This document shows, piece by piece, positions 1 through 64,000 of a stretch of DNA of 64,000 nucleotides (position 1 is its first letter; the number at the start of each line of letters is the position of its first letter). Below the pieces are notes generated by a model. The model was not told the DNA's origin. It saw only the letters and a list, made by a program, of their open reading frames with translations, and did no database searches. This DNA comes from Acidobacteriota bacterium (lineage in GTDB: Bacteria; Acidobacteriota; Terriglobia; Acidiferrales; UBA7541): assembly GCA_003225315.1 (NCBI GenBank), contig QHZD01000025.1, forward strand, positions 1 to 64,000. Direction: 5' to 3'. The position numbers were made by a program, and so were the translations under genes.

Positions 1-1
1 C

Positions 2-94
2 GCCAGAGTGCAAATCTATCAAGCTCTCGATGGGCGCGTCTCGCTCTACTACGGCGACACCCGCCTAGAGCACTCAGCCCTACCAGGGGGGTGA
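2..94 (+). mobile_element. C-terminal tail of a DDE transposase (IS remnant entering from the left)
   Basis: An open frame runs in from the left edge and ends at TGA 92-94. Its last 30 residues include IYQALDGRVSLYYGDTRL, which resembles the small C-terminal beta domain that closes ISNCY/IS481-type DDE transposases. The stop codon lies inside the first of two terminal repeats (91-133), the usual layout at an IS right end. The family is tentative because only the tail is visible. The element matters here because it has apparently removed the 5' part of the next gene. Confidence 0.5.
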
Positions 95-133
95 CATTTT
101 CATGTTGCCGTTAGGGTGACAAATTCATGTTGC
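91..133 (+). repeat. IS terminal repeats: two 18-bp direct repeats spaced 25 bp
   Basis: GTGACATTTTCATGTTGC (91-108) and GTGACAAATTCATGTTGC (116-133) differ at two positions and start exactly 25 bp apart. They lie at the end of the transposase frame, so they are best read as repeated transposase-binding sites at the IS right end. The outer boundary of the element is probably just after position 133, where the sequence becomes the interior of a PEGA-domain reading frame. Confidence 0.6.
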
Positions 134-373
134 TACAACACGTTGACATTTGATTTAGACGTTTCCAGTAGTCCGGAGGGGGCGACAATTTCCTATCGAA
201 GGCGCGGAGATTCTTACCGACTGCACCCCGACCAGACTAACTCCATCATCAGGGCCCTGCCCTACGCAATCTGGACCATTCGATTCCAGAAACAGAGATA
301 CAAGGACGAAGAGCGTGAGCACGATCCCTTTAGGGAATCCAATCATGTCATTAACGTACAGCTAAGGCAGTAG
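116..373 (+). pseudogene. 5'-truncated PEGA-like domain protein
   Basis: The frame reads TFDLDVSSSPEGATISYRRR followed by a hydrophilic region ending at TAG 371-373. The VSSSPEGATI stretch matches the PEGA domain pattern, normally a C-terminal, surface-exposed domain of about 70 residues on kinases or membrane proteins. The first codons (GTG at 116) fall inside the IS terminal repeat, so the native start and N-terminal domains are missing. I infer that IS insertion cut the gene. It could still be translated from a fortuitous start, but there is no convincing ribosome binding site. Confidence 0.5.
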
Positions 374-384
374 AGGCTAATCCC

Positions 385-984
385 TTGTCAGAAGCACGGC
401 CGCTAACCCTTCGACAGTACTACGGTTCGTTCAAAAGCCTCTCGGGAACCTTGGCCGGGGCCGCAACTTTCTTGCCTTTCCTGTCAAAACTATTGCCCGA
501 AAACATTTCGGCGTATGTCTTCCCTCCACTCGGAAGCGCGGACGGTCCCGCGCGGATTGGCACCTTCGCGGTTGCCTTAGCGACGACCTACCTCGCTTTC
601 TTTTGGAAAGCAATGCTTCCCAGGAACAATGCCAGGAGAGTAGTCCTTGCAGTAGCTTTGGCGGTTGTCTTTCACTTTCTTTATCTGCTGGCTTACTTTC
701 GCTTTGTGCGAACAATAGACATACCTACGCGAGGGACCACCGTGTCTGTGAGCGTCGGCTACCAGAGGAGTGAGTTCGCAAGCAAAACCTTCGGTAGTGT
801 CAGCGACTGGGAACTCCTCCGCCAGCGAGGTACCGACGAAGAAGAAATCTGGATGCTTTGGACGGCTCCGTCTCTCTTATTGGCGAGGGGCAGTCTTCTG
901 GTGGCTTATTCTGGATTTGTACTTTGCCTAGTTTGCGGCTGCAGTTGTGGAGCCTTGTATCAGGCAGACCAGTCAAGACAATGA
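385..984 (+). CDS. Hypothetical membrane protein
   Basis: A 199-residue protein starting at TTG 385, 11 bp after the PEGA fragment, so it was probably the second gene of a two-gene unit. Hydrophobic stretches near residues 20-40, 62-76, 86-108 and 165-192 suggest three or four membrane segments, with a soluble loop at about residues 110-160. The last segment is Cys-rich (CLVCGCSCGALY). I recognise no family. The TTG start and the neighbouring truncation make its expression uncertain; it may be stranded behind the IS. Confidence 0.55.
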   Translation: MSEARPLTLRQYYGSFKSLSGTLAGAATFLPFLSKLLPENISAYVFPPLGSADGPARIGTFAVALATTYLAFFWKAMLPRNNARRVVLAVALAVVFHFLYLLAYFRFVRTIDIPTRGTTVSVSVGYQRSEFASKTFGSVSDWELLRQRGTDEEEIWMLWTAPSLLLARGSLLVAYSGFVLCLVCGCSCGALYQADQSRQ

Positions 985-1192
985 GTTTTTCGTCGCCGCG
1001 CGGCTTCCCCTTCCAAATATCCTGGCAGCTTCGTCGCGCGTAGCCAACCCTTCATCCCTAAAGGTGCATTTTGGTGATCCATCTCAGACCATTGCACATA
1101 CACAGTGAGCTCTACCCCTTTGTTTTCTTCTATTTGCAAAATCATTCGAACAAATGATGGCAACTCGCCAAATACTAGTACCATAATAGTAT

Positions 1193-1221
1193 TTGACAAA
1201 TCGTGTAATTCATGCTATCTT
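1193..1221 (+). promoter_or_regulatory. Sigma70-like promoter in the gene-free stretch
   Basis: TTGACA at 1193-1198, a 17-bp spacer and TATCTT at 1216-1221 form a near-consensus housekeeping promoter reading rightward. The nearest downstream gene is the ADOP permease at 1583, which would have a leader of over 350 nt; a non-coding transcript from the repeat region is the alternative. Confidence 0.5.
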
Positions 1222-1327
1222 TAGCTCGTGAAAGTTCGACGACGCCATCCGCAACCCGCTTGTTACGCTCCGTATTCGCATCTTTTCGCTTTCCCGCCCA
1301 TCACGCATTCTCGTCGTTCGGTAACTC

Positions 1328-1470
1328 TTTTAGATACAACACTTCTGGAGATGCTCAATTTATTGCTTCTAAGCTCCTTTAGAATCAACACTTACAAAAC
1401 TGTATCAAAACAAAGGATTTTAACCACGTTTAGAATGAACACTTACAAAAAACAGGGGGAGGGGGGGCCA
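1328..1470 (+). repeat. Non-coding repeat array with G-rich end
   Basis: Three related units occur: TTTAGATACAACACTTCT near 1329, TTTAGAATCAACACTTACAA at 1378 and TTTAGAATGAACACTTACAA at 1429, spaced about 50 bp. The last is followed by a run of G with one A (1454-1467). The second and third copies are nearly identical. A related unit plus a G-run is present at 45450-45537, so this is likely a dispersed family. No protein function is visible. Confidence 0.55.
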
Positions 1471-1582
1471 GTTATGGTTAACCAGAAATCGAAATCGATT
1501 CCTCGGACTTTTGCCACCGGAATCGAATGCCGGAAACAAATGTCTCGGCTGGCCGTCCTAAACGTTAGGTGGGGGTGACGTT

Positions 1583-4063
1583 ATGGCTGGAAACTTCCAA
1601 CAGGACTTGCGGGGCGGCTTGCGCATGCTGAAGAAGAGCCCCGGCTTCACCTTCGTGGCCGTGCTGTCGCTGGCGCTCGGCATCGGTGCCAACACCGCCA
1701 TCTTCACGATTATCAACGCGGTCTTCCTCCACCCTCTGCCTGTCGAGGAACCTTCGCGTCTGGCGGAGCTTTTCACGCGCGACACCATAACTTTCAATGC
1801 CAACGCCAACTTCCAGCTCACCGGCACGTCGCTCCCCAATTACGAGGACTACCGCGACCAGAACAACGTTTTCTCCGGCTTGGCGACCGTCACCTTTCCC
1901 ATTCCTCTGAATTGGGGCGGCCAAGCCGAGCCGCAGCAACTGAACGCCTCGCTCGTGAGCGGCAACTTCTTCGATGTGCTCGGCGTGAAGCCCTATCGCG
2001 GACGCGCCTTCATTCCCGATGGGGACAAGAAAATCGGCGGCAATCCGGAAGTGGTTCTGAGCTACAGCCTGTGGGCGCGCAAGTTCGGTTCCGATGACAA
2101 GTTCATCGGCCAGACCATCACCCTGAATGGCACACCGTACACCGTCGTTGGCGTGGCGCCTCCGGGCTTCAAAGGCATCGTGTCCCTCGGCCGTCCCGAC
2201 TTGCTCTGGATCCCCATCACCATGCGCGACTATGTGCTTACCGGTCAGCTCAAGGATCTCGAATCTAACCGCCGCTTCCGCTGGCTCTCCATCGTTGGCC
2301 GCTTGAAACCGCAGGTTGACGTCGCGCAAGCTCGCGCCGCCATGAAAACCGTCGCCGCCGGCCTCGAAAAGGAATATCCGCGCGACAATAAAGGGCGCAC
2401 CGCTGAACTCTTTCCGCTGAACGAATCCGCGCTCGGCATTAATCAGCGGCAGCAGTTTTCTCTTGCCGGCGGCGTGCTCATGAGCGTGGTCGGCTTGGTC
2501 CTGCTGATCGCCTGCGTCAACCTCGCCAATCTGCTGCTCGCGCAAGCGTCCAAGCGCGAAAAGGAACTGAGCATTCGCGCTGCGATGGGTGCGGGCCGCG
2601 CCCGGCTCGTTCGCCAGCTCCTGACGGAAAGTACTGTTCTTTCCCTTCTCGGCGGCCTGGCTGGATTGGTCGTCGCCTACTGGGGACGCAACGTTCTTTG
2701 GTCCTTCCGCCCGCCGTTCCTTCTTGACGGCTCGATTGACCTCTCCTTCGACGCTCGTGTCCTCGGATTCACCTTGCTGATTTCGCTGTTTACCGGTCTG
2801 ATTTTCGGAATTATTCCCGCCATCAAAGCGTCCGGCACGGACATCAATGAAGTCTTGAAAACCGGCGGCCGCGGCGGCGCTCTCGGCTGGACCCACAATC
2901 GTTTGCGCGGCTTGCTGGTCATTTCGGAAATTGCATTGGCCCTCGTGGCGCTCGTCGGCTCAGGCCTGTTTCTCCGCAGCATGCAAAACGCGCAGCAATT
3001 CAATCCTGGATTCGAGTCGCAGAATCTCTTGCAAATGAATTTCGACCTCGGCGCTCTGCGTTATGGCGCCGATCACGGCCAGCAGTTCTTCCGCGATGCC
3101 ATCGAGCGCGCCAAAACTGTCCCCGGAGTGGTCAGCGCCTCCGTTTCCTCGAACGGCGTGTTCGGCGGCGGCTTCGCGGGCACCATCTTTCGCGAAGGCG
3201 AACAGACCGATCCCAATAATCGCGGCACGCTTGTGAATTTTGACGATGTGACCCCCGGCCATTTCGAAACCATGCGTATTCCGCTCATCAGCGGCCGCGA
3301 CTTTACGGATTTCGATCGTGACAAGACCACGCGCGTAGCCATCATCAATGAAGCCATGGCCAAGGCCATCTGGCCGGGCCAGGAGCCTCTCGGAAAGCGC
3401 TTCGCAATCGTGAAGGAACCGGAGTTGCTCCAGGTGATCGGCGTCGTCGGAACCACGGTCGTGGGACAAATCGGCGAAGATCCCCAGCCCACCGCGTACC
3501 TTCCCATGCGCCAGCAATACTCGCCCTTCGCCACTCTTGTCGCGCGCACGAACAGCAATCCGGAACCGTTGATCGGCGCCGTGCGTGCGCAGGTCCAGCA
3601 GATTGACAAAAACCTCGCGTTCACCAACGCGCAGACCGTGCAGCAGATTTTGGGCCAGGGCTTGTGGGCTGCGCGCATGGGCGCTGCATTGCTCGGCTTG
3701 TTCGGCGCGCTCGCGCTGATCCTCGCTTCAATTGGAATTTATGGCGTGCTGGCCTATTCCGTGGCGCAACGCACTAGTGAAATCGGCCTGCGCATGGCTC
3801 TCGGAGCGCAACCGCGCCAGGTCCTGGGGCTGGTGCTCAAACAAGGCATGCTCTTAGCCGTAATTGGCGCGGCCGTGGGCATCATCGTGGCGTTGCCCGT
3901 CGCCCGCATGGCGGGCAATCTGCTGTACGGCATCAGCGCCACTGATCCTCTCACCTATGTGGGCATCACACTACTCCTGATGGCCGTCGCGCTGCTCGCT
4001 TGCTACCTTCCCGCGCGCCGCGCCACACGCATCGATCCGCTGATCGCGTTGCGCGTGGAGTAG
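1583..4063 (+). CDS. ADOP-family duplicated ABC permease (MacB/FtsX-like)
   Basis: This 826-residue membrane protein begins MAGNFQQDLRGGLRMLKKSP, the standard opening of the acidobacterial duplicated orphan permease (ADOP) group. Order: TM1 (about 25-48), periplasmic MacB core domain (about 50-260), FtsX-type three-TM domain (about 290-410), second TM and periplasmic core (about 440-680), and a second FtsX domain (about 695-815) ending in PARRATRIDPLIALRVE. Such proteins resemble two MacB permeases fused in one chain; substrate unknown, probably export or envelope stress. No ATPase gene is adjacent, which is typical of the group. The stop is TAG. Confidence 0.9.
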   Translation: MAGNFQQDLRGGLRMLKKSPGFTFVAVLSLALGIGANTAIFTIINAVFLHPLPVEEPSRLAELFTRDTITFNANANFQLTGTSLPNYEDYRDQNNVFSGLATVTFPIPLNWGGQAEPQQLNASLVSGNFFDVLGVKPYRGRAFIPDGDKKIGGNPEVVLSYSLWARKFGSDDKFIGQTITLNGTPYTVVGVAPPGFKGIVSLGRPDLLWIPITMRDYVLTGQLKDLESNRRFRWLSIVGRLKPQVDVAQARAAMKTVAAGLEKEYPRDNKGRTAELFPLNESALGINQRQQFSLAGGVLMSVVGLVLLIACVNLANLLLAQASKREKELSIRAAMGAGRARLVRQLLTESTVLSLLGGLAGLVVAYWGRNVLWSFRPPFLLDGSIDLSFDARVLGFTLLISLFTGLIFGIIPAIKASGTDINEVLKTGGRGGALGWTHNRLRGLLVISEIALALVALVGSGLFLRSMQNAQQFNPGFESQNLLQMNFDLGALRYGADHGQQFFRDAIERAKTVPGVVSASVSSNGVFGGGFAGTIFREGEQTDPNNRGTLVNFDDVTPGHFETMRIPLISGRDFTDFDRDKTTRVAIINEAMAKAIWPGQEPLGKRFAIVKEPELLQVIGVVGTTVVGQIGEDPQPTAYLPMRQQYSPFATLVARTNSNPEPLIGAVRAQVQQIDKNLAFTNAQTVQQILGQGLWAARMGAALLGLFGALALILASIGIYGVLAYSVAQRTSEIGLRMALGAQPRQVLGLVLKQGMLLAVIGAAVGIIVALPVARMAGNLLYGISATDPLTYVGITLLLMAVALLACYLPARRATRIDPLIALRVE

Positions 4064-4197
4064 CGTCCATCGTGAATGGAAGAGCCGCCATCTCTTTGCC
4101 CGAAGATTGAGGGATAAATTTTGGTAGCGCTCGCCATTGACATGCGAGGCTAACCAGCATACCTTTCGGCACCGATGAATAGTTCCGTCGAGCGCCG

Positions 4198-5568
4198 ATG
4201 AAGAACAAATTTCTTGCCGCGGCCGTCGTCGCCGCAACGATTGCCATCGCGGCGTCGCTCCTCGCTGGCGCTCACATTTTGCCGCTGCCGGCGCTGCTCG
4301 CAACGCTCTTGCGTTGGCTGGCGATTTTTTTTATCGCCGCGTATGCCGCTTCGCAGCGTTCGTTGACGACTTGGATTTTTGTCGGGCTTCTCGCCGGCGC
4401 GGAAGTTGGCTACGACGCCCCCGCCGTCGCTGTGAATTTGCAATTGCTCGCCACGATTTTTCTCCGCCTCATCAAGGTGATTATCGCGCCGCTGCTCTTC
4501 GGCGTCCTCGTTGTTGGGATCGCCGGCCACTCCGATCTGAAAAAAGTCGGGCGGCTCGGCATCAAGTCGCTCGTTTATTTCGAACTGGTTTCGACCGTCG
4601 CCATGCTGATTGGGTACGCGGCGATTCACATCAGCCGCGCCGGCGAAGGCGTCCACTTGCCGTCGTCTGCGGCGGCGCAATCACTGAATGTTTCGCCGCA
4701 CACGGCAACGCAACTGATCACCGATATTTTTCCGGAGAACATTGCGAAGTCCGTCACTGAAGGGCAGGTCCTGCAAATCGTTGTGTTCAGCGTGCTCTTC
4801 GCAATGGCGCTCGCTCTGGTTCCCGATTCGAAGCGCCGCCCCATGCTGGCTTTCGCGGAAAGCCTTTCGGAAACCATGTTCAAGTTCACGAACCTGGTGA
4901 TGTACGCGGCGCCGCTCGGCGTCTTCGGCGCTGTCGCTTACACCGTCGGCCACTTGGGCTTGGGAGTCCTTCTTCCGTTGGCGAAGCTGCTCGCGACGAT
5001 GTACGTGGCGCTTGCTTTTTTCATCGTCTGCGTTTTGCTCCCGATTGTTCTCTGGGCGCGCATTCCTCTCAGGCGATTTATCGACGCCGCCGCCGAACCG
5101 GTAACTATCGGATTCGCGACGGCAAGCTCCGAGGCAACTCTGCCCAGCGCGATCGAGCAACTAGAATCTTTTGGTGTGCCGCGCGAAATCGTCGCGTTCG
5201 TTCTCCCCACTGGTTACAGCTTCAACATGGACGGCGCGAGTTTGTATCAGTCACTGGCATTGTTTTTTGTGGTGCAGGCCGCGGGGCTGCACCTCAGCAT
5301 CGGGCAGCAAGTCTTGATGATTCTGACGCTGCTGATCAGCAGCAAAGGAACGGCGGGAGTGGCTCGCGCTTCGCTGCTGATTGTTTTCGGCGCCGCGACT
5401 TCGTTTCATTTGCCGATGGAGCCGTTATTTCTACTCTTCGCGATCGATCAGCTCATGGACATGGGCAGAACCGCGGTCACAGTTCTTGGGAATTGCGTTG
5501 CGTGCGTGGTGATCGCGCGGTGGGAAGGGGAATTTCCCGCGAAGCCCGTCCCCGCCGTTTCCGGCTAA
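4198..5568 (+). CDS. Dicarboxylate/amino acid:cation symporter (DAACS family)
   Basis: A 456-residue integral membrane protein with 8-10 hydrophobic segments. The stretch LRLIKVIIAPLLFGVLVVGI matches the conserved early motif of GltP/DctA/GltT transporters, and a Ser-rich loop (about residues 300-315, TIGFATASSEATLPSAI) and NMDGASLYQ (about 342) match the re-entrant loop and the NMDGT-type substrate/Na+ site. It would import glutamate, aspartate or C4-dicarboxylates with Na+ or H+. The N-terminus carries an extra hydrophobic hairpin (residues 5-60). Its own promoter presumably lies in the 134 bp after the ADOP gene. Confidence 0.88.
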   Translation: MKNKFLAAAVVAATIAIAASLLAGAHILPLPALLATLLRWLAIFFIAAYAASQRSLTTWIFVGLLAGAEVGYDAPAVAVNLQLLATIFLRLIKVIIAPLLFGVLVVGIAGHSDLKKVGRLGIKSLVYFELVSTVAMLIGYAAIHISRAGEGVHLPSSAAAQSLNVSPHTATQLITDIFPENIAKSVTEGQVLQIVVFSVLFAMALALVPDSKRRPMLAFAESLSETMFKFTNLVMYAAPLGVFGAVAYTVGHLGLGVLLPLAKLLATMYVALAFFIVCVLLPIVLWARIPLRRFIDAAAEPVTIGFATASSEATLPSAIEQLESFGVPREIVAFVLPTGYSFNMDGASLYQSLALFFVVQAAGLHLSIGQQVLMILTLLISSKGTAGVARASLLIVFGAATSFHLPMEPLFLLFAIDQLMDMGRTAVTVLGNCVACVVIARWEGEFPAKPVPAVSG

Positions 5569-5688
5569 GGAAAGGCGGTCGCCGTTCGAATCGCTGAGGC
5601 ACGCATTCCCCAACGGACCAAACCCGCCGCTCAACCGCGGACGGGCAAGTGTTGTATATTGCGGTGCGCATGCTTAGGAGGGATTCCC

Positions 5689-6834
5689 ATGGAACTTTGG
5701 TCACGGCGTAAATTTTTTCTGACTTCGCTGGCGGGGAGCGCTGTTGCCAGCGCGGGCAAATTGTTTGGAGGAGCGCATTCGAACGGCAGCCCGGCGGCTC
5801 TTTCGAATCTCACGCCGGCGGCGCAGGGCAAGCGGCCGCTGATTATTTCCAGCGCCAATGGACTGCATGCGCTCGATAAAGGCATGGACATTCTGAAGAA
5901 GGGGGGGGACACGCTGGACGCCGTGGTGGCGGCCGTAACGGTCGTCGAAGACGATCCGAACGACGACTCTGTTGGTTATGGCGGATTGCCGAATGAAGAA
6001 GGCGAAGTGGAGCTGGACGCCAGCGTGATGCACGGGCCGACGCACCGGGCGGGGTCAGTCGCCAGCGTGCGGCGGATCAAGAACGTCTCGCGGCTGGCGA
6101 AAACGGTTATGGAGAAAACAAATCACGTGATGATCGTCGGCGATGGGGCCCGGCGATTTGCAGTGGCCGAAGGATTCGAAGAAATGAATCTGCTGACGGA
6201 GCATTCGCGGAAGATCTGGCTGGCTTGGAAGGCGAAGTCTTCTTTCAACTGGCGGCCGGGAATCGATTCGCCGGAATGGAAAGAACATGTTGCGGCGATT
6301 TTCGACGGCGATGAAAAGCAGATTGCCTACGCGGAACGCGTGATTGCTCGTCCTCCGACCGGAACAATTCCGTGCATGGCGGTGGATTCGAATGGCGACA
6401 TTTCCGCAACCACCACAACTTCGGGCTTGTCTTGGAAAATTCCCGGGCGCGTCGGGGATTCGCCGATTATTGGTGCGGGGTGCTGCGTAGACAATGAAGT
6501 GGGCGCGGCAGGCTCCACGGGCAAGGGCGAAGAAAACATCAAGATTTCCGGCGGGCATACGATTATTGAAATGATGCGGCAGGGCAAATCGCCAACGGAC
6601 GCCTGCCTCGAAGCAATGGCCCGCGTCGCTCGCAACTACAAGAACGACAAGAAAAAGCTTGGGACATTTCACATTTATTTTTACGCGATCAATAAAGACG
6701 GCGTGCACGGCGCGGCGTCGCTGTGGCGCAACGGGTACGAGCCCAGCAAACAGGCTTCTTACGCGGTCCACGACGGCATCGAGGCGCGGCTAGTTCCCTG
6801 CAAGCCTTATTTTGACGAAGTGGGCGGCGACTAG
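5689..6834 (+). CDS. N4-(beta-N-acetylglucosaminyl)-L-asparaginase-like Ntn hydrolase, Tat-exported
   Basis: I start at ATG 5689, with TAGGAGGGA just upstream, instead of the in-frame ATG at 5659. The N-terminus SRRKFFLTSLAGSAVASAG is a Tat-type signal. The body matches the glycosylasparaginase/L-asparaginase-2 Ntn-hydrolase family: GGDTLDAVVAAVTVVEDDP early, and GDISATTTTSGL (about residues 235-246) as the autocleavage site whose Thr becomes the N-terminal nucleophile, followed by GRVGDSPIIGAG. It should release aspartate from glycan-linked Asn or act as an isoaspartyl peptidase in the periplasm. The gene ends in tandem TAGTAG. It sits between an amino-acid symporter and a 2-hydroxyacid oxidase. 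Confidence 0.88.
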   Translation: MELWSRRKFFLTSLAGSAVASAGKLFGGAHSNGSPAALSNLTPAAQGKRPLIISSANGLHALDKGMDILKKGGDTLDAVVAAVTVVEDDPNDDSVGYGGLPNEEGEVELDASVMHGPTHRAGSVASVRRIKNVSRLAKTVMEKTNHVMIVGDGARRFAVAEGFEEMNLLTEHSRKIWLAWKAKSSFNWRPGIDSPEWKEHVAAIFDGDEKQIAYAERVIARPPTGTIPCMAVDSNGDISATTTTSGLSWKIPGRVGDSPIIGAGCCVDNEVGAAGSTGKGEENIKISGGHTIIEMMRQGKSPTDACLEAMARVARNYKNDKKKLGTFHIYFYAINKDGVHGAASLWRNGYEPSKQASYAVHDGIEARLVPCKPYFDEVGGD

Positions 6835-6966
6835 TAGCCGGAAATTGGAGAATGGAAAAATGAAAATGGAAAAGTGGAAATGGCACCAGCAACGATAGAG
6901 GGGCCCATAGAAAGGCTGAGTCTCTATTTTCCAATTTCGATTTTCTAATTTCGAACTTCGGCACAC

Positions 6967-8094
6967 ATGGACCAGGCCAACATTCTAATCATCGGCGGCG
7001 GGGTGATTGGTTGCGCGATCGCGCGCGCCGTCTCCGAACGCTGGCAGGACGTTTTTCTTGTCGAGCAATTTCCAAAGCTCGGGATGGCGACGAGCACGCG
7101 CAACAGCGGCGTGAACCACTCCGGCATTTATTACCCGAAAAATTCCCTGAAGGCGCGGTTTTGCGTGGAGGGCAACCGCCTGACGTACGAATTCTGCAAA
7201 AAACACAACGTGCCGTTTCGCCACTGCGGAAAGCTGGTGGTGGCCGCGGATGCGCATGAAGTGGAGGAGCTTGCCGCACTGGAAAAACGCGGTGAAGACA
7301 ACGGAGTCGAGGGATTGCGGCTGATTGACGCGGATGAGATTCGCAAACGCGAGCCGCACATCAAGGGGGTGGCGGCGCTGGATGTGCCTTCGACGGGCAT
7401 TGTCTCGGCCGAAGAGCTGGTTCACGCCTATGCGCGGGTGGCGACGAATCAGGGAGCGAGTATTGTGCCGCGCGCGCGGGTGATTTCGCTGGAGCCTTCT
7501 GCACAGACGATTTGTGTGGGGCTGCGCATCGGCGACGAAGAAGACGCGCAGGACGAAACGATCGACGCGCGCTGCGTGATCAATGCTGCGGGACTGTATG
7601 CCGATGAAGTGGCGGCGATGCTGGGGAATCGTTCGTGGAAGATTTATCCGGTGCGGGGGGAGTATTGCGAAGTGCGCGGACCGCGGTCGTCGCTGATCAA
7701 CAATCTTGTTTATCCGCTGCCGCACAGCGACGGATTGAGTCTCGGCGTTCACTTTACGAAAACGCTGTGGGGAACGTTTCTGCTGGGGCCGACGGCGACG
7801 TACGTCGAGGGCAAAGACAATTACGAGAAGAACCGCTTGCCGATTGCGGATTTCGCGCACAGCGCGAAAACGCTCCTGCCGGAAATCGAGGAGAAGGACT
7901 TGCAGCTTGGGTATTCGGGGCTGCGGCCAAAACTGGTTCCGCCGGGCGGGAAAGGCATTGCGGATTTCGTGATCACGCGCGACCCCAAGGTGCCGCAGGC
8001 GATTCACCTGGTGGGGATGGAATCGCCGGGATTGACGGCCGCTCCTGGGGTGGCGGAGCATGTGGCGCGACTCGTCGCCGAAGTGCTGGCGTAG
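6967..8094 (+). CDS. lhgO: L-2-hydroxyglutarate oxidase-type FAD-dependent oxidoreductase
   Basis: A 375-residue protein with an N-terminal Rossmann FAD motif (ILIIGGGVIGCAIARAVSE) and the LhgO-like stretches STRNSGVNHSGIYYP and SLKARFCVEGN. It belongs to the DAO/glycerol-3-phosphate dehydrogenase fold and is expected to oxidise L-2-hydroxyglutarate to 2-oxoglutarate, passing electrons to the membrane quinone pool. The C-terminal GYSGLRPKL and HLVGMESPGLTAAPG motifs are intact. No signal peptide. It is preceded by a 130-bp AT-rich spacer with repeated GGAAA/TTTCC tracts that may hold its promoter. Specificity for 2-hydroxyglutarate is inferred from family. Confidence 0.85.
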   Translation: MDQANILIIGGGVIGCAIARAVSERWQDVFLVEQFPKLGMATSTRNSGVNHSGIYYPKNSLKARFCVEGNRLTYEFCKKHNVPFRHCGKLVVAADAHEVEELAALEKRGEDNGVEGLRLIDADEIRKREPHIKGVAALDVPSTGIVSAEELVHAYARVATNQGASIVPRARVISLEPSAQTICVGLRIGDEEDAQDETIDARCVINAAGLYADEVAAMLGNRSWKIYPVRGEYCEVRGPRSSLINNLVYPLPHSDGLSLGVHFTKTLWGTFLLGPTATYVEGKDNYEKNRLPIADFAHSAKTLLPEIEEKDLQLGYSGLRPKLVPPGGKGIADFVITRDPKVPQAIHLVGMESPGLTAAPGVAEHVARLVAEVLA

Positions 8095-8191
8095 CACGGC
8101 GTGATCCGTGTCCCGTGAACCGTATTCCGTGACCGGCGACTTGGACTGGTGATTCGCGAGAGGAAGCGTAGGAGGGTTGTGCCCTCTCACT

Positions 8192-9517
8192 TCAGTGGAC
8201 TTGTTGTTGTTCCACAACGATGCGGAAAAACTTCTTTTTTCCGATGCGTACAATGAATTCGGATTTGAGGTCCAAATTGATCCGCGCCGTCGGATCCGTC
8301 AGGACTTCGCCGTCAATCTCCACGGCTTTCTGCTTGATCAGGCGCTCAGCTTCCGCAATGGAGGAAACTTGTCCGGTAATCGCAAGGAACTTGGACCAAC
8401 GTTCCGCGCCAAGCAGCGATACATCGCGAGGCTGCGAAAGATCGGTTCCCGCCTCTGGCCTCTTCATGAAAAAGACGAAGTGAGTGCCAAGACGCTTAAC
8501 CTTCAGCTCTTGAATCTGCTCGGGGTTCTGGCGGTCGCGAAAGACGCGCTGGAAACTTTCGGCGGCTCTGCGCGCGTCGGCTTGACCGTGGAAGCCTGAG
8601 ATCACTTCTTCTGCGAGCCGCATCTTTGCATCCATGGGATGCAGCTTGCCGGCGGCTACTTCCTGTTTTAGCGCCGCGATTTCCTGTGGCGCGCGATCGG
8701 TGAGCAGTTCGTAGTAAGACCACATCAGTTCGTCAGGGATGGACATCATTTTCCCGAACATTTCAGACGGCGGCTCGGTGATGCCGACGTAGTTGCCGAG
8801 ACTCTTGGACATCTTGCGCTGGCCGTCGAGCCCCACAAGAATCGGCATGGTCAGAATAGCTTGCCCAGGCAGGCCATATTCGCGCTGGATCTCACGGTGC
8901 ACTAACAAATTGAATTTTTGTTCGGTGGCGCCCAGCTCCACATCGGACTGCAATTTGACCGCGTCCATCGCCGTCAAGAGCGGATACAGAAGCTCATGCA
9001 CGGAGATGGGCTGGCCTTTGTCCAGCCGCGAACTAAAGTCTTCACGTTCCAGCATGCGGGCTAGCCGATAGTGGGAACACAAACGGACGACATCTTCGGC
9101 GGACATTTTGCCGAGCCATTCGCTGTTGTAGCGGACTTCCGTTTTTTCCTTGTCGAGGATTTTGTAGACCTGCGCGAGGTACGTTTTGGCATTGGCGTCG
9201 ACTTGCTCGCGCGTCAGCGGCGGACGGGTTTCGGATACGCCCGTGGGGTCGCCAATCATCGCGGAGAAATCGCCGATCAGAAAAACAGCGGTGTGGCCCA
9301 GATCCTGAAAATGCTTCAGCTTGCGAAGCACGACGGTGTGGCCCAAGTGAAGATCGGGGGCAGTGGGGTCCACACCGAGGTAGACGCGCAGGGGTTTGCC
9401 GGTTTTCAAGGAGTTTTCGAGTTTGGCTTTGAGTTCGATTTCGGGAATGATTTCAGCGACGCCCTTTTTCAAGTAGGTGAGATGTTCTTCGACGGATTTG
9501 ACTTTTACTGGCGTCAT
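8192..9517 (-). CDS. tyrS: Tyrosine--tRNA ligase
   Basis: A 441-residue class Ic synthetase charging tRNA-Tyr in the cytoplasm. It shows the HIGH-type motif PTAPDLHLGHT (about residues 50-60), the GDFSAMIGDP segment of the tyrosine pocket (about 82-91), and KMSKSLGN (about 234-241). The C-terminal 65 residues form an S4 RNA-binding domain (AERLIKQKAVEIDGEVLTDP). The start MTPVKVKSVEEHL lies 9 bp after the purN stop, so the two are probably co-transcribed. No T-box leader is visible. Full length for the TyrRS-2 (TyrZ-like) group. Confidence 0.96.
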   Translation of the reverse strand: MTPVKVKSVEEHLTYLKKGVAEIIPEIELKAKLENSLKTGKPLRVYLGVDPTAPDLHLGHTVVLRKLKHFQDLGHTAVFLIGDFSAMIGDPTGVSETRPPLTREQVDANAKTYLAQVYKILDKEKTEVRYNSEWLGKMSAEDVVRLCSHYRLARMLEREDFSSRLDKGQPISVHELLYPLLTAMDAVKLQSDVELGATEQKFNLLVHREIQREYGLPGQAILTMPILVGLDGQRKMSKSLGNYVGITEPPSEMFGKMMSIPDELMWSYYELLTDRAPQEIAALKQEVAAGKLHPMDAKMRLAEEVISGFHGQADARRAAESFQRVFRDRQNPEQIQELKVKRLGTHFVFFMKRPEAGTDLSQPRDVSLLGAERWSKFLAITGQVSSIAEAERLIKQKAVEIDGEVLTDPTARINLDLKSEFIVRIGKKKFFRIVVEQQQVH

Positions 9518-9526
9518 AATTTGAAT

Positions 9527-10135
9527 TCAGCTTGACCGAAGTACGCGGCGGCCGGCGATTTTGTATTTCCCTTCCAGGACAATCTTAACGGCTTCGGAAT
9601 AGATGCGATGCTCTTCCTTCAAGATTTTTTCGGAGAGGGAGGCCTCCGTGTCTTGATCGAAAACGGGAACGGTGGCCTGCAAAATGATCGGGCCGGCGTC
9701 GAGATTTTCATCCACGAAATGAACGGTGCAGCCGGCGAATTTTACGCCATATTCGAGGGCCTGGCGCTGCGATTCGAGGCCCGGGAACGACGGCAGCAGC
9801 GACGGATGAATATTCAGGATGCGGTTTGGATATTTGGCGACAAAAAAGGGAGAGAGCAGGCGCATGTATCCGGCAAGGCAGATGAGGTCGACTTTGTGCT
9901 CATCGAGAACCGCAGCGACCTGGCGATCATAAACTTCGCGCTCGAGGCCTTTCGAAGGGATCACGCGCGTTTTGATGCCGCGGCCTTCGGCGCGTTGGAT
10001 GCCCGGAGCGCCTTCACGATTGCTGACGACGATGGCGATTTCCGCGTTGGGGATGCGGCCTGCCGCGACGCTGTTCGCAAGAGCCTCGAAATTCGAGCCG
10101 CGGCCGCTTAAGAGCACGCCTATGCGCTTGTTCAT
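9527..10135 (-). CDS. purN: Phosphoribosylglycinamide formyltransferase (GAR transformylase)
   Basis: A 202-residue folate-dependent enzyme of IMP synthesis that converts GAR to formyl-GAR using 10-formyl-THF. Visible motifs are IGVLLSGRGSNFEAL (phosphate loop, residues 5-19), LAGYMRLLSPFF, RILNIHPSLLPSFPG with the catalytic Asn and His (about 103-117), and VHFVDENLDAGPIILQ with the catalytic Asp. Length is normal. It lies just upstream of tyrS, away from the main pur block at 18-24.6 kb. Confidence 0.96.
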   Translation of the reverse strand: MNKRIGVLLSGRGSNFEALANSVAAGRIPNAEIAIVVSNREGAPGIQRAEGRGIKTRVIPSKGLEREVYDRQVAAVLDEHKVDLICLAGYMRLLSPFFVAKYPNRILNIHPSLLPSFPGLESQRQALEYGVKFAGCTVHFVDENLDAGPIILQATVPVFDQDTEASLSEKILKEEHRIYSEAVKIVLEGKYKIAGRRVLRSS

Positions 10136-10208
10136 GAACGAAAAACGTTAGCACAAGCGGCTGAATCGACAAAACGCAGGGAGGAGGCTTCAAAGTTGAA
10201 AGTCAGAC

Positions 10209-10979
10209 TCAAGTAACGGACTTGCCGTGGAAGTTGCGAAGGCCGGTGACGAGCAGCAAGGCGTTGAAAAATACCAGGCCGACGACGACCGCGAGCAAGG
10301 GGAGATGCGGAAACTGGGGAATCATCGTGGCGCGAAGTCCTTCGCTGGCGTAGACGAGAGGATTTACGAGCACGGCTTTTTGCAGGACGGGAAATTTTTC
10401 GAGCGCACTCCAGGGATAGTACGTGCAGCCGAAGAAAATCATGGGAGCGACGATCAGGCTGAACATCAAGCCGATGTGCGTTTGCTGCATGCTGCAGCCG
10501 AGCGCGAGGCCGCCAGTCGCCGAAAAAAGAGCCACGAGAATCGCTACCAGCGCAAAAAGCAGCGGATGGGGAACGTGGAGGTCAACACCGGGGCGAAGCA
10601 GCAGCCAGGCGGCAGGGATAACCATGAGGCCGGCAGCCAGCGCTTGCAACGTGCCGGCGACAACCTTCTCAATGGCGAGCCAGGAGATTTCCATGGGGGC
10701 GAGCAGGCGGTCTTCGATTTCGCGCGTGAATTGAAATTCGGCGATTAGCGGCATGGCGACGGCCCAGATGCCTGTGCCGACCATGCAGATGGCCATGATT
10801 CCCGGGAGCAAGAGGCTCTTGTAGGACGGCGGCATGTAGCCGCTGCCGACCATGACGCGGCCAAAAATAAACACGAACATCAACGGCTGCAAGAAAGTTT
10901 GAAACAGCAGCGCCACGAAGTTGCGGCGGGCGACGTGCGCGTCGCGCGCGAGCATGGCGAGAAACGCTTTCCAGTTCAT
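10209..10979 (-). CDS. ABC-2 type transporter permease
   Basis: Start chosen at ATG 10979, which overlaps the ATPase stop (ATGA), giving 256 residues (MNWKAFLAMLARDAHVARRN). Six hydrophobic segments and the ABC-2 signature near the fifth (GCSMQQTHIGLMFSLIVAPMI, FFGCTYYPW) fit DrrB/NodJ-type permeases. Together with the adjacent ATPase it should form a drug, lipid or polysaccharide exporter; the substrate cannot be told. An upstream in-frame start at 11051 lies inside the ATPase gene and is less likely. Confidence 0.88.
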   Translation of the reverse strand: MNWKAFLAMLARDAHVARRNFVALLFQTFLQPLMFVFIFGRVMVGSGYMPPSYKSLLLPGIMAICMVGTGIWAVAMPLIAEFQFTREIEDRLLAPMEISWLAIEKVVAGTLQALAAGLMVIPAAWLLLRPGVDLHVPHPLLFALVAILVALFSATGGLALGCSMQQTHIGLMFSLIVAPMIFFGCTYYPWSALEKFPVLQKAVLVNPLVYASEGLRATMIPQFPHLPLLAVVVGLVFFNALLLVTGLRNFHGKSVT

Positions 10980-11995
10980 TCGCGCAGGCTCCTCCCGGTA
11001 TGGTGCAAAAAAAGATTTTCGAGGCTGGGCTCGGAGATGTGTACGTCGCACAACTCGACGCCCGCGCCGGAAGCCAAAGCGGCGACCTCCGCAACGAGTG
11101 AGCCGCCGCGGTCGGCGTAGACGTCGGCGCCATTGCTGTCGTTGGCGCGGACTTCACGGACGCCGGCAAGAGCCTGGAGGCGTATGAGGAAATCCGGGGA
11201 GTGCAGGCCGAAGCGGAGGCGGAGCAAGTAGCCGCCGGGAACAGCGGACTTCAGCTCCTGGGGAGTGCCGAGAGCGATGACGCGGCCGTGGTCGATGATG
11301 GCAAGGCGTTTACAGAGCGCGTCGGCTTCTTCCATGTTGTGCGTGGTGAGAAGAATCGTTTTTCCGCTCTGGTTGTATTCGCGCACGATTTCCCAGAGGA
11401 GCAAACGGGTTTGCGGGTCCAGGCCGGCGCTGGGTTCGTCGAGGAAAAGCACCTGCGGGTCGTGCATCATCGCGCGCGCGATGGAGAGGCGCTGCATCAT
11501 GCCACCGGAGAAGCCGCGGACCATCTGGTCGGCGCGATCGGTAAGCTTGAAGCGTTCGAGAAGGGCCTCGGCGCGCTTGGCGCGTTCCTGGGACGAAAGG
11601 CCGAAATACGCGCCGTGAAACGTGAGTATCTCGCGAGCGGTCAGCGAGAAATCCAGATTGGGGCGCTGGGCGACCACGCCGATCAGGCGCTTGACGGCGA
11701 CCTGGTTTTGCCAGACGTCGTATTCGCCGATGAACGCCTGCCCGCCGGTGGGGCGGACACGTGTGGTGAGAACACCGACGGTTGTGGACTTGCCGGCGCC
11801 GTTGGGCCCGAGCAGGCAGAAAATTTCTCCGGGCAGGATGTCGAGGGAGATTCCGTCGAGCGCGACGATTTCCGGCCTGGGCTGCTTGCCCTTGGCTTTC
11901 GGCGCGCCGAACGAGAAGCCTCCCGTGCCTGCGGCCACGGGAGGAGCCGAGTTGTAGACCTTGCGAAGGTCGCGCGTGCGAATGCCAGCTACCAT
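10976..11995 (-). CDS. ABC transporter ATP-binding protein (DrrA/ABC-2 export type)
   Basis: A 339-residue ATPase with Walker A GPNGAGKST (about residues 64-72), Q-loop VVAQRP, signature FSGGMMQRLSIARA, Walker B VLFLDEPSAGLDPQ and H-switch TTHNME. The C-terminal ~90 residues form the accessory domain common in DrrA-like exporters. A 25-residue Pro/Lys/Gly-rich insert (about 15-41) separates the A-loop Tyr from the core, which is unusual. It is the first gene of a two-gene operon; the permease start overlaps its stop. Confidence 0.93.
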   Translation of the reverse strand: MVAGIRTRDLRKVYNSAPPVAAGTGGFSFGAPKAKGKQPRPEIVALDGISLDILPGEIFCLLGPNGAGKSTTVGVLTTRVRPTGGQAFIGEYDVWQNQVAVKRLIGVVAQRPNLDFSLTAREILTFHGAYFGLSSQERAKRAEALLERFKLTDRADQMVRGFSGGMMQRLSIARAMMHDPQVLFLDEPSAGLDPQTRLLLWEIVREYNQSGKTILLTTHNMEEADALCKRLAIIDHGRVIALGTPQELKSAVPGGYLLRLRFGLHSPDFLIRLQALAGVREVRANDSNGADVYADRGGSLVAEVAALASGAGVELCDVHISEPSLENLFLHHTGRSLRE

Positions 11996-12127
11996 GCCGG
12001 AGTTCCCTTTCAGAATGACTCAAGACGCACGCGTGCGCGGGAGCCCTTGAGGCGTTACCACCACTGGAATTAAGTACGCATGGGATGATTCCAGAGTATC
12101 GGGATGGAAGTCAATTTCGGGAGGGAC

Positions 12128-12195
12128 GGTAGTGGGTCAGTTTGAATTTTCTTAATCGTGACAGTAGGGGTCAAAATTCAAACTGACCCACTACC
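12128..12195. repeat. MITE-like palindromic element, copy A
   Basis: Two perfectly complementary 23-nt arms (12128-12150 and 12173-12195), beginning GGTAGTGGGTCAGTTTGAAT, enclose a 22-nt centre (12151-12172). A second, diverged copy with a centre that matches at 19 of 22 positions is at 45237-45304. It lies between the divergently arranged ABC ATPase and M28 genes. The size and structure suit a miniature inverted-repeat element mobilised by an IS. Confidence 0.75.
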
Positions 12196-12310
12196 AAGAG
12201 GACGTATTCTTGGCCATCGCATGAGTGGGGGGAGAGGGCGCGCGACTCCAAGGAATTGTGGCTTTCGCGGTAGAATGCCAGCTTCATTTAGAAAGAAATC
12301 CTACTTGGGA

Positions 12311-13738
12311 ATGGAAACGATGGCGAATCAAGAGAAGACCGTTGGCAAAAGAATGGTTGAGGCGGCGTTGCTGGCGCTGCTGGCAGCTGGATCGATTCCA
12401 GCGGCGGCGCAGCAGGTGGCTCCCCGGGATCCGGCGGAGCCCGCAAAGGGAAAACCGCAGCCTAAGATTTTGGCGCGGCCGGCGGGGCGAGTGGCGCGCG
12501 CGTCAGTGGATGAAAAGTCTATGCGGGCGCTGATCGGGAAGCTGGTGGCGTGCGGAACGCGGCTGACGCTTTCTTCGTGGGATGATCCAAAGCGCGGGAT
12601 TGGATGCGGGCGCGATGCAATCGTGGCGCGATTGAATGAGATCGCCAAGGATTCCGGTGGCAAGCTGCAAGTGGTGGTCGACAAGTTCGAATCGACTTCG
12701 GAACGGACTTCGGGCAAGCCGATTCCGCTGGAAAATGTTTACGCGATTCTGCCAGGAACCGATCCGAAATTGGCGAAAACAATTTTTATAGTGTCGGGGC
12801 ATTTTGATTCGCGGCCTTCGAATGTGATGGACACGCAGGCGGATGCTCCCGGGGCGGACGACGATGCATCGGGAGTGGCGGTGAGCGTGGAGTGCGCGCG
12901 GCTGCTGAGCAAGGCGGGGGCGAAGGGCGGGGCGTCGTATCGCGGGACGATCCTTTTCGCCGCGGTGTCCGGAGAAGAGCAGGGGCTTCTCGGCAGCACG
13001 CACCTGGTGGATTGGGTGAAGCAGCAAGGTTACACCGTGGGCGGAATGCTGGACGACGACATCGTGGGCGCGGACCCGGCGGCCGGCGCGCCGCATCGCG
13101 TGCGGCTTTTTTCTGGAAATGGCGAGATCGACGATGCGGATTCGCCTTCGCGGGAATTGGCGCGCGCGATTGAAGAAATCGATGGGCGCGGGGCGATTCG
13201 AATGGTTTTCCGCGTGGACCGCTACGGCCGCGGCGGCGATCATTATCCGTTTTACAAGGCGGGGCTGCCGGCGGTGCGATTCACGGAGCCGCTGGAAGAC
13301 TACAATCACCAGCACCAGACGCCGCGCACGGAAAACGGAATTGAGTACGGCGATTTCGAGAAATATCTGAACTTTACGTTTATGGGCGACGCGGCGCGGG
13401 ACAATTCGGAAGCGCTGAGGCAATTGGCGATGGCTCCGGAGCCACCCAGCAAGGCAAGGTTAACGGGAGCAGTGACGCCGGATGCGAAAGTGTCGTGGGC
13501 TGCCGAAGAGGATGCCGAACGCTCGGGATTCGAGATTCTGTGGCGCGAGACCAGCGAACCGCGTTGGGCGGTTTATGATTTTGCGGCTGCGCCGGGCGAA
13601 ACGGTCTTGAAAGGCGTATCGACCGACAATCACTTTTTTGCCGTGCGCGCGGTGGGAAAGAATGGCGCTCGTTCGATTGCGGTGCCGACGGAACTCGAGC
13701 GCAGGCCACCTCCGCTGCCAACGCCTGCTAAGCAGTGA
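12311..13738 (+). CDS. Secreted M28-family metallopeptidase (aminopeptidase-like)
   Basis: The start is placed at ATG 12311 (ATG 12320 is also possible); frames opening earlier run through the palindromic element. Signal peptide: MVEAALLALLAAGSIPAAAQ. The zinc ligands of M28 peptidases are all visible: SGHFDSR (His), GADDDASG (Asp), SGEEQGLLGS (Glu pair), DDDIVG (Asp) and NHQHQT (His), within a domain of about residues 80-390. The last ~80 residues form a small beta-sandwich (fibronectin III-like, SGFEILWRETSEPRW). It should cleave N-terminal residues from peptides in the periplasm or outside. Confidence 0.88.
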   Translation: METMANQEKTVGKRMVEAALLALLAAGSIPAAAQQVAPRDPAEPAKGKPQPKILARPAGRVARASVDEKSMRALIGKLVACGTRLTLSSWDDPKRGIGCGRDAIVARLNEIAKDSGGKLQVVVDKFESTSERTSGKPIPLENVYAILPGTDPKLAKTIFIVSGHFDSRPSNVMDTQADAPGADDDASGVAVSVECARLLSKAGAKGGASYRGTILFAAVSGEEQGLLGSTHLVDWVKQQGYTVGGMLDDDIVGADPAAGAPHRVRLFSGNGEIDDADSPSRELARAIEEIDGRGAIRMVFRVDRYGRGGDHYPFYKAGLPAVRFTEPLEDYNHQHQTPRTENGIEYGDFEKYLNFTFMGDAARDNSEALRQLAMAPEPPSKARLTGAVTPDAKVSWAAEEDAERSGFEILWRETSEPRWAVYDFAAAPGETVLKGVSTDNHFFAVRAVGKNGARSIAVPTELERRPPPLPTPAKQ

Positions 13739-13748
13739 TCCGCGACGG

Positions 13749-14744
13749 CTATTTCTGGTAGTGGTCGGGGTACCAGATTAGTGAGCACTCCGGGCACATG
13801 CTGTGAGAGAACTCGACCTGGGAGCGATCGCGGATGTAGGACTCGATCTGCTGCCAACTGCCATTCTCAGCGTGAATTTTTTTGCAAGAGGCGCAGATGG
13901 TCACGAGGCCTGTCAAGGTATCCAGTTTGGAGATCGCTTCCTGCAATTCAGCGATGGTGCGTTCTCTTTCGGCTTCCGTCTGCATGCGCTGGCTGATGTC
14001 GCGGCCATTGATGACCACGCCGCGGATGTCCGGGTGGTCCAGCAAGTTGTAGGCGACGACTTCCAGCGAAACCCACGAGCCGTTCGCGTGGCGGGCGCGG
14101 TACTGGATGGAATCGCGGGCGCCGGGATTCTTCCAGAATTCAGTCAGCGCCGTCTCGACGTTCGAACGGTCTTCGGGGTGAATCAATTCAAAGCCCGTGG
14201 AACCGATGATTTCCTCCTGCCGGTAACCGAGCACACGATGAATGGACGGACTGGTGTAACGGACGCGAGTGTCAGCGTCGCGAATGGTGAGAATGTCGTG
14301 GCTATTCTCCACCATCAGGCGGAAGCGCTGCTCCACTTCGCGCGACGGATGCTCCGAAGACTTTGGACTGGCGATTTTCCGCAGGACGCAGCACACCAAA
14401 GGGCCGTCCTGAACGTCCACGGAACACAAACTCATTTCAAGTAGGATTTCCGTTCCGTCTTTGTGAAGTCCTCGCAGTTCCAGTCCAACCCTTCCCGGGC
14501 GCAGTCCCGGAGCGCGCGTGTAACCGGCGATCTGCCGCAGGTGTTCCTCTCGAAATGATTCTGGCAGCAGGACTTCGAAATGCAGGCCGAGCAGCTCGTC
14601 CGGACCATAACCGAAAAGTTCTTCCGTCTGCGCGTTCACATGGACGATTTGGCCTTCGCGATTCACGACCAGTATGCCTTCGGGCGCGGAATCGAGCACG
14701 GCTCTGGACGCAGCATCACTGAACGCAGATCTTCCTTGAGACAT
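13749..14744 (-). CDS. Tandem PAS-domain protein with C-terminal Cys-rich motif
   Basis: 331 residues with two PAS domains (about 12-120 and 140-255; PEGILVVNREGQIVHVNAQT and NSHDILTIRDADTRVRYTSP) and a short coiled coil. The C-terminus has CASCKKIHAENGSW followed by HSMCPECS. This His plus two CxxC pairs resembles the tail seen on many PAS/GAF sensor proteins and could bind metal. There is no kinase, cyclase or DNA-binding domain, so output must be through a partner. It converges with the M28 gene, 10 bp from its stop. Confidence 0.8.
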   Translation of the reverse strand: MSQGRSAFSDAASRAVLDSAPEGILVVNREGQIVHVNAQTEELFGYGPDELLGLHFEVLLPESFREEHLRQIAGYTRAPGLRPGRVGLELRGLHKDGTEILLEMSLCSVDVQDGPLVCCVLRKIASPKSSEHPSREVEQRFRLMVENSHDILTIRDADTRVRYTSPSIHRVLGYRQEEIIGSTGFELIHPEDRSNVETALTEFWKNPGARDSIQYRARHANGSWVSLEVVAYNLLDHPDIRGVVINGRDISQRMQTEAERERTIAELQEAISKLDTLTGLVTICASCKKIHAENGSWQQIESYIRDRSQVEFSHSMCPECSLIWYPDHYQK

Positions 14745-14950
14745 AATTCCTTTCGCTGATCGAACCAGCAGGCCTGAGGTTTAAATCGATTCAGGAAACC
14801 GCTGCTCTTGACGAGGACGAAACGCAATGCCCACAAGCGTAGATTCGCGCAGGTGGTCTGTCAAACCTACTTGTACCGGTACCCTGAATAGTACAAGGGC
14901 TGGTACGAGGAGAGAGTACTTTGCCTCGTCTGGGCCAGGCTGGCAAAGCG

Positions 14951-15442
14951 CTAGTGCTGCGGCGCGGCAACCGGCTGGGCGAAAGTAATGAAGTGGCCTC
15001 CGGGGTCCTGGACGCCGAATTCGCGCATGCCGTAAAAGGCGGTGCGGACGGGCATGACAATTTTCACGTCTTTCATGGCGGCAAGCACAGCGTCCAGGTT
15101 ATCAATCTCCATGTAGAGATACGTGGGGCCCTTTCTGGCGTCCGCGGACATGGACGGCGGCGCGTCCTTCTCCACGCTGGGGTAAGTCTGGTACATCACT
15201 TCGGCGGAGCCTTTCTGAAAAGCGACAAAGCCGAGTTTGTTCCCTTCCGGAACTTCGATGGTTTTCGTGAAACCGAGACGATCGACCCAGAAAGGGACGA
15301 TGGGCTCGATCTCTTTGACGAGCAGGACTGGGGTGATGCGCTTGACGTTCATGGATTTGATCTCCTGAGATGAATTGGCGCGAACGGAAGACAAAACGAA
15401 AACCAGAACAAGGGAAGCGAGAGGCGTGAGAAATGAGCGCAC
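14951..15442 (-). CDS. VOC-superfamily (glyoxalase/bleomycin-resistance-like) protein
   Basis: A single VOC domain with RITPVLLVKEIEPIVPFW near its start and FGVQDPGGHFITFAQP near its end. The GTG start at 15442 gives a signal peptide (FLTPLASLVLVFVLSSVRA) and is preceded by AAGGAGA. An ATG at 15352 also has a good site (CAGGAGAT) and would give a cytosolic protein of 133 residues. Two ribosome binding sites in one frame are unusual. It is transcribed away from the HHH-PadR-NIF3 operon across the 46-bp palindrome, so it is probably under the same control. Confidence 0.8.
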   Translation of the reverse strand: MRSFLTPLASLVLVFVLSSVRANSSQEIKSMNVKRITPVLLVKEIEPIVPFWVDRLGFTKTIEVPEGNKLGFVAFQKGSAEVMYQTYPSVEKDAPPSMSADARKGPTYLYMEIDNLDAVLAAMKDVKIVMPVRTAFYGMREFGVQDPGGHFITFAQPVAAPQH

Positions 15443-15466
15443 GGCGGGAATCTCCTTGACAAGGCA

Positions 15467-15512
15467 ACTAGTCTAATTTAGACTAGTTTAGACTAGTCTA
15501 AATTAGACTAGT
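15467..15512. promoter_or_regulatory. 46-bp near-perfect palindrome, likely operator of the PadR/VOC divergon
   Basis: The arms begin ACTAGTCTAATTTAGACTAG and are perfectly complementary over 20 bp, with a 6-bp imperfect centre. Each arm itself contains the smaller palindrome-like unit CTAGTCTAAWTTAGACTAG. Beyond the palindrome, the ribosome binding sites of both flanking genes are mirror images (GTCAAGGAGATT). It fills the intergenic space between the divergent VOC gene and the HHH gene. A PadR-family regulator gene 330 bp away is the natural candidate to bind it; that link is inferred. Confidence 0.7.
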
Positions 15513-15531
15513 AAGTCAAGGAGATTTCTTT

Positions 15532-15843
15532 ATGAGTGCCGGAACGCTGCGCCAAAAGAAACGGGCCAGGATCGGAGGACAGCAGTTGGGGGATTTGATT
15601 TCGATCGGACCAGCGATGCTACGCGACTTTGAGCTGCTAAGAATTCGCAGCGTGGCGCAACTGGCGTTACAGAGTCCGGAAAATTTGTATGCGAAGCTGA
15701 ATCGCCTGACCGGCCAGCGGCAGGATCCTTGTGTGCTGGATACTTTTTGTGCGGCAGTGGCGCAAGCAAAAAATCCACGACTGCCTGCCGAGCAGTGTGA
15801 GTGGTGGTATTGGAGCACGAAGCGTAAGACGGGGAAAAAATGA
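15532..15843 (+). CDS. Helix-hairpin-helix protein, Cdd1/'pathogenicity locus' family
   Basis: A 103-residue basic protein with ribosome binding site AAGGAGA. It contains an HhH-like segment (LGDLISIGPAMLRDFELLRI, about residues 19-38) and the family motif RQDPCVLDTFCAAV with a C-terminal EQCEWWYWS. Members are small DNA-binding-like proteins of unknown role. It is the first gene of a tightly packed set: its stop overlaps the PadR start (ATGA). Confidence 0.78.
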   Translation: MSAGTLRQKKRARIGGQQLGDLISIGPAMLRDFELLRIRSVAQLALQSPENLYAKLNRLTGQRQDPCVLDTFCAAVAQAKNPRLPAEQCEWWYWSTKRKTGKK

Positions 15844-16511
15844 AGACACGGGAAAACGCAGAGACGCCGAGGACACAGAGATTTACGGAGAATCGCGGAA
15901 GACGCGCACGCCGAGCGAGGAGAGTAGAGCTGACAACGCCGGATCTCGTGTTGCTGAGCTTGCTCGCGGAGCGCCCGATGCACGGGTATCAGGCGAATCT
16001 GGAGCTGGAGAGACGCGAGATTCGAGATTGGGCAAACGTGTCGCGGCCGCAAGTGTATTACTCCCTGGAGAAATTGGCGCGCGGGGGGCTGATTCGATCT
16101 TTGGAAACGGAAGACTCGGCAGGGGGACCGGAGCGGAGCACGTTTGAGACCACAGAGAAGGGGCGTGCGGCGCTCGCGGATGCTTTAGAGCACCAAGGCT
16201 GGACCACACAGAGGGAACACCCGCTTTTTCTGACTTGGATGGCGCTTTCCTGGCAGGCGCGGCCGGGAGTCTTCCGGAGTCAGTTGAAGCGCAGACGAAA
16301 ATTTTTGCTAAAGGAAATCGCGAGAGAGAAGAAAACTCTGCAGTCGATTTACGCGGAGGTTGGCCACAAGTATCATGAAGCGGTGTGGATGGTGGGGTTA
16401 ATGCTCGAGCAGATGCGCGCGGAAGTTCGATGGACGCATCAATTGGAGCGCGAGTTGGCGCGAAGGGCGCGGGCGCTCTGTCCGCAGTTCGCGGAAGGAT
16501 TGCCAAAGTGA
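15840..16511 (+). CDS. PadR-family transcriptional regulator
   Basis: 223 residues. After a basic N-terminal extension (1-30), the winged helix starts at TPDLVLLSLLAERPMHGYQ, the signature of PadR N-terminal domains, and continues with SRPQVYYSLEKLARGGLI (recognition helix and wing). A C-terminal helical dimerisation domain (about 120-215) contains the long WMVGLMLEQMRAEVRW helix. It overlaps both the upstream HHH gene and the downstream NIF3 gene, so the three are translationally coupled. Probable target: the 46-bp palindrome upstream of its own operon. Confidence 0.9.
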   Translation: MKTRENAETPRTQRFTENRGRRARRARRVELTTPDLVLLSLLAERPMHGYQANLELERREIRDWANVSRPQVYYSLEKLARGGLIRSLETEDSAGGPERSTFETTEKGRAALADALEHQGWTTQREHPLFLTWMALSWQARPGVFRSQLKRRRKFLLKEIAREKKTLQSIYAEVGHKYHEAVWMVGLMLEQMRAEVRWTHQLERELARRARALCPQFAEGLPK

Positions 16512-17398
16512 AATTGCGAGGCCACGCACTTGGCGCGGTACTGATTGCGACTGTGCTGTGCTCGTACGCGACGGCCCAAGAAAAACGGCCGACGGCACGG
16601 GAAGTAATAGCAGCGATTCAAGAGCACGTTGGCGTACCTTGGAAAACGGAAACCGTAGACACGTTTAAGGCAGGGAATCCGGATACGCGCGTGACAGGGA
16701 TTGCGGTGACCATGATGGCGACGCTGGACGTACTGCAGCGGGCGGTGGCAAACAGACAGAACCTGGTCATCACGCACGAGCCGACGTTTTACAATCACCT
16801 GGACCAGCCGCAAGGAATGGATGAGAACGACGCGGTCTGGAAGGAGAAGCGGGCGTTCATCGAGAAAAACGGGCTGGTGGTCTGGAGATTTCACGACCAC
16901 TGGCACCTGAGAAAGCCAGACGGGATCCTGGCCGGGATGGTGAAGGCGCTGGACTGGGAGAAATACCAGAGCGCGGAAAATCCGCACCTGTTTACAGTAC
17001 CGGAAACTACGCTGGAGAAATTAGCGGCGGATGTCGCGAAGCGGCTGAATACCCCGGTGTTGCGCACAGTAGGAAATCCAGAGATGAAAGTGACGAAGCT
17101 GGCGCTGAGCCCGGGATCGGCAGGATTCGAACGGGAAACACACGCGCTGGAAATGGATAACGTGGAAGTTTTGCTGGTGGGCGAAACGCGCGAATGGGAA
17201 ACGGTGGAATATGCGGCGGACGCGGTTAGCGAAGGAAAAAGAAAAGGGCTGATTGTAATCGGGCATGTGCCCTCCGAACAGGCAGGGATGGAAGAGTGCG
17301 TGAGGTGGATGAAAACGTTTGTGAAAGAAACGCCGATCGAGTTTGTGCCGACCAAGCAGCCGTTCTGGACGCCAGCGGAAAGAAGTGCGCGGCGCTGA
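16508..17398 (+). CDS. NIF3-like (GTP cyclohydrolase I type 2 homologue) protein with signal peptide
   Basis: Start at GTG 16508, overlapping the PadR stop (GTGA). The N-terminus LRGHALGAVLIATVLCSYATAQ is a clear Sec signal, after which the NIF3 fold follows: a metal-site segment NLVITHEPTFYNHLD (about residues 91-105) and a C-terminal VLLVGETREWE and IGHVPSEQAGME part. NIF3 proteins are dinuclear-metal hexamers normally found in the cytoplasm; an exported form is unusual. Alternative starts upstream lie inside the PadR gene in another frame. Function unknown. Confidence 0.82.
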   Translation: MKLRGHALGAVLIATVLCSYATAQEKRPTAREVIAAIQEHVGVPWKTETVDTFKAGNPDTRVTGIAVTMMATLDVLQRAVANRQNLVITHEPTFYNHLDQPQGMDENDAVWKEKRAFIEKNGLVVWRFHDHWHLRKPDGILAGMVKALDWEKYQSAENPHLFTVPETTLEKLAADVAKRLNTPVLRTVGNPEMKVTKLALSPGSAGFERETHALEMDNVEVLLVGETREWETVEYAADAVSEGKRKGLIVIGHVPSEQAGMEECVRWMKTFVKETPIEFVPTKQPFWTPAERSARR

Positions 17399-17492
17399 GG
17401 AGTTGCGCATCATCCAAACTACGGTGGAGCGGACCCGTGTAAGCCACATCAGTCACACGACCACTCACTTGGAGCTCTGAAGTCACCGCAGC

Positions 17493-17894
17493 TTATCTTG
17501 CGGGCAAAAATTGTGCTCCGCCCATCGAAGGCGCGGTCCAGAGTACTTCGCCTTTTTCGTTGTAGAACTGAAGGGCCGCCTCGCCCCCTGGAAAAGTATC
17601 ATTCGGGAAAAGGAATGTGCGTCCTTTCTGCGTTACTTTTGGGAGTGATGGATTCAGGCTCAGGCGCGCATAAACGTGACCGGTCTCATCCTTCAGGATG
17701 AACTCCTGTGCTTCGACCGAGCCAGCGCGAATGACGGGAGGCTGAAGGCGGTCGGCAGGCTTCGCGCCCATCAAAAGGACCGATACGCCGGAGAGTAGGA
17801 GCAGGGCGTTCACGAACTTCCAGCGATGATTCGAAGCTTCCAGTTTTTGTATTCGTGCAGCCAAGAGATCGAGGTTTGTTTGCGGAGAATTCAC
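17493..17894 (-). CDS. Hypothetical single-pass membrane protein
   Basis: GTG 17894 is preceded by a perfect AGGAGG, giving 133 residues; the longer open frame to 18059 has no such site. Layout: a short coiled coil (DLLAARIQKLEASNHRWK), one membrane helix (FVNALLLLSGVSVLLMGA) and a periplasmic beta-rich domain of about 80 residues (AGSVEAQEFILKDETGHVYA, then a GEAALQFYNEKGEVLW repeat-like strand pair). This type is common in acidobacteria but unnamed. It follows purM by about 160 bp and may be at the end of that operon. Confidence 0.7.
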   Translation of the reverse strand: MNSPQTNLDLLAARIQKLEASNHRWKFVNALLLLSGVSVLLMGAKPADRLQPPVIRAGSVEAQEFILKDETGHVYARLSLNPSLPKVTQKGRTFLFPNDTFPGGEAALQFYNEKGEVLWTAPSMGGAQFLPAR

Positions 17895-18055
17895 GGCATA
17901 CCTCCTTAAAGATTCGCTGGGGGAATCCTTGTGATGTTGGACGTGCGGGCAGTTCTTCCAGTGAGCATGGATCCGAACGATGTGGAAAGCAAACACCACA
18001 GACAAGCCCAATAATAAGCACATCGCCCTGTAAGGCTCAAGCCCCAGACTGCGGC

Positions 18056-19102
18056 TCAAAGGTTGAGAGTACCGGAGTAGCTGACGCGGGCTTTGCCGGA
18101 TTCACTGCGTTCAATGCGGCCGATGCGGAAGAATTTTTCGCGGTGCTTCTTGAGGTCGGCTTCCACCGACTTCACTTTTTTCGGCGGGACGATGAGAATC
18201 ATTCCGACTCCCATGTTGAAGGATTGCAGCAATTCGCCAGCGTCGATCTTCCCGAGCCTGGCGAGATACTTGAAGATTGGCAGCACAGGCCACGATGCCA
18301 GGTCAATTTCCGCTTTCACGCCGCTGGGCAACACGCGAGGCAAATTTCCCGGAATGCCGCCGCCGGTGATGTGCGCGAGAGCGGAAACCCAGCCCCGGGC
18401 GACGACGTTCTTCAGCGCCGGCGCATAACATAGATGCGGCTTCAGCAATTCCGCGCCGATTTTATTTCCGACATCGGCGACGTAAGTATCCGGCTTCAGC
18501 TTTGCAACTTCAAAGACCAGCTTGCGCGCCAGCGAATAGCCGTTGGTGTGCAGGCCGGCTGAAGGGAGGGCGAGCAAAGCATCTCCGGGCTGGACGCACT
18601 TCCCAGTCAGAATTTTTTTTCGCTCGACAACGCCAACGATGAAGCCCGCGAGATCGTATTCGCCGGGCGGATAAAACCCCGGCATCTCCGCAGTCTCGCC
18701 GCCGATGAGGGCGCAGCCGGCTTTGCGGCAGGAACGGCTCATGCCTTCCACAAGCTGTTCGACGACCTGTGGCTCGAGTTTGCCCATCGCCAGATAGTCG
18801 AGGAAAAACAGCGGCTCGGCGCCCTGGACGAGAATGTCGTTTATGCAGTGATTGACAAGGTCGGCGCCGACGGTGGAGTGCACGCCCATGGACATGGCGA
18901 TTTTGAGCTTGGTGCCCACGCCGTCCGCGCTGGAAACCAGCACGGGCTCTTTCCATTTTTTCCGGTCCAGCGCGAAGAGCGCGCCGAAACCGCCGATGCC
19001 GCCGACAACGCCGGGAGTGAAGGTGCGGCTGGCATGGTGGCGAATTCTTTGCTTCACGTCATCCGCGACGGCGATGTTCACTCCGGCATCGGCATATTTC
19101 AT
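18056..19102 (-). CDS. purM: Phosphoribosylformylglycinamidine cyclo-ligase (AIR synthetase)
   Basis: A 348-residue enzyme that closes the imidazole ring of FGAM to AIR with ATP. Motifs: the substrate loop SSADGVGTKLKIAMSMG (about 57-73), NHCINDILVQGAEPLFFLDY (about 84-103) and GGETAEMPGFYPPGEYDLAG. Length is normal. It lies 131 bp downstream of lepB at the end of the purQ-purL-purF-lepB run, and in the same direction. Confidence 0.96.
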   Translation of the reverse strand: MKYADAGVNIAVADDVKQRIRHHASRTFTPGVVGGIGGFGALFALDRKKWKEPVLVSSADGVGTKLKIAMSMGVHSTVGADLVNHCINDILVQGAEPLFFLDYLAMGKLEPQVVEQLVEGMSRSCRKAGCALIGGETAEMPGFYPPGEYDLAGFIVGVVERKKILTGKCVQPGDALLALPSAGLHTNGYSLARKLVFEVAKLKPDTYVADVGNKIGAELLKPHLCYAPALKNVVARGWVSALAHITGGGIPGNLPRVLPSGVKAEIDLASWPVLPIFKYLARLGKIDAGELLQSFNMGVGMILIVPPKKVKSVEADLKKHREKFFRIGRIERSESGKARVSYSGTLNL

Positions 19103-19233
19103 GAAGACCCGCTCGCTTCCGTTCCGTACTTTCTTAATCGGGGCGTACTCTGCCGCGCGCCGTCATCGATAGGAGTTCATTGAAGCGCCGTGGGGATCGC
19201 GGCGGCTATTGCGAACAGCAACTCTTCTGCAAC

Positions 19234-19947
19234 TTAAAAGGTCCGGAAAATCCGGCTCCAGCGCACGATTCTCGGATGCAGCACGGCATTCGCGTAGGCG
19301 AAAAACCGCTCCCGAATCTGGCCGGAGTCCCAAGCGCCTTGCGGCGCCTCCAGTGACATGTAAATCATGACGGGAGTGCCGATGATGTCGTTGCGTGGGA
19401 CGCAGCCCCAGAAGCGGCTGTCCAGAGAATTTTCCCGATTGTCTCCCATCACGAAATAACAGTCCTTCGGCACGGTGAAAGGGAGCCCTTTGAAATTGCC
19501 CATTAGGAATGAAGGGTCAGGCCGTTCGGAGAGCCCACGCGTGTAGTTCTCCTTAAGACGCTGGCCATTGATCCAGACGCCACCATCGTGAATGTCGACA
19601 GTCTCGCCGGGCAGTCCGATGACGCGCTTTACATAGTCTGGCGTGTCCGGAGCAAACGGCGGCTTGAAGATAATCACTTGCTGGCGTTTGGGATTGCGCC
19701 ATAGCGGCACGTGCCAGTTGGTGAAGGGGACGCCGGCGTCGTAGCCGACGCGGCTCATGATGAGGTGGTCGCCGATGAGCAGCGTGTTCTCCATCGAGCC
19801 GGAGGGAATGACGCGCGCCTGGCCGATCGTGCCGTTGATGAGCAGAAAGACGAGGCCGACCCAGAACCAGGCGATGATCTCGCGCTGAATCTTGGTTTTC
19901 ACGGGCACGTTCGCTTCTTCTTGCTTTTTCTTCTTTTCAGCTCTCAC
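19234..19947 (-). CDS. lepB: Signal peptidase I
   Basis: Start at GTG 19947, which overlaps the end of purF; the frame extending to 20205 only shadows purF. 237 residues: one membrane helix (IIAWFWVGLVFLLINGTI), the catalytic Ser in VIPSGSMENTLLIGDH, the catalytic Lys in DYVKRVIGLPGE, and box E GDNRENSLDSRFWG. It removes signal peptides at the periplasmic face of the inner membrane. A start at the later GTG (NVPVKTK) is also possible. Location inside a purine operon is likely for co-transcription only. Confidence 0.93.
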   Translation of the reverse strand: MRAEKKKKQEEANVPVKTKIQREIIAWFWVGLVFLLINGTIGQARVIPSGSMENTLLIGDHLIMSRVGYDAGVPFTNWHVPLWRNPKRQQVIIFKPPFAPDTPDYVKRVIGLPGETVDIHDGGVWINGQRLKENYTRGLSERPDPSFLMGNFKGLPFTVPKDCYFVMGDNRENSLDSRFWGCVPRNDIIGTPVMIYMSLEAPQGAWDSGQIRERFFAYANAVLHPRIVRWSRIFRTF

Positions 19948-21445
19948 GTTCCACCACCACCGGCCGCTCTGCGGACGCGGATTCACTGCCGTTGCCTGGG
20001 GCATGTTCGCTGGATTTGCCGTTGGCAGCGCTTTCGCGCACTTCCAATTGCACCAGATCCGTGGGATAAACGCCCGTATAACAAGACGTACAGAACTTGC
20101 CCGCGGTATCACCGACGGCGCGGCGCAGCGCCGGAAGAGAAACGTAGCCCAATGAATCGGCGCCAAGGAATTTGCAGATTTCTTCGGGCGTGTTGGAAGA
20201 GGCAATCAGCTCCTCACGCGTAGGGGTGTCCACGCCATAGTAGCACGGGGAAATCGTCGGCGGGCAACTGATGCGCACGTGAACTTCTCTTGCGCCGACT
20301 TCGCGGACCATGCGGACGATTTTGCGGCTGGTGGTGCCGCGCACGATGGAATCGTCGACGAGGATCACGCGCTTGCCCTCGATCAAGCCACGGATGGGAT
20401 TGAGCTTTAGCTTCACGCCGAAATTGCGGATGGCTTGCGACGGCTCGATGAAAGTGCGTCCGATGTAGTGATTGCGGATCAAGCCCATGCGGAAGGGGAT
20501 TCTTGATTCAAGCGCATAGCCGACGGCCGCGGGAACGCCGGAATCCGGCACGGGCACGACGATGTCCGCTTGGACGGGATGCTCCTGTGCGAGGAGGCGG
20601 CCAAGCATCTCGCGGCTTTCGTTTACGGAACGGCCGAAAATGATGCTGTCCGGACGGGAGAAATAGACATGCTCGAAAATGCACTGCTGGAGCTGCTTTT
20701 CCGGCGCAAAGTGGATGGACTCGATGCCGGATTTGGAGATACGCACCATTTCGCCGGGCTCGATCTCCCGGACGTATTGCGCGTTCAGCAGATCAAAAGC
20801 GCAAGTTTCCGAGGCTACTAGCCACGAGACGAAGCCACCGGGCGTGGTCAATTTGCCAAGCACCAGGGGGCGGAAGCCGCGGGGATCGCGCACGGCGTAA
20901 AGCTCGTCCTGGGTAAGGACGAGAAGGGAGTAAGCGCCTTCCACTTGATTGAGCGCATCGCCAAGGGCGCCGGAAAGATTGCGCGCCTGCGAGCGCGCTA
21001 TCAGATGGACGATCACTTCGGTGTCGCTGTTGGTCTGGAAGATGGAACCGCGATGCTCAAGCTTGCGGCGCCACTCGGCGGCGTTGGTGAGGTTGCCGTT
21101 GTGGCCGAGGGCGACTTTGCCCTTGTTGCAGTCGATCATGATGGGCTGCGCGTTGAGCAGCGCTTTATCGCCGGCAGTGGAGTAGCGCGTGTGGCCGATG
21201 GCGAGACTGCCGGGGAGTTGCGCGAGCACGCTCGGCAGGAAAATTTCTTCGACTTCGCCCATGGCGCGGTGCACGTGCAACTCTTTGCCGTCACTGGAAA
21301 CGATGCCTGCGGATTCCTGGCCGCGATGCTGCAGCGCATAGAGGCCGAGATAGGCGAGGTTCGAGGCTTCAGGGTGGCCGAAGACACCGAAGACGCCACA
21401 CTCGTCGTGGAAATGATCGTCGGCGAATGCGAGTTTCTGGCTCAT
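19937..21445 (-). CDS. purF: Amidophosphoribosyltransferase
   Basis: A 502-residue enzyme that commits PRPP and glutamine to purine synthesis. After a 15-residue propeptide (ending DDHFHDE), the catalytic Cys begins [19 protein letters not shown]. The N-terminal Ntn glutaminase is followed by the PRPP motif [17 protein letters not shown] (about 362-378). Cys residues FCTSCYTG and others fit the Fe-S type of PurF. Its start overlaps the purL stop (ATGA), and its end overlaps lepB. Confidence 0.97.
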
Positions 21446-23814
21446 TTTGCGGTTAGCGTGCGTTCCAATGAATTGGCCCAGGCGTCGCGGAGTGTTTCAA
21501 CGGAACTTTCGATCACCGCGCTCCCCCTGTATTCGATGCGGAACGAGCCTTCGCGGATGACCTTGCCGAGCTCGCGCGCCGCCACATGGTATTGTCTCGC
21601 AATTTTGAGAACGCGGGCAAGTTTTGACGGCGAGGCGGAAACGACGGCGCGGGCGCCGCGTTCGCCGAAGAGAACGGATTCGGCGGGGGAGAGATCGTCG
21701 AACTGGACCGAGGCGCCCAAAGAAAATGAACCGGTCTGAAGACCGGCCACTACAGAGGCGAAGCAGGATTCGGCGAGGGTGACGGCGAGGCCGCCGTCGG
21801 AAATATCGTGGGCGGATTGCACGGCGCTTTCGGCGGCGAGAGCGACGAGGCAATCCTGGAGACGCTTCTCGGCGGTGAGCTCGATGACAGGAGGTTCGCC
21901 GGCGACGATGCCGGCGATGGTCTTGGAATATTCAGAGGAGGAAAATTCGCGCCGCGACGTGTCAGCGGAGGGCACGATGTATCGTGCCCCTACGGTTGCC
22001 GTGTCTATTGGGCCCGCGCCATCGAGCAACAGAATCAAGTCGCCTTCGTTGCGGAAGGCGATTTTCAGGACGCGGGAGGCGTCTTCGAGAATGCCAAGAA
22101 CGCCTATAACGGGCGTCGGGTAGATCGATTTGCCGAGAGTCTCGTTGTAAAAGCTGACGTTGCCGCCGGTGACGGGCGTGCCGAGGACGGTGCAGGCTTC
22201 GGCAAGGCCGTCGATGGTCTCAGAGAATTGCCACATCACTTCTGGTTTTTCCGGGCTGCCGAAGTTGAGGCAATTCGTGGCGGCGATGGGGCGCGCGCCG
22301 CTGGCGGCCACGTTGCGGGCGGCTTCCGCAACGGCATGCATGGCGCCAACGCGAGGATTGAGCTGGCACCAGCGGCCGTTGCCGTCAGTGGAGAGCGCGA
22401 GGGCGCGCTTCACCGCTCCCGACTTGGGGTCCTTGATGCGCACGACTGCGGCATCGCTCGCGCCGGGGCCTGCCAAAGTGTTGGTGCGAACGCTGGTGTC
22501 ATACTGCTCGGTGATCCAGCGCTTGGAAGCAATCGCGGGTGAGGCCAGCAGCTTCACGAAATTCGCAGTGAGATTCGTACCTTCGGGAGCAAAGGCGAAC
22601 CAATCTTTTTCGGTTTGGATTCGCGGCGCTGGCGCGGCGATGGGGCGATGGTAGACCGGCCCTTCTTCCGCAAGAGGATGCGCGGGAATTTCGGCGGCGA
22701 TGCGTCCGTTGTTGTTGATGCGGGCGATGCCACCTTCGGTGACGTGGCCAACGACGACGGCGTCGAGGCCCCATTTCTTGAAAACGGCGAGGACTTCGTG
22801 CTCGCGGCCTTTCTCTGCAACCAGGAGCATGCGCTCCTGCGATTCGCTGAGCATGATTTCGTAGGGCGTCATGCCGGTTTCGCGCTGCGGAACTTTGGCG
22901 AGGTCAATTTCGATGCCCGTGCCGCCTCGCGAGGCCATCTCCATTGTGGAGCAGGTGAGGCCGGCGGCGCCCATGTCCTGAATTGCAACGACCGCGCCCG
23001 TTCGCATGGCTTCGAGGCACGCTTCGAGAAGAAGCTTCTCCATGAAAGGGTCGCCGACTTGCACGTTGGGGCGTTTCTGCTTAGATTCTTCGGTAAATTC
23101 AGCGGAGGCGAGCAGAGACGCACCGTGAATTCCGTCGCGGCCCGTTTTTGCGCCGACGTAAATCACGGGATTGCCGATGCCTTTGGCTTTGGCGAGAAAG
23201 ATTTCTTCCTTTTTGGCGATGCCGAGCGCGAGCGCGTTGACAAGCGGATTTTGCGAATAGCACGGCTCGAAGGCGACTTCGCCGCCGACGGTGGGAACGC
23301 CGAAACAGTTTCCGTAACTTCCGACGCCGCGGACGACGCCGTCGAGGATGCGGCGGTTTTTCGCGGCATCTGCTTCGCTAGTGCGCTTGCTCGCAGTGAT
23401 TTCCCCGAAGCGAAGAGAGTCGAGGACGGCGATGGGCCGCGCGCCCATGGTGAAAATGTCGCGCAGGATGCCGCCGACGCCGGTGGTCGCGCCCTGAAAC
23501 GGCTCAACATAACTCGGATGATTGTGCGATTCGATTTTGAAGGCCGCAACGAGGCCGTCGCCAATGTCGACGACGCCGGCGTTTTCTCCCGGGCCTTGCA
23601 CCACGAGCTTCCCGCGTATGGGCAGGCGCTTCAAGTGGACTTTACTCGATTTATAGGAGCAGTGCTCGCTCCACATCACGCTGAAAATTCCCAGCTCGGT
23701 GATGTTCGGGTCGCGGCCAAGGATTTGCTGAATGCGCGCGTACTCCTCGCGCGTGACGCCATGTTCGGCGGCGATTTCGGGGGTCACTCGAATTTCGGTG
23801 CTAGCAGTGGCCAT
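21442..23814 (-). CDS. purL: Phosphoribosylformylglycinamidine synthase subunit PurL
   Basis: A 790-residue small-type FGAM synthetase subunit. Motifs: [19 protein letters not shown] (about 47-65), [20 protein letters not shown] (about 81-100), [21 protein letters not shown] region, and [16 protein letters not shown] in the second half. It makes FGAM using ammonia supplied by PurQ, in a complex that also needs PurS. It ends overlapping purF and starts 41 bp after purQ. No purS is seen in the window. Confidence 0.97.
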
Positions 23815-23855
23815 GTTTCAGGTCTGCGACAACGATTTGAGGCCGTGGGCTCTGC

Positions 23856-24566
23856 TCATGCTGTGGCCTTGGCGGCGCCGACGAGCGCTTCCACCATGGA
23901 GCGGAAAATGACCAGGCCGTCGGAGAAGCCGAGAGCGCATTCAACAGCACGCTCGGGATGGGGCATCAAACCGGCGACGTTGCGTTCGCGGTTGCAGACT
24001 CCCGCGATGTTGTGAACCGCGCCGTTAGGATTGCCGGCGTTGTCGTCAGAGCCGTCGGGAGTCGTATAGCGAAAAATGACTTGGCGATTTTTATCGAGGT
24101 CGGCAAGCGTGGTCTCATCGCAGTTGTAGTTGCCATCGGAATGCGCGATGGGAATCTTGAGGATTTGGCCCTTCTGCGCAGCGTTGGTGAACGGCGTGTC
24201 CGTTTGCTCGACGCGAATGTGGACGTGGCGGCAGATGAAGCGCAGACCGCTGTTGCGCATCATGGCGCCGGGAAGCAAGCCCGCTTCGCAAAGAATCTGG
24301 AAGCCGTTGCAGATGCCCAGGACCATTCCTCCACTCTTGGCGAACTTCTCGACGGACTTCATCACCGGAGAAAAGCGCGCGATGGCGCCGGTGCGCAGAT
24401 AGTCGCCGTAGGAAAATCCACCGGGCAGAATGATGGCTTCGCAATTCGCAAGATCTTCGGATTGGTGCCAGATGAACTCGACGGGCTTCTGCAGGACGTT
24501 GCCGATGGCGTAAAACGCGTCGTGGTCACAATTGGACCCGGGGAAAACGACGACTCCAAATTTCAT
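23856..24566 (-). CDS. purQ: Phosphoribosylformylglycinamidine synthase subunit PurQ (glutaminase)
   Basis: A 236-residue class I glutamine amidotransferase. It begins [20 protein letters not shown], has the nucleophile Cys in [20 protein letters not shown] (about 79-98) and the His/Glu pair near the end ([11 protein letters not shown]). It feeds ammonia to PurL, which follows immediately. Length and motifs are normal. Confidence 0.97.
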
Positions 24567-24600
24567 GAGGTGCCAGCCCCCTGTGGGATTGCGGGAACTC

Positions 24601-25059
24601 CTATTTTAGCACATCCGAACCGGCCGACCATCTATCCGCAGCCTTCAGCAATTTTTCACAAAAATCGAGAAGCTCTTCGTGCGACAGGTCACTCTTCACA
24701 TCGTTCGTAAGCATGGCGCAAATGTTGAATTCCGGTTCTCCGCTACCGTCGCCAACATGGTCCACGGTTGGCAATAAATAGAATTCTCTTTTGTGCTGCC
24801 TACGCCTGTTTTTGGCTTCCTCGTTACTCCATTTGCTGAGGAGGTCCCAGTGGAGCTTCTCCTTTGTGTAGGAGTCTAATCCCTCCGATCGGATAACAGC
24901 GCTATGGATTGCGACCTTATACTCTGCGATTTTGGCGCCCCGATTTCCGCGATGCCTATCCCGCTTGACGTGTGTGGCTGATTTTCTCTCAAGCCATCGG
25001 TCGTACTTGGCCTGTGTCACGACCCCAACTAGAAACGCAGGTAGCTCATACTTTCTCAT
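24601..25059 (-). CDS. Hypothetical protein with HNH-nuclease-like C-terminal half
   Basis: 152 residues beginning [20 protein letters not shown]. The segment [10 protein letters not shown], then [20 protein letters not shown], has the D-H ... N ... N-x-x-K spacing of the second half of HNH nucleases, and an N-terminal basic stretch ([19 protein letters not shown]) could contact nucleic acid. The first Cys pairs of zinc-type HNH proteins are absent. It is AT-richer than its neighbours, separated from glmU by 10 bp and from purQ by 34 bp, and looks like a cargo gene inside a housekeeping operon. The nuclease idea is tentative. Confidence 0.6.
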
Positions 25060-25069
25060 CTTGAAAAGC

Positions 25070-26530
25070 CTACCGTCGCTTTTTCGTTCTGCGCTGTGAT
25101 TTTTTCATTGCGCGCCGGCGGGACGGTTTCTTTGGCTTTTCGGAAGCAGCCAGTTCGCGGCGTTTTTTCGCGGCCCAGCCTGGTTTGTTGACCTGGCGGC
25201 CGCGAGCGATGGCCAATCCACCAGAGGGGACGTTGTCCGTGATCGTTGAACCTGCGCCGACGTACGCGCCGTCACCGACGCGCACCGGTGCGACGAGGGC
25301 TGTATCGCTGCCGATGAAAACTTTGTTCCCAATCGACGTCGGATACTTGTGGAAGCCATCGTAATTGCAGGTAATCGTGCCTGCGCCGATGTTGCTCTTG
25401 GTTCCGATCTTGGCGTCGCCCAGGTACGAGAGGTGCATCGCTTTGGTGCCTTCGCCGATGGTGCTTTTCTTCAGTTCGACGAAATTGCCGATTCGCGCGC
25501 CGGCCTTCAAGTGATTGTTCGGGCGCAGCCGCGCAAAGGGACCGATGATGACGCCATCGTCGAGGCGGCTTTCTGCCACCACGCAATGCGGCTCAACGGT
25601 CACGCCTTCGCCGAGAATTGCGTCGGTCAATACGCTGCCCGTTCGAATGGTGCACTGCGCGCCGATTTTTGTTTTGCCCAACAACTGAACTCCGGGTTCG
25701 ATGATGGTATCTTCGCCTGCGGTCACGTCTGGATCGATCAGCACGGTTTCGGGCAACTGGATGGTGATGCCAGCATCCATCAGCTCATTCCGTTTCCGCT
25801 CACGGAATATGCGGTCGACTTCCGCGAGATCCGCGCGCGTGTTGCAACCAAGCACTTCGCGCGAATCGGCGGCCACTTGCGCCAGCACCGTTTCGCCTTT
25901 GGCGTTCAGTACGCCGATGGCATCGGTTAGGTACAACTCGCGATGCTTGTTGTTGGGCTTCACCTGCGCCAGCGCGGGCCAGAGTTTTTCCAACGTGAAG
26001 CAGTAAATCGCCGAATTGATTTCATTGATTTCGCGCTGCTCGTCGGTGAGCTGCGACTCCTCGACGATGGCGGAGACAGCCGTTTCGGTCTTGCGAACAA
26101 CGCGGCCGTAGCCGGAAGGATCGGCAAGCACCGCAGAAAGAATTGTTGCCGCCGCGTTCCCGGTGTGATGCGCGGCAACAAGGGCCTTCAGCGTTTCCGT
26201 GCGCACCAGGGGAGCATCGCCCGGAAGAACCACGGCAAATTTAGCTCGCCCTAAGGCGCGTTTGGCGACTTGCATGGCGTGACCGGTGCCGTTTTGCGGC
26301 TGCTGCAGCACAGTGAGTGCCCCGCGCGGCTCGACAACCGCGGCAACCTGTTCGGCCTGGTGGCCGACGACGACCACGGTTTCGCGCGCCTTCAGCGGTT
26401 CGCATGCACGCACGATTTGTTCCACGAGCGTGCGTCCACCGGCGCGGTGCAGCACCTTCGCCACGCTGGACTTCAACCGGGTTCCTTTGCCGGCCGCGAG
26501 AATGACAATGGCAAGATCATTGTTGGACAT
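25070..26530 (-). CDS. glmU: Bifunctional UDP-GlcNAc pyrophosphorylase / GlcN-1-P acetyltransferase
   Basis: ATG 26530 (MSNNDLAIVILAAGKGTRLK) is chosen over upstream in-frame starts because the nucleotidyltransferase motif LAAGKGTRLKS then lies at its usual distance. Residues about 1-235 are the uridylyltransferase domain, and about 255-455 the left-handed beta-helix acetyltransferase (GPFARLRPNNHLKAGARIGN, SYLGDAKIGTKSNIGAGTIT, NYDGFHKYPT). It makes UDP-GlcNAc for lipid A and peptidoglycan. The C-terminal 30 residues are very Lys/Arg-rich, an unusual extension. It follows lpxC. Confidence 0.95.
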   Translation of the reverse strand: MSNNDLAIVILAAGKGTRLKSSVAKVLHRAGGRTLVEQIVRACEPLKARETVVVVGHQAEQVAAVVEPRGALTVLQQPQNGTGHAMQVAKRALGRAKFAVVLPGDAPLVRTETLKALVAAHHTGNAAATILSAVLADPSGYGRVVRKTETAVSAIVEESQLTDEQREINEINSAIYCFTLEKLWPALAQVKPNNKHRELYLTDAIGVLNAKGETVLAQVAADSREVLGCNTRADLAEVDRIFRERKRNELMDAGITIQLPETVLIDPDVTAGEDTIIEPGVQLLGKTKIGAQCTIRTGSVLTDAILGEGVTVEPHCVVAESRLDDGVIIGPFARLRPNNHLKAGARIGNFVELKKSTIGEGTKAMHLSYLGDAKIGTKSNIGAGTITCNYDGFHKYPTSIGNKVFIGSDTALVAPVRVGDGAYVGAGSTITDNVPSGGLAIARGRQVNKPGWAAKKRRELAASEKPKKPSRRRAMKKSQRRTKKRR

Positions 26531-26598
26531 AGTTCGAGTCATTCTGCGGGAGCGGCGGCTATTTCGCAACGTAGGGTTAACCTTGACGCAGCGAATCG

Positions 26599-27507
26599 CT
26601 AATCAGCAGCGGCAACGGGGGAGAGGGCGGTTAGGTAGGCTTCGCTTTCGGGGAGGACAGCTTCGCCCGTCGTGATGGCCCAGAGCGAGGGGTCGTCCAG
26701 CAGGCGGCTGACAAGCTGGGTGTGCAGGGCATGGCCGGCTTTGTGAGCCTCGACCCGAGCCAGGAGAGGCAGGCCTGCCAAGGCCAGGTCGCCGATCAGA
26801 TCCAGCGCCTTGTGCCGCCCAAACTCGTCAGGAAAGCGTAACGGCCCGTTCATGACGCCGTTATTGGTGAGAACGATGGCGTTCTCAAGTGAGCCGCCGC
26901 GAATGAGACCCATGGCCTTGAGGGGCTCGATGTCGCGCTCAAAACAGAAAGTCCGCGCCCGCGCCAAAAGGTGCCGGAAGGTGTCAGGCCCCACAAGCAT
27001 TTCCACTTCCTGCTGGCCCACGAGCGGGTGCGGAAAGTCCACGTAACAGCGCACACGAAACTCGTCGGCAGGGTAGATGCCGATCCGGCGGTCTCCTTCG
27101 GTGACCTCCAGCGGCCTGAGTATTTTCAGATAGCGCCGCTTCCGGCGCAATTTGCGGACGCCGGCGTGCTCCAGCATCTGCATGAAAGGCTCCGCGGAGC
27201 CGTCGAGAATGGGCACTTCGATGGAGTCGACGTCTATGTAGATGTTGTCGATGCCACAGGAATAGATGGCGGCAAGCACATGCTCGGTGGTGGAAAGCAA
27301 AACGCCTTGCTTCATGAGGCTGGTGGCATAGCTGACGCGGGCGACGTTATGGCCTTGCGCTTCGACATGAAAATTGTCCAAGTCAACGCGGCGAAACACG
27401 ATGCCTGTTTCCGCAGGCGCGGGTACCAGACGGATGTGGCCGTACACTCCCGTGTGGAGGCCCACACCCTCGGCGAAGGATTCTCTTGCGATAGTAGTTT
27501 GGAACAT
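26599..27507 (-). CDS. lpxC: UDP-3-O-acyl-N-acetylglucosamine deacetylase
   Basis: 302 residues from ATG 27507 (GTG 27516 in frame is the alternative). It catalyses the committed step of lipid A synthesis, using zinc. Visible ligand motifs: STTEHVLAAIYSCGIDN (first His, about 74-90), and FGRHKALDLIGDLALAG (His and Asp, about 228-244), plus HKAGHALH near the end (general acid). It heads the leftward block lpxC-glmU-pur and shows that the host makes lipid A. The divergent spacer to the S41 gene (267 bp) presumably holds both promoters. Confidence 0.96.
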   Translation of the reverse strand: MFQTTIARESFAEGVGLHTGVYGHIRLVPAPAETGIVFRRVDLDNFHVEAQGHNVARVSYATSLMKQGVLLSTTEHVLAAIYSCGIDNIYIDVDSIEVPILDGSAEPFMQMLEHAGVRKLRRKRRYLKILRPLEVTEGDRRIGIYPADEFRVRCYVDFPHPLVGQQEVEMLVGPDTFRHLLARARTFCFERDIEPLKAMGLIRGGSLENAIVLTNNGVMNGPLRFPDEFGRHKALDLIGDLALAGLPLLARVEAHKAGHALHTQLVSRLLDDPSLWAITTGEAVLPESEAYLTALSPVAAAD

Positions 27508-27774
27508 TTTCCCCACGAGTATTGTAGCATGTTGTTCACCAACGCCACGCTTGTTTGTGCTTTATTATCAACGGTTTACGAGTTATATACAAGGACACAA
27601 ATCACATGGTGTGGTATTTGCGCAACATTTCGCGGCTTCGACGTGTCTCATCGGAGAATTGCGTCCGTCATTTACCATTGCCTCTCAGGCTTCCTTTTCG
27701 ATTCCAAGCGCGTCCCAATCTCTTGCGGTGGTACAATAGACTCTTGTAGCTTTTTTTTTGTGGAAGGGTGAGGC

Positions 27775-29043
27775 ATGAGTCGAGCAGCTCGCATCGGCAT
27801 TCTTTGCGCGTCAATAGCGATCTTTTGTTACGCAGGCATCGGGCACGTCCTGGGCCGCACGACGGACGACAAAGCGTACAAGTCGCTCACCGTGTACGGC
27901 GAAGTTCTGCAGAAAATTCAGCAGGACTATGTCGACGATCCCAACATGCGCACGGTCACAGCTGGCTCCCTCCACGGGATGCTGGAATCCCTCGACGCGC
28001 AATCCAGCTACCTCACTCCCCGCGAATACGACGAGTACAAAAAGAAGCTCGCCAATACCGGCACTGGCGAAACCGGCCTGACACTGAGCAAGCGGTATGG
28101 TTACGTCATCGTGCTTTCCGTGCTGCCGGATAGTCCGGGCACGCAGGCGGGCATTCGCAGCGGCGATATTTTCGAGTCCATCGGCGGGTTCACTACGCGC
28201 GACATGTCCGTTGGCCAGGCCATGAATCTTCTCAACGGCCAGCCCGGCACGGGCATCAAGGTTGGAGTGATCCGGCGCGGGAAGGCTACGCCGGAGGAAG
28301 TCGATCTTGTCCGCGCCAAGGTGGCAACGCCGAAGATTATCGTCCAGAAAGCCGACCCCGATATCCTGGTTCTGCGCCTGCCGTCGCTCGAAGCCGGCCG
28401 GGCGGATGAAATTCGCAATCGTCTTCTCGACGCGGAAAAACAGGGCATTCACAAGGTCATTTTGGATGTGCGGGAGTGCGGCCGTGGTCCGGTTTCCGAA
28501 GCGATTTCGACCGCGCGTCTTTTCGTTCCCTCGGGCATGCTGACAACACTGCGCGGCCAAACGGTCTCGACACAGGTTTTTTCCGCCGAGCCCAAGCAGG
28601 TGGTCTGGAAGAATCCCGTCGCGGTCTTGATTGACGCTACCACTTCGGGAGCAGCGGAAGTCCTAGCTTCCGCAATTGCTGCAAACCATCGCGGGGACGT
28701 GGTTGGAGAGCGCACATTTGGTCTCGCGTCCGAACAAAAGCTCATCACCCTGGATGATGGCGCTGCGCTGATCCTCACGGTCGCGAACTATTACAATCCG
28801 GGTGGGAAAGCGATTATCGAGGAAGGCGTTACGCCGACGGAAGTGGTGCGTGCCGTACCGGAAGATGATTCGGATACGGCCGAGGAAGATACAGCGCCCG
28901 CGTCGGTTCCCGAGAAAGGTGCAGCTCCCGCTCCGCAGACTCAAAAGGAACCAGGGCTCGGACCGCGTCCCCTGTCTCCGGAAGACCCCATTTTTCACCG
29001 AGCACTTGACCTGTTGAAGGCCCCCGTGAAAAAGGCTGCTTAA
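27775..29043 (+). CDS. S41-family (C-terminal processing) peptidase with altered catalytic Lys position
   Basis: 422 residues: an N-terminal membrane/signal segment (IGILCASIAIFCYAGIGHVL), a PDZ domain (about 95-175, YVIVLSVLPDSPGTQAGIRSGD), and an S41 core. The Ser site is LIDATTSGAAEVLASAI. Where CtpA-type enzymes have FGKGxVQ with the catalytic Lys, this protein has FGLASEQKLITL, so the usual Lys is Leu. A Pro/Glu-rich tail follows. Role: likely periplasmic processing or a binding-only homologue. The next gene is a YibQ-type deacetylase, 7 bp away. Confidence 0.85.
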   Translation: MSRAARIGILCASIAIFCYAGIGHVLGRTTDDKAYKSLTVYGEVLQKIQQDYVDDPNMRTVTAGSLHGMLESLDAQSSYLTPREYDEYKKKLANTGTGETGLTLSKRYGYVIVLSVLPDSPGTQAGIRSGDIFESIGGFTTRDMSVGQAMNLLNGQPGTGIKVGVIRRGKATPEEVDLVRAKVATPKIIVQKADPDILVLRLPSLEAGRADEIRNRLLDAEKQGIHKVILDVRECGRGPVSEAISTARLFVPSGMLTTLRGQTVSTQVFSAEPKQVVWKNPVAVLIDATTSGAAEVLASAIAANHRGDVVGERTFGLASEQKLITLDDGAALILTVANYYNPGGKAIIEEGVTPTEVVRAVPEDDSDTAEEDTAPASVPEKGAAPAPQTQKEPGLGPRPLSPEDPIFHRALDLLKAPVKKAA

Positions 29044-29050
29044 GTTTTCT

Positions 29051-30217
29051 GTGGTCCGGCAGCGTGACTCGGTTCAACCAATCCTGTATTGCTTTTCAGT
29101 CAAAATAAGCTGCGCGGCGCGTTTTGCGCTGCTGGGAATTTCCTTCTTGCTCGTAATTTTCTTTGTTGGCTGCAAGAAAAAGGAAGCGAACCGGCTCGCG
29201 CCCGCGCAAATTCATCAAATCACGCGCGATCTGGCGGCTGCAGGCCGATCCGCAGCACCGAGTGGAACTGAGATTCATACCGGATTGCAAGCATCCGATT
29301 CAGATCGCCAATCAACAGATAGTCTGGATATCACGCTCTTTTCCGAAGGGCCGGATGGTTCCGCGCTGCCCGAAACCACAAGAGTCGAGCGATCCCTGGG
29401 AGCCGTGGCCACACGCTACGGCCTGACAAAAATGCCTTTGCTTTGCCGCGAAGGAATTTGCTTTTCCTACATGAAATTCAGCGTACGAACCCATGTAATC
29501 CACTTTCACATTCGCCCAAAGCTCGCTCAAGGAAGCGACAGCGGCGCTCGATCATCTGGTCCTAGGCTAGCGATTATTTTGGATGACTTAGGCAGCGACC
29601 GCGCGGCGGCCGAAGCCGTGTTCGCTCTCGGTTATCCGCTCACTATTTCCATTTTGCCAAACCACGAGCACTCCGCAGACATCGCTCAGGAAGCGCATCG
29701 CCGCGGGTTCCAGGTCATGCTTCATCTGCCGATGCAATCGGTCGCGAACGAAACGCCGGAAGCGCGGGAATTGCGTCCCGGCATGCCCCCGCCCGAAGTT
29801 GCCGCGATGGTCGATCGATTCCTGCAAAATGTTCCGGACGCGGCCGGCGTCAACAATCATCAAGGGTCACAGGCGACCGCCGATGCCGCGCTGATGGACG
29901 AACTGATGCCGGTATTGCGGGAACGGCACCTCTTCTACGTGGACAGCCGCACAACCGCCGCTACGGTGGCCTATGACACGGCGCAGGACTTTGGAGTTCG
30001 CTCCGCCTTCCGCAACGTCCCTTTCCTCGACGACGTCGCCCAAGTGGCCGCGGTTCGTAAGCAGCTTGAACTGTCGCTTCGCGGCGCTCGCGAAAAGGGC
30101 GAAGCCGTGGCCATCGGCCATCCGCATCCCGCAACACTCCAGGCTCTTCGCGAAGTCCTGCCTCAGGCTCAGGCGCAAGGCGTTCGCTTGGTACCCGCCT
30201 CGGAACTCACGCACTAA
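29051..30217 (+). CDS. Divergent polysaccharide deacetylase family lipoprotein (YibQ-like)
   Basis: 388 residues. A hydrophobic N-terminus ends in a lipobox (LLVIFFVGC at about residues 33-41), so it is probably lipid-anchored. The C-terminal ~220 residues match the divergent polysaccharide deacetylase domain: PRLAIILDDLGSDRAAAEAV, NHQGSQATADAALMDE, FYVDSRTT and AIGHPHPATLQAL. It likely binds or modifies a cell-wall polysaccharide. The S41-YibQ gene order is also known in proteobacteria, which supports an envelope role. The start codon (GTG 29051) is uncertain. Its stop overlaps the convergent CPBP gene by 4 bp. Confidence 0.85.
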   Translation: MVRQRDSVQPILYCFSVKISCAARFALLGISFLLVIFFVGCKKKEANRLAPAQIHQITRDLAAAGRSAAPSGTEIHTGLQASDSDRQSTDSLDITLFSEGPDGSALPETTRVERSLGAVATRYGLTKMPLLCREGICFSYMKFSVRTHVIHFHIRPKLAQGSDSGARSSGPRLAIILDDLGSDRAAAEAVFALGYPLTISILPNHEHSADIAQEAHRRGFQVMLHLPMQSVANETPEARELRPGMPPPEVAAMVDRFLQNVPDAAGVNNHQGSQATADAALMDELMPVLRERHLFYVDSRTTAATVAYDTAQDFGVRSAFRNVPFLDDVAQVAAVRKQLELSLRGAREKGEAVAIGHPHPATLQALREVLPQAQAQGVRLVPASELTH

Positions 30218-31194
30218 GCAGCTTGGTTTTCTTGGATCGGTGCAGGCTCTGTTTTCTTCGTCGGATAAAGGAAATGAATAGCGAGCGCAAGAATTCCCAT
30301 GGTCAGAAAACTGAACACGCTTCCTTCAGGGCCGACCGTTCCGCCTGTAAGCCACGCCTTGCCCTGCATCAAGGATGCATTCGACAGGTGCCCTTCGAAG
30401 ACGATGCCGCTGTTCGGCACGGAGTAAAGGAATGTCTCGCCGAAATCAAAACTCGCGTGCCACCCAACCACCAGCCAAAGATTGCCGGTGCGCCGCAGAG
30501 CAAAAGCGAAAACCAATCCGATCATTACAACGCCTGCCGCGCCCACCCAGCCTTCGCCGGGATTCCCCAAGTGAACGGCTCCAAACGAGCACGAAAGCAC
30601 AATAGCCGCGGGCCAGAAACCAATGCTGTCCGCGAGCGTGTATTGCGTGTATCCCCGAAACAAGAATTCCTCAAACAGGCCCACAAAAACAAAGAAGACT
30701 GCCCACAGCATTCCCCATCGCAGCAAATCTTTGCCGTGTAGAGCTAATACTCCAAAGGAATACCCGCCAAACGCAGCGATCGATCCAATTAATGCTGACA
30801 CTTCGATCAGCCCGATGAGACAGCCTTGCCAGAATAAATTCCCGAACGCTCCTTTCATCGGCAAACCGTAAACGCCGGGAGGGCGCCCCTCGATTTTGGA
30901 CATGATCAAGGCGGCGCCAAAAATGACCAAGAAAGAAAACACTTCATAGGTAAGCGAATAGCCGAAAGAAAAGACGCCGCGCATCGGATGAATAAAATGC
31001 TGTAGGACTGTTCCACCGCCGAATCCGAGCGCAGCCACGAAGGCCGCATAAATCAGCAGGCGCCAGCCGCCGCGCAATCCCTTTTCGTTCAGGAAGATTT
31101 TGCTGAGGATTCTTTCAGGAGGCGGAGCCTGAAGAGGGGGAGCCTGAAGAGGGGGAGCGGAAGAAGGTTGTGCCAATGGTTCGAAATCCAACAA
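30214..31194 (-). CDS. CPBP-family intramembrane metalloprotease
   Basis: 326 residues with about eight membrane segments. The Abi/CPBP motifs are intact: EEFLFRGYTQ (about 172-181), FGAVHLGN and GWHASFDFGE. These form the intramembrane metal-dependent active site of Rce1-like proteases. The N-terminus carries a short Pro-rich direct repeat (PPLQAPPLQAPPP), coded by a DNA repeat near 31120-31155. Upstream, an 8-bp inverted repeat (AAGCCCGT/ACGGGCTT, 31213-31238) may be a leader hairpin. Substrate unknown. Confidence 0.88.
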   Translation of the reverse strand: MLDFEPLAQPSSAPPLQAPPLQAPPPERILSKIFLNEKGLRGGWRLLIYAAFVAALGFGGGTVLQHFIHPMRGVFSFGYSLTYEVFSFLVIFGAALIMSKIEGRPPGVYGLPMKGAFGNLFWQGCLIGLIEVSALIGSIAAFGGYSFGVLALHGKDLLRWGMLWAVFFVFVGLFEEFLFRGYTQYTLADSIGFWPAAIVLSCSFGAVHLGNPGEGWVGAAGVVMIGLVFAFALRRTGNLWLVVGWHASFDFGETFLYSVPNSGIVFEGHLSNASLMQGKAWLTGGTVGPEGSVFSFLTMGILALAIHFLYPTKKTEPAPIQENQAA

Positions 31195-31414
31195 TCACCT
31201 CGAGAAAATATCCAAGCCCGTATGCCGTCTGACGGGCTTGCTGATTCGCCGTAAGCAGATTTGATTCTCAGCTGAGACAGATTTTACCGAAGGAAATCGT
31301 CTCAATCTGGATCAAATCGCTCTCGCAACCGGACTAGATAGTACCTGAAAAGGTTGGATTCCCGCGATAACGCTGATCACCGGGAGCAAGGCACAAAATT
31401 GAGGCGAATCTCTC

Positions 31415-32242
31415 TTAGATTTGTTGTCCGATGTGGATCTCCGCAGCGCCAAGAATCCGCCGGCTCTTTTTTTCTTGCACAAGGAGCACGGCCTTCAGGT
31501 TCTCACGCTTCCATTCCTTCTGCAGAGAAACGCTGGCGTCTTCAGCGAAAGAAGTCTCACCGTCACCCTTCGCTTCGCCGATCTTACGCATCGTGCGCAC
31601 CACGGAGGCATGACGAAGCTCTTCGCCGGCGTTCTCGCCGCGCGTCACCGCGGAGTGCAATCCGGTCTCCGTAATGGCCAGCCAGACTTCCGCTGCATCA
31701 TGCTTTGCCGTTCCTTCCAGTTTTCCCACCTTCACAGAAAAATCTTCCGTGCCGGTTTTGCTTGCCGGACGCTGCTCCAGGATCACCGGCACTTTTGGCT
31801 TGCCTGCGGCTTCCATAATTGCCTGCCGCGCTTTCTGCGGATGGCTGCCGAGGAATTCCACCGTCCCGTCGACAACCATTTGGGGCGTATACGGGTTGCG
31901 GTTGCCGAGAACGCCGGCGTAAGCATTTTGCCGCGACGTCCAGTCTCGCGAAGAGAAAGGGTCGGTCCAGCCCAAATCGTTCCAATAATCGACGTGCTCC
32001 TCCAGCGCGATCAGCTGCACGTTCCCGTTTAGCTGGGCCCCGTCCAGTCGCACCAGCAAAGCGTCCGCGGGTGGACAACTGGAGCATCCTTCAGATGTGA
32101 ATAGCTCGACGACTACCGGCGTCCGGGCCGTCTCCGCCGTCCCAGAAGAAGCCTTCGCCTGAGAACGAACCAGGACCAGCGCGGACACTAGGGTAAGCGT
32201 AACGAGGACAATGTCTTCCAGAAGCCGTTTCATGAGTGTCAT
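31415..32242 (-). CDS. DUF1223 family secreted thioredoxin-like protein
   Basis: 275 residues with a signal/anchor (LVTLTLVSALVLVRSQA) and the DUF1223 signature VELFTSEGCSSCPPADALL (about 44-62), which holds a thioredoxin-like CxxC. Further family motifs are EEHVDYWNDLGWTDPFSS and NPYTPQMVVDG. Members lie in the periplasm and are thought to be redox-active; function untested. It is monocistronic; the 220-bp spacer to the CPBP gene holds only an imperfect hairpin (31273-31302). Confidence 0.88.
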   Translation of the reverse strand: MTLMKRLLEDIVLVTLTLVSALVLVRSQAKASSGTAETARTPVVVELFTSEGCSSCPPADALLVRLDGAQLNGNVQLIALEEHVDYWNDLGWTDPFSSRDWTSRQNAYAGVLGNRNPYTPQMVVDGTVEFLGSHPQKARQAIMEAAGKPKVPVILEQRPASKTGTEDFSVKVGKLEGTAKHDAAEVWLAITETGLHSAVTRGENAGEELRHASVVRTMRKIGEAKGDGETSFAEDASVSLQKEWKRENLKAVLLVQEKKSRRILGAAEIHIGQQI

Positions 32243-32400
32243 ATCCCTACCGCCATCATATCTGATCCTTTTGCCCGGAAAAAGTTACTGGCTAGTCGTG
32301 GCAGGGAGGGCTTTTCACGTTCTAACCGTTATGATAGTCTTCAGCGGTTATCCAAGGCTAAACCGGCTCGGCTTTCGCACTTCTCTCAACGAGGCCTCCC

Positions 32401-33009
32401 ATGCCTTCCACTGACTCTCGGCTGCCGTTGCTGGGTGGGCGGCTCTCCGTCGATTTTGCCAACGCCACTCCTTCAAACGCAAACCTGTCCTGGGAACGTT
32501 TAATCCTCTTTCTGGAGTCGACCGATATAGTCTCATCCGAGCGTGGAGCACAGCTTCTGAGCCTGCCACAGTCCGACCTGCAAGCTGCGCAAGCCCTACT
32601 CCAGAAGGCCTGGCGGCTCGGAACAGCCCTGCGCAAAGTCTTCGCGGCCATGATTCGCAAGCAAAGGATACTCGCGGAATGGATCGCCCCCATAAACGAA
32701 ATCTTGCGTATCACTGAGGGACACGACGAACTCATCGGTAAGGACAATTCCTGGAAAATCGAATTTGTGGCCAGAGAGGGCGGGCTCGACTGGCTGCTCG
32801 CCGCCGTGGCCCGATCCGGGGCAGAGATTGTCGCCGAAGGCGCACGCGCACGCCTTCGAGTCTGCGCCAATCCGAGTTGTGGCATGTTCTTCTACGATAA
32901 TTCGCGCACCCGCCGCCGGCGCTGGTGTTCCATGGCCGTTTGCGGCAACCGCAGCAAAGTTGCCGCTTTCGCGCGCAATCACCCATCGGCGCGCCACGCT
33001 TCCAATTAA
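32401..33009 (+). CDS. CGNR zinc-finger / ABATE-domain regulator
   Basis: 202 residues. The N-terminal ABATE domain (about 1-130; LLGGRLSVDFANATP at the start) is followed by a treble-clef-like zinc finger with CANPSCGMFFYDNSR, RRRRWCSMAVCGNRSKV (about 153-188). The CGNR motif and four Cys are intact. These proteins are presumed stress-related transcription regulators. It stands alone between divergent DUF1223 and convergent M48 genes. Confidence 0.9.
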   Translation: MPSTDSRLPLLGGRLSVDFANATPSNANLSWERLILFLESTDIVSSERGAQLLSLPQSDLQAAQALLQKAWRLGTALRKVFAAMIRKQRILAEWIAPINEILRITEGHDELIGKDNSWKIEFVAREGGLDWLLAAVARSGAEIVAEGARARLRVCANPSCGMFFYDNSRTRRRRWCSMAVCGNRSKVAAFARNHPSARHASN

Positions 33010-33032
33010 GCTGGGTCCTGCCTTCCTCACGG

Positions 33033-34415
33033 CTACTTCACGTACTTCGGCGATTCCCCTTTTGACCAGGGGTCGTACGCGTGCGCGAACACCAAGCGGT
33101 CTGCCAACGGCGGATGCGAATAGAGCCAGAAGGTGATAAGCGGCGGCGGATTGGGATCCGCAAGGTCCAGCTCTCCAAGAACCTGAAACGCGTGCGCGGC
33201 CACCTCAGCCGAATTCGGGACCAGTCCGTGGATGACTTCTAATCCGTAAACGTCCGCGGCATGCTCCTGCATTCGGCTGTAGCCGTTGATGACCGGCGAA
33301 GAAACGAACAGCAGCACTTGCAGTAGCAAGAGGAGCACCACTAGCGAAGCCCAATCTTCCTGCCCGTGGAGCTTCCAATCCTTGCCCCAGCGATCCAGCG
33401 CCCAATGCAGGCCTCGAAACAGGAAATAGAGCGCGAATAGCAACCCGGCTGCTCCCGTCAGAAAGCCTTGGCGAACGTGTCCAAGGACGTAGTGGCCGAG
33501 TTCATGTCCCACAATGAACAGGCATTCGTTGTTGGAAGTCTTTTGAATCGTGGTATCCCAGATCACCACGCGTTTTGAGGCTCCCAGTCCCGTCACGTAA
33601 GCGTTGATGGCATTCGTTTTCTTGCTCGCTGCCATCAGGAACATGCGGTCCGGCGGAATGGGAACACCCGCATGTTTCGTGAGTTTCTCAATAGCGGCGA
33701 CCATATCTGGATGGTCTTTGCTCAATGGCTCAAACTTGTTGAACAACGGATCGATGACCAGAGGAGTGATCACGATAAGTCCGAGAAGAATCAGGACGGC
33801 AGGAAGCCAGAAATAGAACCACCACCGCCGCGGGCTGCGTCGCATTACGGCAAACAGGATCAAGACCAGAACGATTCCAAATGCCAAGCTTAGGCACTCT
33901 CCCTTGGTCCAATCCCAAAACCACGATCCCCAGCCTTGAATGGACTGTTCGTAATGCAACGAAAGCGAATGCCAATACGCGTGCACAGGCAGGTCCAGAA
34001 CGTCGAGCGTCACGAAGAGAAGCGGCACGAAAACGAATGCTTGGATCCATTTCTTGTCGCTTGCCCTTTCCGCGATGTCGCGAAACTTTGCGGCCCAGCC
34101 CAGCCGAAGGATCAGAAAAAGGAAGAGCCCGCCAAGAAAATACGATAGGAAGTAAAGCGTGTAGCCCGCCCGCGAGTACGCCACAGCCTTGGCCTGTCGC
34201 TCATGCGAAAGCGTGTATTGTTCCGTCCTGGTCTGTTCCGGAGTCTTCGGTCCCGGAGACGAACTCTGCGATGAACCGGTTTGCTGCGGCGACTTCAATG
34301 CCGCCTGCGTTTCCGCATGCGCCGAAGGCGTGGGTACTGAAGAGCCGCGCGACGCCACCACGAAACACAGACTCGCGCAAAGGATGAGCGCGAAACGGGA
34401 CAGCCGCCGTCGCAC
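33033..34415 (-). CDS. M48-family (Ste24-like) membrane metallopeptidase
   Basis: Start set at GTG 34415 (RRRLSRFALILCASLCFVVAS signal), preceded by GAGGTG; a longer frame reaches 34523. Multi-spanning protein of 460 residues with the zinc motif HELGHYVLGH (about 300-309), the third ligand in MQEHAADVYGLE, and an N-terminal CAAX-protease-like region (WDWTKGECLSL). It is likely a membrane proteostasis protease of the HtpX/Ste24 class. A Ser/Gln/Pro-rich linker follows the signal. Confidence 0.88.
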   Translation of the reverse strand: MRRRLSRFALILCASLCFVVASRGSSVPTPSAHAETQAALKSPQQTGSSQSSSPGPKTPEQTRTEQYTLSHERQAKAVAYSRAGYTLYFLSYFLGGLFLFLILRLGWAAKFRDIAERASDKKWIQAFVFVPLLFVTLDVLDLPVHAYWHSLSLHYEQSIQGWGSWFWDWTKGECLSLAFGIVLVLILFAVMRRSPRRWWFYFWLPAVLILLGLIVITPLVIDPLFNKFEPLSKDHPDMVAAIEKLTKHAGVPIPPDRMFLMAASKKTNAINAYVTGLGASKRVVIWDTTIQKTSNNECLFIVGHELGHYVLGHVRQGFLTGAAGLLFALYFLFRGLHWALDRWGKDWKLHGQEDWASLVVLLLLLQVLLFVSSPVINGYSRMQEHAADVYGLEVIHGLVPNSAEVAAHAFQVLGELDLADPNPPPLITFWLYSHPPLADRLVFAHAYDPWSKGESPKYVK

Positions 34416-34581
34416 AAGAGCACCTCGCCAACTTGCAAACGTTACTTTCCGCGCGGTTCCGGCCGAGGCCCGCAAGCGGGGCGAGTATGCCGCACCGCTA
34501 TTCGAACTGGCAGATCTCATCACATTGAGTTAGACGGATTGAACGACGCTGCGTTTCTGTCGCGCGGGCGATGTACAAGAG

Positions 34582-35061
34582 CTACGGAGTGCTCCTTGGA
34601 TGTACCGTCTTGAGGCAATAGTTTCGCACCGCACCCGATGTCGTCAATCCGAAGTGCACGATGGAAGTCCAGCGTTCCAGTTTGTGATGGCCGTAGTGAT
34701 GGAACAAATACGACGCTCCGATCGAAACGCCCGTCCCCGCGGCTTCGACCACTGCAAACGCCGCGTGATTATCCACCAGATCGTTGGTCACCAGGATCTC
34801 CTGATCTCCGCGCCGCCTCAAATTCAGCGTTGAAAAATAATCAAACGTCCGCGCCGCTCCGACGCCGGCAAACAACCAGGCATTCTTCTTGTCCCAGAAG
34901 CGGTGCTGCTGCATTCGTTCCTCGGTCTGACTCTTGCCTCCGGGAGCGACAACGGTTGACGTTGGTGTTTGCCCTTCAGTCTCGGGCGCCTGAGCGGAGA
35001 CTCTCCCCGCCCACATGCTGGTTGCCAGCGCAAGCAAAAGGATCATTTTGTGATTCAGCAA
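34582..35061 (-). CDS. Hypothetical secreted protein
   Basis: 159 residues with a signal peptide (MILLLALATSMWAGRVSAQA). The mature part has the stretches WLFAGVGAARTFDYFSTLNL and VVEAAGTGVSIGASYLFHHYGHHKLER, suggesting small membrane-embedded helices and a His cluster. I recognise no family. It is divergent from the transglutaminase gene at 35161 with only about 100 bp between. Confidence 0.65.
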   Translation of the reverse strand: MLNHKMILLLALATSMWAGRVSAQAPETEGQTPTSTVVAPGGKSQTEERMQQHRFWDKKNAWLFAGVGAARTFDYFSTLNLRRRGDQEILVTNDLVDNHAAFAVVEAAGTGVSIGASYLFHHYGHHKLERWTSIVHFGLTTSGAVRNYCLKTVHPRSTP

Positions 35062-35160
35062 TTCCTTCGCCCCCGGGCATGGCAGTTGCTTAATTTCTCA
35101 AACCAGTATAATCGTATGGGCGCTATTCCGGGCCTTACCTTCCATTGCAGGAGTCCTGAC

Positions 35161-36216
35161 ATGACTCGCTTCCGCCTCGCGCTCTCGCTGATTCTCAGTT
35201 TAGTAGTGCTTGCTGTTGTTGCCGTCCATCGGGGCCATGCGACTGCCGCGGAACCGAGCGGAGCGGTGCCCGCGCGCTCGTTTGAATTCACTTATCAGGT
35301 GCATGTTCCCGCTAATGCAGATTCCGGTGGCCCAACCCATCTTTGGATTCCATTGCCACAGGCCGATGGCTACCAGGACATTCGCGGCTTGCGTGTCGGT
35401 AGCGCCGCGAGCCACGTCTGGGGCCACGATCCCGAATACGGGAATGCCTTTGCGGCTTTCACGCCGACAATGTAGCAATCGGCTGCTGGATTTGATGTAG
35501 TGTTACGATTCACTGCCGTTCGGCGTGAGCACAGGGTTGTTCTGGACGCAGCTGCAACTGCACTGCAGAACGGCTCTGCCCCTGCGCCCCGCGATCCGGA
35601 TCTGCAACGTTACCTCGAACCCGACAAGCTTGTTCCTCTCAACGGCCTCATCTCCGAGCTAGCCAGGGAACACACCGCCGGTGATACGACTCCAATCCAA
35701 AAAGCCCGGCACATCTACGATTACGTGCTCGCCACCATGCGCTATGACAAATCCGGTGAGGGTTGGGGCCGCGGCGATGCCGTTTGGGCCTGCACTTCAA
35801 AACGCGGTAACTGCGCGGATTTTCACTCCCTTTTCATCGGCATGATGCGTTCCTCCGGTATCCCCGCGCGGTTTGAAATCGGCTTCCCGCTGCCCGAAAA
35901 CAAGACCGAAGGCGACATTGCCGGCTATCATTGCTGGGCTGAGTTCTATCTCGCAGGCGTTGGCTGGGTTCCTGTGGATGCTTCGGAAGCCTGGAAGAAT
36001 CCCGCCAAACGCGACTTCTTCTTCGGCGCGCACGACGCCAATCGCGTTTTTTTCACTTACGGCCGCGATATCCGGCTGTCGCCTGACCAGAAGAGTGAAC
36101 CTCTGAATTATTTTATCTATCCTTACGCGGAGGTGAACGGCCAGCCGGTAGAGAACCTGCAGACCAATTTCTCTTTCCGAGAAGTCTCGTCGCAGCTCCC
36201 AACGGCGGACCGTTGA
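35161..36216 (+). pseudogene. Transglutaminase-like protein, interrupted by an in-frame TAG
   Basis: A single reading frame from ATG 35161 (ribosome binding site CAGGAG) to TGA 36214-36216 is broken only by TAG at 35473-35475. Before it are a signal peptide and the N-terminal beta domain (ARSFEFTYQVHVPANADSGG); after it the same frame continues with a normal bridging segment (QSAAGFDVVLRFTAVRREHR) and a complete transglutaminase core with Cys (KRGNCADFHSLF), His (GYHCWAEFY) and Asp (VPVDASEAW). A downstream GTG at 35500 could restart translation, giving a protein without signal peptide. Point mutation, sequencing error or readthrough cannot be separated here. Confidence 0.85.
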
Positions 36217-36390
36217 TGGATTCCTGGCCTGGTCAAGTCGAAGCTCGTGATATCTACGACCAGCGCCGCGTTCGTTCCGACTCACTGCGTTTGCACATTC
36301 GCGTCGTTTTGACACTTCGAATTGTCATTTTCGCTCGGCCGGCGTATCTTGAGAATTGATCCATCTTTGATTGTCATGAGGAGTAGCACT

Positions 36391-36969
36391 ATGTTTTGCC
36401 GAACCACATTGCGCCTTGCTCTGCCGGTCGTACTGTCGGCAACCCTTCTTCCCGCAGTTGCTTTTGCTCAATCGCAGGATTCTCAGTCCGTTGCGGAAGC
36501 CGCCCGCCGGGCGCGCGCGCAGAAGAAGAACTCCGAAAAACCCACCAAGGTCATCACGGACGAAAACCTGGAGGTTAAGAAGGCTGATGTGCAGAGCGCC
36601 GCCGCCGACCAACTTAGAATACCCGGTACTCCGCAGACGCCGGCGCAGTCCGCCCCCGGCGCGGCAAATGCGCCTGCGGAAAGCTCCAAGACTTCTTCAG
36701 AAGAAGATGCGCGTAAGGAGCGCGCCGCGGTAAAGGAGAAGATCAAGGAAGCGCTGAGCGATCTCGATCTGCTCCAGCGCGAATATCAATTGGATCAGGA
36801 CTCAGTCTTTTCCAGTCCCGATTACGCGAAAAACACTGCAGGGAAACAGAAACTGGATGCCCTTAAACAGCAAATCAGCGATAAACAGCAAGAGATCGAG
36901 CAATTGAAAGCCAAGCTGGCGGCCCTGCCGGCGGCTCAGGAAAGTTCAGAAACCATACCTAAGCCTTAG
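36391..36969 (+). CDS. Secreted coiled-coil hypothetical protein
   Basis: 192 residues from ATG 36391, with GAGGAG 7 bp upstream. Signal peptide TLRLALPVVLSATLLPAVAFAQ, then a basic segment (AEAARRARAQKKNSEKPTKV) with the motif KVITDENL, a low-complexity Pro/Ala linker, and a charged coiled coil (about 115-180). The same build (signal, K-rich, KVxTxENx, coiled coil) occurs in the frameshifted gene at 57409. Function unknown; the family is frequent in acidobacteria. Confidence 0.75.
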   Translation: MFCRTTLRLALPVVLSATLLPAVAFAQSQDSQSVAEAARRARAQKKNSEKPTKVITDENLEVKKADVQSAAADQLRIPGTPQTPAQSAPGAANAPAESSKTSSEEDARKERAAVKEKIKEALSDLDLLQREYQLDQDSVFSSPDYAKNTAGKQKLDALKQQISDKQQEIEQLKAKLAALPAAQESSETIPKP

Positions 36970-36982
36970 CTTTCAGTGGCTC

Positions 36983-38014
36983 TCAATCGATCCCGTGAAT
37001 CCGCAGGCTCACCAGCTGATCGATCGTCAGGTTTTTCATCCCGCGCAACTGTAGCCCGCTAATGAAGCCGGGCGTCACTCCATGAATGCGCATAGCTATC
37101 AGTTGGTCCGGTTCCGGATGTGAGTACCCCAGCTTCTGGAGCTGGCCGATAAAATCCGGTGACACCCCATGAATCCGGAACGCGATGAGCTTGTCGAGAT
37201 CCACGTGGTCGTAACCTTGTTTCTTCAATTCGGCCACCCACTCCGGCGTGGCCCCATGAATTCTCATCGCGATAAGTTTGTCCGCATCCGGGTCATAACC
37301 GGATTGTTTGAGGCTGCTCACCATTTCCGGCGTCACTCCGTGAATGCGGAAGGCGATGAGTTTATCGCTATCCGTGATGTTCAGCCCAGCCGCGCGAATC
37401 CCCGCGATAAACTCCGGCGACACGCCATGAATGCGGAATGCAATCAGTTTGTCGCTGTCTGAAACATTCACACCTGCTGAGCGAATGCCTGCAATGAACT
37501 CGGGCGTCACCCCGTGAATTTTGAAAGCAATGAGTTTGTCCGTGTCCAGCCCCTGCAGGTTCTGCGCCTTGATGTCCCGGGCAAATTTCAAGCTGACATC
37601 ATGGATGGCCATCGCCCACTGCCTGTCTTCCTCTAACCTCTCAAAACCGAGCGACTTCATCTCCTGCGCATATTTTGCATCGGCCATGAAATGAAACAGC
37701 CCCGCGCCTTCGCCATCATGCAAGAACCCTTCACATTCGAATTTGCCGGCGTCCCGCGCGATCGTGAAATGGACTTCCTGCCGCCCCGCCTTGGAAAAAT
37801 CCAGTCCCGAAAAATCGCTCGCCGGCCAGTCCGAACTGGTATGAAAGTGATGTCCGGCGCGCGAATCCATCAAGGAAAACTCTACTTTGCCCGGAATTTC
37901 CGAGCGCCGGATGGTCCAATCACCGCTCTGCGGCTCGCTCCCAAGCGCCTTCGCGACTCCCAGAATCACTCCCGCGATTACCAGAATTAAACCAATCGTT
38001 CGTTTCAGACTCAT
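36983..38014 (-). CDS. Secreted protein with tandem 28-29-residue HGVTPEF repeats
   Basis: 343 residues: signal peptide (IGLILVIAGVILGVAKALG), a globular N-terminal domain (about 30-165), then six full repeats and one partial repeat of 28-29 residues with consensus DKLIAFRIHGVTPEFIxxL. The C-terminus ends inside the seventh unit (LVSLRIHGID). The M56 sensor gene immediately upstream in the same direction carries sister repeats (KVQGVTPEYI). The shared repeat suggests a binding partner in the periplasm for the M56 sensor. 34 bp separate the two genes, so they are likely one operon with blaI. Confidence 0.82.
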   Translation of the reverse strand: MSLKRTIGLILVIAGVILGVAKALGSEPQSGDWTIRRSEIPGKVEFSLMDSRAGHHFHTSSDWPASDFSGLDFSKAGRQEVHFTIARDAGKFECEGFLHDGEGAGLFHFMADAKYAQEMKSLGFERLEEDRQWAMAIHDVSLKFARDIKAQNLQGLDTDKLIAFKIHGVTPEFIAGIRSAGVNVSDSDKLIAFRIHGVSPEFIAGIRAAGLNITDSDKLIAFRIHGVTPEMVSSLKQSGYDPDADKLIAMRIHGATPEWVAELKKQGYDHVDLDKLIAFRIHGVSPDFIGQLQKLGYSHPEPDQLIAMRIHGVTPGFISGLQLRGMKNLTIDQLVSLRIHGID

Positions 38015-38048
38015 GGGACGCTGCTCCTCTCCTCATTTCCCGCGAAGA

Positions 38049-39956
38049 TTACAAAATGTCTGCGTGCTTGAGCGCCATCAGTTTGTCCAGCGTCAGGTTC
38101 TGGAATCCGTGCTTCCGCGCCTTCTCGATGAACTCCGGCGTAATCCCTTGCACTTTTGCGCCGATCAATTCGTCGCACTCCAGGTCCTTAAAGCCTGCCG
38201 CTTGCATTGACTTCACGTACTCCGGAGTGATCCCCTGCACTTTCATCCCAATCAGCTCATCCGTACCCGGTTTGAGCCCGATGGCCCGCATTTCCTTAAC
38301 GTAATCCGGCGTCACTCCCTGCACCTTTAGTCCAATGACATCTTCGGCGCTCGGCTGCAAGCCTAGGTCGTGGAAGCCACGGATATATTCCGGTGTTACA
38401 CCCTGCACTTTCATTCCAATGGAATCCTCGACATTCAGGTTGGAGTAGTACTTCCGCATCTCGGTGATGTATTCCGGTGTAATGCCCTGCACTTTCATCC
38501 CGATCAGCTCATCCGTGCCGACGTGGGCATCAAACTTCCTCATCTCGCGAACGTATTCCGCTGTGATGCCCTGTACTTTCATCCCGATAAGTTCTTCCGC
38601 GTTGGGTTGCAATCCAAGATCGTGCATCCCCTTGATGTACTCCGGCGTCACGCCTTGAATCTTCAGGGCAATGAGTTCGTCCACGTCCGTGATCTTGACG
38701 CCCGCTGACGCCATCGCATCCGTGTACGATTGCTTCTTGCCATCGCTCGCCGTCTGCGGTTCGCTGCCCGGGCTCGTTTGCGCCTTTGGCGTGGCTTGGG
38801 CCGTTGGGCCGGGCGCGGGTTTCGCCGCTTGCGCGGTACGCGCCTTCGCAGCAGTCGTTTCCGGCTTCACGACAATCACGCTGCTGCTCTTCTGTTCCTG
38901 ATTCGAAGGCGCGCTAGCTCCCAGCGCCGCATGCGCGATTCCCAGAAACGCATTGCCCGCCAGCAGCGCTCCCACCAGGCATACGAAGCTGCCCGCCAGT
39001 CCTGCCACGCGAATTCTTCCGGCAGCTCCATTCCATCCAAGCAGCCGCATCACGCGTTCCGCAAGCGGTCCGCGATTAGCCGCCATCATCAACGCCGGAG
39101 CCGTCCGCCATTCTTCCATCAGCGTGAGCGCCCGCGCGTAATTCACGGCGTCGCCACAAACGACAATGGCCTCGTCGTCGCAGCAGTTCTCGCGCTCGGC
39201 GCGAATCCGCTGGCTCACCCACCAGACGGCCGGGTGGTAGAACAGCAGCGTTTCCGTCGCAATTTGGAAAAGATTCACGAAGCAATCGAGTCTGCGGATA
39301 TGCGCCAGCTCGTGCGCGATGACCGCTTCGATTTGCGCTTCCGTCAAGCCCGTCAGTGCCCTCACCGGCAGAAGCACCACGGGACGGAACCATCCCAGCA
39401 CCGCAGGCGCGTCCAGCCGGTGGCACTCGCAATAGCGAATCACGCGGTCGAGCCCCATTCTCCGTTGCAGCGCCACGCATTTCGCGTATAGCTCCGCACC
39501 CACCGCCTTGATCTCTTTGCGCCGCAGTCTTTCAATCAGAATTAGCCCGCCCGCCGTCCTCAGGCTCAGCAAAAGGACGCCCAGGAACCACGCCTCCACC
39601 AGCCACAACATCCCCGTCGGCCGTTCAGCACTAGACCCAGCAATAGGGGCGCGGGAGCCTGACAGCGCGGTCGAGAGTTGGGTGGACGGTCTCGCCCACG
39701 TCAAGGCTCCTTCCGCCCCAGTCTGTACGGCCGGATTCCCTTGCGCCCGCAGCCACGTGAATGTGACCACCGGCGATACCATCATCAATACCAGCGCGCT
39801 CACCGCCAGCGCGTAACGTGTCGATGCGTTTCGGCAAACCGCTGCCGCCACGGCGAACAGGGCCGCCAGCCCCGCCCCTTGCCACAGGAAGTGCAACAGC
39901 GTCCACCCGAGCGTCCGCAAGATCTCCGGCGAAATCCAATTCGCGAAGTGGCTCAT
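38049..39956 (-). CDS. BlaR1-like M56 metallopeptidase with C-terminal tandem repeats
   Basis: 635 residues. N-terminal membrane helices and an M56 protease domain with HELAHIRRLD (about 215-224) and the downstream Glu in RAERENCCDDEAI. After a further membrane helix (about 320-345) and an Ala/Pro/Thr linker, seven full and one partial 28-29-residue repeats follow (DELIGMKVQGITPEYVREMR type, about 420-635) where BlaR1 has a penicillin-binding domain. In BlaR1/MecR1 the protease inactivates the BlaI repressor on ligand binding; I infer the same logic with a different ligand. Its start overlaps the blaI stop. Confidence 0.9.
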   Translation of the reverse strand: MSHFANWISPEILRTLGWTLLHFLWQGAGLAALFAVAAAVCRNASTRYALAVSALVLMMVSPVVTFTWLRAQGNPAVQTGAEGALTWARPSTQLSTALSGSRAPIAGSSAERPTGMLWLVEAWFLGVLLLSLRTAGGLILIERLRRKEIKAVGAELYAKCVALQRRMGLDRVIRYCECHRLDAPAVLGWFRPVVLLPVRALTGLTEAQIEAVIAHELAHIRRLDCFVNLFQIATETLLFYHPAVWWVSQRIRAERENCCDDEAIVVCGDAVNYARALTLMEEWRTAPALMMAANRGPLAERVMRLLGWNGAAGRIRVAGLAGSFVCLVGALLAGNAFLGIAHAALGASAPSNQEQKSSSVIVVKPETTAAKARTAQAAKPAPGPTAQATPKAQTSPGSEPQTASDGKKQSYTDAMASAGVKITDVDELIALKIQGVTPEYIKGMHDLGLQPNAEELIGMKVQGITAEYVREMRKFDAHVGTDELIGMKVQGITPEYITEMRKYYSNLNVEDSIGMKVQGVTPEYIRGFHDLGLQPSAEDVIGLKVQGVTPDYVKEMRAIGLKPGTDELIGMKVQGITPEYVKSMQAAGFKDLECDELIGAKVQGITPEFIEKARKHGFQNLTLDKLMALKHADIL

Positions 39957-40342
39957 CGGTTTCTCCCCTCGTACTCGTCCAGAAGACGCCGCAGCTCATG
40001 CAGCTCTTCCTTGGACGTTCGCCGGCCCTCCAGCGCGTGGATCATCAATTCGCTTGCCGAGCCCTCAAACACCCGCTGCAGCACGTCGCCAACGAGCTGG
40101 CGCTTGGTTTCCGTCGCTGGCTGGCATGCCTCATAAACGTGCGCCCGTTGTTCTTCGTTTCTGCGTACCGTGCCCTTGGCGGTCATGATTTGCAGCAATT
40201 TTAGGACTGTCGTGTAGCCGAGGTCCTTCTTTTCGCGCAGCGCTTCGTGGACGTCGCGGACCGTGGAAGGCCCGCGCTCCCATAGCACTCGCAGGATTTC
40301 CAGCTCAGACGCGGTTGGCTTTTGTGGATGTTCGTTCGACAT
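39953..40342 (-). CDS. BlaI/MecI/CopY-family repressor
   Basis: 129 residues with the family's winged helix: PTASELEILRVLWERGPSTV at the start and KDLGYTTVLKLLQIMTAKGT as recognition helix and wing (about 50-70), followed by a dimerisation helix pair. It should repress its own operon and be relieved through the M56 partner encoded next (ATGA overlap). Two 16-bp inverted repeats centred on the promoter lie directly upstream (40356-40392). Confidence 0.93.
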   Translation of the reverse strand: MSNEHPQKPTASELEILRVLWERGPSTVRDVHEALREKKDLGYTTVLKLLQIMTAKGTVRRNEEQRAHVYEACQPATETKRQLVGDVLQRVFEGSASELMIHALEGRRTSKEELHELRRLLDEYEGRNR

Positions 40343-40355
40343 GCGCGGAGCTTAA

Positions 40356-40392
40356 TACGAAGGTTTTCGTATTGTCAACGAAAATCTTCGTA
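40356..40392 (-). promoter_or_regulatory. Paired BlaI-type operators overlapping the blaI promoter
   Basis: Two 16-bp sites, TACGAAGGTTTTCGTA (40356-40371) and AACGAAAATCTTCGTA (40377-40392), start 21 bp apart, i.e. two helix turns. On the minus strand a TTGACA (40379-40374) lies between them and a weak TTAAGC -10 region follows at 17 bp. The arrangement is what BlaI/MecI dimers bind cooperatively. Ends 13 bp before the blaI start codon. Confidence 0.75.
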
Positions 40393-40460
40393 CTTATTTG
40401 CTGTCCCGATTGGCGGTTCCAAGACCTTCCTGAAACGCACGGGGCCCCTCTTTAGATGGT

Positions 40461-41315
40461 TTACCTTGGTTCCAGGACGAGTGGCAGGCCGTTCTTCGGA
40501 TTGCCGATAATCACGACCTTGGCATTGGAACTCGCCGCCAGCTTCTCTGTAGCTTCGATCCCCTTCCATTCGAGCAGCTGCGCACTGATCCCTGTGGCTA
40601 CGATCTTCTGGAAGTCCGCGATGCCTTGGGCCTCGATGCGTTTCCGCTCCGCTTCCTGCTTTTCCTTCTGCAAGATGAAACTCATTCGGAGAGCGTCCTG
40701 CTCGGCCTGCTGCTTGGCTTCGATCGAGCCTTTGAGCATCGCCGGCAGTTGCACATCGCGCAGCAGCACGTTTTCCACGATTACCCCCCGCGGCGCGAGT
40801 TCCTTGGTCAGCTCATCTTGGATTTGCGCTTGCACCAATTCGCGAGCATTCGTGTACAGGGCGTTCGCGGAGTGCGCGGAAGTAGCCGCGCGAATCGCCG
40901 CGCGTAACGTCGGTTCCACGACCTTCTCAACATAGGGCTCTCCCATAGTCTGATAGACGTACGAGGCCTTGCTCTTATCCAGGCGGAACAACAGAGAAGT
41001 ATCCAAGGCCAAGATCAGTCCTTCATTCGAAGGGACATTGGCGCTTTCCTTGAGCGACTGCGTCTGTACAGAAAGCTTCTGGACTGATTTCAACGGGTTG
41101 ATTAGGTGAATCCCTTCCGGAAGCGTCTCTCCGGTCACGCGCCCGAACAGCGTCAGCACGCCCACGTTCCCGGTCGGAATGGAAGTGGTGCTCGCCATCA
41201 ACACGATGATTACCACCACCAATATCCCGAGTTGCAGTATTCTTCTCCCAGCCCCCCCGAGGTTCGGCATCGACGGCAATCCGCCGCCCAGATCAAATCT
41301 TGTTGTCGTTGGCAT
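40461..41315 (-). CDS. Prohibitin/SPFH-domain membrane protein
   Basis: 284 residues with one N-terminal membrane helix (ILQLGILVVVIIVLMAST) and an SPFH domain (about 50-230): PTGNVGVLTLFGRVTGETLP, RAAIRAATSAHSANALYTN, and LRDVQLPAMLKGSIEAKQQAE leading to a coiled coil. Such proteins form large ring scaffolds at the inner membrane and often modulate proteases such as FtsH. No protease gene is beside it except the M56 module, whose link is uncertain. Confidence 0.9.
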   Translation of the reverse strand: MPTTTRFDLGGGLPSMPNLGGAGRRILQLGILVVVIIVLMASTTSIPTGNVGVLTLFGRVTGETLPEGIHLINPLKSVQKLSVQTQSLKESANVPSNEGLILALDTSLLFRLDKSKASYVYQTMGEPYVEKVVEPTLRAAIRAATSAHSANALYTNARELVQAQIQDELTKELAPRGVIVENVLLRDVQLPAMLKGSIEAKQQAEQDALRMSFILQKEKQEAERKRIEAQGIADFQKIVATGISAQLLEWKGIEATEKLAASSNAKVVIIGNPKNGLPLVLEPR

Positions 41316-41727
41316 TTTCTCTCCGTCTGCGGCTCATTCGCGAAAGGCCGAGCCGCACAACCACTACTCTTAATACGCAGGAAGCGTACTGTCGATTTCC
41401 CTGCCGGTCCGCCCATTGGTTCGATTCACCCACGTTCCTCAGTCCGCGGTCGGGATTTGCCGCCCGCGACTTTCCACAACCTTACCACAATATCTAGTAG
41501 CCTTTTCTCTTGACACCACAGGTCGCTCGCGGCACAATCCCCGCCATCAAGTTTGTTTGGGTTGAGCATTTTTCGCGAAGCATTAACCCTGCGAATTTTT
41601 GTGGGGCGTATCCGGGCCTTTTTTCACAGATTGTCCTGGCCGCCAAGGGAAGCTCAAGGGTTTTCAGGTGCTGGCTGCAGTTGGTCGCACCTTGATCCAC
41701 TGAGCTTGCGGCTTCTGGGGAGAGAAA
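41316..41727. other. 412-bp gene-free stretch with a promoter-like sequence
   Basis: No reading frame here is convincing. A near-consensus promoter (TTGACA 41510-41515, 17-bp spacer, CACAAT 41533-41538) reads rightward toward the zinc-ribbon gene, giving a leader of about 180 nt. No clear hairpin or repeat was seen otherwise. Confidence 0.5.
41510..41538 (+). promoter_or_regulatory. Promoter-like site upstream of the zinc-ribbon gene
   Basis: TTGACA, 17-bp spacer, CACAAT. Position and direction suit transcription of the small gene at 41728. Confidence 0.45.
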
Positions 41728-41949
41728 ATGCAATACTTGCCCGGCTTCACGGTGCAGTGTATCAATCCTCTGTGCGAAGCCCGCGGTCACTGGCTTCGTG
41801 CTGATGCCACTACTCCTCTTGGAAGCGAAGGCCGCTGCCCCTGCTGCGGCGAATTCCTGCGCAATGTTCCTCCGCCCCTCGGCCCGCGCTTCCGCATGCG
41901 CCCCCGCTCCCTCACTGGGCGCCCGCCCCTCCGTCCCCGCCCCCGCTAA
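41728..41949 (+). CDS. Small zinc-ribbon-like protein
   Basis: 73 residues beginning MQYLPGFTVQCINPLC. Four Cys in the pattern C-x4-C ... C-x2-C (CINPLC; CPCC, with one extra Cys) suggest a zinc ribbon, followed by a Pro/Arg-rich tail (RPRSLTGRPPLRPRPR). The ribosome binding site GGGAGAG lies 8 bp upstream. Too short for firm assignment, but the composition and Cys spacing argue for a real gene. Likely nucleic-acid or protein binding. Confidence 0.6.
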   Translation: MQYLPGFTVQCINPLCEARGHWLRADATTPLGSEGRCPCCGEFLRNVPPPLGPRFRMRPRSLTGRPPLRPRPR

Positions 41950-42111
41950 CGAGGTCTAAGGCTTGATTTATAGCGTGCCACTGTTTATGATTACGGGAAT
42001 TTATCACAGTAGGCGACAGGATCCCTCGTCGAAAGAAATTGACCTGAGAAGATAACAAGGGGGCGATCCCAGCCTTCGACACGGGATGAACCGTTACAGT
42101 TGTCTGAGTTT

Positions 42112-42825
42112 ATGACGAGATGGGGGAAAGCGATGACTGTCTCGTTGCACGAATTTGCGCGACGCTTTGTCAAGGCTCGCACGCGACATGCCTTCCGCTC
42201 CGCGGTTTCGGGATTGCTGTGTGAATTCAAGCTAGACAGTCTTCATCGTGCTTCACTCAAGAAAGCCAGGCGTTTTGCGAGTGAACGTGGGCTCAAACTG
42301 CAATTTGGCTGCGGCTCAATCACGAAAACCGGCTGGGTGAATATCGACCTGTATTCGGAGAAAGCAGACCTTCAGCTTGACGCCAGAGATCCGTTTCCCT
42401 TTGCCGATAGGTCAGTGTCGCTAATTTACAGCGAACATTTTTTTGAACACCTGGAATATCCGGAGGAAGCTCTCAGCTTCCTCACAGAATCATGGCGTGT
42501 GTTGGACCTCGATGGCGTCTTTAGCATGGGCATTCCCGACTTTGAGTTGTCAGTAAGATCGTACGTTACCGGCGGCGAAGACTACTATCGGCACCAACGA
42601 GAAGAAAAGTCCCCCAAGTGGGTCACTACTCCGATGGATTACCTCAACCGTGATTTCCGGCAAGGCCGGGAACATAAGTATGCCTATGATTTCCAAACCC
42701 TTACGAGGGTTCTCAATGAGGCTGGTTTCACGTCGGTCGTAAGGAGAGCTTTCAATCCTGGGCTGGACTCTCTACATCGAGAATGGGGCACGCTGTATAT
42801 TGAAGCCCGGAAACTTCCTGTCTAG
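42112..42825 (+). CDS. SAM-dependent methyltransferase (type 11-like)
   Basis: 237 residues from ATG 42112; TTG 42100 and ATG 42133 in the same frame are alternatives. Motif I is KLQFGCGSITKTGWVNIDL (about 58-76), followed by LDARDPFPFADRSVSLIYSE (motif II/III region) and the helix HFFEHLEYPEEALSFLTESW. The lack of a canonical GxGxG and the substituted start LQFGCGS are typical of predicted glycan/surface methyltransferases that open with LxxGCG. No neighbouring glycosyltransferases to fix its substrate. Confidence 0.8.
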   Translation: MTRWGKAMTVSLHEFARRFVKARTRHAFRSAVSGLLCEFKLDSLHRASLKKARRFASERGLKLQFGCGSITKTGWVNIDLYSEKADLQLDARDPFPFADRSVSLIYSEHFFEHLEYPEEALSFLTESWRVLDLDGVFSMGIPDFELSVRSYVTGGEDYYRHQREEKSPKWVTTPMDYLNRDFRQGREHKYAYDFQTLTRVLNEAGFTSVVRRAFNPGLDSLHREWGTLYIEARKLPV

Positions 42826-43036
42826 CCACTTTCCCCTTGTCGTCTGACCCGTTCGCCCCTTGGCGAAGCGAAGCCTTTTACAGTCTCCTCGAATTCCGTC
42901 CCAAGGCCTCTGCCAAAAATGGCCCGCTCCGGTCAGCCCTCGCCCGCCGGGAACTTTTCCCTCAACCTCGGCCTCTATCTTGTAGCGCCTCGCAACTGTG
43001 ACCGCAGCCACAAGAACCTGGCGCTAAGAGGCATCC

Positions 43037-43969
43037 ATGTCCGAATCCTCTCCCCGTCGTTCTTTGCCAAAACGCCTCCTTCTTGTCGTCGGTGGCCTGT
43101 TCTCATTCACTCTTCTCTTTGTCGTTGCTTGTCGCGTTGCCGTCAATGAAATCTTTTCAGGTATCGCTTCCTCGAAGGCGACTGGGCTTTCGGCTGTCGC
43201 CTGGGACATGGACAGCATGTGGTCCACCGGCCCAATGGGAGCCCCGATGCTGCAGAGAAGCGTCGCCGCGCCATGGATCGCTCGGAGCGCGGACCTTCGT
43301 GCTCGCTCTTCCGCCTTCGATCATTCCATCGCCGCGCTCCATCAAATCGTTTCCACACGCCACGGCTACTTGGAAGATTTGCGCACCGAGAGCCGCTCCG
43401 GCCATGGCCGTGCACTGGCGGTCACAATCGCGGTCCCCTCCAACGATTTTGACGCCACACTCGCTGACCTTAGGAAACTTGGCCGCATGGAAGCGATCTC
43501 CGAAGCCGGCGAGGATTTCGCCGTCAAACTGGCTACTGCCGCAAGAAGTCTCGCCACGGCTCAAACCAATCTTTCTCGCCTTCAGAAATTGCAGCGCGAG
43601 CGCAAGGGTGAACTCCGGGACGCGGTCGCCCTGGAGAAGGACATTGCCCAAGCCAACGAAGCCGTTGTTGAAGCCGAACGCCAAAATCAGAGCTTAACCT
43701 CAACAGTGGCTCAAGCCCATATCCGTCTCACGCTGTTGGAAGATTACTGTGCCCCTCTGCAAACCAATCTTGCGGGTTTCTCTCTTCAGCTTCGCAACTC
43801 GTTTGTCGAGGGAGTCAGCTCAATCTTCTCGTCGGTGTCGCTTTTTCTGGCTGTCCTTTTTGAATTCGGCCTGCCCATGATCTTTTGGCTCGCCATTCTT
43901 TTCTGGCCCGCCCGCCTCGCTTGGCGCCGCTTTCGCCCGGCCCGCTCGGCAGCACCCGTAGCCTCTTAA
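43037..43969 (+). CDS. DUF4349 domain membrane protein
   Basis: 310 residues: N-terminal membrane anchor (RLLLVVGGLFSFTLLFVVAC), a DUF4349 domain with the typical HGYLEDLRTES and AVTIAVPSNDFDATLADLRKLG segments (about 105-160), a long coiled coil (about 165-235) and a C-terminal membrane helix with a basic tail (MIFWLAILFWPARLAWRRF). Two membrane anchors around an extracytoplasmic coiled coil. Role unknown in detail. Confidence 0.85.
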   Translation: MSESSPRRSLPKRLLLVVGGLFSFTLLFVVACRVAVNEIFSGIASSKATGLSAVAWDMDSMWSTGPMGAPMLQRSVAAPWIARSADLRARSSAFDHSIAALHQIVSTRHGYLEDLRTESRSGHGRALAVTIAVPSNDFDATLADLRKLGRMEAISEAGEDFAVKLATAARSLATAQTNLSRLQKLQRERKGELRDAVALEKDIAQANEAVVEAERQNQSLTSTVAQAHIRLTLLEDYCAPLQTNLAGFSLQLRNSFVEGVSSIFSSVSLFLAVLFEFGLPMIFWLAILFWPARLAWRRFRPARSAAPVAS

Positions 43970-44179
43970 GCAACATCGCTGTGCCTTCTCGCCGCTCCGC
44001 GCGAGAGGCCGAACACCAAACTGCCGAGCCTTCAGCCGTCCCAAACCACGGAGAAAGCTATAGGCACCATTCTGGGGTTTGAAACGGAACCTGGATGCAG
44101 GTCACTAGTAAACTATACTCTGCAGTTGGGGTTTCGCTGGTGTTTGTCGCGCCACTCAAGTGCGCTAGTGGAGGGTAGT

Positions 44180-45115
44180 ATGCCTTACAACATCTTGGAC
44201 TTGGGGGCCCTCAACAAAAGTCTTAGCGCTGGGTTTGCCATCACCAACTGCGGACAAGTGGCTGGCTGGATCGACAGCCCAGTCCCTCCGGCCCCCCTTG
44301 GAACGCCGCTTCCCTTCATCTGGACACAGGGCATCATGCAGCTTCTCCCGTTAGCGGCACCAGCGGCGTCCGGCCAGGCGTTTGACCTCAATGGGCATGG
44401 GCAGGCCGTAGGCAATACTTACAACACCATAGTCACCCGGGCTACCCGCTGGCAGGGCGGGACCATGCAGCTCCTTCCTTTCTTGGGCGATGTCGCCAAC
44501 GCTCGGAGCATTAACGATTGCGGGAGTGTTGCTGGAGATGGATCCACCGCCACAGGAAATACACAGGCGTGGTGTGATCCCGGCGGCCTGCTGAGTCCCA
44601 TACCCGTCGCTAACCCGCAAATCCTTCCACAAGACCGCTACTGTAGGGCCTACGGGATCAACAACCGCGGCCAGATCGTGGGTGGTTCCGACCTTGGAAT
44701 GGTCACTATTCGTCTCGCGGCTTTCGGCCCGCCTCCCGTCGGCGCGCACGCCTGCCTCTGGGACAAAGGCATTGCGCAGGATTTGAGCGCACTCCACGCA
44801 AACGAGGGCAGCGAGGCCTACGGGATCAATGATAAAAAACAAGTCGTCGGGCGCTCGGGCAATCATGCTTTTCTTTGGCACAATCACGCGATGACTGACT
44901 TGGGAGCCGGCGCCGCCTACAATATCAACAACAGCGGAACAGTCATCGGAGATAGTTTTTTCCTGCAGGGTGGTGCACGCACTGTACTGACGGCGCTGCT
45001 TCCACCGAACTCTGGCTGGAGTTCCCTAGAAGGGCGCGACATCAATGATTACGGAGAAATCGTCGGCACGGGCGTTCACAATGGGAAGACCCGTGCATTC
45101 TTGATGTGGCCTTGA
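44180..45115 (+). CDS. HAF-repeat protein
   Basis: 311 residues from ATG 44180, with GGAGGG just upstream. It consists of repeated blocks of the type YGINNRGQIVGGS, YGINDKKQVVGRSG, NINNSGTVIGDS and DINDYGEIVGTG, each followed by a HAFLW/RAFLMWP motif. This is the HAF repeat, which is predicted to form a beta-propeller-like extracellular domain. No signal peptide is visible at the chosen start. Function unknown. Ends 120 bp before the repeat region at 45.2 kb. Confidence 0.85.
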   Translation: MPYNILDLGALNKSLSAGFAITNCGQVAGWIDSPVPPAPLGTPLPFIWTQGIMQLLPLAAPAASGQAFDLNGHGQAVGNTYNTIVTRATRWQGGTMQLLPFLGDVANARSINDCGSVAGDGSTATGNTQAWCDPGGLLSPIPVANPQILPQDRYCRAYGINNRGQIVGGSDLGMVTIRLAAFGPPPVGAHACLWDKGIAQDLSALHANEGSEAYGINDKKQVVGRSGNHAFLWHNHAMTDLGAGAAYNINNSGTVIGDSFFLQGGARTVLTALLPPNSGWSSLEGRDINDYGEIVGTGVHNGKTRAFLMWP

Positions 45116-45236
45116 ATCATTTCCCCGGTCATACGTTCCTTAGCTCGCTTGAGAATCCTCGTTTTGCCTGTTTTACGGTCTAGCGGCGACGCTGCTTTCG
45201 GGAATTCGCGTGGAAACCGACTTTGCCAAGGTTTTC

Positions 45237-45304
45237 GGTTGCGGGCTCAGTTTGAATTTTCTTGATCGTGACAATAGGAGTCAAAATTCAAACTAACCGC
45301 TACC
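45237..45304. repeat. MITE-like palindromic element, copy B
   Basis: Diverged copy of the 12128-12195 element: the inner arms AGTTTGAATTTT / AAAATTCAAACT are perfect over 12 bp, the outer arms imperfect, and the 22-nt centre (45261-45282) matches copy A at 19 of 22 positions. Same length and same orientation of the centre. Confidence 0.72.
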
Positions 45305-45313
45305 AACTTTTCC

Positions 45314-45341
45314 TTGACTTTCCTCTATCACGTGTTATACT
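45314..45341 (+). promoter_or_regulatory. Promoter-like site upstream of a terminator hairpin
   Basis: TTGACT (45314-45319), 16-bp spacer, TATACT (45336-45341). It begins just after palindromic element copy B. The next structural element is an intrinsic-terminator-like hairpin only about 30-50 nt past the predicted start, so any transcript would be very short unless it reads through. Confidence 0.45.
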
Positions 45342-45371
45342 TGACCTTGTATAAAACCACGTTTGGAGTGC

Positions 45372-45398
45372 CGGGAGCTTGCTCCCGCTTTTCTTTTT
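45372..45398 (+). terminator. Intrinsic terminator-like hairpin
   Basis: CGGGAGC and GCTCCCG are complementary over 7 bp around a very tight loop and are followed by CTTTTCTTTTT. This is the classic GC stem plus U-tract. Confidence 0.6.
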
Positions 45399-45449
45399 AG
45401 GGCTACCATCTCGGCTTTGCTCCTCCAAAGCAACTGGAATCGCGTCCTT

Positions 45450-45537
45450 TAGAATCAATCAATTACGAAATACAAATCTTGCAAGTCTTTTGTTTTTACA
45501 TTCATACAAATTGATGGGGGGGTGGGGGGTAGTCGAC
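45450..45537 (+). repeat. Second copy of the TTTAGAATCAA / G-run element
   Basis: TTTAGAATCAATCAATTACG starts at 45450 and a run of Gs with one T (about 45514-45527) follows. This parallels TTTAGAATCAACACTTACAA plus the G-run at 1378-1467. The match is partial by eye but includes the CCTTTAGAATCAA core, A-rich middle and G-run. Confidence 0.45.
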
Positions 45538-45549
45538 ACGGACGGTACG

Positions 45550-45597
45550 GACCGGGCACATCCCTGACATTTTAGACCGGGAGCATCCCTGACACTT
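45550..45597. mobile_element. Solo IS end (two 20-bp repeats spaced 25 bp)
   Basis: GACCGGGCACATCCCTGACA (45550-45569) and GACCGGGAGCATCCCTGACA (45575-45594) differ at two bases and start 25 bp apart, the same layout as the IS end at 91-133 but with a different sequence. No transposase is adjacent, so this is probably a scar of a departed or deleted IS481/ISNCY-like element. Confidence 0.6.
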
Positions 45598-45611
45598 GGA
45601 GAAATCACAAG

Positions 45612-46061
45612 TCAGGATTCGACGAGGCCCTTCTCCAGCATCTCCTCGTCGCTGAGCCACAAATCGGGGATGTTGGCTGACCCGAGCCGAAGGATGTCTT
45701 CCAACGCGCCGCGCACATCGCCTAGCCGAAAGTCCACGCCGATGCGTTCGAGCAATTCGATCAGCGCGTGCGCGCCTTCCGCAAGCACAGGCTTTGGCGG
45801 CGGGGTTGCCGCGCTTACCCCGGCCTGAGCCGAGGACTGCGGAGTCGACGGGACTGAGGCCGAAGGAAGCGAAGCTCGTTCTTTGCGCTCGGGATGGTCA
45901 TCAACAGCCGATGGGCCGTCGTGGCCCAGCCGGTGATACGTCACAACGTAAATGGCGTGTGGTCCCGCGCCGTGTCTCACGATATGGAGAAACCCGCGGG
46001 TCTTGGGTTTTGCCAGGGCCAGCTGTGCCGCTACTCCTGAGCCGGAGGGGAGGGCGCTCAT
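45612..46061 (-). CDS. Hypothetical protein downstream of nrdJ
   Basis: 149 residues. The N-terminal part (GFLHIVRHGAGPHAIYVVTYHRLG) looks like two beta strands; a Ser/Pro/Ala-rich linker follows; and the C-terminal 55 residues (ALIELLERIGVDFRLGDVRG) are predicted helical and acidic. I recognise no family. It starts 31 bp after the nrdJ stop in the same direction, so it may be co-transcribed with nrdJ. The IS scar is just past its 3' end. Confidence 0.5.
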   Translation of the reverse strand: MSALPSGSGVAAQLALAKPKTRGFLHIVRHGAGPHAIYVVTYHRLGHDGPSAVDDHPERKERASLPSASVPSTPQSSAQAGVSAATPPPKPVLAEGAHALIELLERIGVDFRLGDVRGALEDILRLGSANIPDLWLSDEEMLEKGLVES

Positions 46062-46092
46062 CGCTATTGTGCTCTCGTCGCTCCTTTACGCG

Positions 46093-48888
46093 TCAGCTGC
46101 AACCGCTGGTGCTGCCGCAATTCTCGCATTTGTAGCATGCGCCGTTCGGCACCATCAGCATGCCGCATTCGCTGCATGTCGGCGCGCCTTCATGCGCATT
46201 GGTCAGTTTCGGCGCAGCCGCTCCAGCAGGGAGCGAAGTAAGCGCCGCCAGGATCGCCGGGGCCGGAACGGCAGCGCCCGCATTTTCCGCGTGAGCCGCT
46301 CCGTTGAGCTTCAAATAATCGGACGAAATAAACCGCCCGCCCAGCCACCGCGCGATGTAATCTAGCACCGATGAGACAAACCGAATGTTCGGGTTCGCGG
46401 TGATGCCCGACGGCTCAAACCGCGTGTTCAGCAGCTTGTCCACAAACACTTTCAGCGGCACGCCGTACTGCAGACCCAGTGAAATGGTTAGCGCCAATCC
46501 GTCCATCACGCCGGAAAGTGTCGACCCTTCCTTGGACATCTTGATGAAAATTTCGCCGGGACGATTGTCCTCGTACATGCCTACGGTGATGTAGCCTTCG
46601 TGCCCGCCCACGCTGAATTTGTGCGTCACCGATGCGCGCTCCACCGGCATTTTCTCGCGCACCGCTCGCGCGAAGAGCTCGCGTTGCGTTGGCTCAAGAT
46701 TTGCCGTCGTCGCCGCAGTCTCGGCTTTCTTTTCTTCTTTCTTTCCGCCGGCATTCAGTGGCTGCGAACGCTTGGAATTGTCGCGGTAGATGGCCACGGC
46801 CTTCAGCCCCAGGTTCCACGATTCAATATACGCGTTCATGATGTCTTCGACGGTCGATTCCTCCGGCATGTTGATGGTTTTCGAAATCGCGCCCGACAGG
46901 AACGGCTGCGCCGCCGCCATCATCTTCACGTGCCCGGTCCAGCTGATCGAACGGCCGCCGCCCTGTGGCGCCAGCGAACAATCGAACACCGGCAAGTCTT
47001 CTTCTTTCAGGTGCGGCGCGCCTTCGATCTTTCCGTTCTTGTCGATGTAGGAAACGATTTCGCTGGTTTGTTCCGGCGTGTAGCCCAGTTTCATCAGCGC
47101 CTGCGGCACGGTGTTGTTCACGATCTTGATCAACCCGCCGCCTACCAGTTTCTTGTACTTCACCAGCGCCAGGTCCGGTTCGATTCCCGTGGTGTCGCAA
47201 TCCATCATGAAGCCGATCGTGCCCGTGGGCGCCAGCACGGTCACCTGCGAATTCTTGTAGCCGTACTTCTCGCCGTGCGACAGCGCCGTGTCCCACGATT
47301 CCTGCGCGCCCAGGAACAATTCCGTCTGCACGTGTTCCGGCTGGATCCCGCGCATCGCGTCGCGATGCATGCGAATCACGTCCAGCATCGGTTCGCGGTT
47401 CACTTCGTAGCCCGGGAACGGGCCCATGCGCTCCGCAATTTTTGAGGATTGCGCGTACGCCTCGCCGCACATCAGCGCGGTGACCGCGCCGGCCACGTCG
47501 CGCCCCTCCGGTGAGTCGTACGGCAGCGCCATGGACATCAGCAGCGCGCCGAGATTGGCGTAGCCCAGCCCGAGCGGCCGGAAGTTATGTGAATTCTCTT
47601 TAATCTTGTCTGTCGGGTAGCTCGCGTTGTCCACCAGGATTTCCTGCGCCGTGATGGTCACGTCCACTGCGTGCTTGAACGCCGCAACGTCGAACTGCCC
47701 GCTGCCGTTCGCGAACTTCATCAGGTTCAGCGAAGCCAGGTTGCACGCCGTGTCATCCAGGAACATGTATTCCGAGCACGGGTTGCTGGCGTTGATTCGT
47801 GCCGTGTTTTTCGAAGTGTGCCAGCGGTTCACCGTCGTGTCGTACTGCATCCCGGGATCGCCGCAATGCCAGGTCGAATCCGCAATCTTCATCATCAGGT
47901 CGCGCGCCCGCAGCTTATCCGCCGGCTGCCCGTCCGTGACGTTCTTCGTCCACCAATCTTTATCTTCGACCACCGCGCGCATGAAATCGTCCGTCACGCG
48001 CACCGAGTGGTTCGCATTCTGGAAGAAAATCGAAGCATACGCGTCACCGTCGATCGAGCTATCGTAGCCCTGTTCGATCAGCACGTGCGCCTTGCGCTCT
48101 TCCTTCATCTTGCATTCGATGAATTCCACGATATCCGGATGATCGATGTTCAGAATCACCATCTTCGCCGCGCGCCGCGTTTTTCCGCCGCTCTTGATCA
48201 CGCCCGCGAACGCATCGAAGCCCTTCATGAAACTTACCGGCCCGGACGCAATTCCGCCGCCGCTCAGCGTTTCACGGCTGCCGCGCAGCGTCGAAAAGTT
48301 CGTCCCCGTGCCGGAGCCCCACTTGAAGAGCATTCCTTCGGTCCGCGTCAGGCCCATGATCGATTCCATGCTGTCGCTGACCGAGTTGATGAAGCACGCC
48401 GAGCACTGCGGCTTCGACTGCACGCCCACGTTGAACCACACCGGGGAGTTGAACGCCATCTTCTGCTCGACGAGGAGGTGCGTCAGCTCATCGCGAAAAG
48501 CATCCCGCGACGCCGCATCGGCAAAATACCCGCCCTCTTGGCCCCATCGCACGATGGTGTTCACCACGCGCCCGATCAGTTGCCGCACCGATCCTTCGCG
48601 CTGGGGAGTCCCGGGTTTGCCATGGAAATATTTGCTGGTGACGATGTTGGTAGCCGTCTGCGACCAGCTCTTCGGCACTTCCACGTCTTCCTGGCGGAAG
48701 ATCGTCACGCCTTTTTCGTTCCCGATCAGCGCGGTACGCTTTTCCCATTCGACGGCGTCGAAGGGAGACTTCTTCCCATCCGTAAAGAACCGTTCAAAGG
48801 CCAGACCTTTCCCAGTGCTGGCTGCCGTCTTCTCGGCCGTATCCGTCGCCAGGGATTTTCCGTTCAATGCATGTTTCACTGTGGCCAT
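46093..48888 (-). CDS. nrdJ: Vitamin B12-dependent ribonucleoside-diphosphate reductase
   Basis: A 931-residue class II reductase that makes deoxyribonucleotides with adenosylcobalamin. Visible: CSACFINSVSDSMESI with the first redox Cys region (about 157-172), WGSGTGTNFSTLRGSRETLS, NPCSEYMFLDDTACNLASLN (about 371-390) containing the active-site loop, VLAPTGTIGFMMDCDTTGIE, and a C-terminal zinc-ribbon-like Cys tail (CSECGMLMVPNGACYKCENC) thought to carry the reducing thiols. A good site (GGAGGGA) precedes ATG 48888. A strong promoter and a structured leader upstream (49050-49330) suggest control by B12. Confidence 0.95.
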   Translation of the reverse strand: MATVKHALNGKSLATDTAEKTAASTGKGLAFERFFTDGKKSPFDAVEWEKRTALIGNEKGVTIFRQEDVEVPKSWSQTATNIVTSKYFHGKPGTPQREGSVRQLIGRVVNTIVRWGQEGGYFADAASRDAFRDELTHLLVEQKMAFNSPVWFNVGVQSKPQCSACFINSVSDSMESIMGLTRTEGMLFKWGSGTGTNFSTLRGSRETLSGGGIASGPVSFMKGFDAFAGVIKSGGKTRRAAKMVILNIDHPDIVEFIECKMKEERKAHVLIEQGYDSSIDGDAYASIFFQNANHSVRVTDDFMRAVVEDKDWWTKNVTDGQPADKLRARDLMMKIADSTWHCGDPGMQYDTTVNRWHTSKNTARINASNPCSEYMFLDDTACNLASLNLMKFANGSGQFDVAAFKHAVDVTITAQEILVDNASYPTDKIKENSHNFRPLGLGYANLGALLMSMALPYDSPEGRDVAGAVTALMCGEAYAQSSKIAERMGPFPGYEVNREPMLDVIRMHRDAMRGIQPEHVQTELFLGAQESWDTALSHGEKYGYKNSQVTVLAPTGTIGFMMDCDTTGIEPDLALVKYKKLVGGGLIKIVNNTVPQALMKLGYTPEQTSEIVSYIDKNGKIEGAPHLKEEDLPVFDCSLAPQGGGRSISWTGHVKMMAAAQPFLSGAISKTINMPEESTVEDIMNAYIESWNLGLKAVAIYRDNSKRSQPLNAGGKKEEKKAETAATTANLEPTQRELFARAVREKMPVERASVTHKFSVGGHEGYITVGMYEDNRPGEIFIKMSKEGSTLSGVMDGLALTISLGLQYGVPLKVFVDKLLNTRFEPSGITANPNIRFVSSVLDYIARWLGGRFISSDYLKLNGAAHAENAGAAVPAPAILAALTSLPAGAAAPKLTNAHEGAPTCSECGMLMVPNGACYKCENCGSTSGCS

Positions 48889-49049
48889 CCGTCCCTCCGC
48901 GCTCCAGGGTCCCCGCTCGCGGAGGGAACCCTATTATTTTACTCCCTCTGCGTCCCGCAGAGGCGCCGCGCTTCGCTTCAGGGTCTGGGCTGAAGTTAGC
49001 GCATCCCCCGCTTCGATTGGCGATTCGATTGGTTCGTGAAAGCGGGCAG

Positions 49050-49200
49050 CGAAAAAAAAGCCGACCATACTCCGGTCGTACTCAAGTTCTAGCGCGAAAC
49101 GCCAATGCCCTGCCAGTGGCTGGTGGTTCGCACTCAGCCTAACAGCAGGGTGCCCCGCCTGAAATACGGGCGCGGAGCAGGTATTGCCGCTCGATTTTTT
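49050..49200 (-). promoter_or_regulatory. Candidate cobalamin riboswitch with terminator, nrdJ leader
   Basis: Read on the minus strand, the leader has GTGCGAACCACCAGCCACTG (ends at 49114), matching the GGTGnnAAnnCC...GCCACTG core of cobalamin riboswitches, and 32 nt later the segment ACGACCGGAGTATGGTCGGC (49079-49060), which resembles the B12 box (CxGGAGxxC). That segment also folds into a CGACC/GGTCG hairpin followed by eight Us (49059-49052), a terminator-like platform. Gene context (a B12-dependent enzyme) fits. The GGGAA element upstream is degenerate, so the class is uncertain. Confidence 0.5.
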
Positions 49201-49301
49201 CGCTTAAAACCCGGGCTGCCTCGTGGCCCAGCCCACACGGACCTTTTTCGTCCCCGATCCGGTCCGTCTGGCGCTTCCACGTCCCCCGAATCTGGATTCG
49301 C

Positions 49302-49330
49302 AGTATCAACGGAAGAAAATATTCTGTCAA
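49302..49330 (-). promoter_or_regulatory. nrdJ promoter
   Basis: On the minus strand TTGACA (49330-49325), 17-bp spacer, GATACT (49307-49302). Near-consensus sigma70. The predicted start near 49295 gives a leader of about 400 nt before nrdJ, long enough for the riboswitch-like segment. Confidence 0.6.
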
Positions 49331-49487
49331 GAGAAAAACGCAAAATGTGGTTGACGTTTTCGTACTGCGTCTATTTGTAGTGGTCTGATTTCCACTCAGT
49401 TTCCACCGATTTTCCACTTCACCGCTTCCTCTTCGATACTTTTCGCCGCCTTGCCTTTCGCGCCACATTCTCTGCATCCTATTGAAT

Positions 49488-50111
49488 ATGCAGCGCACTC
49501 TGCCAACGTTTGCCCTCTTTCTCTTCCTTCCGCTTCGTATTTTCGCGCAAACCGCTGCGCCCGCTTCCGCTCCTTCGCTCACGCCACGTGCCTTCGGGCA
49601 AAAACTGCAGATCGCCGGTGTACACAACGCCGGTAAAATCACGGACTTTCTCTACCGTGGCGCACAGCCCAAAGAAGCGGGCCTCTCTGAACTGAAACTG
49701 CTGGGCGTCACCACGATTGTCGATCTTCGCGGTGAAGACCAAGAAAAAGTCACCTGGGAACGCAATCGCGCCGAGTCACTTGGAATGCGCTTTGTACACA
49801 TCCCCGTCAGCGGCTGGTCTCCTCCAACCGACGAACAGGTGGTTCAGTTTTTGTCGCTGTTTCGCGGCGAACCGGGGCAGAGAATTTTCGTTCACTGCCG
49901 CTTTGGTAACGATCGCACTGGCGTTCTCGTCGCTACCTATCGCATGGCTTTCGAAAAGTGGTCCGCGGAACAAGCCATGAAAGAAATGTATTTCTTCGGC
50001 TTCAACGGATTCTGGCATCCGGCGATGAAATCTTTTGTTCGCGATTTCCCCGCGCGATTGAATTCTTCACCAGCCCTCGCGTCGCTACGCTGCCAGTCTC
50101 CTCAACGATGA
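49488..50111 (+). CDS. Secreted dual-specificity/tyrosine phosphatase-like protein
   Basis: 207 residues from ATG 49488 (TTG 49482 is in frame). Signal peptide LPTFALFLFLPLRIFAQ, then a PTP/DSP fold with FLYRGAQPKEAGLSELKLLG, TTIVDLRGEDQEKV, and the catalytic P-loop VHCRFGNDRTGVLVATYRMA (C-x5-R, about 136-155). The general-acid loop may lie in PVSGWSPPTDEQ. It could act on phosphoproteins or phosphoinositides outside the cytoplasm. The Ser/Thr kinases next to it make a loose phospho-signalling neighbourhood. Confidence 0.85.
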   Translation: MQRTLPTFALFLFLPLRIFAQTAAPASAPSLTPRAFGQKLQIAGVHNAGKITDFLYRGAQPKEAGLSELKLLGVTTIVDLRGEDQEKVTWERNRAESLGMRFVHIPVSGWSPPTDEQVVQFLSLFRGEPGQRIFVHCRFGNDRTGVLVATYRMAFEKWSAEQAMKEMYFFGFNGFWHPAMKSFVRDFPARLNSSPALASLRCQSPQR

Positions 50112-50302
50112 TTTGGCTGGCCGGAAACCGTACTCAAATGCGTTTCTGCTTGATTAGCCACTGAAAACAAAAGGTTTAGAGCCATTTTTCTCCTAGTACG
50201 TTCGTACCCTGCGAAACAGGACGCTTGCTTCATTTGAGGGAACACCGGCTTCCCTCACCATTCCGTGTATTCCAGATTTAGCGGTCTGACGGAGTGGTCC
50301 CC

Positions 50303-51187
50303 ATGCAAATCGGACGCTACGAAATTCTAGAAATCATCGGCACCGGCGCTCATGGCCGTGTGGCACGCGCCCACGATCCCATGATCGGGCGCCTGGTGGC
50401 CATCAAGCTGTTCCCCAAGGAATTGGCCAGTGGCGAAGCGCGCCAGCGCTTTATTCAGGAAGCGCGCGTCGTTGGCCAGCTCTCGCATCCTTCCATCATC
50501 ACACTCCACGACATGGGCATTGACGAAGCCACACAGACGCCCTATCTCGTCATGGAATATTTGGAAGGCCAGCCCCTCGATCGCATTCTGGATAAAGGCA
50601 GCGTTCCCTATCCAAGAGCTTGCGCCTGGGCAGCGGACGCGGCTTGCGCGCTCGGCGTGGCGCACCGCAAAGGCGTGATTCATGGCGACGTCAAGCCCGG
50701 GAACATACTCATCACCGATGAAGGCCGCGTGAAATTGATGGACTTTGGAATGGCGCGGCTCGCCAGCCACGATTCCAAGGCGACGCCGCTTGTGGGCACG
50801 CCTGCTTACTGGTGCCCGGAGCAAATCCTGGGCAAACCCCAGGATGCGCGTTCCGATCTTTTTTCTCTTGGCGTCGTTCTCTACGAAATGGTGACGGGCA
50901 AGCGTCCTTTCGACGCGGACTCCCTTCAGGCCATTTGCAGCCGCGTTCTCTCTTCCACGCCGCTGCCGCCGTCGCATGCGAATCCATCCGTGCCGTCGAA
51001 CTTTGACGGCATCATAGCGCGTTGCCTGGCGAAAGATCCCGCAGCCCGGTACGCACCGGCCGAAGCTCTCGCGGAAGAACTGTATCCGTTGGCGCGCCGC
51101 AAAGAGACTCCGGTTCCGGTGACGCAATCCAATGGAAATGGACACGGCTTGCGTGACCGCGCAGCGCGGCTGCTGCGCTCTGCCTGA
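50303..51187 (+). CDS. Serine/threonine protein kinase (soluble, non-RD)
   Basis: 294 residues from ATG 50303 (GTG 50294 is the alternative). A complete Hanks-type kinase: glycine loop IIGTGAHGRVARA, Lys in AIKLFPKE, catalytic loop HGDVKPGNIL (Asp present, Arg of HRD replaced by Gly), DFGMAR, and a P+1/APE region PAYWCPEQI. There is no transmembrane segment, so it is cytoplasmic. It overlaps the next kinase gene by one base (TGATG), and the two are paralogous along their whole kinase domain. Confidence 0.93.
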   Translation: MQIGRYEILEIIGTGAHGRVARAHDPMIGRLVAIKLFPKELASGEARQRFIQEARVVGQLSHPSIITLHDMGIDEATQTPYLVMEYLEGQPLDRILDKGSVPYPRACAWAADAACALGVAHRKGVIHGDVKPGNILITDEGRVKLMDFGMARLASHDSKATPLVGTPAYWCPEQILGKPQDARSDLFSLGVVLYEMVTGKRPFDADSLQAICSRVLSSTPLPPSHANPSVPSNFDGIIARCLAKDPAARYAPAEALAEELYPLARRKETPVPVTQSNGNGHGLRDRAARLLRSA

Positions 51188-52794
51188 TGATTACCTTGCA
51201 AAAAGGCCGGTACGAAAGCATCGAGCCTCTCGGCTCCGGCGCTACCAGCCGCGTTGAAATGGCGCGCGACAACGTCATCGGCCGAGTCGTGGCCCTCAAG
51301 ACTTTTGTCAATGGCTTCGGCGAAGGCCAGGAGCAGCAATTCCTGCGCGAGGCGCAAATCATCGGCCAGCTCTCCAATCCTTCCATCGTGCAGCTTTACG
51401 ACGTGGGCATCGACGAGCAGGGCACGCCGTTCCTGGTGATGGAATACGTCGCCGGCAAGACGCTGGAGCACCATCTCGATCCGTCCACGCTGACGCCGCA
51501 GCGGGCCTGCGCCTGGGCGGCCGATCTGGCCAATGCGCTGGCACTGGCTCACCGCGCCGGAATTCTCCACGGTGACGTCAAGCCCGGGAACATTCTTGTG
51601 ACGCCGGAGAACAAAGTAAAACTCGGCGACTTTGGCATCGCGCGTTACGCCTCGCAGATTTCCGGCTCGGGCAGGCTGCTGGGCACGCCAGCGTACCTGG
51701 CGCCGGAACAAATCCAGGGCCAGCCGCAGGACGCCCGCTCGGATCAATTCGCGCTCGGAATTGTTCTGTATCAAATGCTGACCGGGGCGCGCCCCTTTGA
51801 TGGAAGTTCCATCGCGGCCGTTTGCGCGCAAATTCTGCAGGCCGCCCCAGAGCCGCCGTCACGGCGCAATCCGGCGGTTCCGGCAGCGCTCGATCGCATC
51901 GTGGCCCGTTGCCTCTCGAAGAATCCCGGGGACCGCTTTGCTTCCTGCGAAGAGCTGGCGTCTGCCCTGTACCCGCTCGCGCGGGCCAGCTCGCAAGCGG
52001 CTGCTGCCAAAATCAAAAAGAGATCCTGGTGGTCGAGGCCGACGCACCCGCAGGATATCTTGATCGCCGCGGCCGCGTGTCTCTTGCTGGCGCTCAGCGT
52101 TCCGGCGATGCGCTCCGTCCGCGCCCGGCTTGCTGTGCCTCCACCTCCCGCGGGTGTTCGTTTTTCGCTGGCGCTGCCGCCGGAAGCGTTGATGCACACA
52201 TCGCAAGACGTGGCGCCCGTTCTCACAGCTGACGCGTCATCGCCGGAAAACGAACAAAAGAATTCTCCAGCGCGGCAGGATCGTTCCGCAAAGAATCTCC
52301 GCTCACATGAAAAGCATTCTTTGCAAAAGCCTTCGTCGAAGACTTTCCTTGCCGCTCTTCCCTCTTCGCCTCCCGTCAACCAGCCCGCAGCTGTTCCCGA
52401 TTCCAGCCTGCAAATTGAAATCACTTCAGCGGTCCGTGAAGGCACGGTGATTGTTTTCGCGGATCGCGAATTGCTCTTCTCGGTAAATTTAGCGGAAGAG
52501 AAGAAAGGCCAGCCGGTGCATTTCGAACACGCGCTCGCCGCGGGATCGCATCAATTCCGCGTGGCGCTGTACAAAGCGGACCGGAGCTTGCAGTTGGAAA
52601 AAGAGGGCTTCGCGGAAACGCGCGGTGACGGCGAAAACACGATGGCTGTGCACATTACGCGCCGCGCCAAACTGCTCATTCGGCACGAGCTGGCGCTCGA
52701 CGTCACCTGGCCCGGCGGGACCGCGCCAACCGCAACCGGGCGCTCGGGTGAACACCCCTCCGGCACTGTAAAGTCCGCCGCGTTGCTCAAGTAG
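51187..52794 (+). CDS. Transmembrane serine/threonine protein kinase (non-RD)
   Basis: 535 residues. Kinase domain about 5-265: LGSGATSRVEMA, VALKTFVNGF, HGDVKPGNILV, DFGIARYA and PAYLAPEQIQG. A membrane helix follows (DILIAAAACLLLALSVPAM, about 295-313), then a Ser/Pro-rich linker and a C-terminal beta domain (about 400-515, EGTVIVFADRELLFSVNLAE) that resembles PEGA-type surface domains. It may sense or bind an envelope ligand. As in its neighbour, HRD is HGD. It starts on the last base of the upstream kinase stop. Confidence 0.93.
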   Translation: MITLQKGRYESIEPLGSGATSRVEMARDNVIGRVVALKTFVNGFGEGQEQQFLREAQIIGQLSNPSIVQLYDVGIDEQGTPFLVMEYVAGKTLEHHLDPSTLTPQRACAWAADLANALALAHRAGILHGDVKPGNILVTPENKVKLGDFGIARYASQISGSGRLLGTPAYLAPEQIQGQPQDARSDQFALGIVLYQMLTGARPFDGSSIAAVCAQILQAAPEPPSRRNPAVPAALDRIVARCLSKNPGDRFASCEELASALYPLARASSQAAAAKIKKRSWWSRPTHPQDILIAAAACLLLALSVPAMRSVRARLAVPPPPAGVRFSLALPPEALMHTSQDVAPVLTADASSPENEQKNSPARQDRSAKNLRSHEKHSLQKPSSKTFLAALPSSPPVNQPAAVPDSSLQIEITSAVREGTVIVFADRELLFSVNLAEEKKGQPVHFEHALAAGSHQFRVALYKADRSLQLEKEGFAETRGDGENTMAVHITRRAKLLIRHELALDVTWPGGTAPTATGRSGEHPSGTVKSAALLK

Positions 52795-52840
52795 GCGTCC
52801 GCTAAGCTTTGTTGAAAGTTAAGAAAAGAAGAGCGTCGCG

Positions 52841-54082
52841 CTATTCGTAGCGCAGAGCCTCGACGGGATCGAGTTTCGCCGCCTTCATTGCCGGCCACAC
52901 GCCAAACACCAGCCCCACGCAGACGCTGACGACAATTCCCGTGGCCGCCGCCCACACCGGCACGCTTCCCGGCCACTTCAAACTAACTCTCACCAGCAGC
53001 ACAAGCCCATTCACTAGGACGAGCGCGAGCACACCACCGACTCCGGTGAGCGCCATGGCTTCCAGAAGGAATTGCCAGGTAATGTCGCCGCTCTTCGCGC
53101 CGATGGCCTTGCGAATGCCGATCTCACGCGTGCGCTCGGTGACGCTGACCAGCATGATGTTCATCACGCCGACGCCGCCGATGAGCAAACCGATTCCGCT
53201 TATGACGATCGTAGCGAGCGCGACCATCCCCAGGATGCTGTGAAATTGTTCCACAATCTGCTGGGAAGTCTGAATCGAAAAGGAATTCTTGCCGTCGTAG
53301 GGAACGTTGCGGCGCCGGCGAAGTACTTCGGTAGCCTGGTCCACGGCCTGATCCAGCATGTTCGGGTAAGCCTGCATGCGGATGCTGTTTTCGTAAGCGC
53401 CCGGATAGATTTTCCGGAAAGTGTTGTAGGGAATCAGAACGCGGCGGTCTTCATCGTCCTGGCCAAACATGCCTTTGGGCTTTTCCACGACGCCGATGAC
53501 CCGAAACGCCGAACCGTCAATCATCACGTCCTTGCCAACGGGTGAAACATTGGGAAAGAGCACGGGCGCGGCATTTTCGCCGAGCATTACCACTTTTTCG
53601 CGGTGCAGATCGTCGCCTTCGCTGATGAATCGGCCGTCGAGCGTCGCGGCGTTGGCATATACGGTGCCAAAATTCGGCTGCACACCGCGGAAATCAATGG
53701 CGGTAACTTCGCCATCCTTGGTGCGCACCGAATGCGGCTGCTCCCACCAGATCACAAAAACAGTGAGGTCCTTTACCGCGGGACATAATTCCCTGATGGC
53801 CTGGCCGTCTTCGAGGGTCAGCGGCTTGCGCTCGCGCTCCTCCTTGGGGCGCCGGCCGCCGCCGTGCGGACCCTGGTCAAAGCGCGAGATGAATGCTGTA
53901 TCGGCGCCGTACTGCTTGATGCTTTCCTGAACTTGCTGATCGAACCCGGTAATGAGCGCGGCCACCAGCATGATGACGCTGACGCCGAGGACAACACCGA
54001 AAACCGTAAGGAAGCTGCGCAGCTTGTGCGCGCGGAGCGTGTCCATCGCCTGCTTAAGATTTTCGCCGTGCTGTTGCGCCAT
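52841..54082 (-). CDS. MacB-like ABC transporter permease
   Basis: 413 residues with the MacB build: TM1 (LRSFLTVFGVVLGVSVIMLVAA), a periplasmic MacB core domain (about 45-255), and a three-TM FtsX domain (about 285-400; GGVGVMNIMLVSVTERTREIGIRKAIGA). These use ATP to drive mechanical change across the periplasm. The gene is 40 bp downstream of a sister permease; no ATPase lies within the unit, so it must share one encoded elsewhere. Confidence 0.92.
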   Translation of the reverse strand: MAQQHGENLKQAMDTLRAHKLRSFLTVFGVVLGVSVIMLVAALITGFDQQVQESIKQYGADTAFISRFDQGPHGGGRRPKEERERKPLTLEDGQAIRELCPAVKDLTVFVIWWEQPHSVRTKDGEVTAIDFRGVQPNFGTVYANAATLDGRFISEGDDLHREKVVMLGENAAPVLFPNVSPVGKDVMIDGSAFRVIGVVEKPKGMFGQDDEDRRVLIPYNTFRKIYPGAYENSIRMQAYPNMLDQAVDQATEVLRRRRNVPYDGKNSFSIQTSQQIVEQFHSILGMVALATIVISGIGLLIGGVGVMNIMLVSVTERTREIGIRKAIGAKSGDITWQFLLEAMALTGVGGVLALVLVNGLVLLVRVSLKWPGSVPVWAAATGIVVSVCVGLVFGVWPAMKAAKLDPVEALRYE

Positions 54083-54122
54083 GGTCGTTTTGTGGCGGCC
54101 CGCTTGAACGAGCCGCGATTCC

Positions 54123-55340
54123 TTACCCGTCTGCCCGAAGAGCTTCGATGGGATCCAACTTTGCCGCGCGCGTCGCCGGGTAAATGCCGAAGAAAAGACC
54201 GACGCTGGTGGAAACCGCCAGCGAGAGAATTACGGCGCTCAGGGGAGTGCGCATGGGAATGGACGTCAGCGCGCGCGCGATGGCGACGACCGCATAAGCA
54301 AGAATAATCCCCATCAAGCCGCCGGTAGCGGCGAGCACCGCCGACTCCGTGACGAACTGTAGGACAATGTGCATCTTGCGCGCGCCCAGCGAACGGCGCA
54401 AACCAATCTCCCGCGTGCGCTCCGTAACGCTGGCCAGCATGATGTTCATGATCACGATTCCGCCAACTACCAGAAAAATCGCAGTGAGCCCCACGGCCAC
54501 GGTGAAAATATTAGCGGTCAAGGATTGCCAGAGGCCCATGATGGAATCCGAACCGATGATGCCGAAATTGTCCGGGCCGTCCCAGGGAATGTGCCGCCAC
54601 GCGCGCAACAGCATGCGCGCTTCATCTTCGGAAGCTGACATCAGCTCCGCGCTTTGCGCCTGGACAAACAACACCAGCGAGTCGCGCTGCGTTCCCCATT
54701 CCTTGCTGAAAGTTTCCAGGGGAATGAAAACAAAATTGTCCTGCGATTGCCCGAGCGCACTGCCGATCACGGCAGACACACCGACGATTTCGTAGCTGTG
54801 CGTTCCGGCGCGAATGGTCTTGCCTATGGGATCCACGTTGGAGAAAAACTTCTTGACCAGGTCCGTGCCGATGAAACACACCGGAGAGCGGTGCTCCTGA
54901 TCGGAAGCAGTCAGGAAGCGGCCCGATGCGACGGAGAACCCGCGGACCTCGGAAAAGTTGGAAGTCACGCCAAGAATGCTGACGTTCTCCAGCAGGTCAT
55001 TGCCATGGCGCACATCGGAGTTGGTGCCAAGGAGGGCAGCGATCTGGCTGACGGTGCGCATGCCGGTCTTGAGCTTGTCGAATTCGTCCGGGGTGACCAG
55101 CGGGCGCTTTTGGGCTTTTACCCAGGCGTCTTCACTGGTGATAATCCCGAAGCGGTTCAGAACGAAGACGTTGGCGCCGAGATTGGCGATGCGGTCGGCG
55201 ACGTAGAAATTCAGCCCGGCGACCACGCTCATGACCGCGACCAGCGTCGTTACGGCCAGAATGACTCCGAGCAACGTCAAGAAACTCCTCAGCTTATGGG
55301 CGCGCAGGGCGTCCAGAGAGAGGCGGAGCGTCTCCGTCAT
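54123..55340 (-). CDS. MacB-like ABC transporter permease
   Basis: Start set at ATG 55340 (MTETLRLSLDALRAHKLRSF), which aligns with the sister gene; the frame opens at 55460 but adds a non-conserved leader. TM1, MacB periplasmic domain (about 40-270) and FtsX domain (GGIVIMNIMLASVTERTREI, about 300-395). It probably forms a heterodimer with the permease at 52841, encoded next. The upstream space (55341-55664) holds an inverted repeat that could control both this unit and the divergent DinB gene. Confidence 0.92.
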   Translation of the reverse strand: MTETLRLSLDALRAHKLRSFLTLLGVILAVTTLVAVMSVVAGLNFYVADRIANLGANVFVLNRFGIITSEDAWVKAQKRPLVTPDEFDKLKTGMRTVSQIAALLGTNSDVRHGNDLLENVSILGVTSNFSEVRGFSVASGRFLTASDQEHRSPVCFIGTDLVKKFFSNVDPIGKTIRAGTHSYEIVGVSAVIGSALGQSQDNFVFIPLETFSKEWGTQRDSLVLFVQAQSAELMSASEDEARMLLRAWRHIPWDGPDNFGIIGSDSIMGLWQSLTANIFTVAVGLTAIFLVVGGIVIMNIMLASVTERTREIGLRRSLGARKMHIVLQFVTESAVLAATGGLMGIILAYAVVAIARALTSIPMRTPLSAVILSLAVSTSVGLFFGIYPATRAAKLDPIEALRADG

Positions 55341-55664
55341 GGTGACAAGGCCGCTGCGGAAGCGGCCATGCTTCAGGCGCAGACCGGCGGCTCGTGGGGC
55401 GATGCGAGTGATGGCGCCAAATCCTTCGATGGGAGTTACGCCCAAACAGACCTCCAACATCCTCTAGCTAATACGAGTGGGCCGGCCGAATCGTTCCTTG
55501 GTATATAGACGTGCGGACAGGCGCTTTGCTTTCGAAGTTTCTTGGAGTAGCCTTACCCCCAGTTCCAAAGGATCAACGATATAACATTGTATCGTTTTGC
55601 GTAACGAATCTGGGAAACTTGCTCGCCCACGCCTGCGGGGAGTTAGCATCCCAAGGAGGATCGC
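55341..55664. other. 324-bp divergent intergenic region with one inverted repeat
   Basis: Between the MacB permease pair (leftward) and the DinB gene (rightward). The only clear site is the inverted repeat at 55575-55596. The DinB ribosome binding site (CAAGGAGG) lies at 55649-55656. Confidence 0.5.
55575..55596. promoter_or_regulatory. Inverted-repeat operator candidate
   Basis: AACGATA ... TATCGTT, 7-bp perfect arms around TAACATTG. AT-rich dyads of this kind are typical operators of PadR-type regulators of MacB-like modules. No regulator gene is adjacent, so the link is inferred. Confidence 0.45.
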
Positions 55665-56291
55665 ATGCGTCGTATCTGTCTTTATCTTCTTGTGCTTACG
55701 GTATTTGGCTCGAGCCTGGCGCCATTCGGCTTGGCGCAGGAGAGTTCCGACCATAAGGCTCCAGCCATAGCGTCCACTGTACCGATGTCCGGTTTCCGAG
55801 CCGAGTTCCTGGAAGGAATTGCCTACTATGAGCAGCGCTACACTCGCCTGGCCGAGGCCATGCCTGCGGATTAGTACGCCTGGCGTCCCGGCGAGGGCGT
55901 GCGCTCCGTGGGTGAAGTCTTTACGCACATCATCGGGGCCAACTATGGCGTTGCCAGGGCCTTGGGTACGCCGCCACCAAACGGCTTTGATTTCAAAGCT
56001 CTCGGCGCTCTCTCCAACGACAAGCCCAAGGCGGTGCAAGCGCTGAAGGATTCGTTTGCGCACCTTCGCAACGCCACGCTGGCGCTGAATGACGGCGACG
56101 CGGATAAGCCGCAGAAAATGTTTGGGCGGCAATCCACGCTGCGCGGATCGTTCACCATGATTATTGGGCATTTTGGCGAACACCTCGGACAATCCATCGC
56201 TTACGCGCGCGTAAACGGGGTCGTGCCGCCTTGGACCGAAGAGGCCCAACAACAGCAACAGCAAAAGCCCGCCGACAAACCAAAGCGGTAA
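55665..56291 (+). pseudogene. DinB-family protein, interrupted by an in-frame TAG
   Basis: One frame from ATG 55665 (site AAGGAGG) to TAA 56289-56291 is broken only by TAG at 55872-55874. A signal peptide (LYLLVLTVFGSSLAPFGLAQ) and ...YTRLAEAMPAD precede it; YAWRPGEGVRSVGEVFTHII follows directly. In DinB proteins the site reads D-K-Y-x-W, so the lost codon was probably AAG. His residues of the DinB metal site (FTHI, IIGHFGEHL) are intact downstream. Intact otherwise; a GTG at 55899 could restart translation without a signal peptide. Confidence 0.85.
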
Positions 56292-56429
56292 ATGCTCAGC
56301 GAAATTAGGCGGCCATTGACCGTTTGACATCCAGCGCAGCACTTCGGTGCAATGGCGGTGTACAACAATTGTGTGCCCAGACGAATCCAATCTCGGTAGA
56401 CGGTGGCGGCTTTCGCGCCAATTTGCACC

Positions 56430-57344
56430 ATGCTCAATCGAACTTTTATTCCTTTGGCGCTGCTGTCACTGGCTTTTGCTGCCGATGCCGCCGCGCAATC
56501 CGCCGTACCCGATACGACTCCAACAATTGGGCCCGCGAAACCGGAACTCTTCAAGCGCATCATCGCCAACCAGAAAAAAGGCGAGGCCGCCCTGGATCTT
56601 TACGAACGCATCGAACGCGTGGAGACCCGCAAGAATCCCAACGACCCAACGCCCTCAACGGTAAAGATTTCGCGCGTCATTCCTTCTGGGACGGGGATGG
56701 TTCGAATTGCCCTCGGGCCCGACGGCAAACCTAACGATTCCGCGGCCTATCGCGCCGACCTGGAGAGCCTGGCACGGGCGCTGGCGTTGCTGGTCAACGA
56801 CAACCGGTCCCAGCGGGAGGCTCTGGAAAAATACGCCAAGAAAAAGAAAGACCGCAACGAACTCATCGACGCTACGCACAATGCTTTCCTCTTTACTCTT
56901 GTTGGCAACGAACAGCGCGGCGAGCGCATGCTTTCCAAATACAAAATGGATCCCAACCCGGCTTTCAAACCGACGACACGCTTCACGTCCATATTCCCGA
57001 AAGTGCGTGGGTTGGTGTGGATCGACGATGCCTCGGGCGAAGCTGCGCGCATCGAAGGCGACGTTACCGAGGACATTTCCATTGGCTTGTTTCTGGGAAA
57101 AATCTACAAAGGCAGCCACTTCATGCAGGAGCGCTACGAATTTGTGCCGGGGCTGTGGCTCGTCAGTTTTTCGCAATACGATTTCGACGGGCGCAAATTT
57201 TTTTCCGGGTTCTCCGTTCACGAGCGCACTTTTTATTCAAACTACCGCTATATCGGCCCGCCCAAAGAAGCGCTCGCAGCCATTCGCCAGGAACTCGAAC
57301 ATGCCGAGTTGGACAAGCCGTTGGCAGGCACCGCCGATCAATGA
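56430..57344 (+). CDS. Hypothetical secreted protein
   Basis: 304 residues from ATG 56430 (signal IPLALLSLAFAADAAAQ). The mature chain has a Lys-rich start (IIANQKKGEAALDLYERIER), a helical middle (about 115-165), and beta-rich segments (PKVRGLVWIDDASGEAARIE, EFVPGLWLVSFSQYDFDGRK) reminiscent of outer-membrane lipoprotein-sorting-like folds. Unnamed family, common in acidobacteria. It ends about 65 bp before the frameshifted coiled-coil gene. Confidence 0.7.
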   Translation: MLNRTFIPLALLSLAFAADAAAQSAVPDTTPTIGPAKPELFKRIIANQKKGEAALDLYERIERVETRKNPNDPTPSTVKISRVIPSGTGMVRIALGPDGKPNDSAAYRADLESLARALALLVNDNRSQREALEKYAKKKKDRNELIDATHNAFLFTLVGNEQRGERMLSKYKMDPNPAFKPTTRFTSIFPKVRGLVWIDDASGEAARIEGDVTEDISIGLFLGKIYKGSHFMQERYEFVPGLWLVSFSQYDFDGRKFFSGFSVHERTFYSNYRYIGPPKEALAAIRQELEHAELDKPLAGTADQ

Positions 57345-57408
57345 AACTTTACGCCCTAGAATGGGTTTAAGACGGTAGTGTCCTCGACTGCGCGAGACTG
57401 GAGGCTTC

Positions 57409-57926
57409 GTGCCCCGTTCGCTCTCATTCGCAATGATTTTCACATTATTCGCGGCGTTCTCCGCGGCCGCGCAATCTCAGGAAGGCAGCGCCCCGCGCCG
57501 CAAAGCCCATCGCAGGATTCTTCAACGCCTGCGGAGGCGAAGAAACCGAAGAAAGTCTGGACCAACGAGAACATTTCCGGTGTGAACGGCACAGTTTCCG
57601 TGGTTGGCGACCTGAAGAACAAGCCGAAGCTGGCACCTTCCAAGCCGGTGGACGCGCAATATGTCGCGTCCGTTCGCAAGCAACTGGACAAGCTGCAAGC
57701 GCAAATCGCGGACATCGACAAGCAACTGGTAGACCGAAAGAACTTCAGTGAAGGCAAGCCCTCGACGTCCGCGAGCGGCATGAAACTCAACAAAGGTTAC
57801 GAACGCGAGCCCATCGAAGTGCAAATGCGCGCGTTGCAAGCGAAGAAGAAAGATCTGGAGTCAAAGGTCGACGTGCTCCTTGACGAAGCACGCAAGAGAG
57901 GCGTCGAATCCAGCCAACTCCGCTGA
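57409..57926 (+). pseudogene. Secreted coiled-coil protein, frameshifted near its signal peptide
   Basis: GTG 57409, preceded by GGAGG, opens a frame with a clean signal peptide (PRSLSFAMIFTLFAAFSAAA). After about 25-30 codons that frame turns into Arg-rich nonsense, while the -1 frame carries the plausible body: DSSTPAEAKKPKKVWTNENI, then a coiled coil (YVASVRKQLDKLQAQIADID) to TGA 57924-57926. The switch must lie near 57475-57500, in a GC-rich run (CAGCGCCCCGCGCCGC). A one-base loss or sequencing error is the simplest reading. The body is a sister of the protein at 36391. Confidence 0.7.
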
Positions 57927-57958
57927 ATGCGGCGTGGCGGTCGTATCCCTCCGGGTAG

Positions 57959-58687
57959 CTAGCGAATCAGGCTCCAGGGATACACGCCAACATTGATCTT
58001 CATGATGAAGTAGCTGAAGCCGCCGGGATCCGGCTTGGGCTGGTGGGGCGTGTCCGGCGGAATCAACAGCCAGTCGCCAGCTTTCACCTTGTAGGTTTGT
58101 CCGCCAACGACCGGCTGGCCGCGGTATTCGCCGGGGATGATGCCGTCCTTGTCCTGCAAATTTTGCCGGTTGGCGATTTTTCCTCCAAGGATCATTTCGC
58201 CGGTGCCTCCCGTAAAAACGTAGAAATCGTAAGCGCCGGCGTGCTGCTCGGCGTCGTCGAGGACGCTGTTGACTTTCGTCAGGCTGAGGACCGGCTTGTC
58301 GCGAAACATGCGGTAGAGCATGAACATGCTGAAGCTGCGCGTCTGGACATGCACCGGCCCGCCGCCGAATGATTGCGAGCTTCCGCTGCCCGCTTCTTTT
58401 ACCAATTTTGCGGCTTTCTCGGCCATTTCGGTGTGCGCTTTGCGGATGTCGTCGATGTTCCAATAGATGATGGGCGGGGCATCGGGCGCCAGCGGCGGAT
58501 CGTGCGGAGAATTGAAGCCGAAGGGCATGACTTCTTTCTTGTTCTCCTGAGCGTTGGCCGTTGGGATCAGCGAAAGGCCGTCAAAATGGCCGCTGAGGAT
58601 CGGCTGTGGAGCAGCTCTCGAGGCGTAGCCGGCCATATAGCCGAGAAGAGCGGCGGCAACCAAGAGTATGGGAAGCATTTTTTTCAT
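57959..58687 (-). CDS. Secreted cupin-domain protein
   Basis: 242 residues with a signal/anchor (MLPILLVAAALLGYMAGY). The C-terminal ~110 residues form a cupin: GAYDFYVFTGGTGEMILGGK (first motif), and KAGDWLLIPPDTPHQPKPDP (second motif, His present). The first-motif His pair of classical cupins is absent. It is the last gene of a leftward set with cytochrome c and PQQ dehydrogenase. Confidence 0.8.
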   Translation of the reverse strand: MKKMLPILLVAAALLGYMAGYASRAAPQPILSGHFDGLSLIPTANAQENKKEVMPFGFNSPHDPPLAPDAPPIIYWNIDDIRKAHTEMAEKAAKLVKEAGSGSSQSFGGGPVHVQTRSFSMFMLYRMFRDKPVLSLTKVNSVLDDAEQHAGAYDFYVFTGGTGEMILGGKIANRQNLQDKDGIIPGEYRGQPVVGGQTYKVKAGDWLLIPPDTPHQPKPDPGGFSYFIMKINVGVYPWSLIR

Positions 58688-58761
58688 GAGGCGATCCTCC
58701 GTGCGTGAAAGTCTCGAACCTTGTTTGCGTCGATGCGGACGAAATAAGACTTTGATTGTCG

Positions 58762-59229
58762 CTATTTCTTGGGAGCGGTCTTCGCCGCTTCAAAGCGAAT
58801 CTCTTTGAGCATCTCCGACTGCCGGTAGAGTTCCGTTTTCCCAGCGGGAAACTTGTTGACGCTGAGCATGAAGGCCAGAATGTCCGAGTCTTGCTGGCGG
58901 GTTAGGCGGCCCGGCGCGCTCTGCGGCATGGTCTTGCGAATTCTGTCGAATAGATCGCCCACGGTGAGGCCGTTCCAATTGGCGAGGAATGCGCCGCCCG
59001 TCAGTGGTGGCGCGGATTCTCCGCCAGTGAGCATGTCGCCGTGGCAAGCCGCGCATTCCTTGTGGTAAATCGGCTCGCCGCGCTTGGCTTGCTCTTCGGT
59101 GTAGACGCCATCCCACACGGAACGCGAGTCTGAGGGGGCCGGGGCTTGCGCGCGAAGCAAGCAAAGCGACGTAGCGATTGCCGCCACAACGAGGATTGTC
59201 GATGGATAGGTCAGCTTCACCGTGGTCAT
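58762..59229 (-). CDS. Periplasmic c-type cytochrome
   Basis: 155 residues from ATG 59229 (AGAGGA just upstream; other starts extend to 59304, overlapping the dehydrogenase gene). After a signal segment (TILVVAAIATSLCLLRAQ), the haem site is ECAACHGDMLTGGESAPPLT (CxxCH, about 61-80), and the axial Met is likely in RKTMPQSAPGRL. It is the natural electron acceptor for the PQQ dehydrogenase encoded immediately upstream. Confidence 0.9.
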   Translation of the reverse strand: MTTVKLTYPSTILVVAAIATSLCLLRAQAPAPSDSRSVWDGVYTEEQAKRGEPIYHKECAACHGDMLTGGESAPPLTGGAFLANWNGLTVGDLFDRIRKTMPQSAPGRLTRQQDSDILAFMLSVNKFPAGKTELYRQSEMLKEIRFEAAKTAPKK

Positions 59230-59272
59230 TGTCCTCTGGCGAATGTTCATCCGCTTAGTGCCTGCAGCGCGC

Positions 59273-61345
59273 TCATTCTCCCGTCGATGGCAGCGTGTAG
59301 GCAATGTATTCGCCAGAGTAGGGCCCGCCGCTGACAGCCACGACGATGTACTGTTTTCCGTTCACCATGTAGGTCATCGGCGAACCGGTTTGCGGGGCGG
59401 GCATGTAAACCGCGCCGACTTCTTTGCCTGTCATTTTGTCGTAGGCGCGGAGCATCGCGCCGCGCGGATGGTCCGCTGTTGTGGTGATATTCCCTTCGCC
59501 CGCGATAACCAGCGTCTTGGTGACCAGCGTCCCGATGTTGTAGGTAGTCTGGCCAGTGCGAGGGACGTTCATGCCCTTGAGGATCGCGGAATTCCTCACG
59601 ACGTCGGGCGTCTCGCCGTGTGCGATCTGCCAGACAAATTCGCCCTTATCAAGATTGATAGCTGTGATTGTGCCGTATGGCGGCTTGACCAAGGGCAATC
59701 CATCCACGTCCAATCGGCTGAACCCGCCGCCCCCGGCCGGTCTCTTCGGTGGCCTGGGAGAATCGGCGCCAGCGTTTTCGCCGGGGCCGTGGAGAATCTC
59801 CACTTCTCTCCCTGCGGTGCCGGCGATGTACGCGATGTCCGAGACTTCTTTGGGAGCGGGGACCAGCCCGATCGGCTCGATGCACGAATTGCAGGCGTAG
59901 ACGTAAACGTTGTGCGTTTCGGGATCGTACGACCCACCCGGCCAGTTGGTGCCGCCCGAGGCTGTTCCCATCGTGAGCGTGCCGAGCGGGCCTTCCAGTT
60001 TGCTCGCCGTCGGAGGCGTGAAGACGGGGCCGAGATGATACTTAGAGGCAATTTCTTTCGCGCGTTCGCGCAGAGCCGGCGTGAAGTCGATCAAATCGTC
60101 GATCAACACGCCGTTGCGGCTGTAAGCCGGGGGTTTAGTGGGGATCGGCTGAGTATGCGAATACCACTCGCCCGGCACGTTCCCGACCTCGACCGGGCGT
60201 TCGGGAATCGGCCAGACGGGCTTGCCGGTGACGCGATCAAAGACATAAAGAAATCCTTGTTTTGTGGGCTGAGCTACGACCTTGACGGGCTTTCCATCCA
60301 CTGTGATGTCCGCAAGAATCGGCGCGGAAGAAATATCCATGTCCCAGAGTGCGTGGTGCACCAGTTGGAAGTGCCACTTGCGCTCACCGGTTTTTAAATC
60401 GACGCAGACGAGGCTCTCGCCGAACAAATTGTTTCCCGGCCGGTGCCCGCCGTAAAAATCGCTGGTGGGCGACTCCACGGGCAAATAAACCAAGCCGAGT
60501 TGCTCATCCACGGTGATTTGCGTCCATACGCCGGTGTTACCGGTGTATTCCGCGGAACCTTTTTCCCAGGTGTCGTAGCCAAACTCGCCCTTCTTCGGGA
60601 TGGTATGGAAGATCCAGAGGCGCTTGCCGGTTCGCACGTCGAATCCGCGAACGTAGCCCTTGTTATTGCGCATGCTCTTGGGCGTCATGCCTTCGCGGAA
60701 AGCGGCGCCGATAATCACTGTATCCTTCGCCACGACCGGTGCGGACTGGATGCCGATTTCACCCGTTTCCAGGTCGGGGAAAATGTCCTGGTCATCGTTG
60801 AGTTTGAGATCCACCAGTCCGTTCTCTCCGAAGGAAGGAATGCGCACGCCGGTCTTCGCGTCCAGACAGATGAGCCGGAATCCCGGGGTAACGTAAAAAA
60901 TTCGCTCCTCTCTTCCGTCGGACCAATACGCAAGCCCGCGGCCCGAGAGCTGGCGCGGGGCGGCGCCGCCGCGTTTTCCTTCATGCTCACCATGGGTCCA
61001 GAGCAATTCGCCGGTGGCAGGGTCAAGCGCAATCACAGCGCGGCGCGATCCTGCGGTCGCGTACAAAACGCCGTTCACCATGAGCGGAGTTCCTTCCAGC
61101 TTGTACTCCGGCCGGTCGCCGAAATTGTCGGTCTTGATGCGCCAGGCAATTTCGAGATCGCTAAAATTAGTCGCGTTGATCTGGTCTAGAGGGCGGTACC
61201 GAGTGCCAGCAAGATCGGCGGCGTAGGAAGGCCACTCGGTGTCCTTCGGATGGAACTGTGCAGATACCGGCACCGGCCAGGAAAAACTCCCCGCAATAAT
61301 CAAAAACAATAGAGCGCTCAGCCGTCTCGATGTCTTTTCGCGCAT
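59273..61345 (-). CDS. PQQ-dependent dehydrogenase (quinoprotein, membrane-free type)
   Basis: 690 residues with a signal peptide (RLSALLFLIIAGSFSWPVPV) and a PQQ beta-propeller: WPSYAADLAGTRYRPLDQIN at the start, repeated tryptophan-docking motifs (LDPATGELLWTHGE, FDVRTGKRLWIFHTIP, VDLKTGERKWHFQLVHHALW). The sequence resembles glucose/alcohol quinoprotein dehydrogenases; the DxDxSSAP segment (WDMDISSAPILADI) lies in the calcium/active-site region. It oxidises an alcohol or sugar in the periplasm and passes electrons to cytochrome c. No C-terminal haem domain, hence the separate cytochrome gene. Confidence 0.92.
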   Translation of the reverse strand: MREKTSRRLSALLFLIIAGSFSWPVPVSAQFHPKDTEWPSYAADLAGTRYRPLDQINATNFSDLEIAWRIKTDNFGDRPEYKLEGTPLMVNGVLYATAGSRRAVIALDPATGELLWTHGEHEGKRGGAAPRQLSGRGLAYWSDGREERIFYVTPGFRLICLDAKTGVRIPSFGENGLVDLKLNDDQDIFPDLETGEIGIQSAPVVAKDTVIIGAAFREGMTPKSMRNNKGYVRGFDVRTGKRLWIFHTIPKKGEFGYDTWEKGSAEYTGNTGVWTQITVDEQLGLVYLPVESPTSDFYGGHRPGNNLFGESLVCVDLKTGERKWHFQLVHHALWDMDISSAPILADITVDGKPVKVVAQPTKQGFLYVFDRVTGKPVWPIPERPVEVGNVPGEWYSHTQPIPTKPPAYSRNGVLIDDLIDFTPALRERAKEIASKYHLGPVFTPPTASKLEGPLGTLTMGTASGGTNWPGGSYDPETHNVYVYACNSCIEPIGLVPAPKEVSDIAYIAGTAGREVEILHGPGENAGADSPRPPKRPAGGGGFSRLDVDGLPLVKPPYGTITAINLDKGEFVWQIAHGETPDVVRNSAILKGMNVPRTGQTTYNIGTLVTKTLVIAGEGNITTTADHPRGAMLRAYDKMTGKEVGAVYMPAPQTGSPMTYMVNGKQYIVVAVSGGPYSGEYIAYTLPSTGE

Positions 61346-61533
61346 ATTCGATCTCCCTGAGATTCCGGGCCGTGTTCTTCCGCTCGCGCCGTCTGCTTGA
61401 TTTTTGTTGGTTCTGTCCGCAGGAGTAAGCCCGCGAAAGTCTAAGCCACTGGAAGCAAAGAAACAAATGTTTCGTTTAGAACTGAGATGTGCACAGCAGT
61501 CAGCAGCGTTTCTTTGCCAGTGCCCCTGCTAGA

Positions 61534-62649
61534 ATGCACGCTATGCGTGTCCCTTTGTCATTTCTGCTTTCTCTATTGTCTTGCGCAAGCGCGCAAGCGC
61601 AGTGGTGGAAACTGCAAAACAGCGGGATCGACACCAACCTCCGCGGAGTCAGCGTGGCTGAAATGCCGGATGCAAAGGGCGTTCCTGGGCCCGTGGTTTG
61701 GGCATCGGGTTCGAACGGCGTGATTCTGAAATCCGTCGACGAAGGCAAGACGTGGAAGCGCCTGCCCGTTAATGGGGGTGACGCGCTCGACTTTCGCGGG
61801 ATCGTGGCGTTCTCCGAGAAGGTTGCCTATTTGATGTCCAGCGGCGAAGGAGAAAAGTCGCGCATCTACAAGACGACAGACGGCGGCGAAACGTGGAAAC
61901 TTCAATATACGGATAAGCGCAAGGAGTTTTTTCTCGACGCGATCGCTTGCCTCTCTGAAACGCACTGCTTCGCGTTCAGCGATCCCATCGACGGCAAATT
62001 TCTCCTGCTGAACACGATTGACGGTGAGCATTGGAATTCATTGCCCAGGGAAAATATGCCAGCGGCGCTACCCGGCGAAGGGGCCTTCGCAGCGAGCAAC
62101 ACTTGTCTTGCAATCTCCGGCGAGGAGATTTTCTTCGGCACCGGCGGTCCCGCCGCGCGCGTTTTTCACTCTCTGGACTCGGGGCGTACCTGGACTGCCG
62201 CAGAAACCCCCATTGCAAGTGGCAAGGCTTCCGCCGGGATCTTTTCGCTTACCATTGGTGACGATAATCAAGTTATGGCAGTGGGCGGCGATTACAAGGA
62301 ACCCAGCCGCCCGTACCGCGTGGCCGCCCATTCCGTTGATGGAGGCAAATCCTGGCAACTCGCTTCGCAGCAGCCCGGCGGGTACCGCTCCGCTGTGGCT
62401 CATATCGATGATGGGAGGTGGGTGGCCGTCGGACCCAGCGGCGAAGACCTCACCGATGACTCCGGCGCCCACTGGAAGCATACGGATTCGCTGAGTCTCA
62501 ATGCCATGGCTCTCTTAGATGTCTTCACAGGTTGGGCCGTAGGTCCCAACGGCACCATCGCGCGTTTCGTCAATCACACCCAATACGAAATTCATTTCCG
62601 CCGTCCGCACAGCCGCCAGCACCCGGTTGCCGCAGACGTTGCCGACTAA
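61534..62649 (+). CDS. YCF48/BNR-repeat secreted protein
   Basis: 371 residues from ATG 61534 (61543 is equally possible). Signal peptide PLSFLLSLLSCASAQAQ, then a beta-propeller of repeated BNR/YCF48 units: VDEGKTWKRL, TDGGETWKLQ, LDSGRTWTAA, VDGGKSWQLA, DDSGAHWKHT and WAVGPNGTIARF. Related to photosystem assembly factor YCF48 and sialidase-like exported proteins. Function in this host unknown. Divergent from the PQQ dehydrogenase. Confidence 0.85.
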   Translation: MHAMRVPLSFLLSLLSCASAQAQWWKLQNSGIDTNLRGVSVAEMPDAKGVPGPVVWASGSNGVILKSVDEGKTWKRLPVNGGDALDFRGIVAFSEKVAYLMSSGEGEKSRIYKTTDGGETWKLQYTDKRKEFFLDAIACLSETHCFAFSDPIDGKFLLLNTIDGEHWNSLPRENMPAALPGEGAFAASNTCLAISGEEIFFGTGGPAARVFHSLDSGRTWTAAETPIASGKASAGIFSLTIGDDNQVMAVGGDYKEPSRPYRVAAHSVDGGKSWQLASQQPGGYRSAVAHIDDGRWVAVGPSGEDLTDDSGAHWKHTDSLSLNAMALLDVFTGWAVGPNGTIARFVNHTQYEIHFRRPHSRQHPVAADVAD

Positions 62650-62738
62650 AATAGAGAAGGTATAATCTCCAGCGTTGAAAACGAGACGACGATCCCCAGC
62701 TTTTTGTCTCGGTGCGAAAATCTGTTGCGGAGGCTGCC

Positions 62739-64000
62739 GTGCCAAATCTTTCGAACTCCAATCATGAACCTCTTGAGGACGCGAGCAAGCAAGACCATCT
62801 CAATTCCTCGTCTCTTCTGTCGCCCTCCGACCGCCGCACTTTCCTGCAGGGCGCCGCCACGGTTGCGGCCGGCGCGGCCACTTTCGCCTGGCCTGCCTGG
62901 GCGCACGGCGCAGCAGCCGCCAGCGATCTCGACGCCATCCGGGCGGAAATCGAAAAACGCCACGACGAATCCGTCAAGCGCTTGCAGGATTGGATCCGGC
63001 AGCCATCCATCGCTGCCGAAAATCGCGGCATGAACGAGGGCTGCGACATGATGATGCGTATGCTGCGCGAAGCAGGCTTCCAGCAAGCGACAAAGATCTC
63101 CACCGACGGCCAGCCTGGAGTCTTCGCCACTCTGGATGCGGGCGCCGCGAAAACGCTGGGCCTTTACTACATGTACGACGTGAAGCAGGCTGATCCTGCC
63201 GAGTGGTCCTCGCCGCCTTTTGAAGCCGCCCTCGTGGACAAACCCGGGCTCGGCAAAGTCGTCATCGGCCGCGGGGCCGTCAACCAGAAAGGACCGGAGG
63301 CCTCTTTCCTGGCGGCGCTGCACGCCATACACGGCGCCGGAAAAAAGCTTCCGGTGAATCTGGTGTTCGTGGCCGAAGGAGAAGAGGAAATCGGCTCGCC
63401 GCACTTTCCACAAATTGTGCGGCGGCCGGAGGTGCTTGCCGCACTGAAAAACTGCCTTGGAATCTTCATGCCCAGCGCGTCTCAGGGTCTGGACGGCGAA
63501 GTAACCATGACGCTGGGCGCAAAAGGCGTCATCGAGTGTGAACTGATTTCCAGCGGCGAACGCTGGGGCCGAGGCCCACGCAAGGACGTGCACTCCAGCA
63601 ACAAAGCGCGCCTCGATAGTCCGGCATGGCACCTGGTCGAAGCGCTCGCCACTCTGGTTTCGCCCGACGGCAACGATCCCGCCATTGAAGGTTTTGCCGC
63701 CAAGGCCCGCCCGGTTTCCGACGCGGAGAAGAAGATGATTGCGGAAGCGGCGCGCCGCTTGAGCGAGGCTGAAGCAAAAAAACTTCTGGGTGTGGAGCAC
63801 TGGGTTCACGACGTGAGCTGGAACGAAGCGTTGGAACTCTTGATGTCGCGGCCCACGGTGAACATCGAGGGGCTTGTCGGCGGCTACACCGGCCCGGGCG
63901 GAAAGACCATTCTTCCGGGAAAAGCCACCGCGAAGCTCGACCTGCGCCTCGTCCCGGACATGACCGCGGCGGAAGCGCTCGCCGCGCTAAAAGCGCATCT
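62739..64000 (+). CDS. M20-like peptidase/hydrolase, 3' end cut by window; two metal ligands replaced
   Basis: Starts at GTG 62739 with GGAGG in front and runs off the window (420 codons visible). Signal resembling Tat (DRRTFLQGAATVAAGAATFA). It has the M20 layout: LGLYYMYDVKQADPAEWSSP at the first metal site, GRGAVNQKGPEASFLAALHA at the second, and AEGEEEIGSPHF with the catalytic Glu. In standard M20 enzymes the first motif has GH-x-D and the second GRG-x-x-D-x-K-G; here His is Met and Asp is Asn. It may have changed metal use or be inactive. The rest of the chain is normal M20. Confidence 0.85.
   Translation, partial: MPNLSNSNHEPLEDASKQDHLNSSSLLSPSDRRTFLQGAATVAAGAATFAWPAWAHGAAAASDLDAIRAEIEKRHDESVKRLQDWIRQPSIAAENRGMNEGCDMMMRMLREAGFQQATKISTDGQPGVFATLDAGAAKTLGLYYMYDVKQADPAEWSSPPFEAALVDKPGLGKVVIGRGAVNQKGPEASFLAALHAIHGAGKKLPVNLVFVAEGEEEIGSPHFPQIVRRPEVLAALKNCLGIFMPSASQGLDGEVTMTLGAKGVIECELISSGERWGRGPRKDVHSSNKARLDSPAWHLVEALATLVSPDGNDPAIEGFAAKARPVSDAEKKMIAEAARRLSEAEAKKLLGVEHWVHDVSWNEALELLMSRPTVNIEGLVGGYTGPGGKTILPGKATAKLDLRLVPDMTAAEALAALKAH

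Follow-up and report, generated by a model that had tools for sequence, protein, structure and literature searches.

The nrdJ gene in the 64,000-nucleotide stretch of DNA from a soil member of the Acidobacteriota analysed here (the window) is preceded by a conserved leader RNA that folds into two domains and represents an undescribed family, absent from Rfam 15. This RNA is probably a switch. With a probability of roughly 0.55, we consider it to be a cis-acting, ligand- or factor-responsive transcription attenuator of nrdJ, and we rank this reading ahead of a free small RNA and, after that, a constitutive structured leader. As the initial annotation had stated, nrdJ encodes a B12-dependent reductase (NF005122, 1438 bits against a cut-off of 859), and nrdJ is the only PF02867 gene found in the 97.6%-complete source genome. 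The leader, annotated as about 400 nt long, measures about 410 nt up to the nrdJ start at 48888 on the minus strand. The whole control region exceeds the interval 49050-49330 on which the annotation had focused, with the structured RNA at 49104-49301 and control sites reaching 49383 (Table 1). A divergent gene for a DSP/PTP-type phosphatase adjoins nrdJ (window 49482-50111), and two neighbouring genes on the plus strand (window 50294-52794) encode Ser/Thr protein kinases.

Table 1. Features of the nrdJ control region, in window coordinates except for the last line.
Feature	Position	Strand	Remarks
nrdJ, adenosylcobalamin-dependent ribonucleotide reductase	46093-48888	-	profile match
TAAAAT, -10-like, probable second promoter P2	48936-48941	-	between terminator and nrdJ; no -35 identified
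Inverted repeat CCTCTGC...GCAGAGG	48945-48963	-	just before TAAAAT; arms co-vary in relatives, by eye
Intrinsic terminator, CGACCG..GGUCG hairpin + U8	49052-49078	-	hairpin 49078-49062; eight U 49059-49052; includes CCGGAGTATGG
CCGGAGTATGG	49075-49065	-	
UGGCGUUUC, candidate long-range partner of J2/3	49096-49104	-	9 bp; tentative
Structured RNA element	49104-49301	-	model R1 (196 positions) scores 188.7 bits
Domain B (helix B1 + hairpin B2)	49111-49179	-	covariation
Hairpin B2	49147-49111	-	holds GTGCGAAC...GCCACTG
GTGCGAACCACCAGCCACTG	49133-49114	-	
Helix B1	49179-49172 with 49158-49151	-	
A-rich linker AAGCGAAAAAAUCGAGCG	49188-49205	-	conserved
Domain A	49206-49292	-	covariation
Helix P1, CAGAUUCGGG with CCCGGGUUC	49292-49285 with 49215-49206	-	base helix of domain A
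Helix P2, CGUGG/CCACG	49281-49277 with 49226-49222	-	domain A
J2/3, AAGCGCCA	49276-49269	-	almost invariant
Helix P3, CGGACC/GGUCCG	49266-49261 with 49243-49238	-	domain A; loop with GUCG caps helix
Promoter P1, TTGACA-17-GATACT	49302-49330	-	TTGACA 49330-49325; GATACT 49307-49302; aligned in 29/30 genus leaders
NrdR-like box 2, CAACCACATTTTGCGT	49338-49353	-	degenerate; weak alone, supported by conservation
NrdR-like box 1, CCACTACAAATAGACG	49368-49383	-	conserved before -35 in most family nrdJ leaders
Orphan element L152, CABMCB010000061.1	1269-1417	-	71.6 bits

Transcription of the leader is predicted to start at promoter P1. The near-consensus promoter of the initial annotation is indeed present and matches the consensus at 10 of 12 positions, with 0.2 such sites expected in shuffled sequences. 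Upstream of it lie two NrdR-like boxes, 30-31 bp apart, whose position recurs through the family. They are near-consensus in genus g12 (ACACTATATATAGCGT / ATACTATATATAGTGT) and degenerate in the genus of the window; the pair in the window itself reaches a summed score of 20 compared to a shuffled mean of 17.3. The genome contains an nrdR gene, and NrdR probably represses promoter P1 when dATP is plentiful. The region resembles the NrdR regulon in having two box-like sequences, separated by about 31 bp, upstream of the promoter of an RNR gene; NrdR, however, acts on DNA, which leaves the RNA fold unexplained.

A DNA search with the leader recovered 30 loci, every one of them directly upstream of nrdJ, and 27 of these were used to build the covariance model R1. 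Within the genus Candidatus Acidiferrum, R1 identified the element before nrdJ in 30 of 36 genomes (E 8e-52 to 8e-24), and a 31st genome, G033, carries a diverged copy that scored 28.6 bits with filters off. Of the remaining five genomes, G027 has its nrdJ cut by the contig end, and no nrdJ N-terminus was found in G003, G007, G022, and G029. The source genome contains a single copy of the element. Between the diverged element and nrdJ, the G033 leader carries a long near-perfect hairpin, GGAGGCTGCACT...AGTGCAGCCTCC (L112 351-398), which attracts chance microRNA matches in Rfam.

Beyond the genus, R1 detected a site just before nrdJ in G037, a genome of another genus (30.9 bits, whole-genome E 4e-5), and in a set of 20 other nrdJ leaders, of which 19 belong to different genera, each of the nine hits with E below 0.01 fell on the sense strand. 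Several other genera of the family carry a reduced, diverged form of the element at the same nrdJ position. In these genera the helix P1 partner is kept, while the interior stems are different yet self-complementary in several cases; single-sequence folding z-scores are modest (mean -1.3 for 15 leaders, five from Ca. Acidiferrum), so the fold there is read by eye. Outside the family, no element was seen in the genomes sampled, many of which are metagenome-assembled and which define the taxonomic spread given here. Across 396 genomes of the phylum R1 gave weak matches only (E 0.03 or more), and the element was not seen upstream of nrdJ in two neighbouring families of the order or in further families of the class. 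The nrdJ leaders of all these families do have a promoter and, in some cases, NrdR-like boxes. The core pattern matched 22 genome contigs and was not matched in viral contigs; L164, L167, and L172, from other phyla, are without a real R1 score and were taken as chance matches. A Ca. Acidiferrum leader (178.8 bits) was also found on L159 (CAJCHZ010000021.1), which is labelled Betaproteobacteria and probably mislabelled.

The element comprises about 196 nt and begins at or a few nt from the predicted +1; in the aligned genus loci, TTGACA-17-GATACT is followed by an RNA of 191-209 nt. Covariation supports the two-domain fold. In the genus alignment (30 sequences, 55-96% identity), 91.3% of the cells are paired compared to 35-49% when the partners are slid. 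Two-sided changes occur at 18 pairs, whereas shuffles of the same 30 sequences give 6.6 +/- 1.7; these counts lean to structure, as the alignment was fitted to the fold, and relatedness stays in the shuffles. Such changes affect all six pairs of helix P3, two of five in helix P2, five of eight in helix B1, and five of 12 in the helices of hairpin B2. Helix P1 shows one-sided variation only within the genus and, by eye, more pair-keeping changes in other genera. The P3 variants CGGGCC/GGCCCG, CGAACC/GGUUCG, GGGACC/GGUUCC, and CGGATC/GATCCG are also plain in an unfitted MAFFT alignment, and the fold of the window leader is matched or surpassed by only a single sequence among 200 shuffles (z -2.67). 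A leader peptide or other coding function was ruled out, since each frame on this strand is closed in at least 24 of the 30 genus leaders and one-base indels are numerous.

An intrinsic terminator follows domain B in roughly one half to two thirds of the genus members. The initial annotation had already pointed to a hairpin with eight U before nrdJ, which is present at a slightly different distance from the ATG (163 nt, not 160). By itself this site is not above chance, with one terminator-like site found in the window and 1.2 expected. A strict scan, however, detected terminators in 13 of 30 genus leaders versus 3 of 275 shuffles, and several further genus leaders show a hairpin with U8 by eye. 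In 14 aligned examples of the hairpin, 94.9% of the cells are paired, C-G to U-A exchanges occur, and 10 cells carry two-sided changes compared to 3.3 in shuffled data. The terminator hairpin is thus conserved by compensatory change, above chance. About one third of the genus is without a clear terminator, which counts against an attenuator.

The segment just before the terminator, UGGCGUUU, can pair with the AAGCGCCA stretch of domain A in a candidate long-range helix. All eight scored pairs are found in 14 of 30 genus leaders, chiefly the terminator-bearing ones, and the pairing is lost in most genus members without a clear terminator. Its mean energy is -13.0 kcal/mol versus -8.6 kcal/mol with shuffled tails; given that the leaders come from related species, with conservation in both segments, we regard this pairing as a lead rather than as proof. 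An antiterminator formed by the A-rich linker and the U-tract looked attractive in the window fold but gained no support from a swap test, in which the leaders' own pairing hardly beats swapped pairing (-12.5 and -11.7 kcal/mol for own and swapped tails, respectively).

The initial annotation had interpreted the leader as a cobalamin riboswitch or a variant of one. The B12-dependent enzyme encoded downstream fits this proposal, as do, superficially, GTGCGAAC...GCCACTG and the B12-box-like CCGGAGTATGG, both of which are present, at a spacing of 38 nt instead of the 32 nt given. The strings are not conserved, however. GCCACTG reads GCCAGTG, GCCAACG, or GCCAGCG in relatives because it belongs to a GCC..GGC hairpin, and CCGGAGTATGG, which differs among close relatives, is the upper, variable part of the terminator hairpin and not a B12 box. 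At gathering thresholds, Rfam yielded nothing across the whole window; cmscan with all Rfam models at E up to 10 over 801 bases gave no cobalamin and no nrdJ-family match in the leader, and neither family matched any of 20 leaders from related genomes. The negative result is informative since RF00174 detects two cobalamin riboswitches elsewhere in the same genome (C15; 49.9 and 45.1 bits). Control in a leader, a tie to B12 enzymes, and terminator-type output are features that the element shares with RF00174, but it lacks the score, the B12 box, and the conserved cobalamin core of this family. Homology to cobalamin riboswitches was therefore rejected, and we regard a cobalamin riboswitch or a variant of one as highly improbable. 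The annotation had named the lack of a covariance hit together with the lack of conserved paired positions in homologous leaders as grounds for giving up its proposal. The cobalamin models indeed gave zero hits in the leader, whereas the comparison of related nrdJ leaders that it had suggested uncovered a conserved, structured, terminator-bearing leader with covarying helices.

The regulatory logic also speaks against a cobalamin riboswitch. Cobalamin riboswitches usually switch off B12-independent enzymes, and such OFF logic would make little sense where the sole RNR depends on B12. G007, a member of the same genus, contains a canonical cobalamin riboswitch (107 bits; L139 1501-1716, G007:C28) in front of a class I NrdA-type RNR (L139 1752 onwards). 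Neither nrdJ nor, in the R1 search, a convincing copy of the nrdJ leader RNA was found in this genome. This arrangement fits the usual OFF role and argues that the nrdJ leader RNA does something else.

An RNA named for nrdJ, RF03034, has been reported upstream of this gene in Streptomyces (PMC8079986). Like our element, it is a leader RNA linked to nrdJ, but has 80 positions, whereas the element in the window has 196 positions in two domains. RF03034 matched neither the source genome nor the leader, exceeded the cut-off of 40.3 bits in 0 of 41 genomes, and gave weak sub-threshold matches only in relatives; identity of the leader with this RNA was therefore rejected. RNR genes are also controlled by a riboswitch in Mesoplasma, where the ligand is 2'-deoxyguanosine. 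The purine-riboswitch fold of that RNA, which is likewise RNR-linked, gives no Rfam match in our leader. The 2'-deoxyguanosine riboswitch class has been described (PMC12268651). Our literature search, with incomplete coverage of subscription papers, found no description of the nrdJ leader RNA.

Between the terminator and nrdJ, a GTANA(A/C)T motif occurs at a fixed spot in 45 of the 56 leaders listed. Bases one, two, and the last of the hexamer are constant, as in a -10 box, a constancy that is partly built in because the search pattern required these bases. The site is probably a second promoter, P2, judging from its sequence, and such a promoter would bypass or soften attenuation. The inverted repeat next to it could be an RNA hairpin or an operator. 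Together with a terminator that separates the element from nrdJ, the downstream site agrees with a different reading, in which a free small RNA of about 245 nt extends from promoter P1 to the terminator under NrdR control, acting in trans or being a stable by-product, while nrdJ is expressed mainly from promoter P2. The best argument for such an RNA is the orphan element L152, which has NrdR-like boxes, a promoter, domain A, and a hairpin-U5 terminator but has tRNA-Ser(GCT) downstream, along with a GNAT gene. As a copy with promoter and terminator that does not precede nrdJ, L152 also counts against an attenuator. The assembly is labelled uncultured archaeon, and no nrdJ was found in it apart from a distant RNR; since the contig was binned with an archaeon, this lone orphan may represent mobile DNA or a misassigned fragment, and its history is unclear. 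The location of the element at nrdJ in more than 30 genomes, its single copy in the source genome, and its fast evolution between genera, unlike that of most trans-acting housekeeping RNAs, make a free small RNA considerably less likely than a cis-acting attenuator. Somewhat less likely still is a constitutive structured leader that protects the mRNA or fixes a termination level without sensing. The wide variation of the domain A interior and of the terminator between genera would suit such a leader, but the unpaired stretches conserved within the genus, i.e., AAGCGCCA, the UCG loop, and the A-rich linker, exceed what a protective stem needs.

We thus favour the cis-acting attenuator and propose that, once transcription has started at promoter P1, the first ~200 nt would fold as P1-P2-P3 and then B1-B2. 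At the terminator, transcription would either stop, leaving a short RNA of about 245 nt, or continue into nrdJ. This choice might be biased by a metabolite or another factor that binds the conserved core in domain A (CAGAUUCGGGGGA, AAGCGCCA, and the GUCG loop), perhaps via pairing of J2/3 with the nucleotides immediately ahead of the terminator, and promoter P2 would give basal expression of the apparently sole RNR. The most plausible candidate signals are a deoxynucleotide and AdoCbl, the latter switching expression on. A more tentative proposal than attenuation as such is that the RNA forms a new class of riboswitch, restricted to a single family in the order Ca. Acidiferrales, which senses either a deoxynucleotide or, in an ON direction, AdoCbl and, with NrdR, sets expression of the sole RNR.

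The alignment and covariance model of this new RNA family are ready for testing. RNR determines how many DNA precursors are available, and where this enzyme is seemingly the only one of its kind and depends on B12, a conserved leader RNA would add a second layer of control beyond NrdR. This raises the question of whether the nrdJ leader RNA reads the cofactor or the product of the enzyme.
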